NCBI GenBank assembly: GCA_011033025.1
Contig: WFMF01000494.1
Span: 52,406 to 116,405 of the forward strand
From: Beroe forskalii
Taxonomy: Eukaryota > Ctenophora > Nuda > Beroida > Beroidae
Direction: 5' to 3'
Length of the DNA stretch: 64,000 nt
The notes beneath the pieces are model-generated. The model saw only the letters and a program-made list of their open reading frames with translations, did not search any database and was not told where the DNA came from. The position numbers and the translations under genes are program-made. Numbering within the stretch: the stretch's first letter is position 1; the number at the start of each line of letters is the position of its first letter. This document shows, in pieces, positions 1 through 64,000 of the stretch.

Positions 1-167
1 GGAAAATTGTGATATGCGATACAAAATATCCAAACCAAAACCTGCAGCTCTTCGGAATTGGAATAAAACTTCAAACTAGGAAATCAAATGAAAGACATTG
101 ATCACCTCGGATAGAATCCCAAATTTATAAATCCTCAATAAATCCTGAAGATAAAATCATTATTAGA

Positions 168-2656
168 TTATTCTCCGTATCTTGCGTCGACAGTAATGAC
201 CGGTTTTGGTGGGAATTTGACAATATGATCCACATTGTAATTTGGATGAGCGTATCTGTCCTTTTCGAAGTGGTCAATGATGGTCCTGTTATACGAAATT
301 ATAGGAGGGACTTTGATATTTTCAGGGATTGTGGACATCCTGCCAGAATGCGGCACCGGTTTCGGCATCTTCTTTCTACTTTTCATGGCTCGTCTCTGTC
401 TGGGATTTGGAGCAATGAAACGATCGTAATGTTCGCATGGTCGCCTTGGTTCTTGATATTGATGTGACGTCTTGTTTCCATTGTGGTTGTATCGAGGGGT
501 GGGTAAGCGATTGTGACCAGAAGGTACTAATTGTAGGGGCGCTTGTGATCGTGAACTCTTGCAGGAAATGTTACTGTGCCTGGAAATGGAACTGTGTGAA
601 CTGCGTGGAATTGCAAATGGATTTTCGTTGCTTTTGATGCAGTTTTCGACGTCGCATTTCGTTACTTTGACAGTGGGAACTCGGTCCTTTTTCTTTATTT
701 CTCCAATCTCCATTTTGGGGATCACTGAGAACTTGATAAAAATTGGCTGATAAGATAAAATCACTGAGTCAATCAGAGAAGCATAAAATCATTGACGAAA
801 TGTCATGTTAGATGGGGAATATTAGACGAAATCGGCTCTGCACGTGCAACAAAATATGTTGCCATGGAAACTGATATCAAGTGTTTGCCAGGATTTTTAC
901 TCTTAATAATTGAATGCGGTTCATTGACGCATTATTAAACTGCAAACTCTTAATTTCTGCAGCTTATGCAGATGAGTGTTTATAAACAGAAAATTGAAAA
1001 TGGCCAATCAACCTGGCAAACATCAAACAGAAAATTATCAAACAGGCAACATATGTAATTTTTGATGACATACCAAAGTGACTGTTATGTCAATTGATTG
1101 AAATTGTCCATTGGATTCACCTTTTTTCTCTTGTCTTTTTCGTCTCCCTCAACGTCAATCGGTTCCGCATTATCGAATGCAAATCCTTTAAACATTAATG
1201 TGCTGTCTCTAAATTTCAATAAAGCGATGCAGTTAGTCGTCAAAACTTTAAAGGGTCAAACAACCTAAACAGAAATGAGTTCCAAATAAATAATTTTGAG
1301 ATCACAGATGTAGAATATGGACTAAGCAATTGGATTAATTAACCAGCAGCTTTGCAATTTGCATAATCTGGCATTAATAGCAGGTTTTTATGCCACAGGC
1401 TCACAGATCAGCGAAACTAGAAACCAGATCAATGGAAGCAGAAACACAGAATGATCGTGCTAGGTTACCAGTGGACATTCTTCAGAAATGGATGCGCCGC
1501 AAGCTCGAAACTATCAAGGTAATATTAGATCATTATTCCTTTAATGCTTTAATGATGTCCAAGACGGCATGCATAAGACCAGTAACGTTAAGCCATCGAA
1601 AGTTCGAAAAAGCAGAAAAACTTCAAGTATATCTGGAAAATATCCATGGAGTAACGAAAATATAAACAAGACGTGGCTAACTCATACTGAAAGTAAAAGA
1701 ATTGTAGAAATGAAAGACACCAGTCGACTACTTTAAACGCTTTTAAAAGCGTTTGTTGTAGGTAGTAGCTGCCGATACTGGCATCAAAAGCTGCCTTTGT
1801 GCGAGACAAGCACGACCTTCTTCATACAAAATTCAAGTTTAAGCTTATGTAATTGAAATGTTCACTGAATTTCTGCCAATCACTTTGGCCTTTATGACGC
1901 TTTAGGTGCTAAGGGCAAAAACAAGCTGAATTAGGATGATTCGCATCAGAGAGCTGTAGTGGCCACAACACAATGGGACCTATGATTTAAAGATGCGAAT
2001 AGGACAAACGTCACCAATGCAACAAGAAACATAAAACTTCTTCTGATCTTCTCGATTCAAAGCAGCTTCTCGAGGCGATATAACTGCCATTGTTTCGATG
2101 CACTCGAACGTCAAGTACAGATTAACTTTAAGTGAAGTGTATGAAACTGTTAAAATTTCCCGTTTTCGGTCACATGATATCGTTAATGCTTAGATAATGC
2201 CTGTAGTATTATTAATAGTTAATAGTGGTCAACCGTCTAATTTCTATAGCCATCATAGTTCACAGAACTTGCTTGTGGTCAACGTACTTTAGTCTAATCT
2301 GATAATTTCTATAGTCGCCATAGTTCAGAATTCATGTCTGTGGTCAAGACTTAAAAAGACTTTATTCTTTAAAAAGACTTAACAGACACTTTGGAGCTCA
2401 AATTTTTGATCAATGTCATTCCAGTACTAAATGCCTCTGTTTGCAGGAGTCATCTAGACACTGCTAGAGTGTGGTACTATTAACTTATTAACTGTAGTTT
2501 CTGTAGTTATTCGATAGTAAGATAATATAGGTGTCTTGGCATCTATTAACCTGTTTTTTGGCAGTGTCGTTGAGAGACTCATGGTCCACATCCCCCATCC
2601 GAGCAACTGACCTCTCCAGCTTCTGTATGAGCGCATCCATGTCACTGATATCTGAC
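168..2656 (-). CDS. Unknown basic protein, at least two exons (2656-2551, 746-168)
   Basis: I do not recognise this gene. The terminal exon (746-168) encodes 192 residues rich in Lys, Arg, Pro, His and Ser and ends in ARYGE before TAA. It follows an acceptor, TTTTATCTTATCAG. A second exon at 2656-2551 has an acceptor preceded by a TTAAC branch-like motif and pyrimidines, and a donor CAG|GTTAAT. It encodes an acidic, probably helical stretch (SDISDMDALIQKLERS...). It ends on a codon boundary and the downstream exon starts on one, so splicing keeps the frame across a 1.8-kb intron. Upstream exons and the true start were not found; if the gene began in the terminal exon, the first Met would be near 713. 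No signal peptide or membrane segment is visible. The phase match supports the model, but no family assignment is possible. Confidence 0.45.
1399..1518 (+). CDS. Candidate isolated exon, 40 codons
   Basis: An acceptor (TTTTTATGCCACAG) and a donor (AAG|GTAATA) bound 120 nt that stay open and read as a charged helix (RARLPVDILQKWMRRKLETI). It lies inside the intron of the minus-strand gene on the opposite strand. No partner exon was recognised, so this is either a small nested gene or a chance exon-like stretch. Confidence 0.22.
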
Positions 2657-2740
2657 CTAACGGAGGGACGCAGAGTTAACAACGAGTTTTTAGTGATACA
2701 TTTAATTGTGGTAAATAGGCTATTGTGAAATGTGAATCAG

Positions 2741-3120
2741 GGGGATGGCAGTGGCAAGCCCCCCACAGCGGTTTGCACTTTGCGAGCCCGAGGGCGAGCA
2801 TTGGACGAGGAACCCAACGGTGCGAGGGCAGAGGACCCTAAGGGTCCGAGGGCGAGCATTGAACAGCGATTCTAATAGTGCAAAGGGTCCGAGGGTGAGC
2901 TCGTAACAATCGATTTTATCGATTCCGAGGACCCAAGGACGGTACTATATACAAAATTACAAACTTTAATCGGTAGCTAACGAAAATTTTACCTGTCAAA
3001 ATAGAGTCCTCGATTCGGACTATTTAGCTAAACTCAGCAAAATAACTTCCGAATCGAGGACTAAATCGAAATTCAAAATATATTGTGAATGGTTTAGTCC
3101 GTTAGCTATTTTCGACCGCC
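2741..3120. repeat. GC-rich repeat with internal direct and inverted copies
   Basis: The word CCGAGGGCGAGCATTG occurs twice, near 2791 and 2848, with degraded neighbours. At 3006-3019 and 3048-3061 a perfect 14-bp inverted repeat (GTCCTCGATTCGGA and its complement) encloses a short AT-rich loop. A weaker outer inverted pair (GGTAGCTAACGAAAAT near 2970; AGCTATTTTCGACC near 3106) suggests a small degraded inverted-repeat element. No coding potential is visible. Confidence 0.55.
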
Positions 3121-4139
3121 TACCATTGAAGTTTTTACTTTTGTACGATGCCATGACTCAACGGACATTAGACCATGGAGCCAATAATATTCGTTGTTCA
3201 TCCATTTTATAAATCCTGTCACCTATGAATGGATGCCCTTTGAATTTGGACATCGATCCATAAGCTCATAAGGTATCTGGAAGTGGATTTAGATTAGGCT
3301 AGGTGCCCATTTATTTATCCGAACGGATCTTACTGAAAGGTCTTATTGGACGGAATGGGTCCAGGGCAGATTCCAAATTCTTAAAACTTTGATGAAAAAT
3401 GTACTGATTACCAACCTCATTTTTGTGCGCGTGTTACTGTGTTCAAAACTGTGAAATGTGAGTCAACTCTAAAAAGAAACGTTCTCGAAAAAAACTAAAA
3501 AAGGCTAAATGCGAATCTGACTAAACATGAGTGCATAATACATCAAAGTGCCATATTATGTCACCAGGTAGAAGTGAATTAGCATTCTCCCGATCACCTG
3601 CCTATGGCCCAGTAACTCGACACCCAGGTCTTGATTAGATTAGGTGTTACGTTGGTACAGGGGAGGTGTGAGAAGGAGCCAAGTTATCAGTCATGTGGGT
3701 CACGGATACACCACGTGTATTGTTACCGCACTCAGTAATCTAAAGTATTTACTTATCTAGGTATTGTTATCAAAATTCGCATTAAAATTCTTTGCATCAC
3801 AATTAGGAGCATTGGAACAACTTTTTATGGCTTCCAGGGGGTATTGTGAATTCCAGCAAAAAATATGGATCTTAAAGTTAATTCTCATCGTTCCACTATC
3901 GTCTATCATAGCCCGGGCCCCCAATTTGGTCTCCCCCATCATCCTAACGAAACTAAAAAGCAAACACCGAGTGAACCATATTGCAAGAAACAATTCATCA
4001 TGATCCAGTGATTGCAACTCAGCTGGAATTGCAAAAGCGAAAGATACAGGTGTTGCCAGCTTATATAGTCCATGCCAGCATGCCTATCCAATGCAAAACA
4101 CATTAGCACATGTTCAGTGACCGTTGCCAGATATTGAAA
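3121..4139. other. Non-coding stretch
   Basis: Short open frames on both strands at 3757-4017 overlap each other and lack clear splice context. I see no recognisable gene here. Confidence 0.5.
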
Positions 4140-4141
4140 TA

Positions 4142-5081
4142 ACGGGTGATGACTAATTATCTGGAATTATTTCAATGTATTCTTGTGGGCAAATCGAGAT
4201 CATGTTAGAGCTCAAATATGATTATTCTGGACCTAAAAAGGCTGCTGATTCAGAATAACATCGTGAGAAAATTTGAAAACCCTGTTTTCCCATGCTACTG
4301 GCCGATTAGTTTGAGAAGGTACAAAAAAATCTTGCACAAAATCTCAATGACAATAATTATCCCCAAAAGTGTTATTTTAGCCTTACTATGGGACGATTCT
4401 GAGCAGGAGGGTCTCAAGAGTGACTGCAGTAAGTAGCATCACTAACTTATCCAGTGGCGACCCTATGGAACCTAAAACGTGTTTAAAATCGTCAATTCTA
4501 GGATAATCTCACCTTCATAAAACTGTGATTTGGGTAATTGTTAATCCAAAATTCCGCATACCAATCAATGGAAGTGGTCCAAAGACATGAGTTATGTTTA
4601 ATGAGGTCCCTGCCATCAAATCTGAGTGTTCAGACCACCTAGGTCCTGTTCTAAGACTTTCTTAAGGCCTGGTGTAGCAAAAAAACACACACCTTTTTCC
4701 AGAAATTTGGCGTGATTTTAGCTCTAAAATCCAAAATTTTCTTGATATTCAACGAAAAATGCATGTAGAGGTCTTCATTAGTGTCTCAGCTAACGAAGTT
4801 CATGAATAAACCTAAATGGCAACTGATGAGAATGCTCCTGTAAGCAATTTTCTAATCATATGTCTGGAAGTCAATCTTTGAATTTGTGCAAGATTTTTTT
4901 GTACCTTCTCAAACTAATCGGCCAGTAGCATGGGAAAACAGGGTTTTCAAATTTTCTCATGATGTTATTCTGAATCAGCAGACTTTTTAGGTCCAGAATA
5001 AGCACATCTGAGCTCTAACATGATCTCGATTTGCCCACAAGAATACATTGAAATAATTCCAGATAAATAGTCATCACCCGT
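4142..5081. mobile_element. 940-bp DNA transposon with ~200-bp terminal inverted repeats, TA target
   Basis: The left arm 4142-4340 is repeated, inverted and nearly identical, at 4883-5081. Shared landmarks are ACGGGTGATGACTA at the tips, TTCTTGTGGGCAAATCGAGA, and CTACTGGCCGATTAG. Both tips abut a TA dinucleotide (4140-4141 and 5082-5083), the target duplication of Tc1/mariner-like elements. The 540-bp centre has no transposase frame, so this is a non-autonomous or foldback-type element. The match between the arms implies recent insertion or gene conversion. Confidence 0.75.
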
Positions 5082-5083
5082 TA

Positions 5084-8000
5084 CTGGGAAAATTTAGCAG
5101 GTTCACCCTCGCTTCTCAGACTCCGATAAGCGCGGAATGTAACGCGTGACTTGGATCATGACGAACGTGTGAAGACGTGATCGGTAATATCTTAATTTAT
5201 CACTTGAACAGAGTGTTTCTCGGAACCGCGGGGAGAAGTCGCTGTAAACAACTCCTGAAGTGCAGGTGAAGTGTGCAGGTGTTGTGAGCAATCATCAAAT
5301 CACATTATGTCGTGATGCTCACTGCAGAGCGGTAAAACGCCAACTGCTACCCACTTTTAAACTGTGATAATGAGGTCACTCTCAACCTCCTGTGAAGCGG
5401 TAGAAGTACCACTGCGGAAGGTTTAGTAATGTAAGTATAAGAGATGAAGTACTAACGTGTGGAAAGTGGCTTGATCAGCGTTGTGTTCCTCAGTACAGGT
5501 CATATCTTGTCTGATAGGTCACGTGATATATACTTTCGGAGAAAGAAACTCAGAGGAGTGAGTTAGGAGGGTGTTAGAACTGGTACAGACTCTTGGAGGT
5601 AGTGTGAACTATAGGATATATCTCGTTTCTTGGATCAGGGAACTGTTGTCTGCAATCAGATTCTAGGCAGGGACAGAGTAAAACGCTTCCCAAGTCACAA
5701 TAGGTTCAACATATAGATATCCTGCGAAGGAGCAAAACGTTAGAAAAATGATAAAATTGTCAAGAGGCTTCATTTCTTCGAATCGAAGCAATTTTCAAGG
5801 CTCAGTGCCAGAAGATCTATGTGTTAAAAAAGGGAAAAATCAGGAAAACAGAAAAATGGACAGAATTCTGAATACTAATAGAGCATCAATCATAAAGATT
5901 TCATCAAATGCATGAGTTAGCATGTTGTAAAAACGAATTTTCATTTGCTCATTTTATTTGAAAGGATTAGCAGGTCTCGATTTAAAAAAATGGTCGACAT
6001 CGGCAATCAGCAAAGCAAAATCTCCCTCAGATTTTAACATAACCGACAATTCGTTCCTTGCCACACCATCCACCCCACACTAGTGAATTTCCCAGCAACT
6101 GTTTAGCTATTTTTATCGTACTATTCTTAGAAGGAAGCATGAATCCCTACTTGGGAGCTTGGGATGAGACTCGGACGACCATATCTGTTTAAATTGGTCT
6201 AGTAATCGATTTTTAATTGACCCCATGCTTAACAAAGTCTAAAAAGTTTTAAAACGTTTTCCATCGTCTGTGCTGGACTTCAAATGAACTTGCGGGGAAA
6301 AGACATACAAAACATCAAGCGCTACCGATCGAAAACAAACATCATATCAACAAAGTTCTAAGAATCGCTAAGATATGATATATCGGCTGTGTAAGCAATA
6401 AAGTTGATAAACAAAGTACTATCAGTAATCACAGATACCGAAATAGAAATACCATCGGCTTCCATATTCCTTCATCTCAAATAGTACTGCAAATTATCGA
6501 ACATTTTAGCGATTTAGGAAACTCGGGCGACGAACAATGACTGCATTTCATGATCACCTAATTACCGAACATATCAAGAAGTCGGAAGCCGTCCTGAACG
6601 ATGATATGTCATACAATGAAGTAAATCTAACTAAACAGCACTGCAGGGTGGCCGTGATATAAATACAGCAAATAATTTGTATGTACGACACACATTTACA
6701 ATAGTAAAGTACCTATATAAAGCAGTAAAACAGTTCATAATATTATGTCCGATACGATAGGTCCTATACCCATCTATAGGACGTCAGACTAAGGCACTGA
6801 AAGTGTACGTTAAGTGGAGTAGGACCATGGGAGGGCTAATGGCTATTTATATAGCAACTAAAAACAAGGCAAAGTTATTTCTGTCTACTACTGTTAGTGA
6901 AGTATAGGTAAGTTATGAGCATAATCAGGGCATATCCAAACATCGAGATAAGATCTTTCTTATATGATACAGATAAGGTCAGATCAAACACAGTAAAATG
7001 AGCTATGTCCAAAATGAGTAAAATGAAAATAACCTTTAAGTTTATGAAAATTCCTTATTCCATTTATACTCGAAACTGACATCTTTTCTGTTTTGAGTAT
7101 ATTTTGAGGGATATTATATATTTTTCATATCCCTCAAAGGGGACATTACTCTAAAGGACCCGTAGCTGAGCCAATATAGTTCACCTCAAAACAAAAATGC
7201 AAAATGGCTTGATCGCGAAAAACTTTTTACATCCCGGTAGGAATTGAATTCTAAAAAATACGGTCCTCATATAGTCGCCGATAAAATAGTATTTGAGTCA
7301 AAAGTAACTCATAATAATATCAAAACACAAATCACAGTAACAAAGATACACCGTTAAAATTCTAGCATGTCGAAACTCTCCTGAGTTATTCGCTTGGCAC
7401 TGGGAAATATAAAACGTACCGCTTTAAAACGGCCCAAATTCAATGCAAGTTTAAGTTCAAATCTAGAAGACAAAAGACCTGGTAATGAAATTATTCGTAT
7501 CAATACCATAGAAGATGAAGGCAATGAATGGTGCTGTAAATTGTAAAACGAGAAAATATTACTCTCCTTGTCTCTGAGCAACAGTTAAAAGCAAAGCATT
7601 GTGACGAAGCGGAACATTCAATAATTTTCATGCTATAGATATACGTGGGATGAACCTTAAATATCAGTCAAAGATTAGACTCTGGGGACAAAAACTTGTC
7701 TAATCTTTTGCTGATCTTTAGCATGATGAATTTTATTAGAATAGATAAATGAAGAATAGAATATGGGAGAATTCCAAAGTTCCAACTAATTTTAGTTTTA
7801 CCAAAGCTGATCTCGACTGAATGGTCAAAGAAACCTACGAATACTTGAGCTGTAGTGTCCATTGCAGATGACACAAATGCACACATATTATGGTCACAAA
7901 CGTGTCCAGCCAATGACTAACTTACAGAAAATTCAATTTGATTACAACTTTATGGAAGTATTTGAAGATGAATTCACTCTGAAGTTTAGCATCAAAACAA

Positions 8001-9693
8001 TAAAAGTGCCATGTGAGCTCCATTTTATTCACTAAATTAATTTTATTACCAATTTAGCCTATGGTAAAATGTAAACGAGCAACTAGCTAAGACACGAATC
8101 AAATTACTTAGCCTAAACATTGATAACAGCAAAGAAAGAGGAGTGAGAAAAGAAAACTGACCACAGCCACAACGCACTGGTCTCAGGTCTCCTCAATAGA
8201 ATTCCATGGAATTGGTTTATTGACTCAGTAACCAGGATGCGAGCTATTTTATAATAACTTAATAGCGATAAACGGAAGATATTTTCGGCAAATGTTACCT
8301 CAGCAAAGATATTACAGTTATGTCACCATTATATTTACATGTGGGTGGGGGTGTGACAAAGCCACATGTTTAATATATTTTCCATCCATATGATCCGTGA
8401 GTTAAACTACCACCGCGCCCGCCACTGTGCTATGACTTGATGTATCGAGACACTTGCTTATCATCACAGAATTAAAATGAGCAAATCACGGAACAAAACT
8501 GAAACAAAATTTTTGATAATATCTTTCATGTGGTCACACAATGGTAACAAAAGCACCTCAACAAAGTGGAACAACTTAGATTTAAAAATGAGTGATTAAA
8601 AATACTGAAACTGTAAATTTACGCGAAAAATCTGTCGGCGTTTATCTGAAAATTAAAATGCAACGATTTCCGTAACTTTATCGAGGATTAAGATTAAATG
8701 CGAAAAAATATTAACTTAGTGAGCGGTCAAATCTTTAAAACATTCATATAAAATGCAACAATAACCGAATCTAGTAAGGTGTCCGTTAATAATTTTTAAA
8801 CGTCAATCAAAAACCACCGCATGTCAAGTATGTTACATAATTTTACATAATTATCAAAAAATGGAAATAACAAGCAAGATACGTCACCTTAGTTATTTGA
8901 TGATATCACATTTTAATGATATGGTGATAAATATTATAAAAATTAAAACGTACAACATGATATAATATTTTAGCAACTTTGTAAACGATTAACAGTGTTT
9001 TTATCGAGTTGTTTTCATCGGAAGCTGTAAAAATATAAATATAGTAGCAAAAACATGATATAATGGTAATAAACTTTAATAAAGAATTTACTAGGCAAAG
9101 TGTGTGACAGGATGATGCAATATGACGACATTTACGACCTATTGCTATTATATAACAACCCCAGGAGGTATAACGGCATACAAGTGTTTTGTGCTTGTTC
9201 TAGTGACAAGCACACGCAGTGCAACAAACATGAGTAGGATACTTAACTGCTGCAAGGTTATTAAACATACTCTTAAATAGTTAGATTCATACTAACAAGG
9301 TAACGTGCGGAGGGTGATTAATAAGCACATCGCCAAGTGACAAAGTGATTAATAAGCACATCGCCAAGTGACAAAGGCTAGGTGTTGTGATTAGTGCATA
9401 CTCCACGCACACATAGCACGTGCGCTGTAAACAAGTGCAGTTCCCAACTCATGGAGTCGGTTTAGAGAGAAAATATAAGAGCTGTGATAGTAGGTATTTA
9501 TGCAGTTTATGCCCAAACATCAAGCTAATATTCAGTGGAGCTATGTTTAAATGTTTAAATACGGATGGGAATGTTAGTAAATAGTAAGGCATTCGGCAAA
9601 CTGTTATAATCTGAACGAATTGGGATGTTAGTTGAAAATTCAATATCCTAAGGGATGATTTAAACACGGATTGTAGAATGTTTTCACAAACTG
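5084..9693. other. AT-rich intergenic DNA
   Basis: No convincing gene is seen in this 4.6-kb stretch, which lies downstream of the thrombospondin-like gene. A 31-bp unit is duplicated in tandem at 9314-9375 (GTGATTAATAAGCACATCGC...). A sequence near 5356-5375 (GATAATGAGGTCACTCTCAA) resembles, in inverse orientation, the TGACGTCA-containing words repeated at 39-47 kb. Confidence 0.5.
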
Positions 9694-11715
9694 TTAGAGC
9701 TCTTCTCTCCTGCGCCTCTTCCCCCTCCTCCTTCCCCTGACCCTCCTCACTGCTCCTCCAGAGGTCACTGCACGTGCAGTAGCCTCCCCCACATAGCCCT
9801 CACTCCACTCCTCATGATGGGATGATGACATCACAGCTGCTCTGACGTCATCATCGGATGATGACGTCATCACTGCTCCTCTCTTCCGTCTCTTGGAGAG
9901 CAAGGCTGCAGCGAGGGTGACGGAATGCATGTGTCCGGTGAGATGAACAGGTGTTAGCACCGGGGCAGGGTCGCTCAGCGTCACCTTGGTGATAGGAGAA
10001 GGAGGAGTTAGAGAAGGAGAGCATGGGATGGTTTAAAACAAAGATTTGAGTTCAGATATTGAATGGTCACGCACATGCAGTAGACCGATGAGATGCTGTT
10101 ATTGTTATGGTTTAGAATGTCCGTTTGAAGGCAACGCACCGACTATTTCTAGAGAGCGATGAGAAATGGTTTGAGTTACTTACCGCGTTATAGTTATTAT
10201 TCTCGATTCTAGAAAACTCAAGCAACATGCGTATACATATTTCCATTTTAAATATTATGCGAATTACAGGAAATTGATGAGGCAATTCGTTGTCTAGGCG
10301 ACTAATAACATTCCGCCTCGACTATATAGCTAACATCCATAATATCATCCATCTATCCATGCGGTAACTTATCATAAACATCCCAATCCCATATATCTGT
10401 AAAAGAAACAAGACAATATTGCATGGCTTTCATTTCTCGATAATTAGAATTTAAGTATCAAGAACAGCCTCTTTAGCCCCATTTCGCAAATAACAAATAC
10501 CTGAATAGGACTCTCTGGATCGGCCATGTTTCTCTCCCTGAAGGGGATGTGAAGAGAGACTATTCCCTCCTTCCTCTGCCTCTCCAAGGAAGGAGAGAGG
10601 AGGGTGGGGAGAGTGTCGGAATGGAGGAGTCGTGGGATGATCCTTATCTCATCTGCCGTACCTGGTGTGATGAGGATTGAGGATTGAGGAGTTTGTAAGT
10701 TACTAGGGTATTACGGTACTTTTATACAAGTGACGGGGGATGATCATTAGCTTTGCGTCAAATTGAAAAGAGGGATCTTTAGTCGTAGGATTGCGACATT
10801 ATCAAGTTATCATGGCTATCTTTGTTGTCTAAAAACTTGAACTTTTTAGTATGATGCAATCAGCTCGATGTTGTGCTTAAATGACGCATTCATCACAGTA
10901 AAACAGTGAGAGAAGGTAGAAACATACCGTTCATGTATTGAGTAAGATCTGTCCCCAGGTACAGGTCCTGCTCCTCTTCACCCAGTAAACTGCTGCTAGT
11001 GAGTGGGACAGACATATCCACCTCATTCCTGAAATATTGGTGATGTAACAGTGTTTGATGGTTAAATGGCACTTATGATCAGCCCAAAACAAAGAAGTTT
11101 ATTCTTTCAGGACGAAGCCATTATTTTGAATATTTCACTTTTTGCTTGGCATACTGATTCACCTATAGATGAATTGCAATAGATGATAGAATGGCACACA
11201 CCTGAACAGTGTGAGAATATGAGTCTGGAAGTCAGCTCTGAGGGCTACCAGATACCAGGTTTCCAGCTCCAGGGACGAGGGGTGTGTTACGGTAGTGTCT
11301 CTCAACACACCGATCAGAGATAAGTTCTCATCAGCATACAGGCATCTGGAATGATAATATGTACCATGAAATGAATAAAACAACGAATTTTTTACAGTTT
11401 TCCAAGAAAAAGTATCACAAAACAGTTTTTTAGATAAAAGTTTTGTGCTTTCAGTTTTAATAATGTACTTGATTTTAGATTGACCTTCTATTTTACTTTC
11501 ATCGTTTACTGCTTTTACACAACACTCACAGCGCTCTATTCTGAGTACAGAGCAAGGGCTGCTCCGTACCACTGCTGTACAAGTACACCCATACACCGAT
11601 TACAAAGTTCCCTGTGAGTTGCAACTCCCCGATACTCCCCAGACCCAAGTAACTGGCGCCAGACAGTCTGAGGGCGTAGTCCTCTGGCTCAACACATCGC
11701 ACTCTGATGTTACTC
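9694..11715 (-). CDS. Exons 13-17 of the composite gene: LamG-like domain and basic C-terminal tail
   Basis: Exon 13 finishes the thrombospondin domain (SNIRVRCVEPEDYAL) and runs straight into a concanavalin-like/LamG-like fold: LRLSGASYLGLGSIGELQLT and GNFVIGVWVYL, then LETWYLVALRAD and HILTLFRNEVDM, then DLYLGTDLTQYMNG and TADEIRI. This is the usual start, the central tryptophan strand and the terminal DEIRI strand of LamGL domains. Canonical thrombospondins end just after their C-terminal domain, so the appended LamG-like domain is atypical. The last exon (9984-9694), after a strong acceptor CTCCTTCTCCTATCACCAAG, encodes a 96-residue Ser/Arg-rich tail with KRRKRG and GRRRGKRRRR clusters, possible furin or heparin-binding sites. 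Confidence 0.8.
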
Positions 11716-14700
11716 CTGAGGTTCGCGAGAGGATATAAGATTTCAAGTGTAGACCAGATCCAGTGTTTGAAAGTTACAATTTTACAACTATTTAACTTTC
11801 TGTATTTAACATCTTCGTCGAAGATAAAAACACTGCTAAGTCGTATCCAAACAGCGCTACCTCCTACAGAAGTGTAATATTCTCACCAGAAAGTGTGTGA
11901 CTGGTGGAAGTTGAAGACCCCAATCTTTCCTCCCAGATACGACGTATCGTAGATGTCCCCTGAGTCCACTATCAAGCCCTCAGCGGCAGTGTATACTCGG
12001 ACTCTCATGGAACCGGTCGACGGCCGGTGAGAAACAAACCACCTGGAATTAAGCGAGGGTTGTTTTTAGAATAATCACTTCAAACCGATGAAATAGTCAT
12101 TTTACTTGGCAGTTGGCCTTGTAGGCCGTTGACAGACCCTCGTAAGAATCCAACGCCGCTGACGCAAGCCGCCTCGCGGCTTGCGTCAGCGGGTCAGACA
12201 ACGTTCGACAACAGTTGGCCTGGAGTAGTGGAATAGAGAGATTCTAGTAGACGAAAATTTAGTGACCGTGGACCACTCGATATTTGCCAAATTTGTTTGA
12301 ACCAAACCAATATACAGATTCTTACCAGCATTTCATTGGGCAGTACTTATCATTTAAAACCAATTAAGATAATATAATTTATCTCATTAATTTACAATTC
12401 ATTATGATCGTTCAATCGTCGAATTCTTTATTTCTCGCATACGGTAGACACTCGCTACATTGTAGCAAAGTTGGATGGGATTCAAGTTATCAAGTATGCC
12501 AATAGCGGCTCCCTTTCAAAAGAGTGACCCATCATTTAAATCATGACAAACTACTCATGCTCAGTCAAGGAGATATAGAGAGTAGGTGAGGGAAGGGCGG
12601 TATCATTAAAATCTACAAAACGGAGTACTTAGATTTTAATCCAGCTATTTTGTAAAGTAGGATACCACACAGAGGTTCAAAATAGTCAAGTTTCATTTCA
12701 TTATTTGATACAGTGCTTGCTTTAGAGTTAAAAGTTTTAATATATAGGTTGCATCCCGCCAGCGATATAGTCGATATTATAGATATTGTGCTTACGAATC
12801 ATATTTATGCTTCTACAATACCAACAATAGAATAGTAAGATAAGTAGTAAAAATGGTCACGTTCGATGTTCATGCATCGAAAATTTCATGCATCGAAACT
12901 TTGATCAAGAAACGTGAGTAATACTTCAATCCATATTCAGAAAGTGCGACATTTGACCCCCCGACATTACATCCCCCGACAGTACATCCCCCGACAGTAC
13001 ATCCCCCGACACTTGACCCCCCGACACTTAAAACATAAAAGACATGTAGTTGCAAGCAATTCCAGCCAGGACGGTGTCAGCAGAAGGTCTGGAGTAGTTC
13101 CGGAGGAGGTTCTGGATCCTGTCGTTCCTCCTTCTCTCCAGGGCAGATGACTTGAACACGTCTCCTCTGGTAACGGGGAACATGGAGAGGTTCTGGAGAG
13201 GTTCTGCTGCGTCTGGAGTATCTTTAGGAGGGTCCAGATGGAGGTGTGGTGGCAGGACAGCAGGGAGTTGAAGGAATGGTGAGAGGACTCCAGGGCGTTG
13301 GTGGTGCGGGCAGATCCATGTGGAGAGGGAAGATTGGGGTGGGGGGAGTCGTCGTCCTCCAGCTGGAAGTCCGATCCAGGTCCTCTTGAAGCAGGCCAGA
13401 CGTGGGAGCTCATCTGCCAGGAAGGTGATGGAGAGGGACTCGAAGGAGGCCACAACATCCGCAACAGGAAGGAAGGCCAGTGCTGCCAGCTTCTTCACTC
13501 TGAGCTTGAAATCGTTGTTGTCCTGCTGGTACTTCCTAATCTTTCTTGACACTCTGTCCTCAGCTCAGTCGATGGTGCGACACCTGAACCCCCGTTTCCA
13601 AGCACAGTTGCATGGGAGTTTACTGTGCCTATAGAGGGGATGTGATGTCGGGGGGTCAAATGTCGCACTTAGACACCTCGGTTAAGCCACCGATCAGTGC
13701 GTTTGATCTATGTTTATTCATCGGGGATGAAATGCCGGGGGGTCAAATGTCGTCGAACTGCGACGTTTGACCCCCGCTTCCTCTATAGATTTACAGTACA
13801 GTAGTAGGGGGTGTAATGTCGGGGATGTAGTGTCGGGATGTAATTTCGATGTAACGGGGGTCATTTCCGCCCATATTCAATAGAGGCAATTCAAGAAAGA
13901 TGATTCTTTCGTACGTTGTATGTTTATGGATGGAGATAGAAATGAGTATTTAAAGTTCTAAACTCACAGTTCAATCTTTGTTGATTGCGTGGAATCTTTT
14001 AACAAATTCAATTAATAATCTAAAATTCATATCAATTTTGCCAATATGTGGGGGGGGGGGGGTCTTGAATTATGAAAATGAATTCGAGTTTAGAATTCGC
14101 ATATGATATCAGATCGAAACATATACGCCAAACAGTCAACTTCTACCGACCTGTAAGCTTTGCCAGGTACCCAAGACACATGCTGGGGATCTTGCCATAG
14201 TAACGTGGACATGCTACTGTCCTCACTGTACCACAACCAACTCTGTACCATGTCCTTCTGTTGGCTTGACATGTGGACACGGCGAACTTGTAAACCTGTA
14301 AAGAGAGAGACGAGTGTTTGTAATTAATTTGTTAGTATTAGCAGGTGTGGACACGACAAAAGAGCCAGAGAAAAAGTCACTTTTCATGGTACCATGAGAA
14401 TTGCACCACATCAGCTAGGCCACAATATTTCGACCAGCATATCATGGCGCGGCAAGTGCAAAGCTAAGTAAGCGTGGGAAAATTTTCGATTTAACTGGCA
14501 TTTTGCGCGATATTAACCACATACGAAAATCCGCGCGTTACGTTGATCTGGCATAATTTGAGATTTTATTTGCCACACTGTCACATTTTCCACACTACTA
14601 CAGTATGAACTAAGACGCGCGTGCAACAACAGGATAACTAACCTGTGGTTCCACCCATGGCATCTCCACTGTAACAAGCAGCCCCACATTGCCCATATAG

Positions 14701-17700
14701 CCAGGTCTTGTAGTCCTGTCTCCATAGCAACACGTACATGTACCCTGTACCCTGGTACCCTAAAACCAGGCCGATGTACCCACTCTCTGAGCTGACAGGG
14801 TCCACATACAGCGTAGCGTTCAAGTCAACCTCCCCGTATCTAGCGGGATGAGGATAAAATTTACCGAATAATTCATATCAGAAGTAGTTCAGAACATTAA
14901 TTTGCACTAGGACCAATAGGTTAAAAGGGGATGAAATGAGATGGAAAAGGCGTTGACGAAGCAGTCAGTGACCTTATTTTGTACAAACAATGATACAACA
15001 TCAAACCTGTGTTTAGAGAGGAGCACATCTGGTCCGACACTCTCTCCCATCTGAGCTATAGTCATCCCACTATCACTTACCACCCACGTCCCCTCATTCG
15101 CTCTGGTGTTACGAGTTAAATTAGGTGCTCATGAGTTTTAGATATTGTTTATATTAACTTATCGATTCGTTAAATCAAACGCTCCAGGAAGATTCTTTTC
15201 CTGGACGATTGTTTTTGGCATATGTCCAAAGGAATGTACATGACTATTTACTGCCAATTTAAGGTTATTGAAGCCAGAGCTTACATTTGAGAAGTATACA
15301 ATATATTGAACATCAATTAACTCATTACATATGTAATTGATGAACAAAACTACCCATCGTTTATGATATGAGTTATTGGTCGTCGGTCATGAGCTGAAAT
15401 TAAATGAACACTTTGTTGACCTTTTCATACAATGATAACCTTCCTCATGGCTTGGTATTTCATCTACCCACTGGAATTAATATTACTCGGACCAGGAATC
15501 CCGTTGTTTTTGGCATTATTCCAGCTGTAAGCTATAGAATATTCAAGAATACCTACACCAAATTCCTTGAACAGTTTCTATAATTAAAAGATTTAAGACG
15601 GATGGGAACACTGTTCTAATCACATGAAAGGTATGTAAAGTATTACTATAGCAACTTACCCAAGAGCGAGACTGTGAAAGGAGTGTTCCGCGAAGTGACA
15701 AGATGTCATGTCAGGGTTGCTGGGGCAACAGTCATCCAGATCTCTCACCCCGTCACCGTCACTATCTCTGTCATTGGTCTGAAGTGTCAGGGTGCCATGT
15801 GATAGAGCTGTTAAATATTAGTAACAACCCATCACTGATCAGTGCCAGCCCGTAATCAGGTAGTGTCATTTAAAACTTCGCGATCTGGTAGGTATTTATT
15901 TTAACATCGATAAATTTAAAGCTGGTAGTAACGACCGTGCGAGGACAAAACATTGGACAATTTCACGAGAAGCTCCGAATGCCCATGTGATTTTATAATT
16001 GACATTATTTATCCAGGATGTCCAGTGTTTCTTCAGGACATCAACAATGTCCCTGCGTCACTGGATCACCCCTTACTTCTCTTATTGGTCGAACATGGCT
16101 AACTACATCATTTTAGTATTTTAAGCCATTTATCATGTTTGGAAAATTTAATGAAAAAACACCAAAGCTCCCTGAATTGCTGCGATAGTGCTAAAAGTTT
16201 TTAGGGAAATGTAAACTGACCAATTGCCTAACAACTTCCCCACACATTATTTTTTAAAATTTGTGATAGGAGAGGTGGTGAGCTTTTTATTATTGGAAAC
16301 AATAGATCGTAACAAGTCTTGTTTACCACAACCAATTGTACCTTTGTTACAAATGAGACTGTAACTCGGTAAGAACAACAAAAGTACAAATCTCTATAGG
16401 TTATTAGATGATGAGTCATGTAATATGTTGCCATGGTAACTAATATTCGAGGTAATGGCATTGGACAATTATTGCTTGACAGCATCCTTACATAGGGACA
16501 GAGTATAATAATGTTAGTAGGAATACAGATTATGGAAGTTCTGGAAATTTATGCATACAAAGGCTTCAAATGAAAAAAAATATTAAAAGGCTAAGCAATG
16601 GTTCGTAAGGTTCTCTGCGATGATTAATTTTCTCAGATACAACAGCATAACTCGGAACGATTTCATCTTTAAAGATTGATATGAGATCAAGACAAAATGT
16701 TTCATTGTTTCACACATTTATTGATATACATCTCCACTTTTTTGATGTGGATTTTTAAATCATAAACTGTGTTATATGATACCGATTAAGTTGGTAATGG
16801 AATCATAATAACTTTAGTCATAATTGTTATATTTTCACTGGTTAATTCATCGTCTACCTTCTGTTCGCTTTAACTTTCAATCCTGAATACTATCTTATTG
16901 GCCTTAATTTAACAGGCCCTATTAGGGACAAAAATTAAAAACGACTTTTTGTCTAAAGGGCCGGTTAAAAGGCCAGTCAAAAAAGGCCACGTTAAATTTC
17001 GTCAATCAATTTAGGTGAAATGGATATTTGATGACTTGGCTTATACAGTGTTACATCTTTGAATTTATCACTTGAACATCAATCGTCATTTGATATCGCA
17101 AACACGATAAAATTATAATTACCTAAATTATCAATACAGCACCTCAGACCGGGATTTGGACCTTTTGATGTACAAATGGGTTTTAGTTGCTATTTCAGAG
17201 CATAAAATCCTACATCTAACAACCACTAATTAAGGGTTAAAATAGTTCAAAATTGAATCGACTTTTGTCCATAGGGCTGGTTATAAAGTGGAAAGCCGGC
17301 TGTGATTATAACAAGCCAAAATAACAATAACACGCATAATGTTGGAATGTAGTATTAAAACATTGTGCTATTTTGGAGTAATGGTCGCTGTGATCTTTCA
17401 TTTTTTTTCTGAAATGTATAATGTACACTTAGTTTCTCTGCCACTTAGTGTACCATTCATAAATCGTGGTTTTTATTATTTGTAGCTGTGTACATAATTA
17501 TTCACGGGAAAATTGGTCATTTTAAATTTGTATTTTGCAATGCTGCACTATTTGTGTGAGAAAGTAGGTAAATTTTGATTTGCTTGTGATCGGCTAATGA
17601 CACAGATTGTGTTTTCATGGAAAATTAACGTAAGTAAACATTAAACATTAACTAAATGTGAATTAGTTGAAATTATCTATTGAAACGGCGCCACCTTTTA

Positions 17701-20700
17701 CCCTTTTACTCTTTTGCATAAAATGTTTAAATGCCCTTTGTTCATTCGTGTGAGATTGAATATGGCAGAAATGGAAAACACCAAACACAAGTGAACTGAA
17801 CAATAGCAGAAGGATAGCTGCTGAACTACCCTCATATTGACTGCGTACCATCTCATGCCCTTTTGTCCTCTTTTTTGAGTCTTGCTCTCCGAAACGTCCC
17901 TTTTGCCTTGTTTATGGCCCAATTTGCCATCCTTTTCAGGCCTCGAGACATTAACATATCTAAAACGGCCAGTTGGGCTCTCTCATGAAAATAAACTTAC
18001 CAAAGTATTGAGCACTTTCTCGGAGTCCAAAAATTTCCCTCGCTCTGAACGGGCTTCAGGGGTCAGCAGCTATAATCCGAAACCACCTAACCCACCCGAA
18101 ACCACCCAAACACGCCCAAAACCACCCAACACGCCCAAAACCATCCAACACGCCCAAAACCACCCAACATGCCCTAACTTGTCTTCAGAGCGGTTTCGGG
18201 TGGGTTGGGTGGTTTTGGGTGGTTTCGGGTCGTTCCACATTTCAGTAAAATATCAGCTGGTTTCGGGCTGGTTTCAGGCTGGTTTCGGGCTGGTTTCAGG
18301 CTGGTTTCAGGCTGGTTTCGGGCTGGTTTCGGGCTGGTTACGTATTTTTTCACAAAATATTATAGCAAAAATAATGTTTTTGGGTCGTTTCGGGTCGCTT
18401 CGGGTGGTTTCAGGTCGTTTCGGGTCGTATTGGAGCTATATTGGATGGTTTCGGGGGTTGTTTCGGACGGGTTGGGTGGTTTCGGGTCGTTTCGGGTGGC
18501 TTCGGGTCGTTCCACCTTTTAGTATGATCATCGAATGAAGATGTCGATGAGAGTTTTAGATTTACAGATGTCGGTTACTTTATTCCGACAAAAAATTAAA
18601 ATTACCAAATTAGATCATGTGTACAATTCTTTATGTGACAAACATAGATTGAATTAGAATTAGAATTAGAATTAGAATTCATTAGAATTAGAATTCATTA
18701 GAATTCATTATTGGTTTTTAACTTTTTTGCCTTTGTAACAAAAAGATATGGATGGATCGGACTACAGCACTTCTGTACTGTAGTTCGTAGATTAGAATAG
18801 ATTCCGAGGAAAGTATTCCGAGTGATTTTGGTGGTATGTCTGGAACCTAAGCACCTCAATATGTACATATGTGGTCGCTCTTTGTGAGCACAGCCGAGCC
18901 TCCCCAGGTTTCAGTTCGGAGGGTCCCCACCGCGAGACCTTGACAGTTGGACACTCACTGGTCTCTGGGCAGGTACGTGACTCGTCCCACCATAGTCCCC
19001 CATGCGCAGAGGATGCCTGCCCTTCGGGACAAACTCTATGACACTGGGCAACCAAACGTAGTCCGTGTTTCATGATTAACATCATAATTAAATATGAAAT
19101 TTCTGGCAATAAAATTTGAGTATTTAGATTTCCAGCTAAACGTTTTATGGTTTATTTCGCTATGATTACACAATAGAAACACTGACGTTTCCAACTGACC
19201 CCCAACAGTTGTTAGACAAGTTTTGAAATATGCATAGCTCACGTTTCAATCGTGCACAGGAAGTTCGAAAGGACATGAGCAAACAGCACCTGCAGAAAGT
19301 GGCAAGGTTCTTCTTTTTTCTCTTTGTTCTCCTTGCTGCCCTCTATTCAATACATAAACACGTGGCCGAAATAGACAAGAAGATGCAGGAACCTGCCCAT
19401 GATCACGTGACTTCAGAGAACTACATAGAATACCACGAGGGATCGCCCCTGTCTAACATAGTGCTGACAGTACCCCATGATGGGCACATCAAGCCACCCT
19501 CCATACCAAACAGAAGGAAGGGGTGCTTCAAATCCCTAGGAAGTCGGCAGTGGTGCGATTGGCACCACAGTGCCGAGTGTGATCCGGAGACTGATGATCC
19601 TGCCAAGTGTAGGATTACAGAATGCCCGGATACGGGGGCGTCCGATCTCGCTCTCGTGATGAGAGACACGATGAGAGACATCACGGGATACTCCCCTCAT
19701 CTGATCATCAGCAGACTGCACCGGTCACGGCTAGACCCTAACCGGGAGAGAGGTAACGCCGCACAACACAACGCTATGGCTGAGCTGAGCTACGATACCT
19801 ATCACGGTACCATACAGACCGCCCAGAACAAGGTACAGGCTACCGGGCGACCAGGGGTCCACTTTGATATCCATGGGTACACGGCACATGACACGGACAA
19901 TTGGCTGGAACTGGGGTACCACTTGCGGGAAGAACATCTAAACGAGGGATATCTCAACCCACGCGATTCGTCAATCAGAGCGCTGGCTGAGCGGAGTCCA
20001 GCGGAGTTTGGAAGTCTGGTCTTCGGGCCAGATAGTCTGGGGTGGCTGGTCCAGCAGGAGGGTTTCAGAGTAGTCCCCTCCCCGCAGTACCCCCGTCCTG
20101 AGTTGGGGGTGGAAGGGAAGTACTTCACCGGGGGGTACACCACGAAAAGGTGGGGTTCCTTGCACGGGGGAGAAATTGACTGTGTACAGCTGGAGGTGCC
20201 CCAGTGGGTCAGGGATGGGAGTGAGGAGTATGGGGTGGGGCTGGGCCGCGCCTTCGCGCAGTGGGTCCTCAACCACTACCCTGCTCCAGAGGAGTAACTT
20301 CTCATCAGTGTGCTGATCAGACTGAGCAGCAGTGTGGCAGCGAACTATCATGGCTGATGGAGAAACGTTGGAGATACCCATATCATTTTCATGCTTTGAT
20401 TATCAATATCTGATCAAATTGGTTCCGAAAGTTTAAGACATTCCTTTAAAATTGATTATAGTAACAATCGATTTAAATTTGCAACATAATTTATCGTACA
20501 TCCCATAATTTAGAGGTCTGTATAACACTTCAGTCGATTGAATGGAATTGGTCGATTGATCAGTTCCACTCAAATGTGTACAGTATACACAAACACACAA
20601 ACACACCCTGTGATATCCAATACCAGGCAATCCGAAAAACGACGCGACATCATAAGCTGAAAACGGACAAATTCATTGCTATAAACTTATTTCTGTTGGT

Positions 20701-23700
20701 ACTGTATCAAACCAAAAACTCGCAATGTTTAAAAAAGTCGACGCTCCTGCTTGTCAGCTTTTGGCAATGCGAATTGAGTTTTCTGAAATTCATTTAGGAA
20801 GCGAAACGACATTCTTAACTGAAAAACTCACAGAACAGAATCTCCGTTTTTGTGATACTCTCAACTTCTCAAGGGGCATTTTAAAATTTTAAGTAATCAA
20901 GTACGCATAAGTTAAAAGTTCCTCATTTAGCTGATGCAGTTCTATGAAATTTATTTCCTTTGTGGTAAAGTGCCTGACATAGAATTAAACACCTTCAGCT
21001 TACTAGCTTAGTACGTCAATACCGATATATGATCTGAGAAAGACTTACAGGGTTGGGCCAATGAGAGGAATCATCGCAGAGGTCCCCCACTGCGTCCCCA
21101 TCTTCATCCTCCTGACCAGGGTTGGAGACCAGAGGGCAGTTGTCCTGGGTGTTAGGAACATCATCCCCATCAATGTCTTCATCACAACTGGTAGGGGATG
21201 GAGATGCTATTAAAAATTAATCTTAAGAGGACAAAGAATGGTGCAGTAATCGAATTTCACTGTTCCGATTGATACACCATTAAGCGACCATTCCATGTTT
21301 CTTAAATCTGAAACCCTAGAGGCCAAAAATTTTAAAAAAGCCATTAGAAAGACTAATTTAATCGGTCACAATTAGCGAGGTAGGTGTCTGCTTACATAGT
21401 CCAATCAGTGTGTACTGACCTGTCCCCTATTCCGTCCCCGTCCACGTCACTCTGCTGAGAGTTGGGAACCTCAGGACAGTTGTCACACGAGTCAGGGACA
21501 CTGTCCCCATCTGAATCTGTTGGGTCTCCAGGGCATTCTGCTTCCGTGAAACACGCCTCTCCTAATGACATTTGGTAACAGTAATCCCAAATTAGAGAAT
21601 AATGGGAATAAGCTGTGAAACTTCTGGGAACTAAAATATTTTATAAAAGTCCCGAGTAACTTCCGATTTACCGTGAGACCATTGCTACCCTTACCAGTGG
21701 TCAGTGGTAATTAAACTTTCGTAAAATCTTAGTCTCACCTAAGCACTGGCAGTGGTCTCCGACCCCATTACCATCCGAGTCTTGTTGGAACGGGTTTGCC
21801 ACCTCCACACAATTATCACAAACATCTGGCACCCCGTCCCCATCACTATCTACAGTGTAGTCTACGCCATCTTCAACAGCGTCATATGGGCAAGGGTCGT
21901 ACGGGTTTACAATGGTGTCACCGTCCATATCCCCGTCACATACGTCACCCACATTGTCTCCGTCTTTGTCTGCCTGGTGGTGGTGGTGAATTATAATCTT
22001 TTGATGAGTTTATGATCTAAATTAAGGAATATCAGGTAAATCTCGTTTTTGAAAAGACATTCAGTTATACTAATGTAATACTAATTACCTGATCAGAATT
22101 TGGAATTTCGAGACAGTTATCCGCATTACAAACGTCCTGGTCACAGTTCAGATTGGAGTCAGGATAGCCATCTAAGTCGGTGTCAAGGGCACAATTAAAC
22201 CCGTCTCCAGCGTACTCAGGATTACAGACACAGGTGAAGGTACCAGGCCCTGGGAATTAGCGAGAATCTAGCACACAGGGACGAAACCTAATTGAGTGGC
22301 AGAGAATGCAATAGGTATGGCTTGAGAAGCTCGACGACTTTGTTGGATAAGGGTTTTTAAGTAAGTACACGCATAAAATTAAAATAAAAATTAAAGAAAA
22401 ACCAGTATGAATGCAGTCAGCATGTTCGTCGCATGAGTGAGTTCCTAAGGAACAGAAATCCCCGTCAGTACACTCCGTAGCACCACTCCCGATCAGCCCA
22501 GGCTCACAAAGACCACACCTGAAACAAAATTCATGAAAATCAACAATTCTACTTAGAGAAAAACAATATAAATGTTTAAACGTTAATAGAAATCATTTCA
22601 CTATTTTGTATGATTGCGACACCAAAATTTGCAGGTTTAATGCAACTCAAAATAACTCACTGCACAGATCCGGGAACATTGATGCACTCTGCATGAGGAT
22701 CACAGCCTCCATTATCAGTATCACACTCGTCAACATCTTCACACTGCTGTGGGTCAGTCTCTCCGACTCCTTGAGGGCTGGAGCCCGTGTAGCCGGGGGG
22801 ACAGGGGCCACACTTGAAGCCAGGCACCTGGAATATGGAATGAGTACTCAGAGCATAGAGAATAGGAGGGCATTCTCGCATAATTCAAAGATTCAAGTAT
22901 TTACTGATTTCATACACGGCCACCAGTTGTTTGCTAGTGACGATTAAACAATGAAACATTTACCACCTCCGGTTTACACTTACCATGTTAGTGCAGGTCA
23001 CTCCATCGAAACAGGGATCATATCTTTCACACTCATCTATATCAGAACAAGTTCCATCAACTGCTTCTGATCCATCAGGGCAATCCAGACACAAATTAGT
23101 ACCTCCAGGCAAGTTAACACACGGCTGTCCAGTGGAACAGCCATGTTCCTCCCCAAGACATGGGCACTCCTCGCTATCTGCACACGATCTGCACTGCTCA
23201 CACTCCCCTGCTATGTCAGTCCAGGAGCAGTGCTCACACTTGTCCTTTCCGTGACTTGATTCAGTGCCTGCAGGGCAGCAGGCACAAGAGGCAGCTCCTG
23301 CTTCAGAACTGAATCTACCCGCAGGACAGAGCTGACATCGCTCAAACTCGCCGTTGTTATACGTTCCAACACCACAGGACTCAGTTACACCTGCTATACA
23401 TGAATAACCAGGCTCACAGTCCAGTAAAACACCGTCACAGGATGCATTGGTACACAGATTCACGTGCTTCATTTTCTCCAACACAGGAGTTCCGATGCCT
23501 TCCTGACATATCCACCCAGGCTTACAGTCCTGGCAAGCTGACGAACCTCCAAAACTAAACTCCGCAGAGCTGGGGTATTGGCATCCATCCAGAACAACAG
23601 GCACGCCATCAGGCAATGCCACATTGCTATCTTCATACTCTTGAGAACATGTTGTACACTTGATTCTCAGACCATTGCCGGGACACCTATAACCAACTGT

Positions 23701-26700
23701 ACACGACTCACAATATGATGAGTTGTAAGCAGAAACCATCCACCCAGGTGCTCGGACGTGGAATAAACCTGATTCTTTGTCAATATGGAATTCCATATTC
23801 CTGATACAACTACTACTTATAGTCTCTGTGATTTCTGTGGAAGCCCCATATCTCTTAGATCCAAGATCAATTGCATGCACTTTGACAACATATGTTAGAA
23901 AAACCTCTTCATGGAGATAATAATCAACATGAGATAGATAGAATGTTTCATTTTCAGGACGTTGAATTATGTTGTCAATGTAAAACTCGATAATTTTGTT
24001 ATCTGCGTCATCAGCATCAGTAACAAGTATGTTCTTCCCCTGAATGGATAGAGCATAAATTGAATCATATGGCTGAGTAATACCTTCAGTGAAAACGGGG
24101 CAGTTGTCATTGGCATCGATAACTGAAGCGAGAATAGCATTTTCGTAACTGTAGGTAAGTCCATACTCAATGAATGTAACTTTGATAACAAATAAAATTT
24201 TCCTGGAAGCTTCATCAAGCGTGTCATAATCGAGAACTGTTCTGAGAATCAAGTAAAAATTCTGAGCGTTCTCCCCAGGTAAAATGAGTGATGACTCTTC
24301 AAGGGGATCCCATGCCGATTCAACTTCTGAACAGTCATAGTAATCAGGTATACCTTCATTATCTTTGACATTTGGGGGGTTTTCAGACCTATCAGCAACC
24401 AGTGTAAATGTACTTTCAGCAAGGCAGCCAAATTCTACATTTGTTTTCAACTCAATGCCGTAAGGACCAACTATATGTTGATAATTGGAGATATCTATGT
24501 CTGCAACAAGTCCTCCAGGTAACTTATTCTCAGATATATCAAAATAGTATCGTGGAGCCAGAGTACTTTCGGGATCAATATTGCGAAATTCCATATATAG
24601 GGAAGATGAAAGTGATCTACGCTGAGCAAAGAAAATATCAACTGGGAAATGCTCGTCTTCATTGAAGATCAAACTGTAAGACTCATCAATGTTATTTGTG
24701 GTGATGCATCTTTCAGTAGCAAGAATCCCTTGTGCAAAATTCAATTCTCCATAAATGACAGTCACCCCAGAATCAGATACTGCAACTTTTGCACAAGGGA
24801 GTGGATCGTTATCATCAGCTCCAGCAAGAAGTTCAAGTATTTGAATACCAGCTATGAATATCCAAACATCATCTGGTCCTCCAATCCAAATTTGCTGTGT
24901 GTCATAATTCCTTACCAATGTGAAAGACAATCTTGCAGTAAAATACAGATTGTGAAATGTATAATGTTCAGTTATGTCTAGTAGATGCTCATCAACTATT
25001 TCATCCAATGGATACCAATTTCTAGCAAACCACTTATAATTTGATCTCTTCTGTTTGTCCAAACAAAGCTGTTCTTGGACAATTGCCGATACATCACTGT
25101 TTACAGTGAACCAAGTCGAAAGTGAATCATCTGTGGTATACTTGTACAGGAAAGGACCAAGAAAATGGTTTTCATATTTCACATCAGAAATTAAATGGTC
25201 ATCACCAAAATTTTGAAAATCATGAACATCATTATTGAAATCAAAATATGTAACCGAGATAGTGAAGTCTCGTTTATTACAGCTGACAGCAAGTGAGGCT
25301 TTATTTTCAGGATATGCAACTTTGAAGGGTGAATATGAACTGATCCTATTAGCTGTGTTCACCTCCACAGAACAAGCAATTGAGTTTGGAGAATAATTTA
25401 TGAAGAATGTCGTTCCAAATTCAAAACCACAGGTTTTCAATGTCGATATATCAACATCTTTATCAGTCAATAGAGCATTATCATGATCACTGTAACATTT
25501 CACATTGAATTTCGTGATAGTGAGACAATTTCCAGCACTCTCTTCTGTACAACAAAATTTCCGAGCAGTGTTCCACAAAGCAATTTCATTCAATTGCCAC
25601 GATAATTCAAGTCGCTCCCTGTTTGGCAAGTCATCAATCCAGCTGATCGTTTCTCGCACCACTTCAGTTATTTTTGGTTCACATAATATTTTAGTGTTTG
25701 TGTTTATGAAATAATTACTGGATGGCTCAACAAAGTATACTTTTTCACCATTATACTCACAATAGTTTAAGTCATCAAATTGAATGAGGTCATTCTCAGA
25801 TAGGAGTGAAAATGCTTCAAAGTTAGCACAAGCACAAGGCAATGGATTTGCTTCAGAATTAGAAATTGTCAGAACTTTGTCTTTACCTTCAGAAGCAAGT
25901 GAATTGAAAAGTTCTTTGTCGAAATATTTTAAACGATTATCATTTACATCAACTTTCAGTGAAATCAAACTAGATAATCCAGTTTGCCTCTCCAGAGTTC
26001 TGATTTTGTTTCCTGATAATGATAAAGTCTTCAATTGGGTAAAACCATCAATAAGACCTTCTGGGAAAGATGGTAAAATATTGTTGCTCAAATCAAGTTC
26101 TTTCATGCTTGTGAGATCTTCAAAAGAACCTACTTCAAGTTCTGTTATTTCATTCTGTCTTAGTGATAACTTTGTTACACTACTTCCATCGGCAATGATG
26201 CTACTTATTATCTTTGGAATAAAATTGTTATCCAGATTTATCAACTTGGTACAACCAGGAAGGGACATTCTATCAATGAATTTGATTTCATTATCACTGA
26301 GGTCAATGCTATCACATGATGCATTTTCAAATGCACCTTGAGTAAGCCGTTTGATCTTGTTATTCTGCAGGTATATGTTTCTAACAAAACCTACAATTGC
26401 ATGCTTTGCCACGAATGAGAGCTGCACATCAGAAAGCAACAATGATCTTAAAATGTTGACATTATAAAATGCTTCTCGTTCTAATCTTGATATGTTGTTG
26501 GAACTGAAATCTACTTCATATACTTCAACATTATTGAATGTTTGAGATTTGATTGTACTCAGTAAATTGATGTCTGAAAAATCAATCATTGAATATATGG
26601 ATGAACTTGTTATTTGATTGAAACAATGTTTCTCCAAATTGTAGAGAGGATTTCCTGTCATATCAATGGTATAAACCAAGGTTATCTGATTAAAGGCATT

Positions 26701-28815
26701 AGTCATAACACTTGTTATTTTGTTGTTTGATAAGTTGATAGAATGTGCACTTTCTATATTCACAAACAAATCTCTTTGAAGCACCTCTATATAATTTCCC
26801 TGCAGGAATATCTTGACATGGCTTTTGGTCAAATTGCAAAACATGCAATCATCAGGCAGCAGAGCAAGGTAGTTGTTTGATGCAGAAAACTGTAAAAAGT
26901 TCTTGTTTTGAAATGTACCATGTTCAATAGTTCTGATTTGATTGTAGGATATCAAAATATTGCCAGTTAGTGGAGGGTCCTCAAAGGCAACACGATTTAT
27001 CCATCCAAGCTCATTATTATTCAGGTTTATGTTTTCTAGCTTAAAGTTATCAACAAATGCAGCATCTGGGATATAGGTGATCTTATTATGATTCAAGGTG
27101 AGGGATACAAGATTAGACAAACCTCCAAACTGATTTTCATCTAGAAAATTGAACTCGTTATATCCCAGGTCAAGTACTACTAGTGAAACTGGGAAAGTAT
27201 CATCCTCAATTTTCAAGATATTGTTATTAGCAATGTATAGATAAGCAAGGTTTACTAGGCTGGTAAATGTGCCTTTTTCCAGGTAAGTTAGGAGGTTGTC
27301 ACTTACATCAAGGGTGACAAGATTTGGTATTCTGTATAGTGCTTGTGGGACAGATTTGAGTTTGTTATTATTCAGGTAAATGGATCTTATTGATGTGGAA
27401 GACTCCACAAATGAATCAACATGAACCAACTCCTCACTGATGAGATTGTTACTGAGATAAATGTGTTGAAGACTATCAAATGCAGTGAAAAATAAGGCTG
27501 GTAAACCTTGCAATCGGTTTCCTGACAAATTTATATATTCAAGTGCTGGTAAACTTATTGCACTCTCATTGAGTGGAAAAAGCTGCTCAAAATTGTCAAT
27601 GAGTATCTGATTGCCTGACTGAGCAAAATCTACAGATATTACTGAAATGTTCTGTATGTCATTATTAGATAATTCAAGTACTTTGAGCTTATCAAATGGT
27701 TCTTCAGAAAACAGCATGTGGGGAAAATCTGTCAGCTCATTCTTGTCCAACAAAAGATACTCAAGATCTGTGATATTGTTGAATGCTCTGAAATCAAAGA
27801 ATTTCAATCTACAAAACTGAAATTCAACAACTTTAAGTGATGGTAAATTTGAAAATGCATTACCCATAACTGATCTTAATGTATTTGTCCTATATAAACT
27901 GATATAAACCAGATTAGGTATATCATGGAAGTAGAATTCTTTGATTGCTTCAAGTGCTGATGAGTGGATTTCAATGAAATTAAGTTCTGGACAGTCAACG
28001 AATGTTCCATGTTCAATATGTTTTATAGGATTATTGCTAATATTGAGATGTTTGAGAGAAGAAAGTTCTGACAATGCTGTTGAACTTATGATGTCAACTT
28101 TGTTACTTTCAACTCCTATGTATTCGATATAACTTTTAACAGATGAAAATGAGCTAGGAATATATGTTAGTTCATTTCTGGCGAGAGATACAAACATCAA
28201 AGAGGTCCCAACAAATGCACTTTCTGCAACATATTCAATGCTATTCATTGCCAGGTTTAGATATTTAAGGTTAGGCACATATTGAAACTGCATATCATTT
28301 ATCCTCCCAATGTTGTTTTCATGCAAGTCAATATTTGTCAAGTATTCAAATTCACTTTGTAAATCAGGGATTGCTTTTAACTGGGTATCAGTAACCACAA
28401 GACTTTCAATGTTTGGAAACTTTTCAAGTAAATGATTTTCAATCATGAGCAAATTTTCACATGAAATAATAGATATTTCAGTAACTGATGGATAGGTCAA
28501 CTCTGAAAATGAAACATTAATTATCTTATGAAAACTTTGTCTATATAATCTAAGATTGGTGGCACTAGTAGAGAAATGAGGACATGATAATATTTCTTTA
28601 TCACATGTGCACCCACTAGGGCAGTTTTGATTAACTCTTTGTTGATCTTTTGAACCATATTGCTCAGTAACATGCCAAAATCCCTTGAACTGATTTCTAT
28701 CATAAAAGCTTGAATATTGGCTTAAGATACCACCATAGTAGCTCAGAATATCTGAAAATGAGTTGATTCTATAGCCAGTAGAAACTCTCATAAGCAAAGT
28801 GAAAACTAGTATCAT
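9694..28815 (-). CDS. Giant composite matrix protein: LRR, fibro-slime, cadherin-like, Cys-rich, EGF, TSP3, TSP_C, LamG-like
   Basis: Seventeen exons (minus strand): 28815-22984, 22827-22661, 22518-22403, 22249-22089, 21973-21739, 21561-21420, 21187-21049, 15778-15660, 15102-15007, 14839-14643, 14295-14151, 12042-11887, 11715-11530, 11345-11202, 11028-10928, 10661-10501, 9984-9694. Every junction is GT-AG and the codon phase is conserved at all 16 introns, giving about 2,795 residues. The N-terminus (ILVFTLLMRVSTG) is a plausible signal peptide, so the product is probably secreted or pericellular. The C-terminal third follows thrombospondin 3-5/COMP order: EGF-like modules, Asp-rich calcium-binding type 3 repeats, then the C-terminal lectin-like domain. 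Uniquely, about 1,900 residues of other adhesion domains precede it and a LamG-like domain follows it. The frame stays open upstream of 28815 to an acceptor at about 28854, so a further 5' exon may exist. The role, calcium-dependent matrix adhesion, is inferred from domains. Confidence 0.85.
11887..15778 (-). CDS. Exons 8-12 of the composite gene: last TSP3 unit and thrombospondin C-terminal domain
   Basis: Exon 8 supplies a last type 3 unit (DSDGDGVRDLDDCCPSNP). Exons 9-12 align along the thrombospondin C-terminal domain: NEGTWVVSDSGMTIAQ, then YVDPVSSESGYIGLVLGYQG and YVLLWRQDYKTW, then LWQDPQHVSWVPGKAYRW, then FVSHRPSTGSMRVRVY and GGKIGVFNFHQSHTFW. These match, in order, the DPNWVV, YAGFVFGYQ, VVMWKQ, WKDPRNVGWKDKKSYRW, HRPQVGYIRV and GGRLGVF blocks of known thrombospondins. 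Intron 11 contains the MULE at 12940-13870. Confidence 0.87.
12158..12190. repeat. Perfect GC-rich hairpin with attached dispersed palindrome
   Basis: GCTGACGCAAGCCGC, a 3-nt loop and its exact complement form a 15-bp stem. It is followed by GGGTCAGACAACGTTCGACA, related to the GTCAGACAACGTCTGAC palindrome seen at 29.9, 30.1, 57.7, 58.1 and 63.7 kb. It lies in intron 12 of the composite gene. Confidence 0.7.
12940..13870 (-). mobile_element. MULE-type DNA transposon, internally deleted
   Basis: The element is bounded by a perfect 9-bp direct repeat, CCATATTCA (12931-12939 and 13871-13879), the usual MULE target length. Its ends carry related inverted sequences built from GACATTTGACCCCCCGACAT and tandem ACATCCCCCGACAGT subrepeats; one strong inverted pair lies at 12942-12976 and 13636-13670. 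The interior, on the minus strand, encodes the C-terminal part of a MULE/FLYWCH-associated transposase in shifted frames: QDNNDFKLRVKKLAALAFLP and VADVVASFESL, then TNALESSHHSFNSLLS and SIWTLLK in a second frame, then RGDVFK and RRRNDRIQNLL back in the first. It is therefore a dead copy inserted in intron 11 of the thrombospondin-like gene. Confidence 0.8.
13030..13552 (-). pseudogene. Frameshifted MULE transposase remnant
   Basis: The frames at 13552-13340 and ~13145-13030 belong to one reading phase and the middle piece at ~13330-13180 to another, so at least two frameshifts separate conserved blocks. Only the region downstream of the DDE catalytic core is left. The N-terminal zinc finger and catalytic core are missing. 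Confidence 0.65.
18085..18525. repeat. Minisatellite with opposed strand halves
   Basis: The left part (18085-18175) is built of ACCACCCAACACGCCCAAA units. The right part (18190-18515) is built of the complementary theme GGTTTCGGGTGG and GGTTTCAGGCTGGTTTCGGG. The halves can pair as a long imperfect hairpin. Open frames across it on the plus strand (17882-18538) give repetitive Pro/Thr then Gly/Trp/Phe-rich peptides and are repeat-driven. Confidence 0.75.
18651..18706. repeat. GAATTA hexanucleotide microsatellite
   Basis: Consecutive GAATTA units, later mixed with GAATTCATTA, form a short tandem array in intron 7. Confidence 0.8.
18792..19062 (-). CDS. Candidate small Cys-containing exon or gene, unknown
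   Basis: A GC-richer island within AT-rich intron DNA stays open from an acceptor-like TTGCCCAG near 19045 to TAA at 18792. It reads CHRVCPEGQASSAHGG, then RTCPETSECP and RWGPSELKPGEARLCSQR. Six Cys and the RWGPS..G...RLC spacing faintly recall a thrombospondin type 1 module, but that is speculative. It lies on the same strand as the composite gene but contains a stop, so it could only be an alternative terminal exon or a separate gene. Confidence 0.28.
19230..20297 (+). CDS. N-formylglutamate amidohydrolase-like protein, type II membrane anchored, nested antisense gene
   Basis: An intronless 355-residue frame. Residues 25-42 (ARFFFFLFVLLAALYSIH) are hydrophobic after a basic N-terminus, which suggests a signal anchor with the rest outside the cytosol. 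The remainder carries blocks typical of the N-formylglutamate amidohydrolase family: VPHDGHIKPPS near 81-91 (family PHSG..P), RLHRSRLDPNRERGN near 162-175 (R...DLNR), HFDIHGY at 211-217 (DlHs) and GGEIDCVQLEVPQW near 313 (QlEi). In the bacterial family these surround a metal-dependent hydrolase site. The substrate here is unknown. About ten Cys between residues 99 and 132 and later fit an exported protein. It sits inside intron 7 of the composite gene on the opposite strand. Its coding sequence is strikingly GC-rich compared with the flanks. The start chosen is the first Met of the frame. Confidence 0.72.
   Translation: MHSSRFNRAQEVRKDMSKQHLQKVARFFFFLFVLLAALYSIHKHVAEIDKKMQEPAHDHVTSENYIEYHEGSPLSNIVLTVPHDGHIKPPSIPNRRKGCFKSLGSRQWCDWHHSAECDPETDDPAKCRITECPDTGASDLALVMRDTMRDITGYSPHLIISRLHRSRLDPNRERGNAAQHNAMAELSYDTYHGTIQTAQNKVQATGRPGVHFDIHGYTAHDTDNWLELGYHLREEHLNEGYLNPRDSSIRALAERSPAEFGSLVFGPDSLGWLVQQEGFRVVPSPQYPRPELGVEGKYFTGGYTTKRWGSLHGGEIDCVQLEVPQWVRDGSEEYGVGLGRAFAQWVLNHYPAPEE
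21049..22827 (-). CDS. Exons 2-7 of the composite gene: EGF-like modules and thrombospondin type 3 repeats
   Basis: Exon 2 begins VPGFKCGPCPPGYTG, the characteristic thrombospondin EGF junction, and joins in frame to CTNM at the end of exon 1. Exons 2-4 complete EGF-like modules (DVDECDTDNGGC, CDEHADCIHT, GTFTCVCNPEYAGDGFNC). Exons 4-7 carry Asp-rich calcium-binding repeats: DTDLDGYPD, DSDGDGVPDVCDNC, DSDGNGVGDHC, DSDGDSVPDSCDNC, DVDGDGIGD and DIDGDDVPNTQDNC. There are fewer type 3 units than in vertebrate thrombospondins. Either the array is shortened or an exon in the large intron 7 was missed. Introns here are short (about 125-560 nt), except intron 7. Confidence 0.88.
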
Positions 28816-28853
28816 CACTAATAGTATTTCAATGTAACCATCATATAACCATC
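22984..28853 (-). CDS. Exon 1 of the composite gene: LRR, fibro-slime/PA14-like, cadherin-like and Cys-rich domains
   Basis: A single 5.8-kb coding exon of about 1,944 residues. An N-terminal LRR cap (CPSGCTCDKEILSC, near residue 65) precedes some 35-38 leucine-rich repeats (LxxLxLxxN pattern) to about residue 980, closed by a Cys cap (PLPCACANF). Residues ~1170-1420 resemble a fibro-slime/PA14-like module, with the diagnostic stretch IWIGGPDDVWIFIAG near 1309. Residues ~1480-1680 look cadherin-like (DANDNCPVF near 1565, VTDADDADN after it). From ~1700 the sequence is Cys-rich (GYRCPGNG, CPAGRFSSEAGAASC), matching GCC2/GCC3 ephrin-receptor-like repeats. It ends in a calcium-binding EGF start (DIDECERYDPC). 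The LRR-to-cadherin part is AT-rich, while the Cys-rich end and later exons are visibly GC-richer. The donor is ATG|GTAAGT. Confidence 0.88.
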
Positions 28854-28964
28854 CTGAAATAAATTATGATTTTGATAGTTAAAGTAGATTTATGATACTA
28901 ATAGTATTTCAATGTAACCATCATATAACCATCCTGAAATAAATCAGGATTTTGATAGTTAAAT
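28816..28964. repeat. Tandem duplication across a splice acceptor
   Basis: About 66 bp (ACTAATAGTATTTCAATGTA...) at 28819-28881 recurs at 28898-28964. Read on the minus strand, each copy contains the acceptor TTTATTTCAG followed by GATGGTTATATGATGG, the 5' border of the large LRR exon. Only the copy nearer the gene reads openly into the exon. All three frames of the distal copy reach a stop. Confidence 0.75.
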
Positions 28965-28969
28965 TAGGA

Positions 28970-29470
28970 TTTTAAACTTACAACACAACACATATTGAAT
29001 AATTAACTAACTGAGAATGTTGCGTCACACTTTGTGGAGTTCCTGAAGAAGAGATATTTTATCTGTTTGGGTTTGATTTCATATTTGAGAATTTTTGTGT
29101 TTCACTGAAAAGATCAATCACTTCAAACAAATTAGGATTATGATAGTTAAATTAAACATTATGGTACTTGCTATTGGGGTGTTTAAATTGTGAGAATTTT
29201 TTTATGAAGTAGGATCCCGGCAGTCCCACCCTGGCACTGTAAATTACATTGCTCCACTTCCTGAATGAAACTGAAAATCGTTCTTTGCTCTTAATTGTCT
29301 TTACTAAGGGAAATAAATTTATGCGAAAGAAATTTATTTTCAATCATCAATTTAAATACAATAAAAATGACAAATGAGATACATAAAAATTCCTCGCCTT
29401 GACCCTTTAAATAACCCACAGATGCCTTAATGTTTAAACAAGTTAAACACCAAACTACTTTATTTATATT
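28970..29470. other. Non-coding upstream region of the composite gene
   Basis: AT-rich DNA with no recognisable exon or clear core promoter. Any 5' exon of the composite gene may lie here or further upstream. Confidence 0.4.
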
Positions 29471-30130
29471 ACTGTTTCCGTCGACGGGCGATGTCCGTCC
29501 CTTTCTTCTGACTTGTTGTTGCGCGGAAGGCGCAAAGTGACGTCAAATGGCCAGGAATGTTGCGCCGCGCGCACAGTGAGGTAGCCTCCTACGACTGTTT
29601 CCGTAGGGAAGCTCGTGGAATGCCGCCCCCCCTGCGTTGCCCTTGGCCCAGGACCTGGGCTTGATTACGCGCACGGGTTCGCGGCAAGCCTTAAGACAGC
29701 CCTGGTTGGGGAATAAAAAAAAGCACAACGCGTACACACACCTATATGTGCCTAAAAAGTGTGTGCGCGCCGCACGCTGAGGCCGCGAGGACCGGAAGCA
29801 CGTCGCTTCCTAAGCCCGCATATAGGTGTGTTTACGCACCGGGCCGCGCGCATCCCTGGCCCTGCGGGGAAGCGCGCTGAGCTTGTCAGGCGTTGCCTGA
29901 CCCCCTGACGACGTCAGACAATGACAATTTGGGTACGGTAAATTTAAACTTCAGCTTTTGGTAGGATCACGAAAAAAGTTAATATTAAACATACAGCATT
30001 ACAGCCAGAAGTAAACCTTAATCAAGCCGCGTAGCCCTAACCAGGACCCTGGTTTCGCGCACGGAGTGCGCTGCGCGGCACGCGCGCGCCCGCCGAAGGC
30101 GTAGGGGTCAGACAACGTCTGACAAAGTCC
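29470..30130. repeat. GC-rich palindromic repeat cluster
   Basis: This block is sharply GC-rich in AT-rich surroundings. It contains CGTCGACGG...GATGTCCGTC and AAAGTGACGTCAAATG near 29480-29550, whose complement recurs at 57970-58030. It also has CACACACCTATATGTG...CATATAGGTGTGTTTACG (29738-29835), TTGTCAGGCGTTGCCTGACC plus CTGACGACGTCAGACAATG (29883-29926), and GTCAGACAACGTCTGACA (30107-30124). The same words reappear at 57.5-58.3, 62.8 and 63.7 kb, so this is a dispersed family. No coding sequence is apparent. Confidence 0.7.
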
Positions 30131-30334
30131 CCATGGTTAGGCAAAATTAAGCCTTGGATGATCACGAAACGGAAACTATTTTTGTGATTTTTAAATGCTT
30201 GTATATTAAAAATGTCTGTACATGTTCGATACTGCAATTTCTTTAATGTCTTCTTGTTTTCCAAAATTTGTCATATTATGTCTGACTTAGTATCTGTTGT
30301 CTGACTTAGTATCTGTTGCAATATTATATCATCA

Positions 30335-31123
30335 CTAGCAGGCCCGTTGGACCTGCTAACACACAGCTAACCCGGCGCTACTATGCAGGACCTCTTTCGC
30401 AAATTTTACACACTACCATTCAAATTGATTGGATAGTTTTTAATTCTACCGCATCAAAATATTCTTATCAGATCAAATAAATCAAATATTAAATTTTATG
30501 AAGGAGCAGGTTGGAAAATAGAACTTCGTCGGTATCTCTTGGTGCTAAACCGTGTGAATTTTGTTCCGTTTTTGATTGCAAGATGATATTAATTCTGACA
30601 ACTGATTATCATACTGACATTGGACAATTTTGTTTCGTTGTTCCAGCCCAGGATCAATTCTTTGTTATCTGCTTCAGCTACATTCGACTCCATTAGATTA
30701 GACACTTTCGTAAACTTTGAATTGCTCTTAACGGTATATTTTTAAACTGCAATTACTACTGTTATCATTATTGATCATCGAGAAACATCTATACAATTTT
30801 ATGAAAACAATTCATCTGAAATATCCTCTGTTATTCAAATTGACCTTTCTCCATCTTGAGATCTTGACTTCGAAGTATAAACATAAAAAACGTCAAATTT
30901 TCAAAAACTACAACAGCATTTAAAAAGTAATAGCGTAATAGAAAGCTCGCATGGCACTGTTTGTAATCTGCAGGTGCACCAAAATCGGTTTCCATAGCAA
31001 CGGCGCCTCATTTCTCCCATTTGCATTCGTTTCTCTTGATATTTTCTTGGCAAGCTCAAATTTAATTGTGGACGGCGGCACATACAAACATTATTCACGT
31101 GTGACTTTACTTTATATATAAGA
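30335..31123 (-). mobile_element. Non-autonomous Helitron, copy 1 (789 bp)
   Basis: Read on the minus strand it starts TCTTATATATAAAGTAAAGT and ends with the hairpin AGCAGGTCC-AAC-GGGCCTGCT running into CTAG. It sits between A and T. A 5' TC, a 3' CTRR preceded by a hairpin, and AT-target insertion without duplication are Helitron hallmarks. Both termini, and much of the interior (GTTTCTCTTGATATTTTCTT, TTGGCAAGCTCAAATTTAAT), match the copy at 49331-50017. No Rep/helicase is encoded. Confidence 0.78.
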
Positions 31124-32063
31124 TTATAATAATGAATAAAAGAGATTGATTTCATTGTTGAGATTTTTGTGTAGTGTGTTTCACTGCAATGATCAATAAT
31201 ATCAAACACTTGATGTCTTGAAGAAGCTTTTCAAGCGTTATGATTTGAATAACAGAGGTATTATTATATTTAATAAAACTGCTGTCTTTCATTGAAAGTA
31301 ACAATTTGAATTATGATTCAGGCCAAATAACTACTCCACAATATCAACTGACAGTTTCGAATCATAACTTTAAGATTGACTTTATGAAAAGCTATGAATC
31401 ATCTTCAGGATCTCTGCGGAGCAGCCTCAACACATCCTCAAATTTGATTGTATAAAGTAGTGTTGTAAAGTTTAAAGTATCATTATGTTGAACTTGATTG
31501 CTAATAGCATTGACTGAGGGGACCCCATAGTGAAATACTCGAAATGCAATAATGGATTCAAATCAGATCTATTTTTCACCACTGATTTACTGCCAGTTTG
31601 GAGAATATAACATAAAAGTTTTTTGTTTCTTTTGTTTTCGTCACACAGTTGTGCAATAAATGAAGTTGATGTGCCACTTAGTAATGAATTTGGTGATTGC
31701 TATAATTATGCTGCACAAACACTTGTTTAAAAGGTATGCCATTGAAATGCAAAATTCCTAGCGTTAGAGTGAATGGGTAGAATTTCCTGCCATTTACCTT
31801 CAGATGATTATAGATGGGCAGATGGGATTGTGTAGGGTGGGTTGAGGGGAGGGAGTAGGGAGGTGTTGTGTGTTGATGTGATGAGGCTGCCATTTGGGGC
31901 AGGCAGCACCGATGAGTTGAAGTATTATTATTATTATAACATTCTTATAACATTGAAAATGATTATATTATCTCTCGTCTTCAGAAAACTCCATATGGTG
32001 ATAAGCACCTTCCTGAGATCATGAATTCGTTCTTTGTTGTTTCATTATTAAACTACATTTTAG
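31124..32063. other. Non-coding; upstream region of the NUDT13-like gene
   Basis: AT-rich sequence without a coding frame. It ends in an acceptor, TTAAACTACATTTTAG, at about 32063, implying a 5' untranslated intron for the next gene. Confidence 0.4.
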
Positions 32064-32085
32064 GCTGCTGGATCCTGGAACTTGA

Positions 32086-33099
32086 ATGTTTTTACTGAGC
32101 TGTTATCGTCAGCGGCTTTTGACTGTGTGTATATCCCACAAGAGAATTCTTTCCTCTTTACCTTTTAAAAGTGATCCATGGCTTTTAGAAAAAATGAAGA
32201 ATAATTCTGTCCTGTGTCAGCAGTATTTATCATCATCAAAATTTCTTGTGATCCACAATAGAAAATATCTCGTCAAATCCTTGGGTCAAAGTAAGACACA
32301 GATTTCTTACAAATGTTTTGATGATATAAAGAAGGACAATATCATACATTCAGTTCTCCTGTCAGCATCAGATGATTCAGCAATTTTTGGTGTGTCTGTG
32401 GAGAATGTCAATGACATAATGGATAGTAATGAGTCCCTCATTGAGCCTAGACCAGCATTGTTTTCCCTCAGTCAAGATCAATTAAACTTGGCTACTATGT
32501 GTCTAAACTTGTTGCAATGGCAGTTGGATAATAGATACTGCAGCAAGTGTTGTTCAAAATTAGAATACCATGCTTCTGGAAGATCTTGTAAATGTATCAA
32601 ATGTAGTTTAACATATTTTCCTAGATACAATCCTGTAGTTATAATGCTTGTTATTTGTGGCAATTACTGCCTTCTTGGTCACAATAGAAACTTCCCCTCA
32701 CATATGTTTAGTGCCCTGGCAGGCTTTATTGATGTTGGTGAAACCATTGAGGAAGCAGTTATAAGGGAAGTTTATGAAGAGGTTGGTATAATTATAGATC
32801 TTGCCAGTGTGAAATATGTTAAATCAGATTTTTGGGGTGGTTTCAGAAGAAATTATAGTCCTGAGCTTATGCTTGGTTGTATAGCTTATATTAAAAACAT
32901 CCAAGATCCAATTTGCAGTGATGAAATATCAGATGCCAAGTGGTTTCATAAGAAAGATATAAGCCATGCTCTTATGAATGCTCAGTCTATGAAAAAGGAT
33001 CATAATTTACATTTATCACAAGATGGATCATATCTCCAGGTTCCACCACCATTTGCTACTGCACATCAACTCATGTCAAGTTGGTGTTTACATTCCTGA
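32086..33099 (+). CDS. NUDT13: NUDT13-like NADH pyrophosphatase-family Nudix hydrolase
   Basis: A 337-residue protein with an uninterrupted coding sequence. The basic, uncharged-acidic N-terminus (CYRQRLLTVCISHKRILSS) resembles a mitochondrial targeting peptide. Residues 151-173 form a zinc ribbon (YCSKC...CKCIKC) followed by YFPRYNPVVI, as in NudC/NUDT12/NUDT13. Residues 213-235 are a perfect Nudix box (GX5EX7REUXEEXGU: G213, E219, R227, E228, E231, E232, G234) for metal-dependent cleavage of NAD(H)-type dinucleotides. The family signature SQPWPFPxS, about ten residues beyond the box, is replaced by SDFWGGFRRNYSPELM, so substrate preference may differ. The length is close to vertebrate NUDT13 (about 350). 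An acceptor 22 nt before the ATG indicates a spliced 5' UTR, and AATAAA lies at 33256, about 155 nt after the stop. The next gene follows on the same strand. Confidence 0.83.
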   Translation: MFLLSCYRQRLLTVCISHKRILSSLPFKSDPWLLEKMKNNSVLCQQYLSSSKFLVIHNRKYLVKSLGQSKTQISYKCFDDIKKDNIIHSVLLSASDDSAIFGVSVENVNDIMDSNESLIEPRPALFSLSQDQLNLATMCLNLLQWQLDNRYCSKCCSKLEYHASGRSCKCIKCSLTYFPRYNPVVIMLVICGNYCLLGHNRNFPSHMFSALAGFIDVGETIEEAVIREVYEEVGIIIDLASVKYVKSDFWGGFRRNYSPELMLGCIAYIKNIQDPICSDEISDAKWFHKKDISHALMNAQSMKKDHNLHLSQDGSYLQVPPPFATAHQLMSSWCLHS

Positions 33100-33663
33100 T
33101 TTTGAATTTGATTTTAGGTATAATTTATTAGGATAAATGTGTTACTAACTTTGTTAAGATAACCTAAGTTATCTTAATTTATCTCAAGTTAGTTAAGATA
33201 ACTTAAGTTAGTTAAGGTCTTAATATAATGTGCAGGTAATTGTTGTGAATAGTTGAATAAATTCAAAAAAATGTTTATGAATACATTGTTCAAACATTAT
33301 AATTGTATTCTGATATGAATTCCTCTTTGCTCTTCATTGATAGATTGATTATTTAATTGCAATAAATATTATTTATTACATATGTTCAAATCATATGGGT
33401 TTTTTATTGATAGCAATGAATATACAAATATGCATTATGCAACTTGTATATAATATGTTCACCAGTCAAAAGAAATCCATGAAAAGCATAAGAAATTTAA
33501 ATGGCTGGTATAAGAACCAATTGTAGCTCCAAAAATCAGCAGTGAATTAAACTCTGATATTTCTTGAGATTGCAATGAATATTTTCTTTCAAATAACACT
33601 GTCAGCTCATGGATACTATTAGATTGCATTATTAATTTTAATATTAACCTATTTTTGCAACAG

Positions 33664-35197
33664 GAATCATGGATAGAGATAAAATGTCTAGATTGGAGCA
33701 TTCAATAATGCTGAAGAGTATTGCCGAAAATCTCAAGCACCTGCGTGTAGATGATCCAAATAATACTGAATCAGAGGACATTGTAAGTGAGGCATTTCAC
33801 ATACCTGCATCTCTTATTCATCATTACTCTGCAGTACCTAATAAGCAGGGAGGAAATAGACATACAGGATGGGAGATTTGAGAATTTTGTGCTATGAGGG
33901 GGGGGGGGGGGTTGCCAAATAAGTGGGTGGACCTAGATTTATGATGAAATGAAGTTACTCAATACTCCTCAATTGTTTTTGTTCATGGAGTAATTGAAAT
34001 TTCGCTGATTTAAGTATACCTGGCCCTGACGTTTTCCTTGAAAATTGCTATCATCCCCCCTCTGGTTAATGCTTATCAGAATATTAGCTTATTAGGTAAT
34101 ACAGAGTATGAATAAATGCTTAAACTTTTAAATCATAATATCCAATCTCATTTTTATCGTATTATGCTTTTATCTTATTATGCTATAAGGTCAATCCCAA
34201 TTGGTATCTTCAACAACAATTATCCTCCAGTCAATGTGCCTACATATATAGTTGTATGCATGAAATATGTATTATCAATTATATTCATCCAAATTTTAGT
34301 ATGAGTCAGAATCTGAAAGCCTCGCTCAATTTTAGGTGAACCAAACAAGACGTAGTAGTCTGCTGACAGAGGAGCATCAGCAACTTATTCAGCAGCAAGA
34401 GAAGCTTCAGCAGGACATTCAATCTACTGACGACCCTCCAATGAGTGGATCTTCTTCTCCATATAGTTCACCCGGCCAACACTCAAGCCATAGTCCTGTC
34501 CAGTTTGGTCCGAGTCATGCCCAAAGCCCTACGCCATATTCACCCACCCAAGCTGCATACAGCCCTGGCAGTCCTAAAGCTTATCGCAAGAGTGGTTTCA
34601 CAACCTCTCCACAGATGCCTGGTCACATGGTGAACCACCCAACTCCCCGGCACCCACAACACCTTCCTCCCGGACACCCCCAAATGCACCACGCCCCTTA
34701 CAACGCACCTTCCCAACCACCTGCACGGTTCACATCTCCTAAGTTTCCGAGGAAGGCCCAGCCTCCTGGGTCAGGCTCCCCACGACTGGTGAGGAAGTCC
34801 CAACAACCGCCGCCATCTCAAATACCATCGCTCATCAAAACACCCTACAACCAGCCAAAGTACTACCCCGGACCAGCCATACACAGTAATCCGGGCCAGC
34901 CTTTGCACACCATCAACCCCCACCTACCTTCCCCGCTGTCTAGTCTCATGGTTAACACCAGTTCTCACAAGGACCACGACCCTAAACGCTTAGCTCAAGA
35001 TCTCTACAACTTTGGCTTTAGACAGGTTAGACATTGTTTGTGGCATGTTCATAAGGCATAGTTGTAGTCTATTGAATAAGAAATTAGTGGTTTAAACTAA
35101 TTATCAATCATTGTACAAATTGAAAATTATATTTATTTACTCATGAAATGTCATATATACTATCTAGGTTCTAGAAGCAAAAACTACAGCAAAATAA
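33664..35197 (+). CDS. Pro/Gln/Ser-rich protein of unknown function, three exons
   Basis: I do not recognise the family. Exons 33664-33782 (Met at 33669), 34336-35025 and 35168-35197 join in phase 0 at both introns. The first donor is ATT|GTAAGTG, the second acceptor CAATTTTAG and the second donor CAG|GTTAGA. The product is about 277 residues. It has a helical N-terminus (RLEHSIMLKSIAENLKHLRV), a Gln-rich coiled stretch (EEHQQLIQQQEKLQQDIQ), then about 180 residues of Pro/Ser/His/Gln-rich low complexity with many SP motifs, and a short conserved-looking tail (KRLAQDLYNFGFRQ). The composition suggests a nuclear scaffold or transcription cofactor, but that is inference. The frame may extend upstream of 33669 from an earlier exon, and the short last exon is the least certain part. 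Confidence 0.5.
33899..33912. repeat. Poly-G tract in intron 1 of the Pro/Gln-rich gene
   Basis: A run of about 13 G. A similar run occurs at 14050-14061 in intron 11 of the composite gene. Confidence 0.8.
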
Positions 35198-37560
35198 ATA
35201 ATGATAAACTAAGAATATTAGTTAAGGAGCCCCCGCCCACTACAACATCAAACATCTCACAAACGGTACACAACGCCACAACATTAGTCTGCCAGATCTC
35301 TACCATGAGCTCCACGGCAGTATACAGCTTTATACTTGATCACTCAGTGCTTTGATTCTCTCTGTTAAGTACTTGCTCTGTGTGGTCTGTAAAGTTGTTC
35401 TACGATAAGTCAATATATAATATTTTATTACATCTCAAACGGGTTTGATTTTATTACCATCGGTAATTCATTTTCTCTGAACTTTTCAAACACGTACATT
35501 GTACAAACTTCCTAATGATTGAAGGTTTTTCACCCCATTTTCCAACTTTCTGGATCATGTATCAGCTTACAACAGTCGTAGATAGCTCGCCAACAGAATC
35601 TTCTATTTTTGGTAGATATATGCGTGGAAACCGATTTATTTTACAGCATTAAGTGTAGGTGTGTAGGCGATGAAAATGAAAGTGAAGGTCGCGTCACATA
35701 ACAGCAAGCTAGAGGTTTCCTAATGCATATATTCAGACACACATACAAACACACACACAAACATACACACATACACACACACATAGTGACACACGCGTGG
35801 AGCCACTATGGATCTGCACACACTCTATAATCTGTGCGTGTGTGACATTCAATCTGTTATTTAACTGCTTACCACCGTTACAGTTTTCTATGGTTACTCA
35901 GTCCTGGCTGTGTGAATGGGCATTATATTCTCATTTGTTGCTCCCCGTCACGTCGTCCTGGTTTTAATATTCATGCTGAGCAGTTTGTGACAGTTCCTTA
36001 GACTTCTGTCTCTTCGGTTGTCAGAGTCTTATTCATTTAGTTCTACGTAAGAGAATTTTATTTTGACAAAAATAATTTGGGTAAATTTCTTTGAACACGT
36101 CATGGTGCCCAATGTTATTTGGTTCATAGTAGTTGGTAAACAGATAATTGTACTCGGGACTGCATAATTTCGTTGTTTTTGTATATAACCGTCTATACGT
36201 TTGTTTTATTAGATCACACACTCAGATTTGGTACGTGTTAGGAAATATAATATCTGACTATTATTAGGACCCTCTTAAAATAACATCCCAAACACGTGAC
36301 AACCCCAAAACAACAACAACAACAACAACAGTGTAGTGACACACTCTGAACATTAGCGTGTATTATACCACTCTGTGACCTAATACTAGTCCCCGGGGCT
36401 TTATTCAGTCATCTCTGTGTTCTGCTTTGCTGCTTCCTCCCTTGTATGATTAGTATACACCCGCGTTCTTTAAACGGTCCTGTAATTGTATGACTATGAA
36501 TGTTCTGTAATTGTATGACTATTGAATGTTTTGTAATTGTGTATGGATACATGAATGTTCTGTAATTGTATGAATACATGAATGTTTTGTAATTATGTAT
36601 GAATGTTGCTTGAACGAGTTTGAGGCACTTTAAAGATAACATGGCAATATCATTGCCTATAAATTAGTCGGTGAATGACTGTTCGTATGACGCAAAAACG
36701 CTCGAATCTACATGAATGTTCTGTTCGTATGACGCAAAAACGCTCGAATCTACATGAATGTTCTGTAATTGTATGAATACATGAATGTTTTGTAATTATG
36801 TATGAATGTTGCTTGAACGAGTTTGAGGCACTTTAAAGATAACATGGCAATATCATTGCCTATAAATTAGTCGGTGAATGACTGTTCGTATGACGCAAAA
36901 CGCTCGAATCTGAGTCCCTTACTTCCCGGCCACTGAGTCAGCATATTATCTAACTATTTAACATGTGGCATATTACACAGTGAAGTGCAGTATACCACAG
37001 AGTGCTACTAGCTACTCTAACAGCTAGATTCCATGAGATTAGTGCCCGCCTTGTTATCTCTACACACATACTCTAGTGTATTCAGAGAGCGTCTTCAAAC
37101 GAGATGGTTCTTTAGAAATGTGTTTTTATTGCTCGTGTGCAGTGGATAACTTTTCCGTCTGTTGTTTGATCATATTTCTTTTAAGTTATTTGACCAGAAT
37201 ATGAACGTTGTAGGTTTGTGGCTTTTCTCGAAATTCTTTTTCAGATTTCAGGAGCCCGTTCTATATCACGGTCCACTGTAGATTTGCACAAAACCATTTC
37301 TCCGATTACTCAGCTTATTTTGTTAGTGAATGCACGACTTAGACTGAATATCATTTCATTGAAATGCCCATCATATTTTTTTTTATTTCAAAATTCAAAT
37401 TTTACATGAAATATATTTTACAATGTCATTCAGGTTAAAATATTCTGTCATTCCTACTTAACCAAAATAGCACAGAAAATATAAATCAAGTGCAAAATCT
37501 GGGCTAAACTCCCAACACAGCGTTAACCATTATTACAGGGAGGCCCGTCATAAACATCAA
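35198..37560. other. Non-coding region with simple repeats
   Basis: No gene is seen. It contains a CA-rich microsatellite (35731-35795), an AAC run (36308-36330) and the 203-bp tandem duplication listed separately. Short frames here are not supported by splice context or composition. Confidence 0.55.
36475..36912. repeat. Minisatellite with 203-bp higher-order duplication
   Basis: The word ATGAATGTTCTGTAATTGTA and variants recur every 26-40 bp from 36496. A larger unit starting at 36551 is repeated from 36754, including TTGCTTGAACGAGTTTGAGG and TTCGTATGACGCAAAAACGC. A 58-bp piece is additionally duplicated at 36680-36755. Confidence 0.8.
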
Positions 37561-37853
37561 TCAATAAATAGGGTATAAAATAAATAATAACAATAATAAT
37601 AAATAATTATGTCATCTGATAAAATTAAATCACAAACTCACAAATAATATGGTTGTCAATTGTAATCTTAGATTGGTATTTAAATTGTATCACTTAAAGT
37701 CCTAGGCCACAAATTACTTTTCTGCATCAAGACCATCATTTCGAAAAATACAAATTTGTTAATAATTTCTTGAATAAGGGTATGTTGCTCTTGCCTTACA
37801 ACTTAATGACCATCTGGTTCCCGGACTGAGTAAATTGAATTAATCGGGCCAGT

Positions 37854-39346
37854 CTAGATCTGCTTTCCAAAGGAAAGTTTTGAGTTGTGATTTAAAGGTG
37901 GAGATGCTTTTAACTTGCCTAATACTATAAGGGATTTTGTTCCATATGACCATTGTTCTATAGAAAATGAATTCCTAAAATTATCACAATTGGGCCTTAT
38001 GGTACATTTTAATCTTGAACAATCCTCTTTGCTCACAATATCATGTGTACTTCTGGTGCTCCTTACTTCAGTATGTTTAATGATATGAAAGCCTTCTGGT
38101 AAGGTGATGGAGATAAGAGAGTGTATGATTTTGAACATCATGATTAGGTCAGTTATGATAAATTTGTGTTTTATTGGAGGGATATTCAGGGTTTTCAGTT
38201 TATTATAGTATTCAGTATCACAGATATGGTCATGGGGACGGCCTTCAATCCACTTAATGGCCCGCTTTTGGATGGCCTCAAAACCACTGAGCTGGTTGGA
38301 GCTGACCGGATGCCAAATGATAGAGCAATGCTCAAATAAAGACCTAACTAGTGTAAGGTAAAAGGTTCTTTTTTGTCTTTTATCACAGGTGAAATGACAA
38401 ATACGTGTTACAAGTCCTAGACGGGAGCTTGCTTTAGATAAGAGACTGTTGCATTGTTCTGACCATAACAGTCTAGAGTTTACTGTGACTCCCAGATCTA
38501 CTTGAGATGCAACATAATCTATGTAAGTATTGTGAAGCTTGTACTGGAAGATTGTACAAGGTAGATTATGGAGTATGTTTCTTTGGTTTGTTACAGCTAA
38601 AGCTTTACATTTCGAAGGATGAAATTTCATCTTGTTTAGTACAGACCAGTTATGAAGATTATCTATGTCAGCCTGTAGAGCAAAATGATCAGCCGATATC
38701 TCAATTTCTCTCCAGATTTTTGTATCATCTGCATAAAGGGCGATGTTAGTTTCAGGACTTATACAGTCGAACATGTCATTAATAAATAAAACAAATAGCA
38801 AGGGACCTAGAATAGAACCTTGGGGTACTCCTGAGTTGACTGGTAACTGAGTCGACAGTGATCCACCAATAACTACCTGCTGTTTCCTGTCCTTTAGATA
38901 TATGCACGAATAAATCTGAGCATGGGTCCATTTATATTAAATTTATCCTTTAGTTTACGCAATATCAAGTCATGTGAGACACTGTCAAAGGCTTTGGCAA
39001 AGTCAAAGTAAATAATATCAGTTTTAGATTTATTGTTGAGGGATAACGAAATGTTGTGAATAAATGGGACCATTTGAGTGGTACACGATTTCTCATTTAT
39101 AAAACCATGCTGTCTTACATCCAGGAGGCGTTCGCATTCATTAAAAAGCTCTTTCTTTATGCAACGTTCGAAAATTTTCATTACTAAGGATGTCAAGGAG
39201 ATTGGTCTGTAATTTTCTACTGAGCCCTTTTCATCTTTCTTATGCACTGGTACAACAGATGCAAGTTTCCAGTCACACGGTATACAACCAGTGATATAAG
39301 AAATATTAAACACTAATTCCATGAGCAATGAACCTATAATTAACAT
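37854..39346 (-). mobile_element. 5'-truncated non-LTR retrotransposon (LINE), broken reverse transcriptase
   Basis: The minus strand encodes the C-terminal half of a LINE ORF2. Frame one (39346-38894) holds early reverse-transcriptase motifs (WKLASVVPVHKKDEKGSVEN, YRPISLTSLVMKIFE, DFAKAFDSVSHDLI). Frame two, overlapping to 37854, holds GVPQGSILGPLLFVLFINDM, the catalytic YADD box, and the usual C-terminal region (LVRSLFEHCSIIWHP). A single frameshift near 38905 separates them. The apurinic endonuclease and ORF1 are absent, as expected of 5' truncation. The motifs suit the CR1/L2/Jockey group, but the clade cannot be fixed by eye. An AT-rich tail lies near 37560-37610. Confidence 0.85.
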
Positions 39347-39359
39347 TGACTGACCTATT

Positions 39360-42300
39360 CATTCTGATAATTTTCTAGATTAGAGCGGTATTATCATATT
39401 CATAATCATAAAGTCATCAGGTGTTCTGCAAGCTCTTTTGTTTCTTTGGAATAAACAAACATATTTAAAACTAAATACAGAATAGAAAACGAATTTCGAT
39501 TGTACCTTGAAAATGAATTTTTATGAGTTTTCTGTATACTTGTCACCTCAAATTATGGAATTCAGAACTTTCAGAAAGTTTAAAGTGCGATGTCTAATAA
39601 GTCTACGCTACATATATAAGTATATACCAACTGCTTTCTGCTGCCATATACATGGAGTTCTCGCATCAGCTTAAGGTGGTTGTTGTGACGTCATTACCAC
39701 GTTAGAACGGTGAACTAACAACATCCCACCGTTCAGAGTGTGACGCATGTAACATTATTCTCCTGTTTTATACGTTTCTAAAATTAGCGTAGAACGTGTC
39801 TTAAACCCCGCTCCGTGCTAAACTTCATTCCAACCTCCGCTGACGCACTGTAGTGTCTCTTCACCTCGTGTTTCTCACTCTCAAACCACCTAGTAGGTAG
39901 TTGAGAGTGACGTCATTATCATGGTTTACAGTGGTGTGTTAACGCCGTCACTGTACGTGTCACAGATATAACGTAACCCTCGTTTCGCAGCTCTATTATT
40001 GAACGCTAGTCCTGCTGCTACTGCAGGTTAAGACTTTAAGAGTGGAAGCAGGCACTTTCCCAGCGTTAACTCCACACGTTATATTGTGACAATGACGTCA
40101 GAGGCAGTCGGCTTTGGTTCGTCCGAGCACGGCGCTGTTGTCGTTTTATATTATAACAGTTTATTATCAAGAGCGCGTATGACATATGAAATGCAGTAAA
40201 TTGAGGTAGTACTACGGTATGAGTTTCCTCGGAAGAGTTCTGTAATTTCAAAATAGGGAGTTACGTAATGCGACGGAAATTTCAAAAAGAGTAGACTCAA
40301 TATATTTGTTTTTTCATCTGCCTTTTATCAAAATGCAAAAATAAATAAGTTGAATTGATATCGGGGTAGACTTTTCTCTACAGTAAAGACTGTCAGATAC
40401 TTGATAACTCCTAGGCACGCTCGTTGCACACTTTTAACGTGTGCGTGTGTGTGTGGTATGAAACGTATTGGCAGCAAAACAAGCCCTGTATGACGTCATC
40501 AATTTCCCTGTCAAAACACGGTAGTCACGTCACTCGGAGCTCACTGCCGAGGCGGTGCTTGAAAGCTGTAGAAGTGTTGTAACACTGCGGAATGTCAAGA
40601 GGAGACTAATTAGGGTGTATGCTGTAATACATCGTATACACTCTGGAATGCAGTGTACAGTGTAGCCAGTATTCAGATGTATTACATTGTTTGATTGACG
40701 CATTTAAATTTTAAAGCAATAAAACCAATTTGTTATAGGCAAGTTACTTTTATCATCAACGACATTTTATGTACTTGCCTACCGGTCCATTTGACGTTTA
40801 CCAATTAGAGTACGAGCTCAACGTATGTACGCGCGCTGATTGGTCAATGTTATGATGATTTCCTTTCGGGATCCTTCTATTAATCTAAGATAATAGCCCT
40901 CCCGATATTGATGTTACAATGTTGCTACGTCATCATTTTAAGTTCTACGTCAAGAGATCAATGTCCCCCCTAATTCAACATATTATTGAGTATTTCAGCT
41001 CCTGTGTACTGTGTACACAACTAACGATTAATTCCAGATAAACAATAAACATGCCACGTTATCTGCAATACTTGATTATTAAATTTAGTCATCAAAAATA
41101 GTTATATTTCTCACTTTCGTCGTTCATGATTAACGACTTCCTCAGTATAACACAGATTTACAGATTCTCCTCAGTATAAGACAGATGTGACACGTATAAA
41201 TTAATCGGTATACTCAAATGTAAAGTTCACACTTCTGATTCGGTAGACAGTGAGCTTTTCTTCAGGAGCAATTGTCAGAAAGTCAGAAGCTCTTTCCAGG
41301 AAATACTACCATCATTTACGATAAATGTACACTTTGATGTATAATATATGAGGATATATGTAATCGAATGTGTAATACATGGTACAAGGTCGCACAAGTT
41401 TTAGAACTTTAGAACCTGAAATAGTCTCATAAGTGGTATGTGACAGGTACCATATGGTACATAATATAATGCATGAATATAGCGTATATTCAAGCATTTG
41501 ATAAGATACAAGTTTAAATACAAACTCTTGTAAGCTCTGAATTTGAATGTACTTGCACCACGTCACATTATCAATGTATTAGCTCACACAGGACCCTGTG
41601 GAATGTGTCAATGACTTTAACTGGTGCCTGATGTCAGATGGTTGAGGGTGACGGAATTGACATGATTCAGAGTGGTCAGTTGATGACGTCAGACTTGCTC
41701 TTTCCTGTGCGTGGTCCTCCGAAGTCACAGTTTAAATATTTGTCAATATTCAGCCGATTGATATCATGTTTAACCAATTAATTAATATTCAATATTACAG
41801 CACATGGTTTACTGTCATTTTATATTTTGTTTCCTGATAAGCTGAAGGGTTTTTTACGAGCAAAAAGTGCAAACTGACAAACCGTGATATTGCACTCTTG
41901 TGGCCGAAGGCGAAGGCCGAGGTTTTAATCAAAAAGGCTGTACGAGTTACGAGTTACACTGTCTTATCATTATATGAGGTGTACATTGCGAAACGTAACA
42001 TAGTTTCATGTTATTATGTAATACTGATTAATTGATGTGGTGAATCTCGAGTCTTAGTCACATCTAACCTCCATCGTGTCAGACCGTATTTGCTGACTTC
42101 ATGTGTGTATTGCGTGTACTTGGCGATATGGCTGCTGTGTACTTTACTGTGTGTTACTTTACGTTGTGAACTGTGTATACTGTATGTACTGTGTACTGTA
42201 TGTACTGTGTGTAACTGTTTAATGTGTATTGGGTATTGAGTATTGGGAATTGTTTGCTTGTATTCCTGTTAGAACCAACCATGGTTCAATACTCATGATA

Positions 42301-44109
42301 TTCCATGCTGTGTTAAACTGTTACTTAAACCACACAATCTTTCTTCTGGCAAATAAATTGAAAAGTCGCGGCGAATAAATTAGAACGAACAGCGAAAATT
42401 TGTTTTATTTTTACCGTGGGAGAAAGTATATTTTCACGGCTTCTGATTTTCAACGGATCTGGTTGTCACACGTCACATTAAATCTCTTTTTCACACAAAA
42501 TCGCAGTATATACGTATTAGACACGAATCATGAAAGATCTATCATCGAAGACTGATACGTGTCAACTTTTAAATGATTGATTTCCTACTTTCTTACCCCG
42601 AAACGTATACAACATACGTCAGTCCTATAATCATTACGTGGTGCCACCGCCTATGATTAATGATTATTTGTTAGAATCTGAATCGAAGATCTCTTCAGGC
42701 TATTCATCATTTCATTTTGTCATGTTTTAGGTAGAAAGAATATATTCATTTTATCTTCCCCTTTTGAGCGGTTCCTTAATGTTGCACATGTCCATTTTGC
42801 ACATGCCCAAAAACTGCCTAATAGCCGAGCTAAAAAATTTAAAGATCTATGAATGAAAACCATCAAAGTATCAGCCGTGTATTATTTCACTATTTTATTG
42901 TTGCTGTTTTATTCGTTATATAAAAGGCTCCAATTTTTTCATCGGATTTTTCGACTTCAATCTTCTTCAGTGATATTACGTTTTCATCTGTATCTACTAG
43001 AATAACATTTTAAAAATTGTAAATGAATAAATACAGAACATTTCTCACTACTCTGATATTGTTTTTGATTGGCAAACAAGTTTGAAGTTACAGCTAGTTA
43101 CGTGCGTGTATACATGCACAAATTCTTCGTGTTTTGTTATTAGCGTTTCAATTTTGTTTAAAATAACAACAGAAAAATTTCCTGATACGCGCACTAGTAC
43201 CCGTAAGAATGTTCACAAGTGTTGAGTGGAATGTCGAAGGTTTGAGACTTTAAAAATGGAAATTTCCTGTTGCAAAATTTTTACATTTTCAACAAAATTG
43301 TAATATATGATACCCAGTACAGCCAACTAGCAAAAGTGTTTTAGATGATTAGGATCGATATATAATGCTGTTTTTGACGCATAGGTTTATCTAAATTAGC
43401 TTTGTTTTCGTCCAGATTTCTCCAGGAAATTTAAAAACAAACTTGGTTTATGGTTATCGTCGCTGAGTCGCATAGGATTTTAAACGAATTCTTAAAACGC
43501 TGATTTTATACATTTCCTGCGTACATTTCTCATGAAACTAAATAATATCGTTGACTTTGGTGGTCTGAACTCTGAAGCGAATTTCACCGGAAACCAACAT
43601 AATGCACAAGCTGGTCCCCTGCACCTCTACAATCGTATGATCTAGTAATCGAGCTATTTGATTACATCATCAATGATATGAATCATGGATTTTACTTGTG
43701 CAGTAGTTCCGATATTAATGAGAGGATTCATGTGCTGCACACTATTTCTATCTCGAGTTGTTTGGTACCTTGCTTTTAGACCTTGCTTTCCGTTGCTATA
43801 TTCCCCCCGATATGTGATTGCATCACAAACATTTTCAAAATACCAGGAAACGCGGTGACTATTTTACCGGGTATTCTCTAATATGTGCGGGATGATGAAT
43901 GATGATCACCCAATTTATAGCAATTACATAATAATAAAAGCAATAATAGAGATAGGTAGTAAGATTTAGAACGTTCTCGATGAGTTCTCGTAATTTATAT
44001 CCATCGTAAACGTCGCCTGAAATAATTACTGGTCTAATTATGTATGCGATGTGATGTAGTCTGATGATTACATTCGTTACACACTGCTGATTACATTAGT
44101 TACACACGA
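39360..44109. other. Non-coding region rich in TGACGTCA palindromes
   Basis: I find no supported gene in this 4.7-kb stretch. Similar words containing TGACGTCATTATCA or close variants lie near 39685, 39908 and 41642, with plain GACGTCA sites near 40091, 40491 and 41683. A CTGTGTACTGTATGTA simple repeat lies at 42110-42240. Confidence 0.5.
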
Positions 44110-44194
44110 CATATATAATAGGGCTGTACTTATTGTTAGAGCTATGAGGCGGCGCTCAAGAAAAGATGTGCGGGAGTTCTTCGACGAAGTTCAG
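44110..44194 (+). CDS. Candidate first exon with TATA-like element
   Basis: ATATATAATA at about 44111 is followed 25-30 nt later by ATG at 44144. It opens 17 codons (MRRRSRKDVREFFDEVQ) ending in a strong donor, CAG|GTGAGA, at 44194. The peptide composition looks coding and no other strong start lies near. No downstream exon could be recognised within the next few kb, so this is only a candidate. Confidence 0.27.
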
Positions 44195-46829
44195 GTGAGA
44201 TAAAGACAATAATCGTGTTACGTTTATAGGGACATGATTATAGACTTTAAACGGGTATTTTCCAACATTTTCATAAATTTGGATACAATTCGTGTCGTGT
44301 ATCTTGGCAATTACAGTGTTTTACTACTTTTGATAAATAGTTCGCTTAATGCAGTTAGTAGAGCTACCATATCAGTACAAATGCTATCGTAGTTTTTTAG
44401 GCATTGACTGCATGCCATTGGGTGTATTTTCATCTCACTTCCTAAGCACCCTGCATACAGATAATACTTGATAGAAGTCTATTAACGAGGCGGAATGTTA
44501 GAAGTCATGAACACCCAGCCACACCCTTAACTAAGGTGTTGGCTGAGGTTTAGCGGTACTTCACATTAGCTTAATCAGTGCGGTATGCTGCAAGCTAAGT
44601 ACCGTGAATACAATAATTCTTGGAGTTTTAATGAAGGTATGTAGTTGGCAATAAAACTAAATTCCAGTGAAGTTTGTGTATGGGCGATGTGTCGTCCCCC
44701 CTTCATAACAGCTGCTCATGATTTGACTCTTTATTCACACGCTTGGGTGGGCACCTTGTACACTTTGTATAGATCTGTGTACACTAAGTGAAATGTATAA
44801 TAGCATGTGAAATGTGTGTCAAGGGAGTAGGGTGAGTATTTGTTTGAATCTCAGTAATTCTCCATGAAATCAGATGACAAGGAGCGTCATCGTTTAACAT
44901 CTTACCTTATTTGGGAAAACTCCGATGATTTTGATCTATGAAAAGTAATCCATGACGTCATTGGTAGCTGAACCTCGCACTTAACATAGATGGTTTGTCG
45001 TCACCAATGCACTACTAAAATGTATGATAATGACGTGTCTCTTGACTGACTATCCCTATCACGACGCAGACTGCAGAGTGACCTATGACCCGTGCTAAAA
45101 ATAAGAGAAGATTGGGTGATGTAAGAGGTGTATTGAATATATCAAGTTACCCCGACTTGTTCCTTGCTGCAAAGTGCAAAGTGTTAAAATTATTTAATTT
45201 CGTAAATTTCATAAATTTCATAAATTATTAATGATTTGTCATAATATATGACATCGAACATTATATAGTACGATGTGTGTCTTGGTGGAATTTATATTTT
45301 GTGGAATTATGGAATTCCTGCCTAATAACTTGCGTTTGGATATTGGAGTTGCGAAGATTGTACTGCATTTTTGCGAGCTTAGGTGCTATAACTACATAAC
45401 AACTGCGAAGTGGAACTTGCAGAAAAGCCGATTTTGCAAAACGCATTATAATATCAGACCTTAATCTTGCACACTATATAAAACAATAAATTGACCTTCA
45501 GATTCTAATTGTTCCCATTTCAGCATTTCTCTCTCCTTTTCGCCCTTCCTGCTTCTCTCCTGAAGTTCAATCACGAATTGTATACTGCTAATGCCCAGCA
45601 TAATGAAATGTTAGCATTTCCTCCATTCTATACTGAAGTCTCAAATGTGGCTGTATATCATGCATTAGACATTATCATTGTATTGCACTCAGTGGTTTAC
45701 ATTATACTACTACAATGGCTTTTGAATGCAGTGATGGCTCTGAAATAATGCACATTGTTGCAGTTACTATTCATGTTTTCTCCGAATCAGTCGTGGGAAA
45801 ATTCTGCTAAATATAAACTGGCTTTTTAACTCAAGCATCTAAGTGATATTCTTGGCACCATTTTGCGGATATCAAAGATAATATCTATCACAGGAAAGAG
45901 AGCATATTATGTCCAACACAACCAGACGATAATGACTATTTAGCAACTTGAATCACTTGCGGCTCGTTTGAGACTCCCAACTTATCAGTCGTTCGCCATC
46001 AATACTCATTTCATTATGACGTCATTATCAATGTTTAAAGTGGTCAATTGCTCTGGCAGAAAAGTTTATTTTTTGTGTGTGGTCTGTAAAACTCTCAAAG
46101 TTTGTCTAAATAAAACACGGCCGTTATTTTAACTCCCAGTCTCACATGATAGCAAATTCTGGAAGGATATCGTTAGAATACACTTCAATAAATGAGATCC
46201 AGAGAATGTTCGTATGGCTGTAGTTTCAAGGATCATTCTCAGTTGAAGTCCCTGTCTATATTATACTCTGTGTATTACAAATATTTGACGCTCGCACAGA
46301 TTATCATATAATTCTCATATGTGGGTGACTGAGTGAGGGATGATATGTAATGCAATTACCCCGAGTGTCAAGTTTCAAGGGGTAGCAGTATATGCGTCCT
46401 CAAATAGTAAACTGTCTTGGGAAGTGCCGTCACTATGATAGTTTAACCTGGTAAACTGCTGACGTAGCCCCGGTCTATTGCCCTGCGGTCGGCATGCAGT
46501 AGTATTCACCCCAGATACACTCACCTCACCCAGTAATTAAATCACCCTCACGCATTCCACACTCGACAACAATACGGTTGTACGGGAGTCGTATGCGGGG
46601 CAGGGTGACGTCATTATCAGGGGTTATCATGGGGTGTTGTGTCCTGTAATCCGCCTGCTGTAGGTGTGTAGCTGATCGGCAATCCGCAATCATTTCCACA
46701 CACACACATAGGAGTGTGAATCATGTTAGATCATGATTAATCCTGACTTTCTTACACGAAACATTTACTGCGAGTTTCTAGATATTGTGATGATTGAGTA
46801 ATTACTGTCGACACTGATTAGGCGTTAAT
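44195..46829. other. Non-coding stretch
   Basis: No gene is supported. Overlapping short frames on both strands near 45261-45464 cancel each other out. Further TGACGTCATTATCA words occur at about 46017 and 46608, with TGACGTCATTGG at about 44954. Confidence 0.45.
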
Positions 46830-47039
46830 TTGGAAAAGAGAAATCCATTTATAGAATCATTTCCAATTGAAAGGGTAGATAGAATTCGATTCTTTATGAA
46901 AAAGGTCAAACATTCCCATTCTCCATTCACCCCAACAATCCCAGTCACCCAAACAATCCATCTCCTGAGTATTGGTTTTCCGAGAAAGTTTACAAAAATA
47001 GAATGGACATTGTGCCTGAGCTCGAGAGACCATTTGCCC

Positions 47040-47501
47040 TTAGAAGGCGTCCTTTGTCAAAACCGTCAGACAACCCTTAGCTTCACTTTGCTGGACCTCA
47101 TACTTGTAAGGTGCATCTGTCACATACTTTTCAAGAATCTTAGAAAAACTTTCAACGACATTATAACGATATTGACCATTGTCTCTTACAGTCTTCCTTT
47201 TCTCAGAAACTATCTCATAACCACCTGTCTCTATGAATTGAAGCAAGTGGCAGAGCCATATATGTTGGCAAAGCGATTATATCGTCTGACAAACAGACAA
47301 ATAATCTACTAGTTGTGACTTGAGCTGATAGAGGCTACTAGAGGTGTTGTTCATCATGAATTTTTTCACATTAGCACAAAACTTTTTAGTTCGGGACAAG
47401 TCGTTTTCTCCAATGGAATTACCTGCTTCGATTGAGGTATGAATAGTCTGTCGGCAGCTCACATGAAGTATTATATCTGTCATCATGTAATCCCCTGCCA
47501 C
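47040..47501 (-). pseudogene. Coding-like extension behind the IRE1-like gene, other frame, one stop
   Basis: After the KEN domain of the IRE1-like gene, a different minus-strand frame stays open from about 47501 to 47040, except for one TAA at 47277. The conceptual peptides look protein-like: NSIGENDLSRTKKFCANVKK, and beyond the stop ETGGYEIVSEKRKTVRDNGQ and YRYNVVESFSKILEKYV. Two readings are possible: a former C-terminal domain lost by frameshift and stop, or a separate terminal exon reached by splicing (acceptor-like TTGCTTCAATTCATAG near 47237). The domain is not recognised. Confidence 0.35.
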
Positions 47502-48879
47502 TCAAAATAGCTTTGTATCCATTTGTTTTCTGACACTTGTAGAAACAAGCATAAAGAACAGGGAGAACATGTACAATATTATTCAAGAAAAATCGGACTA
47601 TGTCATCCCCTACAGTACCACGCTGTTGCTCAACAAATTCAGGAAATGCTTCTCTTTTTTCTGGGTAATGTTGTTTTGTGTTACGGATTAGCTTAACAAA
47701 GCTGATCAAAGATTTGTTATCAAAATAATACTTTTTTTCTTTTTTGATAATGCCCATGAACCACTTAGGCTTGAGAAAGATTGGATTTGGATGATACTCA
47801 GTCCATTTCTCCTCCAATTTTTTCTTGAAACTTTTGTCAATAAAATGGACATCATTTGAAATCTGCTCTATAAATCTATATCTGTCCACTGAATTCCAGA
47901 AAAAGGGATGCTTATTAATTTCCTTGGTATCTGGACGAAGTTCACGATTTGCAGTTACACAGAGCTGAATGAGCATGTCTGCTAAAACTTCATCAAGTAC
48001 TTTATCTCTTTTGAATGATAGGTAAGACCAGCGACACTCATCTTTGATATTTCTGTCTCTGAAAGCATCCTCTCCAAAAGGGTGGATGTTTCTTGTCCCA
48101 TCACTCATAACGTATTGCATAACACAACCAACAGCGAAAATATCAGTAGCCTTAGCACATTTCACCTTCCCAACTTCATCAAAATCTTCCATATCAGATT
48201 CTGTATTTGACTTCTTTGATGAATTTCCAGCATGTTCAATAGCAACAACAAGCTCTTTAGCTCGCCATCCTTGAGTGCCAATTTTACCATCAGTGACAGT
48301 TCTGCTACGTTTTCCTGGCTCAATTTCAAGACTGAGTCCAAAATCAGAAATCACAGCTTTTTGCAGCATACCATCTTGTGTCTTAGGTATATCTTTAAGA
48401 AGGATATTTTGAGGTTTGAGATCACCATGAACTATGTTGAGATTGTGTAATTCATCAAGCCCTTGCATAATTCCATGAAGTATAAATTTTTTGCCATCAT
48501 AATTTGCATGATCAGTGTTGTTTTCAACAAAGTCAACTAATGTTCCTTGGCATAATTCAAGTGCAATATAAATGTACAAATAATCATGTTCAAAAATGAA
48601 ATATTTCACCAAATTTGGATGATTAAACTTTTTCAGTATTTTCACTTCTCCAATCTCATTCGCTTCAACTAAGCTCCCATTAAGACCTTTGAAAACATGC
48701 CTGGGAATAGTCTTTACAGCAACTTCAGTAGACTTTTCAAACAGGCCTTTATAAACACAGGTTCCCATGCTACCAAAGCCAAGACCAGTTGCACCAAACA
48801 TTTCCAATTTTCCTGTTTTACCACAAAGGGTACTTACATTCTCATCCATTTTATCTAGAGTTATCATTGTTGAGTTCAT
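47419..48879 (-). CDS. IRE1/RNase L-like protein kinase fused to a KEN-type ribonuclease, no membrane segment
   Basis: An intronless 486-residue frame. A kinase domain covers about residues 25-330: glycine loop GLGFGSMGTCVYKG (33-45), ATP-binding Lys56 in VAVK, catalytic VHGDLKPQNILL (150-161), DFG at 179-181. Alignment blocks such as HPNLVKYF and YIALELCQGTLVDFVE are IRE1-like. Residues 330-460 form the KEN ribonuclease domain that follows the kinase in IRE1 and RNase L. Its active-site cluster is retained: Tyr384/385, Arg399-Asn400 and His404 in LIRNTKQHY, then GDDIVRFFLNNIVHVLPVLY. Unlike IRE1 there is no luminal sensor, signal peptide or transmembrane segment, and unlike RNase L no ankyrin repeats. 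HRD is changed to HGD and the APE motif to AKE. A soluble stress- or immunity-linked RNase is plausible but inferred. Confidence 0.82.
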   Translation of the reverse strand: MNSTMITLDKMDENVSTLCGKTGKLEMFGATGLGFGSMGTCVYKGLFEKSTEVAVKTIPRHVFKGLNGSLVEANEIGEVKILKKFNHPNLVKYFIFEHDYLYIYIALELCQGTLVDFVENNTDHANYDGKKFILHGIMQGLDELHNLNIVHGDLKPQNILLKDIPKTQDGMLQKAVISDFGLSLEIEPGKRSRTVTDGKIGTQGWRAKELVVAIEHAGNSSKKSNTESDMEDFDEVGKVKCAKATDIFAVGCVMQYVMSDGTRNIHPFGEDAFRDRNIKDECRWSYLSFKRDKVLDEVLADMLIQLCVTANRELRPDTKEINKHPFFWNSVDRYRFIEQISNDVHFIDKSFKKKLEEKWTEYHPNPIFLKPKWFMGIIKKEKKYYFDNKSLISFVKLIRNTKQHYPEKREAFPEFVEQQRGTVGDDIVRFFLNNIVHVLPVLYACFYKCQKTNGYKAILSGRGLHDDRYNTSCELPTDYSYLNRSR

Positions 48880-49330
48880 TTTTAAATGAAGTATTATATT
48901 TCTGATGTTCCAATTGACTCAATCAACAACTTAGGTTTCATTTTGGTAACAAAGCCATGGCGCCATCCTTCAGTGCTCAAATTTGATTGTTATTCAATAT
49001 GGTAAAACAATGGTATTGCGATTGATCTTATTGAATTAATGAATAATCATGAAAATATATCTTCCCTATCAACAAATAAATTTTGAAACACCAATATTAT
49101 ATCATTAAAATCCTGGAATGGTTATCAAGTATTTCAGAAAACATTTACATTAATAAAATGTTTATATACATGATTCAAATGCATATAACAAAAATGAATA
49201 CAGTAGACATTCTTTTTTTATAATGTGTAAAATAAACTAATTGGTAGATGGCTTTTGCCATTGTGTTCAAAAACTAATAAAAGACCCACAAATTTTGATA
49301 TGCAAAACTTGGTCTAATTTTATATTTTTA
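48880..49330. other. AT-rich upstream region of the IRE1-like gene
   Basis: No gene is seen; it probably contains the promoter of the IRE1-like gene. No distinct TATA box could be assigned. Confidence 0.4.
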
Positions 49331-50017
49331 CTAGAAAGGCCCGTTGGGCCTGCTAGATAATACAGGACCAAGTAATAAGCTCTCAAAAATTTTATGAAGG
49401 AGCAGAAGTTCAACCATTATTCGTTGGTTACTTTTAGAAATGCTGGACCGTGCAAGTTTTGATCATTATAATTTGCTCTTGTATGATGAATTTAAATCTG
49501 AAAATTCAAACCGAGTATCGTACTCATACTGAACGTTGAATCAAAGCATTGATTTACGCCAAGAGCAGTATTCCAAAATGGCAATGTGCTATGCCAAAAT
49601 TCGATTTAATTTGATTTTGATTTTGTTCAATCTTAAATTGCTGTAAGTTCACATTTTCCGTTACCATCAACTAAGCATTGATTTAAATCGACCGACGTCT
49701 GTCACAGATTTATGAAGAGATGCTAACGATACCAGCCATACCCGTTCTCTATTTCCAGATCTTGAATTTCAAAAAAAAACAGTAAACACGTCGTTCTTTC
49801 AAACACCAAAACGCAGCAATCAACAACGTATCAGAAAGCACTCGCATAGAACTGATCATAATCTGCACGTGCAGAATATATGTATCCATAGCAACGGCGC
49901 GACTTAGCCCAGCTTAGCCTTCGTTTCTCTTGATATCTTCTTGGCAAGCTCAAATTTAATTGTATACGGAATTACAGACAAACATTATTCACGTGCGACT
50001 TTACTTTATATATAAGA
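49331..50017 (-). mobile_element. Non-autonomous Helitron, copy 2 (687 bp)
   Basis: On the minus strand it begins TCTTATATATAAAGTAAAGT and ends AGCAGGCCC-AAC-GGGCCTTTCTAG, with flanking A and T as expected for AT-targeted Helitron insertion. It shares termini and interior blocks with the copy at 30335-31123, including CCATAGCAACGGCGC near the 5' end. It encodes no protein. Confidence 0.78.
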
Positions 50018-51646
50018 TTCACTTTAGGGTGTGAAATAGTATGTACTTTGTGCTGCCCTCCAACTCTATTTAATTGAGCTGCATCGAGTAATTAAAGATA
50101 ACTTCTACATTCTGCGGATAATGAATTTTAACATATGTAATTGTAGACATGATTCTTTTATGCATATTAATGAAACTTTGGCAGTGTGGAGAAATGACTC
50201 ACCTTTGGTGGATAAAGGTGGACTTGATTTTTAAGCAGACTTAGGGTTGGCCTTTTTTTCTTAAAGGGGTAATGAGCAATCAAGCAATCATGTGCTAATC
50301 AGAAAATGTTGTTGGATACATAAGGTGTGTATATAAGCTGCAGTGTTTTGAGAGAGTTATCAACATTTCTCTCATTCTGCCAAACCAAGTCTCCATAACG
50401 GAATCATTCATCCAACCTCTACAGAATATTCAGCTCACCTCTACAGAAGATACAGAAGAAGGAGGGGTAGAAAATGTACTACCTTCTCTTTGAGGAAAAC
50501 TTGCAATGACCTGAGCATCTTGGAATGGAAGGCAGAGGGACAGGATGTACAGTTCAATTGCACTGATACAATCCGGGCCATACAACCTCATGCATTCGAA
50601 GGACTTGCTCTCTAGTTAGCCAAATGATGGAATGATAATTTAGTAACCATACCTACCACTGTCACCAAAACAGATTAGTTTATACCTAGAGTAGATACCC
50701 AATGTCCCAGTGGTAAAGTTGCTTGGATGGTTGCCAATCCTGGTTTTGGGCAAAACAACTTGGTTGCATGGCTGTGATGGGCGATTGAACCTTATTATAT
50801 GACTTTTAATGCTGATACAGCACAACCTATGGGCTATCCGCTATGGCCTATGACGCTTCAGTGTATGGACTTGTGGATGGCAATTAAATTTTGTGTGGTT
50901 CTTACTTTTTTCCAACTAATTATTTAATAAATAATCACGGGACACTTAACAGTGGTTAAACATTATCACGTCATGATTAAAAGTTTACGTCTGCCTGCCT
51001 CTATGTTTTGTAAATGCTTTCCATCCAGTAATCCGCACATTAATTCGATTTTCATAGTCCCTCTCTCCTCACTTTGAAACACGAATCATGGGTAATGCGT
51101 GATCTAGCTTTCATTTTCTTTGATGTTGTACGAGGTGGTTGCCAATAACTCAATTTACTTCTCAGGATAGCTATCCTGCTCTAGGATACCTATCCTGAGT
51201 GGAAGTAGGAGGTTGTGCAACCTAACGTTAAAGTAACAAATAAATTCCATGCAACGTGAAGTGGGACTGTAGTGGCAAGGAAGTTGATTGAGTCACGAAT
51301 ATTGAGTACGCTGTACCAGTGAAGGCAATGATACGGATGATAAATAATTATGAAGGATATTATGTGATGTGTATTTTTATATAAGGGGTGAGAGGAAGGC
51401 TGCTGGAGAGAGCCACTGCTCCCAGCTCCAGTACTCAAATGTCAAGTGATGTGTTATGAATGAATATAATACGGAGCAGATTAGCTAGATAAATCATAGA
51501 TAATTAGGAATTTTTGATGGAGATTTTTTTTTGAATTTGTTGCATTGTTGACCAAGAGTTGTTGCCCAACTAGGATACCAGGATAGGCTACTTTTTACCA
51601 CCGGGCCCAATGTTTTGCCCCAATTACTGTTCTCCATTATTATCTA
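50018..51646. other. Non-coding stretch
   Basis: No supported gene. A short plus-strand reading near 50470-50615 ends in a peptide resembling the start of a leucine-rich repeat, but it is isolated. Confidence 0.45.
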
Positions 51647-52006
51647 CTAGCAGGCCCACTGGGCACTGTTTGCAGCACATTGTTCGCAGATTTCAACCAT
51701 TGCAATTGTAATTAAGTAATTAGTGAAAAACTTTTTACTGCATCAAAAATTCGAATCAGAACCAAAGTTACATGCTCATGTGAGAAGCAAGAAATGAAAT
51801 CCACACACTTGACATGCTACCATAGCAAAAGAAATAATTTTAACCCAATCTGCATATGCATTCTGACACAAATCCTATACACACAACGACACAGTGTCCA
51901 TACACACAGTTTTTCATTCTAATATATGATATGCTATGATGCTGACACAGAGTCCCATTCATAACAAACACAAATCTGATATGCTCAATTTACTTTATAT
52001 TAAAGA
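51647..52006 (-). mobile_element. Degraded Helitron, copy 3 (360 bp)
   Basis: On the minus strand the start is TCTTTAATATAAAGTAAATT and the end is GCCC-AGT-GGGCCTGCTAG. It is shorter and more diverged than the other two copies, and the flanking T is not preserved at one end. Confidence 0.6.
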
Positions 52007-52035
52007 AGTCTTCTTTCCCTTAAAATCATCATCGG

Positions 52036-53990
52036 GTGTTAATATATTAACTTGGGTGTTAATATTAACGAAAATTTTAATTTTTCCGACCACCATGAAA
52101 AACTCTTGACTAAAGCTAGTCAACAACTAGGAATATCAAAGCGTACTTGCTACTTTGCAAGTGATGTACAGCGTAGAAGAATTTTATACCTTTCTTTGGT
52201 TAGAAGTCAGTTTGAGCACTGTTCGCCTGTTTGGGGGCCAAGAGCTCCCACTGCCATCAGAAAATTCGAAAACTTCCAGAAAAAATGTGTTAAATGGATT
52301 CTCAAGGTGACCAGTCCTACTGTAATGAGGTTTATATAAGAAAATGTTTGGATCTGAAAATTTTACCTCTTGAATACAGATTTACTTGTGCAGAAATGAC
52401 TCTGTTTCATAAAATATTTTATAACTTGACTCCTCTTTCTATGCCAGGTTATCTCGTACTTAACAGTAATACCTACAGACAATAGCAAACTATGATCTAG
52501 GCATCTAGATAATCTTGCACTCATTTCTAACCTAACACCTGGATCAAATACCTTATTACAGGAAATATCGCCTTCAGAAAAATGAGCCTACATGTCATTA
52601 AGCTACATGAAATTAAGCCCTTTTTTGAGGCCCTAGGGCTTAATTACATGTACGCCTAATTTAATGCATTCTTAAATACATGCAGCCAAATTATCATTTT
52701 GGAGATAGAAAATTAGAAAGTCTTTGAAATTATGAAATAGAAATTCCAGCCTTGTATTCAAATAATTAAGACTTTGTATTTTACAAATTTAAGAATTTTA
52801 GGCTTGATCTTCTATTTGAAAATTTGATTGAATGAATAATTCCCCACTGAAAACAATTAATTTAATCGGTGAATTTTCAGAGAAATAATTACTATGACAA
52901 AATAACCTATAGAATAAGTCATCAAAGCATCATGAGAGTCTTATCACTTCATCAGGTCTATCAAATTGTTGATAGAATATATTTCCACAAAACTCAGTAC
53001 TTATTGGTTATCAGGAAACATTGCATGCTATGTAAACTCAGCTATGAAGATTTGAAGAAATAGGCAATGGAGAATCATGAGTGAATTTGAATTCGAATAA
53101 AATGTTTACAACACAATGACAATGAATATATTTTCTCAGGTTTATATTATGAATGAAGCTTCTATGTTGTGCTGAGGGAAAACACTCAGACAATCATAAA
53201 GACTGTTAACGAGGTTGCCCACCACTAAAGAAATATCTATACTATATTAAAACATATTCCTGAAAAGAATGATGAAAATAAATAATGTACTCGGAACAGT
53301 ACATTCTGGTAAGCTCAACTTTCTCCAGAATATGTCTCTTGCATTTTTGATAGTCTTGGCAATACCAGTGGCTTTCCATCCGGCATCAATTTATGCAATA
53401 CTGTATCAATACTGAATGAAAAAATCGATGTTTTCGAACTTATTTGCTTGAAAAATAGTCCTCATGAAATTAAGAATACATGTCATTAAGGTGCATGAAA
53501 TTAAGCCCTTTTTGACACCTTAGGGCTTAATTATATGTAAACTTAATTTCCTGTAATAAGGTAGTTGCAATAACCTAAGCAAATCATTCTTTTATCGAGG
53601 GCATCGCACTTGGAATACATTGCCTCTTGAAATCCGAGATACACCGGGGCAATCTGAATTCAAAACTAAACTTAAAGATTATCTCAAGTCACTTGCCAGG
53701 ACAGAGATTGTTGCTTGGCAAGATGACTGGTCACAGCTATCCCATGATGGTGGTTAAATCTTCATTACCAAAATTTTGTAATTTTGAGAGGGGGGCCATA
53801 TGATTATTAATCTTGATATATGTTGATTGTTTTAAACTCTCTTGGTCCAAAGTATGTTGGCACAGCTTGCTGTGCGTATCTATGTTTTGGAAACCCTTAA
53901 ACTATTATGAAATTGAAAATTTGTTTATTTTCATATCTTATTATAATTTTAAAGTTTTGAATAAAAAAATCATATTGAGTTGAGTGATAA
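52036..53990 (+). mobile_element. LINE fragment (ORF2 C-terminus) interrupted by a DNA element
   Basis: The plus strand reads the C-terminal region of a LINE ORF2: LGVNINENFNF, LTKASQQLGISKRTCYF and LVRSQFEHCSPVWGP, then a frameshift near 52310 and LKILPLEYRFTC. It continues after the inserted element at 53562 with SFFYRGHRTWNTLPLEIRD and LKDYLKSLARTEI, closing with TAA at about 53757. The final 230 bp, ending near AATAAAAAAATC at 53965, are probably its 3' UTR. It is related to, but clearly distinct from, the LINE at 37.9-39.3 kb (same blocks, divergent residues). No reverse-transcriptase catalytic core remains. Confidence 0.78.
52551..53561. mobile_element. 1,011-bp DNA transposon inserted in the LINE, TA target
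   Basis: The ends are perfect 16-bp inverted repeats (CCTTATTACAGGAAAT at 52551; complement ending 53561), flanked by TA on both sides (52549-52550, 53562-53563). Both subterminal zones carry palindromes built from CATGAAATTAAGCCC...GGGCTTAATTA. The interior is AT-rich without a recognisable transposase, so this is a Tc1/mariner-like MITE. Removing it with one TA rejoins the LINE frame exactly. Confidence 0.82.
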
Positions 53991-55392
53991 CTAGTAAAGG
54001 AAGTTTGTACAAACTTTTTTGCAACAGACCAAAATTAGTGAATAGTGATTAGTGGTATGACAGCATTGCACAGAATCAGAACAACAAATAGTTGAATTCT
54101 TTTAAATTAAAAAATTTAAAAAAAAATATTTGAGTTTCATATGAAAAATTAAAATGAATTTTAATCAAGTATTCAAGACAGTAGACAAAAATATTGGCTA
54201 TTGAAATTTTATTTTAAATATTGCCAAGATATCAGTCTTTGAAAAAAATAGATCTTATCAACTGAAGAACTAAAAAGTATTTATATTGTTGGTTATTGAT
54301 AACAGCTCTTGAGCAGTGAAAAAATAAGTTTTAATAACAAGATATTGAATTGATTTCTAAAATTTTATAAATTGTCATACCAAGTTCATAATCACACATT
54401 TGATTAAATAAAGTAGTGTTTAAAATTTAAACACTAAAATCAAGAAAAATACTGACACATGAGAAGTATGAAAAATCCATATTATAGAAGATTATTCAGA
54501 TTAGAAGATGGAAGTGTAGAGAAAGTAAACTATTGAGTCCAGAAACAGACATATAATGTGTTTACTCAAAAAGGACATAAACATAAAGCAGACGCCTGCT
54601 TCTAAAGTAGATACCTATGTGACCTCTGATTACAATAGATGATAACCTAGCTCTAGTGTGCTTACAAGGTAAGAGATCAAGGTAAGGAAGGAGAGTTGGC
54701 TTCCTGCCAGGTCAGTGTATGTTTGAATACCTTTACACTTCTCACAGGAGCAGCACTTCCAAATGGACAGTCAGCTGATTAAAAAGGGGTACAATAAAGC
54801 CAGTTTCATAGGCATTGTATAGGAGCTAGAGACAAATGCGTCAGGGTATTCCTTTCAATCAGGAACTATCTAGAGGAATCCTCAGAGACTGCCTCTGTGT
54901 TTTTGTTGTAGAGACATACTTAATACTGTGTATGATGAACGCCAAATGACACTACTTTTAAACCAATCCACATACAAAGAGGACAGGTAGACAAATATAA
55001 ATGTCCTCTCTATAATCTTAGACAGACATCTTAAAGCAGACATCTGCTTTATGAAAAGGCATATACATCTGAATTACAAACAAAATGTATCTGCTTTTTA
55101 ACTCAAAAAAAGATGCTTACTTTGGATACTCCAACTTCCTCCATAACATGGCCAAGAAAATAGGGTATGCTCATTCTACCTTCCTGGCCATTGGTTGATC
55201 AATATATGAGTATCTAATCACACAGGCCCCTTTCAGTTCTTATTACAAATCATTTCATTAACTAAGAAAGAATATGCATGTAATCAGCTTTTCATCAAAT
55301 TGACTTGGCAATTGATAAGAGAAAGAGTACTTATACAATAATATTGATACACCAAGTAGCAATAAAGCATACTAGTACAAGGTAGTATGAGG
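53991..55392. other. AT-rich intergenic DNA
   Basis: No gene is found. A short word, AAGCAGACATCTGCTTT, near 55036 is palindromic, and a related AAGCAGACGCCTGCTT lies near 54586. Confidence 0.45.
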
Positions 55393-55530
55393 TTTATTAA
55401 GATTTATTCTAAAATAATGAACCCTTCATCTTCTGTTATATGTTAGTGTAGGTTTCAATGTATATGTATAGTACATTTGCAGCTGAGTTCAATTCTATGT
55501 CTTCATAAGAATCATAAGAGAGTTCAATAT

Positions 55531-56139
55531 TTACTGTTGTCGAAGTCTTGCAAGTCTTTGAGACAACTCATCCTGTTCAGCATTAGCATGTGATGTTGTT
55601 CCCACAGAGGAATTTGGTATGGAATGCCCACCAAGTTCCACACCAACTTCCAAGCCATGCTCATCTGCAACTTCCTGCATGAGAGAATCAACAGAATCCT
55701 CTGGAACAGACAATGTTACTGTGTTACTCATAGTCTGATCCATAGCTTGACTTTGGACATCCATATCTTCAAACTGCTTTTCAAATTTGTCCATCAATTG
55801 CTGCATCTTTTCTAAATTCATTGATTTCATAGCTGAGTCAAGGCCTTTAACCACACTTCCCATGTTTCCAGTTACTTGTTGCATTGCAATAGCAGTTTGA
55901 ACCCTGCTACAAACACCATCAACTCGTGAAGCCATTCTGAGGAAATTTGCATATTGACTTTTTTGTCGAATTGCATTTTCAGCATGAATTCTTGCACCTT
56001 CCATATTTCCTTTTTCAATTGCACATTTCAACTTATACTTTTCTGCCTTCTCTTCCTTTTGACACTTCTTAGCATTTCTCTCCAGTTGCTTGGCAGCAAA
56101 CTTAAGGTTAAACATCTGTTTTTCTAACTGTTTTGTCAT
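55531..56139 (-). CDS. CHMP1B: Charged multivesicular body protein 1 (CHMP1B-type), ESCRT-III subunit
   Basis: A 202-residue protein with an intronless coding sequence. It aligns end to end with animal CHMP1A/B (196-199 residues): the basic N-terminal helix (FNLKFAAKQLERNAKKC), the family-typical GNMEGARIHAENAIRQKSQ, then MNLEKMQQLMDKFEKQFEDM and a variable acidic segment. The C-terminal MIT-interacting motif DELSQRLARLRQQ is the MIM1 helix that recruits VPS4, spastin and related MIT proteins. It acts on cytosolic faces of endosomes and the midbody, polymerising for membrane scission. The ATG is preceded by GTTAACTTTTTGCAG, a 3' splice site, so the 5' UTR is spliced. Two AATAAA signals lie about 120-140 nt after the stop (55408-55403, 55398-55393). 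There are no missing motifs. Choice of 1B over 1A rests on the C-terminus and overall similarity. Confidence 0.93.
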   Translation of the reverse strand: MTKQLEKQMFNLKFAAKQLERNAKKCQKEEKAEKYKLKCAIEKGNMEGARIHAENAIRQKSQYANFLRMASRVDGVCSRVQTAIAMQQVTGNMGSVVKGLDSAMKSMNLEKMQQLMDKFEKQFEDMDVQSQAMDQTMSNTVTLSVPEDSVDSLMQEVADEHGLEVGVELGGHSIPNSSVGTTSHANAEQDELSQRLARLRQQ

Positions 56140-56164
56140 ATTGGTATCTGCAAAAAGTTAACAG

Positions 56165-57540
56165 TTACAATTGATTAATAATAATAATTCATAACATTGC
56201 TTATGGTTAGTTATGGACTTTGCTGGTGACAGAAGCGAAACAATAGCATCTGTCCTCAGCCAGCATTGCTAAAGAACATAATTTTTTGAATCAGGAAAAT
56301 CAATCACATAATGACAATTGATATTTATTGTAATCATTTTACACAAAATATTGACTTAGCATTAAACTCAGTGAGTAGATTAAAGTATTTTTTTCACTTC
56401 ATGAATGAATATATCTAACACTTTCAAACAGAATAAAACAAATATTCGGAATAAAACAACCTCATTCACATAACAATTCCCAGCCCAATATTATATTGGA
56501 ATGGTCAGACCCAGAACTAATATTCCAATTGAACGTGATATGTTGTATGAGATAATAATCAAACAACTATTTAATCAAACAACTATTTTATTATTTGTAC
56601 TATCAATCAATAAATATAAATTATATGAATATCAAATCGTCAATAATTTCAAGGTTATACAATTTTAAAGAATTATAACATTGATATTTTTTAAGATTAG
56701 GGGGGAATCATCATAGCTGCACATCTATTTATTAACGAAAAGAATATATTAGTTTAATAACCTGAGGGTATCACTGTCATGTGAGGTCAGGTTTGGCCTT
56801 CTTAACAAAATCAAAAGAGATCCTAGTACAGGACCCTATTCGCTTAGGGCTTTAATAGACCCCCTTGTGAATCCCCTCAATTTGTTAAAGCCAGTGTTTT
56901 GGTAAGATGTGCAACTAAGTTTAACAGCCGGGGCACGAGCAGGGCAGAGAGCAATCCATCGACAATAATAATATAATATAACATCTTAAAGTTGCCTTGT
57001 TTTATATTTCTCGACACCTGTCTTCATTTCTATCATGTTTTTGGGGCTATGGAAATCGGATGGGTGAAAAATAGTGGAGAAATCGTGACTTAAGTCGATA
57101 TAAGGATGCTTCTACTGCAAAGTTATTATCACATTAAACATATCGCGTTCAATTGGCAACATAAAAGTGTCAAAACTCGGCTTCTGAACAATGTTTTCAC
57201 GTAATTTCTTCTTGTATGCCATTCTCTAGGGTGAGAAAAAAGATAGAGACCATATAAAGACTCCAAAACTTTTTGTCTGTCCCAAAAATTGTAATATGTA
57301 GTTGTTGGCGTAAATTCCAATATTTTTTTTCAGCTGGAAAAAGGGTGTGTCCGGTGCGGCGGTGCAGACGTGAAATTTCGGATTTGACCAAACATAAAGT
57401 TGTCACACCTCTTTTTAAGGCAAATGGGGGATAATTAAATACCCCAAAGTTGATTATCGCAAAAATTGATTTCAGCCCAAATCTGAGAGGATCTAACGCG
57501 CGTCCGACGACCGCGACAACGCTTCCCCTTCCTTAAAATC
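56165..57540. other. Non-coding stretch
   Basis: AT-rich DNA with only short, unsupported frames (for example 57129-57406 on the minus strand). It contains the 5' intron and promoter region of CHMP1B. Confidence 0.5.
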
Positions 57541-58336
57541 CTTAAAGCCCACATGGGTGTGTGTTTGCTAAACACGTATACCCCTGTTATGGTAGGTCTC
57601 CCATATAAACAGGAGCCTTCATTATCTATGACAATGACGTCATTCAGAAAAATGTAATTAAGCGCACCTAGCGCTTAAAGGACTAGGGTTAGGGTCAGGA
57701 TTGTCTGACGTCGTCAGAGGGGGTCAGGCAACGCCTGACAAGGTCAGGATTAGGGTCAGGATTTGTTAGGGTTAGGGTTAGGATTAAGATTAGGGTTTTG
57801 GTTAGGGCTATGGTTAGGTTAAGGATACAGAAAAATTGACGTCTAGATCTGTGACGTCACTCAGAGCCATTTATATGGGAGAGATACCCCTGTTATCGTC
57901 GCGTATGGAAGCGCGCGGCGCGTACACGTCGTAGGATGTTACCCTACCCTCGCGCGCGGCGCAACGTTCCACATTTGGACGTCACTTTGCATCCAGTCAG
58001 AAGAAATAGACGGGGCAACGTCCGTCGACGTACACGCACCTATGCTGGCTTAGGAAAGCAAAACGCAAACAATGATATACGTGTTTATTGTCAGACGTTG
58101 TCTGACCCCTACGCCTAGCCTTCGGCGCGGGCGGGCGCGCGCGTGTCCGCCTTGCTAAACACGTATACTCCTGTTATCGTTGCGCTTCCTCAGAAGCGCG
58201 CCGCGTACACACACCTATGCGGGTTGCTAAACACGTATATCCCTGTTTGCGTTGCGGTGTCCCGTAGGTCGAAGCGCCGCGCGCGTACACACGAATATGC
58301 GGGACTGCGGGAGCTTAGGAACTATGCGGGCTTAGG
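57541..58336. repeat. GC-rich tandem repeat array, left part
   Basis: Units start with GCTAAACACGTATACTCCTG, then TTATCGTTGCG, a palindromic AAGCGCGCCGCG block, and TACACACACCTATGCGGG. Copies are visible from 57567, 58154 and 58231. A Helitron-free hAT-like MITE interrupts it (57591-57888) and an LTR element terminates it at 58337. It continues on the far side of the LTR element. Related GC-rich words occur at 29.5-30.1 kb. Confidence 0.65.
57591..57888. mobile_element. hAT-like MITE with telomere-like core, copy 1 (298 bp)
   Basis: Terminal inverted repeats GGTAGGTCTCCCATATAAA and the complement of GGTATCTCTCCCATATAAA are bordered by a perfect 8-bp duplication, CCTGTTAT (57583-57590, 57889-57896), the hAT-type length. 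The core holds CTAGCGCTTAAAG and a degenerate TTAGGG/TTAGGGTCAGG array (57684-57830). This copy additionally carries about 45 bp of the GTCTGACGTCGTCAGA / GTCAGGCAACGCCTGAC palindromes, which are missing from copy 2. Confidence 0.82.
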
Positions 58337-59006
58337 TGTTAGGGTACCGTTATCGGTCAATTATCACTTTCAACTTCAGTCAACTTTAGCATAACACCGT
58401 ATTAAGATTCTATGATCCTTGGCAACAAGCAACCTCTATAATTGTATAATTGCCGTGCACTCTAATTCCCTTTGAAGCTTTGATAGTTTGATTATATCTC
58501 GGCTTGCATTAATATAAACCCTTGTTGGACGAGAGACGACAGACTTCACCATTCAAGCATAGTATCCATAAGTAATTAGAGTAGGATTTGTAACTACACT
58601 TAACTTCATACGGAAGAATAGTTGCCTTATGGATGGGTCGTAACTCTCATGAAATCATTGTAATGATTAGCAAGACTTGACTTGGATATATTGCTAGGAC
58701 AATATCTTTATAATGCCGTACCGTAAATTGAGTTAAAGTATGGGATTAATTTAGCAGTTAGCGTTCCTTACGGTACGACTTCGAGACGCTGCTTGCTCCG
58801 GTCTGTAAATATTCTACCAGCGAAGGCTACGCTGATTGGAGGATAGGTATTAAAGATTGACCAATAAGAGAGAGGCGCGCGCGCCATTGAGAAACTGTAA
58901 GGATTACGAAGATGTCATTGTAATATCTTCACTTCGACTTATTCCAATTCAAAGAAGTTATAAAACTTGTCTCTCTTGGAACTATACTACGACGGAAACC
59001 ATAACA
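58337..59006 (+). repeat. 5' LTR (670 bp)
   Basis: Direct copy of 62056-62748. It differs from the 3' LTR by substitutions and small indels; for example, the 3' copy has an extra ATGCTCTT near 62490 and a longer segment near 62525 and 62600. TATA-like elements are ATATAAAC (~58510) and TATAAAAC (~58960). Confidence 0.9.
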
Positions 59007-59008
59007 TT

Positions 59009-59078
59009 TGGCTCCCCGTCTGGGAATCGAACCCAGGTCGCCCGCGTGACAGGCGGGAATACTAACCACTATACTAAC
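59009..59078 (-). promoter_or_regulatory. Primer-binding site extended to a ~70-nt antisense copy of tRNA-Asp(GTC)
   Basis: Two bases after the LTR end, TGGCTCCCCGTCTGGGAATC begins the complement of a tRNA 3' end including CCA. Complementarity does not stop after 18 nt. The minus strand carries the T-arm (CTGGGTTCGATTCCCAG), the anticodon arm with GTC (CGCCTGTCACGCG) and the D-arm (TTAGTATAGTGGTTAG). It ends at about tRNA nucleotide 6, so the 5' acceptor strand is absent. The A and B box promoter sequences are intact on the minus strand. Confidence 0.87.
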
Positions 59079-59181
59079 TTCCCAAATTTTTCAAATTTGC
59101 CGAGTATAATTTCATATTATACTATAATCTTTCTAAATTTATAACACAGTTGACGTCATTTTACTAATTATCCTTTTTTCA

Positions 59182-60969
59182 GTGGTCAACAAGAAATCAA
59201 AAAAGAAGAGTTCCCCCAAATCGAGTGCAGAGGCTTCCACTTCATCTTGTCAAGCGGCACTACAGGAGTTAGAGATGCAGGTAGATCTTGCTCCTTCAAC
59301 GTCCACAGTCCCTCCAACAAATGAAAATAAGTTTGACACTTATGCTCGTGCTGTCAGTGGCACTAAGAGCACTAAATCTCCCCAGATTGAAGTCGTGGAG
59401 CCCATGGCTGCCGGAGAGAATCCTGCAGTAGTACCCGAGGTAGATCCTCAGAACGACATACCACAAGAAGACAACATACCACAAGAGCTTCTTGTGACTG
59501 CAGACGTGGACACTTCTACGGGTGCAATTGAGCAAGTGATTTCAATCACTTCCTCGATTGAGGAGTTGTCCCTCCTGAACATCGTACCAGATACGATCCC
59601 TCCCCATCCCCTCCAACAGATCCTTGAAATCACCACTAAATACCAACCTAAGGACCTCATTGACCCCTCCCTGGCAACAATGGAAAACCTATCTTCCTGC
59701 AAAGACTCTGTCGACTCCCTGGTCACACATTTATTCAACATGAATAAATTGCTAGTTAGATTAAAGGGTATTCTAGGATTTTCCCTATCTTTACCAACTG
59801 AAGAGAGTAGTGTAGAACACTACCAAAGAGAGGCCAGAGCACTGACCAAACAGGATGAAGTTGAGCTTCACTTTCGGAGTAACGATGTTCGTTACAACCA
59901 AAGTGGATCTAAGATACGAGCTACTTCTTCTTCACTTGCAGTTCCTGAGCCGGACACTAAGAAGAAAAAGCTGGCGTCTAATTCCACTGACTCGGACAGT
60001 GATCTATCCACTGCATCCTCTTCATCGGGATCCTCATCGACAGGACACAATCAAGAGCATCGTCTTTTGGACTCCAGAAGACAAATTCTGTTAGATAGCT
60101 ACCGCACGACAAGAACGGTTACAATAGAACCGAGCTCAACTCCTCGCACAAACAATGGAACTCACAGCCATTCAGAAAGAAGCAGGTCTTCCCATGAGAG
60201 GAGACAGGAAGAGTTCAGAACCACCGGTCGTCGATCCGACCGACGCCCGAACGTGCACAGAACAGAGACGTCCAGAGAACGGATGAATCGCATGCTGCAG
60301 GGTCAGCAAAGTGTTGACCGAAATCAACAACAAGCACGAGCAACTGCTATCAAAAACATAACGGATCAACTCAACACCCTTCCTCAACTTTCGAAATCGT
60401 CACCCGTCATTGTATTCAATACATTCAATATGGAGTCTTTCATGAATCCAAACCTGACCAATGACTGGAAAGATCCACGGTACACCGTAACAGACCGCAA
60501 GGTTGCACTTTGCGTAATTCCACGTAAATTCCAGCAGGACCTCTATGGAGAACTCCAAGTGCAACTTAACAGAAGCCTCGATTGTGCGGCAGGGACTTTA
60601 AAAGACTGCGCAACGATTCTGAAGAACCTCAGACTCACTGCCAGTCTGATGATGACACATTCAATCCACGATGTCGTGGATTGGATTGGACAACGGTTCC
60701 ACACGTTGTCATTACCTTACAAACACCAGGTAATAAGGGCGGATGTAACAAAACAACTCCGCGCCAAACTTCGGTGCTTTACTAACTCTACCATGGAGTT
60801 AGAAACATTGATAAACCAGATGATCGGTATCAAGAACGATCTTACCTACTGGAAACCTGATCTCTTGCACGAGATCAAGGTAATGATGGGGACCATCATT
60901 AATAACTTCCGCATAACTTCCGCACGGACCATCATTCATAACTTCCGCATAACTTCCGCACGGAGCTAA
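59182..60969 (+). CDS. Gag-like protein of the LTR retrotransposon
   Basis: A 595-codon frame, the only one in the element. The first half is low-complexity, Ser/Thr/Pro- and Lys-rich, with acidic Ser tracts near residues 265-285 and an Arg-rich zone (RSSHERRQEEFRTTGRRSDR) near 335-365. The last 200 residues look globular and helical (VALCVIPRKFQQDLYGELQV), as expected of a capsid-type region; that is inference. There is no CCHC knuckle, protease or polymerase. No ATG opens the frame: it is open from 59137, the reading given begins at GTG, a splice-acceptor-like CCTTTTTTCAG precedes it, and the first in-frame ATG is at about 59275. The last 24 codons are a tandem duplication (NNFRITSART). What else it could be: a host-derived gene captured by the element. 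Confidence 0.65.
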   Translation: MVNKKSKKKSSPKSSAEASTSSCQAALQELEMQVDLAPSTSTVPPTNENKFDTYARAVSGTKSTKSPQIEVVEPMAAGENPAVVPEVDPQNDIPQEDNIPQELLVTADVDTSTGAIEQVISITSSIEELSLLNIVPDTIPPHPLQQILEITTKYQPKDLIDPSLATMENLSSCKDSVDSLVTHLFNMNKLLVRLKGILGFSLSLPTEESSVEHYQREARALTKQDEVELHFRSNDVRYNQSGSKIRATSSSLAVPEPDTKKKKLASNSTDSDSDLSTASSSSGSSSTGHNQEHRLLDSRRQILLDSYRTTRTVTIEPSSTPRTNNGTHSHSERSRSSHERRQEEFRTTGRRSDRRPNVHRTETSRERMNRMLQGQQSVDRNQQQARATAIKNITDQLNTLPQLSKSSPVIVFNTFNMESFMNPNLTNDWKDPRYTVTDRKVALCVIPRKFQQDLYGELQVQLNRSLDCAAGTLKDCATILKNLRLTASLMMTHSIHDVVDWIGQRFHTLSLPYKHQVIRADVTKQLRAKLRCFTNSTMELETLINQMIGIKNDLTYWKPDLLHEIKVMMGTIINNFRITSARTIIHNFRITSARS

Positions 60970-60974
60970 ACCGG

Positions 60975-62044
60975 ACGTAAATGACATCATCAACGATACA
61001 TGATATTATGGACTTAAATGGACTGAATAAATTCGTGATATGAACTTGAGATATAGTAATTATACATTTATAGCTCTTTGGATTCTTGATTTAGTTACAT
61101 ATATGAGAGTATAGCAGAAATTTCATGAACTGCGATAAACTGGCTATCTTCATGCGTATAATTCATGTGATTTTGAATATTTGTAGTTAAATATTTTATG
61201 AACAAGTGCACAGATTTTCGTGGATAAAAATCATCACAATTTTTTTGCCTAAGTATCAAATTTCTTATAGTTCTTTGAAATTGAATTTTGATTCAAAATT
61301 ATTATTTCGATTTTTACACTGTAGACAGTAATCCACTGTGTTACTGTCATGTCAATTAAGATCTTTCAGCAATTTTGGATATTGCTAGTAATTATATTGA
61401 TGTTTAGCAATTATTGCACTGCAGATCTTCTTCGTAATTATATTGGGAATCATAACCAATGGAAATTTTTGCAGTTTAACCTTCGGAATAAAACCGATAT
61501 TTCCACATAATCACATGGTGTATGTAATTACCTAGCCAATGCTATAGGTATCATCCTTATCTTATTTTAGTGGCCGAATGAGTCACTATATAGCTATATT
61601 TACGACTATAACTCTTAATCCTTACAATATCTATTTAGTAATAGTATAATCTTTAATTATATACGTATATCTGAGTGTCTAATATTACCATGCTGAATTA
61701 TGTGTATATTGCGAAATATAGACGGCAATTCTATCGTAAAATTAAGATTAGAATTATTGATATTTCTGGACGTTATAATTATATATTGTATATGATCTGT
61801 AAGAGAATCGTAACCCGAGCATTCCTATAATTAATACTTATTCCTATATTATATGTGCCTTTTCATTTTCGCTCTTGGACGAAAAGTGATTTCAATCCTT
61901 TCAGTTTCATATGAATTACTATTCAATTTTAAATTCAATTGACGACTTCTATGCGTCTAATACTAGTAATAGACGTTCTATTATCGACCCAAGTCTATCA
62001 TTGTCAAATTAATTAAATAATTTTTCAAATTATTTAATTTTTGT
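60975..62044. other. AT-rich non-coding part of the LTR element
   Basis: About 1.07 kb where pol would normally be found. No frame of interest and no reverse-transcriptase motifs on either strand. Confidence 0.7.
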
Positions 62045-62053
62045 GGAGGGAGA
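62045..62053 (+). promoter_or_regulatory. Polypurine tract
   Basis: GGAGGGAGA lies two bases before the 3' LTR, the expected plus-strand primer site. Confidence 0.75.
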
Positions 62054-62055
62054 TG

Positions 62056-62748
62056 TGTTAGGGTACCGTTATCGGTCAATTATCACTTTCAACTTCAGTC
62101 AACTTCAGCCTAACACCGTATTAAGATTCTATGATCCTTGGCAACAAGCAACCTCTATAATTGTATAATTGCCGTGCACTCTAATTCCCTTTGAAGCTTT
62201 GATAGTTTGATTATATCTCGGCTTGCATTAATATAAACCCTTGTTGGACGAGAGACGAGAGACTTCACCATTCAAGCCTAGTATCCATAAGTAATTAGAG
62301 TAGGATTTGTAACTACACTTAACTTCATACGGAAGAATAGTTGCCTTATGGATGGGTCGTAACTCTCATGATAAATCATTGTAATGATTAGCAAGACTTG
62401 ACTTGGATATTTTGCTAGGACAATATCTTTATAATGCCGTACCGTAAATTGAGTTAAAGTATGGGATTAATTTAGCAGTTAGCGTTCCTTATGCTCTTAC
62501 GGTACGACTTCGAGACGCTGGGTGCTCCAGCCACGTCTGTAAATATTTTACCAGCGTAAGCTACGCTGATTAGAGAATAGGTATTAAGGATTGACCAATC
62601 AGAGACTGAGAAAGGCACGCGCGCGGCCATTGAGAAACTGTAAGGGTTACGAAGATTTATTGTAATATCTTTACTTCGACTTATTCCAATTCTAAGAAGT
62701 TATAAAACTTGTCTCTCTTGGAACTATACTACGACGGAAACCATAACA
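62056..62748 (+). repeat. 3' LTR (693 bp)
   Basis: Direct copy of 58337-59006 with small indels; it ends ACCATAACA followed by the TAGG target duplication. Confidence 0.9.
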
Positions 62749-62922
62749 TAGGAAGCGTCCGCCGAAGGCGTGTTTAGTAAACGGGAACTGGGAAGCGAGC
62801 CGCGGCCGCGCAACGTTCCCCCGAACCAGTTGCCAAACACGTATAACCCTGTTTGCGCGCTTCCCTGGGGAAGCGCGCCGCGCGAGCCAAACTGGGATAT
62901 ATATTGTTTTTTAGCAATATGG
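62749..62922. repeat. GC-rich tandem repeat array, right part
   Basis: Continuation of the array at 57541-58336 after the LTR element: CAAACACGTATAACCCTGTT, then TGCGCGCTTCCC and a palindromic GGGGAAGCGCGCCGCG. Confidence 0.6.
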
Positions 62923-63159
62923 GGTATGTCTCCCATATAAACGGCTCTGAGTGACGTCACAGATCTAAACGTCAATTTTTCTGTATCCTAAACCTAACTA
63001 TTGCCCTAACCAAAATCCTTATCCTAAACCTAACAAATCCTGACCCTAACCAAAACCCTAACCTTACTGCTTAAAGCGCTAGATGCGCTTAATTATATTT
63101 TTCTGAGTGACGTCATTGTCATAGATAATGAAGGCTCCCGTTTATATGGGAGACTGACC
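62923..63159. mobile_element. hAT-like MITE with telomere-like core, copy 2 (237 bp)
   Basis: Inverted relative to copy 1. Terminal repeats GGTATGTCTCCCATATAAA and the complement of GGTCAGTCTCCCATATAAA are bordered by a perfect 8-bp duplication, CAATATGG (62915-62922 and 63160-63167). The core contains CCTAA / CCCTAACC telomere-like words. The different target duplication shows an independent insertion. Confidence 0.84.
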
Positions 63160-63467
63160 CAATATGGGAGATACCAGGGTATTCAACAAGGAGGACACCA
63201 AATTCATCTTTCTGAATGAATAGAATTATATACAATAATACGTATACATTACGAATTAAACAAGCATCAACAAATATTATTACAAATTGCATGGAACCAC
63301 CGTAACAAACCAAAAAATTTATCGGACGACAAAATGTCAATCATGAACATTGAAATTGAATTTTAAGATTGCGACATAATTTTACTATGAATGATGATAA
63401 AAACATTGCCGCAACGAATTCACAAACTACAACAATGTCATCTACAATCTCTAGTTCATTGTCAGCA

Positions 63468-63622
63468 TCAGTTTTCCTTTGCATTTTCAATGGCATCCTT
63501 CATGGCAAGTGCTACATACTTCGCGTTATCCTCTGTAATCCCGCAGATGCTAATTCTACCAGACTTCAGGAGGTACACATGGTGGTTCTCTATCAAAACT
63601 TCGCACTGTGCTTTCGTTAATC
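63468..63622 (-). CDS. GOT1: Aspartate aminotransferase, cytosolic type: last exon only
   Basis: The acceptor TTTACTCCAATAATTCCCAG is followed by 155 nt ending in TGA at 63468. The translation (LTKAQCEVLIENHHVYLLKS, then GRISICGITEDNAKYVALAM and KDAIE) matches the conserved C-terminus of aspartate aminotransferases (GLxPxQVExL...IYLLPSGRINVSGLT...NLDYVAxAI). The HVYLL-SGRI wording favours the cytosolic GOT1 form over mitochondrial GOT2 (IYMTKDGRISVAG). The enzyme is PLP-dependent and interconverts aspartate/2-oxoglutarate and oxaloacetate/glutamate. The active-site lysine and the rest of the gene lie upstream, beyond the right edge of the window. The intron at 63623 onward is full of GC-rich repeats. 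Confidence 0.82.
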
Positions 63623-63679
63623 CTGGGAATTATTGGAGTAAAAACTCAGAGTTGATAGGATTTAGGGGGCTAGCGACAT

Positions 63680-63780
63680 CATTGGCACACGTGCAGCAAC
63701 CGTTTGTCAGACGTTGTCGGACCCCCTCGCCTTCGGCGTGTGCGCGCGTCCGCCGAAGACAACGTCTGATAAGCAACCGT
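63680..63780. repeat. Dispersed GC-rich palindrome cassette
   Basis: TTTGTCAGACGTTGTCGGAC at 63701, CCTTCGGCGTGTGCGCGCGT, then GACAACGTCTGATAAGC. The same cassette, in varying orientation, occurs at 30095-30124 and 58090-58140. Confidence 0.65.
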
Positions 63781-63800
63781 GGCGTGTGATTATGCGTTTG

Positions 63801-63942
63801 TGTGCACATGGATCGATCGAAAGACCCGTCGAAAAACGCACAAATTACAGTGCGCGCGCAAGGTTTCAATTTGCTTTTAATTGAATTTTTGCTGAAATTT
63901 GCGCATTCTTTCGACGGATCTTTTGATCGACGCATGTGCACA
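63801..63942. mobile_element. 142-bp foldback MITE
   Basis: About 47 bp at each end are inverted copies (TGTGCACATGGATCGATCGA on the left; complement beginning TGTGCACATGCGTCGATCAA on the right). The short centre is AT-rich. It lies in the intron upstream of the aspartate aminotransferase last exon. Confidence 0.65.
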
Positions 63943-64000
63943 TATGGGTTAAGATTTGTGAGCAGTGACTGCTTATAGTTACTAAATTTGTAAAATGTAA

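Follow-up and report, generated by a model that had tools for sequence, protein, structure and literature searches.

The window, a 64,000-nt stretch of the Beroe forskalii genome (contig WFMF01000494.1, C574 in our searches; positions 52,406–116,405, forward strand), contains an LTR retrotransposon on its plus strand. The 5′ LTR (58337–59006), which runs from TG to CA, is repeated as the 3′ LTR at 62056–62748, the two differing by 3.1% substitutions and six gaps. The target site duplication TAGG lies immediately before the first LTR (58333–58336) and again directly after the second (62749–62752). Two bases, TT, separate the 5′ LTR from the primer-binding site (PBS), and a purine-rich tract (PPT), read from the sequence at 62043–62055, precedes the 3′ LTR. 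With both LTRs, the target duplication, the PBS and the PPT all present, the locus qualifies as an LTR retrotransposon. Inverted repeats of 114–120 nt, 86–91% complementary, are found on either side of it (57576–57890 and 62921–63174), so the LTR element seems to be nested in a foldback-type element.

The single long ORF encodes 595 amino acids (59182–60969, with the first ATG inside it at 59275) and is closed by a 36-bp tandem duplication (60890–60961). A Pfam search at the locus detected no pol domains in this ORF, and the element therefore fails as an autonomous Ty3/gypsy retrotransposon, for which a gag-pol with reverse transcriptase (RT), RNase H and integrase is required. All Pfam hits to the ORF were below the cut-off, including Arc_MA (E = 0.15), and an AlphaFold model of its C-terminal part was of low confidence (mean pLDDT 48.8); the protein may be called gag-like in position only. 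Nor was any RT match found on contig C574 among the matches listed for the protein of an autonomous Ty3/gypsy element on contig C24 (L013). The LTR end of the window element is 86% identical over 73 nt to that of C24, with which it also shares a 12-nt PBS core, as expected of a Ty3/gypsy satellite. Most likely, this is a complete pol-less LTR element that uses a Ty3/gypsy RT in trans.

The PBS itself is unusually long. As the original prediction had claimed, about 70 nt beginning two bases past the 5′ LTR are antisense to tRNA-Asp(GTC): positions 59009–59078 are identical at 70/70 positions to the antisense of the host tRNA, from nt 76 (the CCA end) to nt 6, an exact match far beyond anything chance could account for. 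Its first 12 nt (59009–59020) are the core shared with short-PBS elements, and the template thus matches the tRNA well beyond the PBS, as in primer over-extension. Past nt 6 the window reads TTCCC where nt 5–1 of the tRNA would give GAGGA; with this half replaced, the acceptor stem is unpaired and the tRNA fold is broken in the window copy. The stretch is consequently not a foldable tRNA gene with a paired acceptor stem, and ARAGORN (bacterial code) called 0 tRNA genes in the window. The sequence 3′ of the PBS (59079–59320) matches only itself in the genome. On the minus strand the stretch holds A and B boxes pointing back toward the LTR, another feature that had been predicted. TACTAAC, the consensus of splice branch sites, occurs twice in the antisense tRNA-Asp (59060–59078), and a pyrimidine tract followed by AG stands ahead of the ORF (59172–59182).

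A genome search with the 70-nt stretch listed 31 matches. Fourteen of these, at other loci and exact over positions 3–70 of the stretch, resemble tRNA-Asp genes; in the nine whose flanks were read, AA replaces TG before the match, leaving no CCA, and GAGGA (nt 5–1) follows it. The proposed comparison with genomic tRNA-Asp genes thus separates these nine from the window copy, which includes CCA. The CCA, which the original prediction had used as evidence, is indeed present, but TGG alone proves little, since an ordinary PBS has TGG as well; the informative edge is the 5′ end of the tRNA.

To survey PBS length, one assembly (216 Mb, 1134 contigs) was searched with patterns that required TT before TGG; this assembly was also the one used in all other genome searches, which scored capped lists of candidates. 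TT followed by the first 18 PBS bases (≤1 mismatch) was found at 16 sites, and the reversed-pattern control gave 0. Measured without gaps at a score of +1/–2, the tRNA match extends over 75, 75, 74, 74, 72, 70, 69, 69, 69 and 65 nt at ten of these (0–8 mismatches), and over 38, 35, 35, 29, 27 and 18 nt at the remaining six. In three of the shorter ones (L041, L052 and L053) the remainder of the tRNA is still traceable in diverged or gapped form, and the other three reach about 27, 35 and 38 nt. TT followed by the first 12 PBS bases, matched exactly, was found at 20 sites (reversed-pattern control, 0); seven match the tRNA over 12–14 nt, and 13, all included among the 16, extend over at least 27 nt. 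No site of the 20 falls at 15–26 nt under the +1/–2 score, a gap between length classes that depends on the scoring, since the uninterrupted tRNA run is only 20 nt in L047 (19 nt in L042 and 15 nt in L053). An additional, more diverged long site (L034, on C398) came from the 31-match search. The tRNA copy has its edge at nt 1–2 in L020, L022, L023, L025 and L031. A scan of viral contigs for the long PBS gave no match.

The long PBS is therefore shared among copies, 10 of the 16 sites with an 18-nt PBS reaching 65–75 nt, as the comparison of sister copies suggested with the original prediction was meant to reveal; an accident private to the window copy was discarded, since other sites have the same extension. 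Two other points of that prediction can be set against the survey. It took the ordinary PBS to be about 18 nt long, and the partner elements here have 12–14 nt. It also named, among results that would speak against it, other copies with an ordinary PBS and a target duplication belonging to the stretch itself: seven ordinary-PBS sites do exist, but at least four of them belong to autonomous partners, and by eye the 70-nt stretch has no target duplication of its own in the window.

The short-PBS element on C24 encodes RVT_1, RNase H and integrase domains, as well as a gag whose Retrotrans_gag match is below threshold and to which the window ORF is dissimilar. When the C24 protein was used as a query for RT (best 96 of 237 candidates scored), the four best matches were C24 itself, C802, C196 and C436, each following a short-PBS site of the same strand at a distance of 2.7–4.7 kb; the fifth, on C175, has no surveyed PBS site nearby. 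Among the matches listed, none is near the three other short-PBS sites (on C242, which has two, and C759) or within 10 kb of any of the 16 long-PBS sites. RT thus lies near 4/7 short and 0/16 long sites (Fisher p = 0.004), with an RVT_1 hit under threshold about 7–8 kb downstream of the PBS in L025. The short-PBS sites would then represent autonomous Ty3/gypsy elements, although RT was found near only four of the seven, and the long-PBS sites their pol-less partners. The two classes resemble each other in their LTR ends (L021/L060, 95% identity; L021/L055, 92%; L024/L057, 90% over 86 nt; L023/L058, 75%), and the tRNA match is 69 nt in L021 vs 14 nt in L060. Among the long-PBS elements, the window ORF matches L046, L026, L051, L031, L019, L020 and L023 (21–64% amino acid identity, E = 4e-89 to 4e-5), and at E = 0.01 tblastn found no match to L021, L024, L025, L033/L052, L034 or L047.

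The joins between the tRNA copy and the element interior are most informative in four elements, L019, L020, L022 and L032 (family A), whose LTR ends are 95–99% identical and whose joins all differ. L022 has 75 nt of tRNA joined through AGGA. L020 also has 75 nt, followed by one additional A without microhomology, and 166 nt of the L022 interior are missing. In L019, 72 nt of tRNA are joined through ACGA and about 530 nt are missing, and L032 has 38 nt of tRNA. In three of these elements the copy thus terminates exactly at or close to the tRNA 5′ end, whereas the point of joining on the element side shifts, as would be expected of a run-off copy landing at chance sites. Elsewhere, L021 exits the tRNA at CCACTATACTA, a string that is also present within the LTR of the short-PBS element L055, and L046, the sister of the window element, has only 27 nt, joined to mid-ORF sequence. 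The copy in the window ends at nt 6 beside sequence that matches only itself, so that its junction has no parent for comparison.

We consider it probable that the PBS grew from the family's 12 nt to a near-complete copy of the primer tRNA-Asp because RT ran on along its primer. During plus-strand strong-stop synthesis, RT would pass its usual stop and continue along the tRNA to which the minus strand is still joined. An over-long plus strand made in this way would land deeper inside the element, sometimes via a few matching bases, and such a landing would combine an internal deletion with a long PBS. Once present, a long PBS would match the run-off product, allowing plus-strand transfer after either an early or a late stop of RT, and parasitic elements may compete better for primer tRNA by virtue of the longer complement. 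Copying of the mature primer tRNA by RT, as the source of the extra 58 nt, is well supported by the differing breakpoints in family A and by A58 errors in copia, an independent case.

This second case emerged from a control search with 16 other tRNAs (best 40 of 87 candidates scored), a set without Ala, Cys, Ile, elongator Met and Tyr. Of 68 matches listed, two begin at the TGG of the query, and both are to initiator tRNA-Met (iMet), on C99 and C257; a Thr match on C414 that covers TGG was taken as chance, as it runs into neighbouring Val sequence. The iMet copy at C99:290059 runs the full 75 positions to nt 1 and matches at 74. Its element is young, with LTRs identical at 223/223 positions and the target duplication ATATT, and the tRNA copy is followed by a T run and then by copia pol sequence (RVT_2, sub-threshold, E = 0.0014). 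This pol part is 98% identical to the internal region of an adjacent full-length copy, revealing an internal deletion. Sister copies have a PBS of 9 nt or a mismatched one. In L068 (96% identity over 235 nt), TGGTATCAG is followed by a frame read as copia gag. Among seven further copia-family LTR ends, an iMet-like PBS comes after L073 (there the 9-nt TGGTAGCAG) and L076, and TGGTGGCAC after L072; no PBS follows in L071, L074 and L075, and L077 gave no LTR-end match. Both copia-type copies enter a T run at tRNA nt 1 (L067, after 1705; L064, minus strand, after the iMet copy), which perhaps reflects a jump to a poly(A) tail.

The C99 copy departs from the host iMet gene only at position 19, where G replaces T; we take this to be the column of A58, the m1A58 position. 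A search with this copy gave ten places, four of them bearing TGG. The C257 copy has C at the A58 column and three other changes; it is 92% identical to C99 over 118 nt including the tRNA copy and 83% over 52 nt further upstream, and from this likeness we judged it to be a probable LTR case. The C379 copy has A at this column and is otherwise identical over 63 nt, and the C647 copy retains the normal T, with a single G inserted. The A58 column is therefore altered in 3/4 CCA-bearing copies, each time to a different base, two of these three being in LTR elements, whereas it is T in 6/6 iMet genes checked (five and one diverged). Were the changes placed at random, three would coincide on this column with a probability of about 1e-5. 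Since m1A causes both RT arrest and misincorporation (PMC4787781), such errors are what read-through of m1A58 would leave in retrocopies. The C379 copy (L080, 301–363) lies between inverted-repeat arms, as if tRNA-primed cDNA had snapped back, and the 5′-truncated C647 copy (L081, 297–363), flanked by a GTTTATTA duplication, is likely a tRNA retropseudogene; the LTR cases are hence only C99 and C257.

The tRNA-Asp elements differ in this respect. A58 is unchanged in all 16 copies that retain the position (L052 lacks that stretch), and with 0/16 errors passage through a methylated A58 is not demonstrated in the Asp elements. The claim in the original prediction that RT read through the modified base, and that the extra copy was then fixed, is accordingly supported by the family A breakpoints, the copia A58 errors and the sharing of the extension among elements, but passage of a modified base in the Asp element itself is not. 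The intact A58 may mean that tRNA-Asp is unmethylated there, which is a guess, or that the extension is now inherited. Human tRNA-Asp carries m1A9 (PMC7293042). At ungapped column 67, ten of 17 elements have the normal T, while seven end earlier or are gapped or diverged there.

Inheritance is the main competitor of run-on copying. A single ancient capture, kept by selection for pairing with tRNA-Asp or for the anti-tRNA fold and never recopied by RT, is distinctly possible, though we would not put it at an even chance. An ORF common to several long-PBS elements, down to 21–25% amino acid identity, agrees with it. So do L024 and L052, whose ORFs start alike (MTEN.../MTEQ..., E about 1e-7) a few bases from the tRNA piece, though their LTR ends do not match each other. 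L026 and L051, both on C157, share several derived departures from the tRNA, which implies either duplication of the locus or transmission of the extension from parent to copy in at least one round; a variant tRNA-Asp gene was rejected as the origin of these changes, as a search matched only L026, L051 and C298. Taken together, the shared changes, the ORF starts and the intact A58 point to inheritance or to an unmethylated tRNA-Asp, and near-identity to the tRNA in elements with unalignable LTRs argues for either rewriting or strong selection.

Folding bears on the same question. In three of the five anticodon-stem pairs both sides have changed and pairing is kept, in two lineages (L026, L051 and L034). 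In a stem-pair test on 10 of the 17 long sites, aligned as nine distinct rows with L031 left out, three of the five measures had values that 0/500 shuffles attained. The two-sided pair count was reached by 19/500 shuffles and the pair-type count by 350/500. Compensation is missing in L025 and in T-stem changes, and the two-sided change in L031 pairs only on the minus strand (G-U). These changes are a hint that folding may matter. What inheritance alone does not yield is the shifted junctions of family A near the tRNA end, which run-on copying would produce.

Alternatively, local homology could have let RT jump from the element onto a free tRNA, as happens in the hairpin-induced tRNA-mediated recombination (HITME) of HIV, instead of running along the attached primer. 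We regard this as unlikely. It has a precedent in HIV involving 63 nt of tRNA-Asp, as described in PMC12220202, and a possible switch site exists in U5: of 21 elements scanned, six (the window element, L046, L013, L021, L060 and L055) have a box of 8–12 nt complementary to the D arm 27–30 nt upstream of the PBS, with 0–11 of 200 shuffles reaching the same length. In the window this box is ACTATACTA, 28 nt before the PBS (58981–58989). L058 has 11 nt complementary to the D arm about 29 nt after the start of its short PBS. Judged by complementarity, the boxes are possible second primer contacts. However, the copies begin at CCA and continue the core PBS without a shift of register, which an attached primer predicts, and the copia case has the tRNA type indicated by the PBS of its sisters.

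It is very unlikely that the stretch is kept for another role, as an antisense Pol III promoter, as in-frame coding sequence or for splice branch sites. The minus-strand A and B boxes, the two TACTAAC motifs with a 3′ splice-site-like stretch ahead of the ORF, and a frame that stays open between the LTR and the far side of the stretch (L020, L022, L023 and L024) would fit such roles, but L019 and L032 are open in different frames and the window copy cannot fold as a tRNA. Insertion of a tRNA-Asp gene or tRNA-derived SINE into the PBS, or gene conversion by one, is hardly credible despite the perfect identity to genomic tRNA-Asp genes and the presence of two related tRNA-SINE-like repeats (L027 and L028, with a tRNA-like head close to tRNA-Asp), because the same placement recurs at many sites after different LTRs with TGG kept, the bases past the tRNA end differ from the tRNA-gene flanks read, the window stretch shows no target duplication of its own, and the copia copy matches a mature tRNA to nt 1 with a single error at A58.

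Run-on copying invites a bolder reading, which we offer tentatively and consider doubtful as a whole: that this lineage makes the whole primer tRNA heritable and in each cycle rewrites its long PBS from the live tRNA as RT runs to the tRNA 5′ end, that it uses the full-length complement to take tRNA-Asp away from its hosts among the autonomous gypsy elements, and that the copia errors record methylation of iMet at A58. If true, those errors would be a fossil trace of RNA modification in DNA, and the A58 error pattern would offer a route to past tRNA methylation from genome sequence alone.

Standard schemes of reverse transcription treat the m1A58 stop and a short PBS as essential. Non-autonomous gag-bearing LTR elements (TR-GAG, LARD) have LTRs, a PBS, a PPT and one ORF without pol. 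The window element has the same layout, although its ORF has no recognisable gag domain, and we know of no long PBS in these groups. In the open-licence literature, which lacks most subscription papers, we found no description of elements characterised by a full-length-tRNA PBS. The integrated copies described here tie primer read-through to internally deleted, pol-less elements.

According to one study, plus-strand synthesis stops at m1A58 and an unmodified tRNA gives a full-length product (PMC13191261). The primer over-extension of lentiviruses and spumaviruses treated there resembles the present case in that the template beside the PBS matches the tRNA further, tolerating A58 read-through; their products end near position 55 and the full-length product is no active template, whereas here the match runs to 65–75 nt, up to the whole tRNA (PMC13191261). 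In Ty3 the copied part of the tRNA is 12 nt long (PMC5371799), a length that the short PBS here shares, and the long ones fit an RT that ran on. According to that source, the PBS of new Ty3 copies does not derive from the tRNA-copied plus strand, and a changed primer tRNA was not recovered in new Ty1 or Ty3 copies, whereas tRNA sequence is present in the integrated copies here (PMC5371799). Gypsy-type and copia-type copies that bear the full primer contrast with the Ty1/Ty3 view of an uninherited primer. As here, RT has been described as copying much or all of a tRNA into viral DNA, both in murine leukaemia virus, in circular DNA (Colicelli and Goff 1986), and in the HITME recombinants of HIV (PMC12220202). 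Those cases are laboratory events, whereas the present ones are in the germline, in gypsy-type and copia-type elements and at many gypsy-type sites. Relative to both over-extension sequences and laboratory insertions, what is new here is the length of the copy, its presence in the germline and its link to deletion derivatives.
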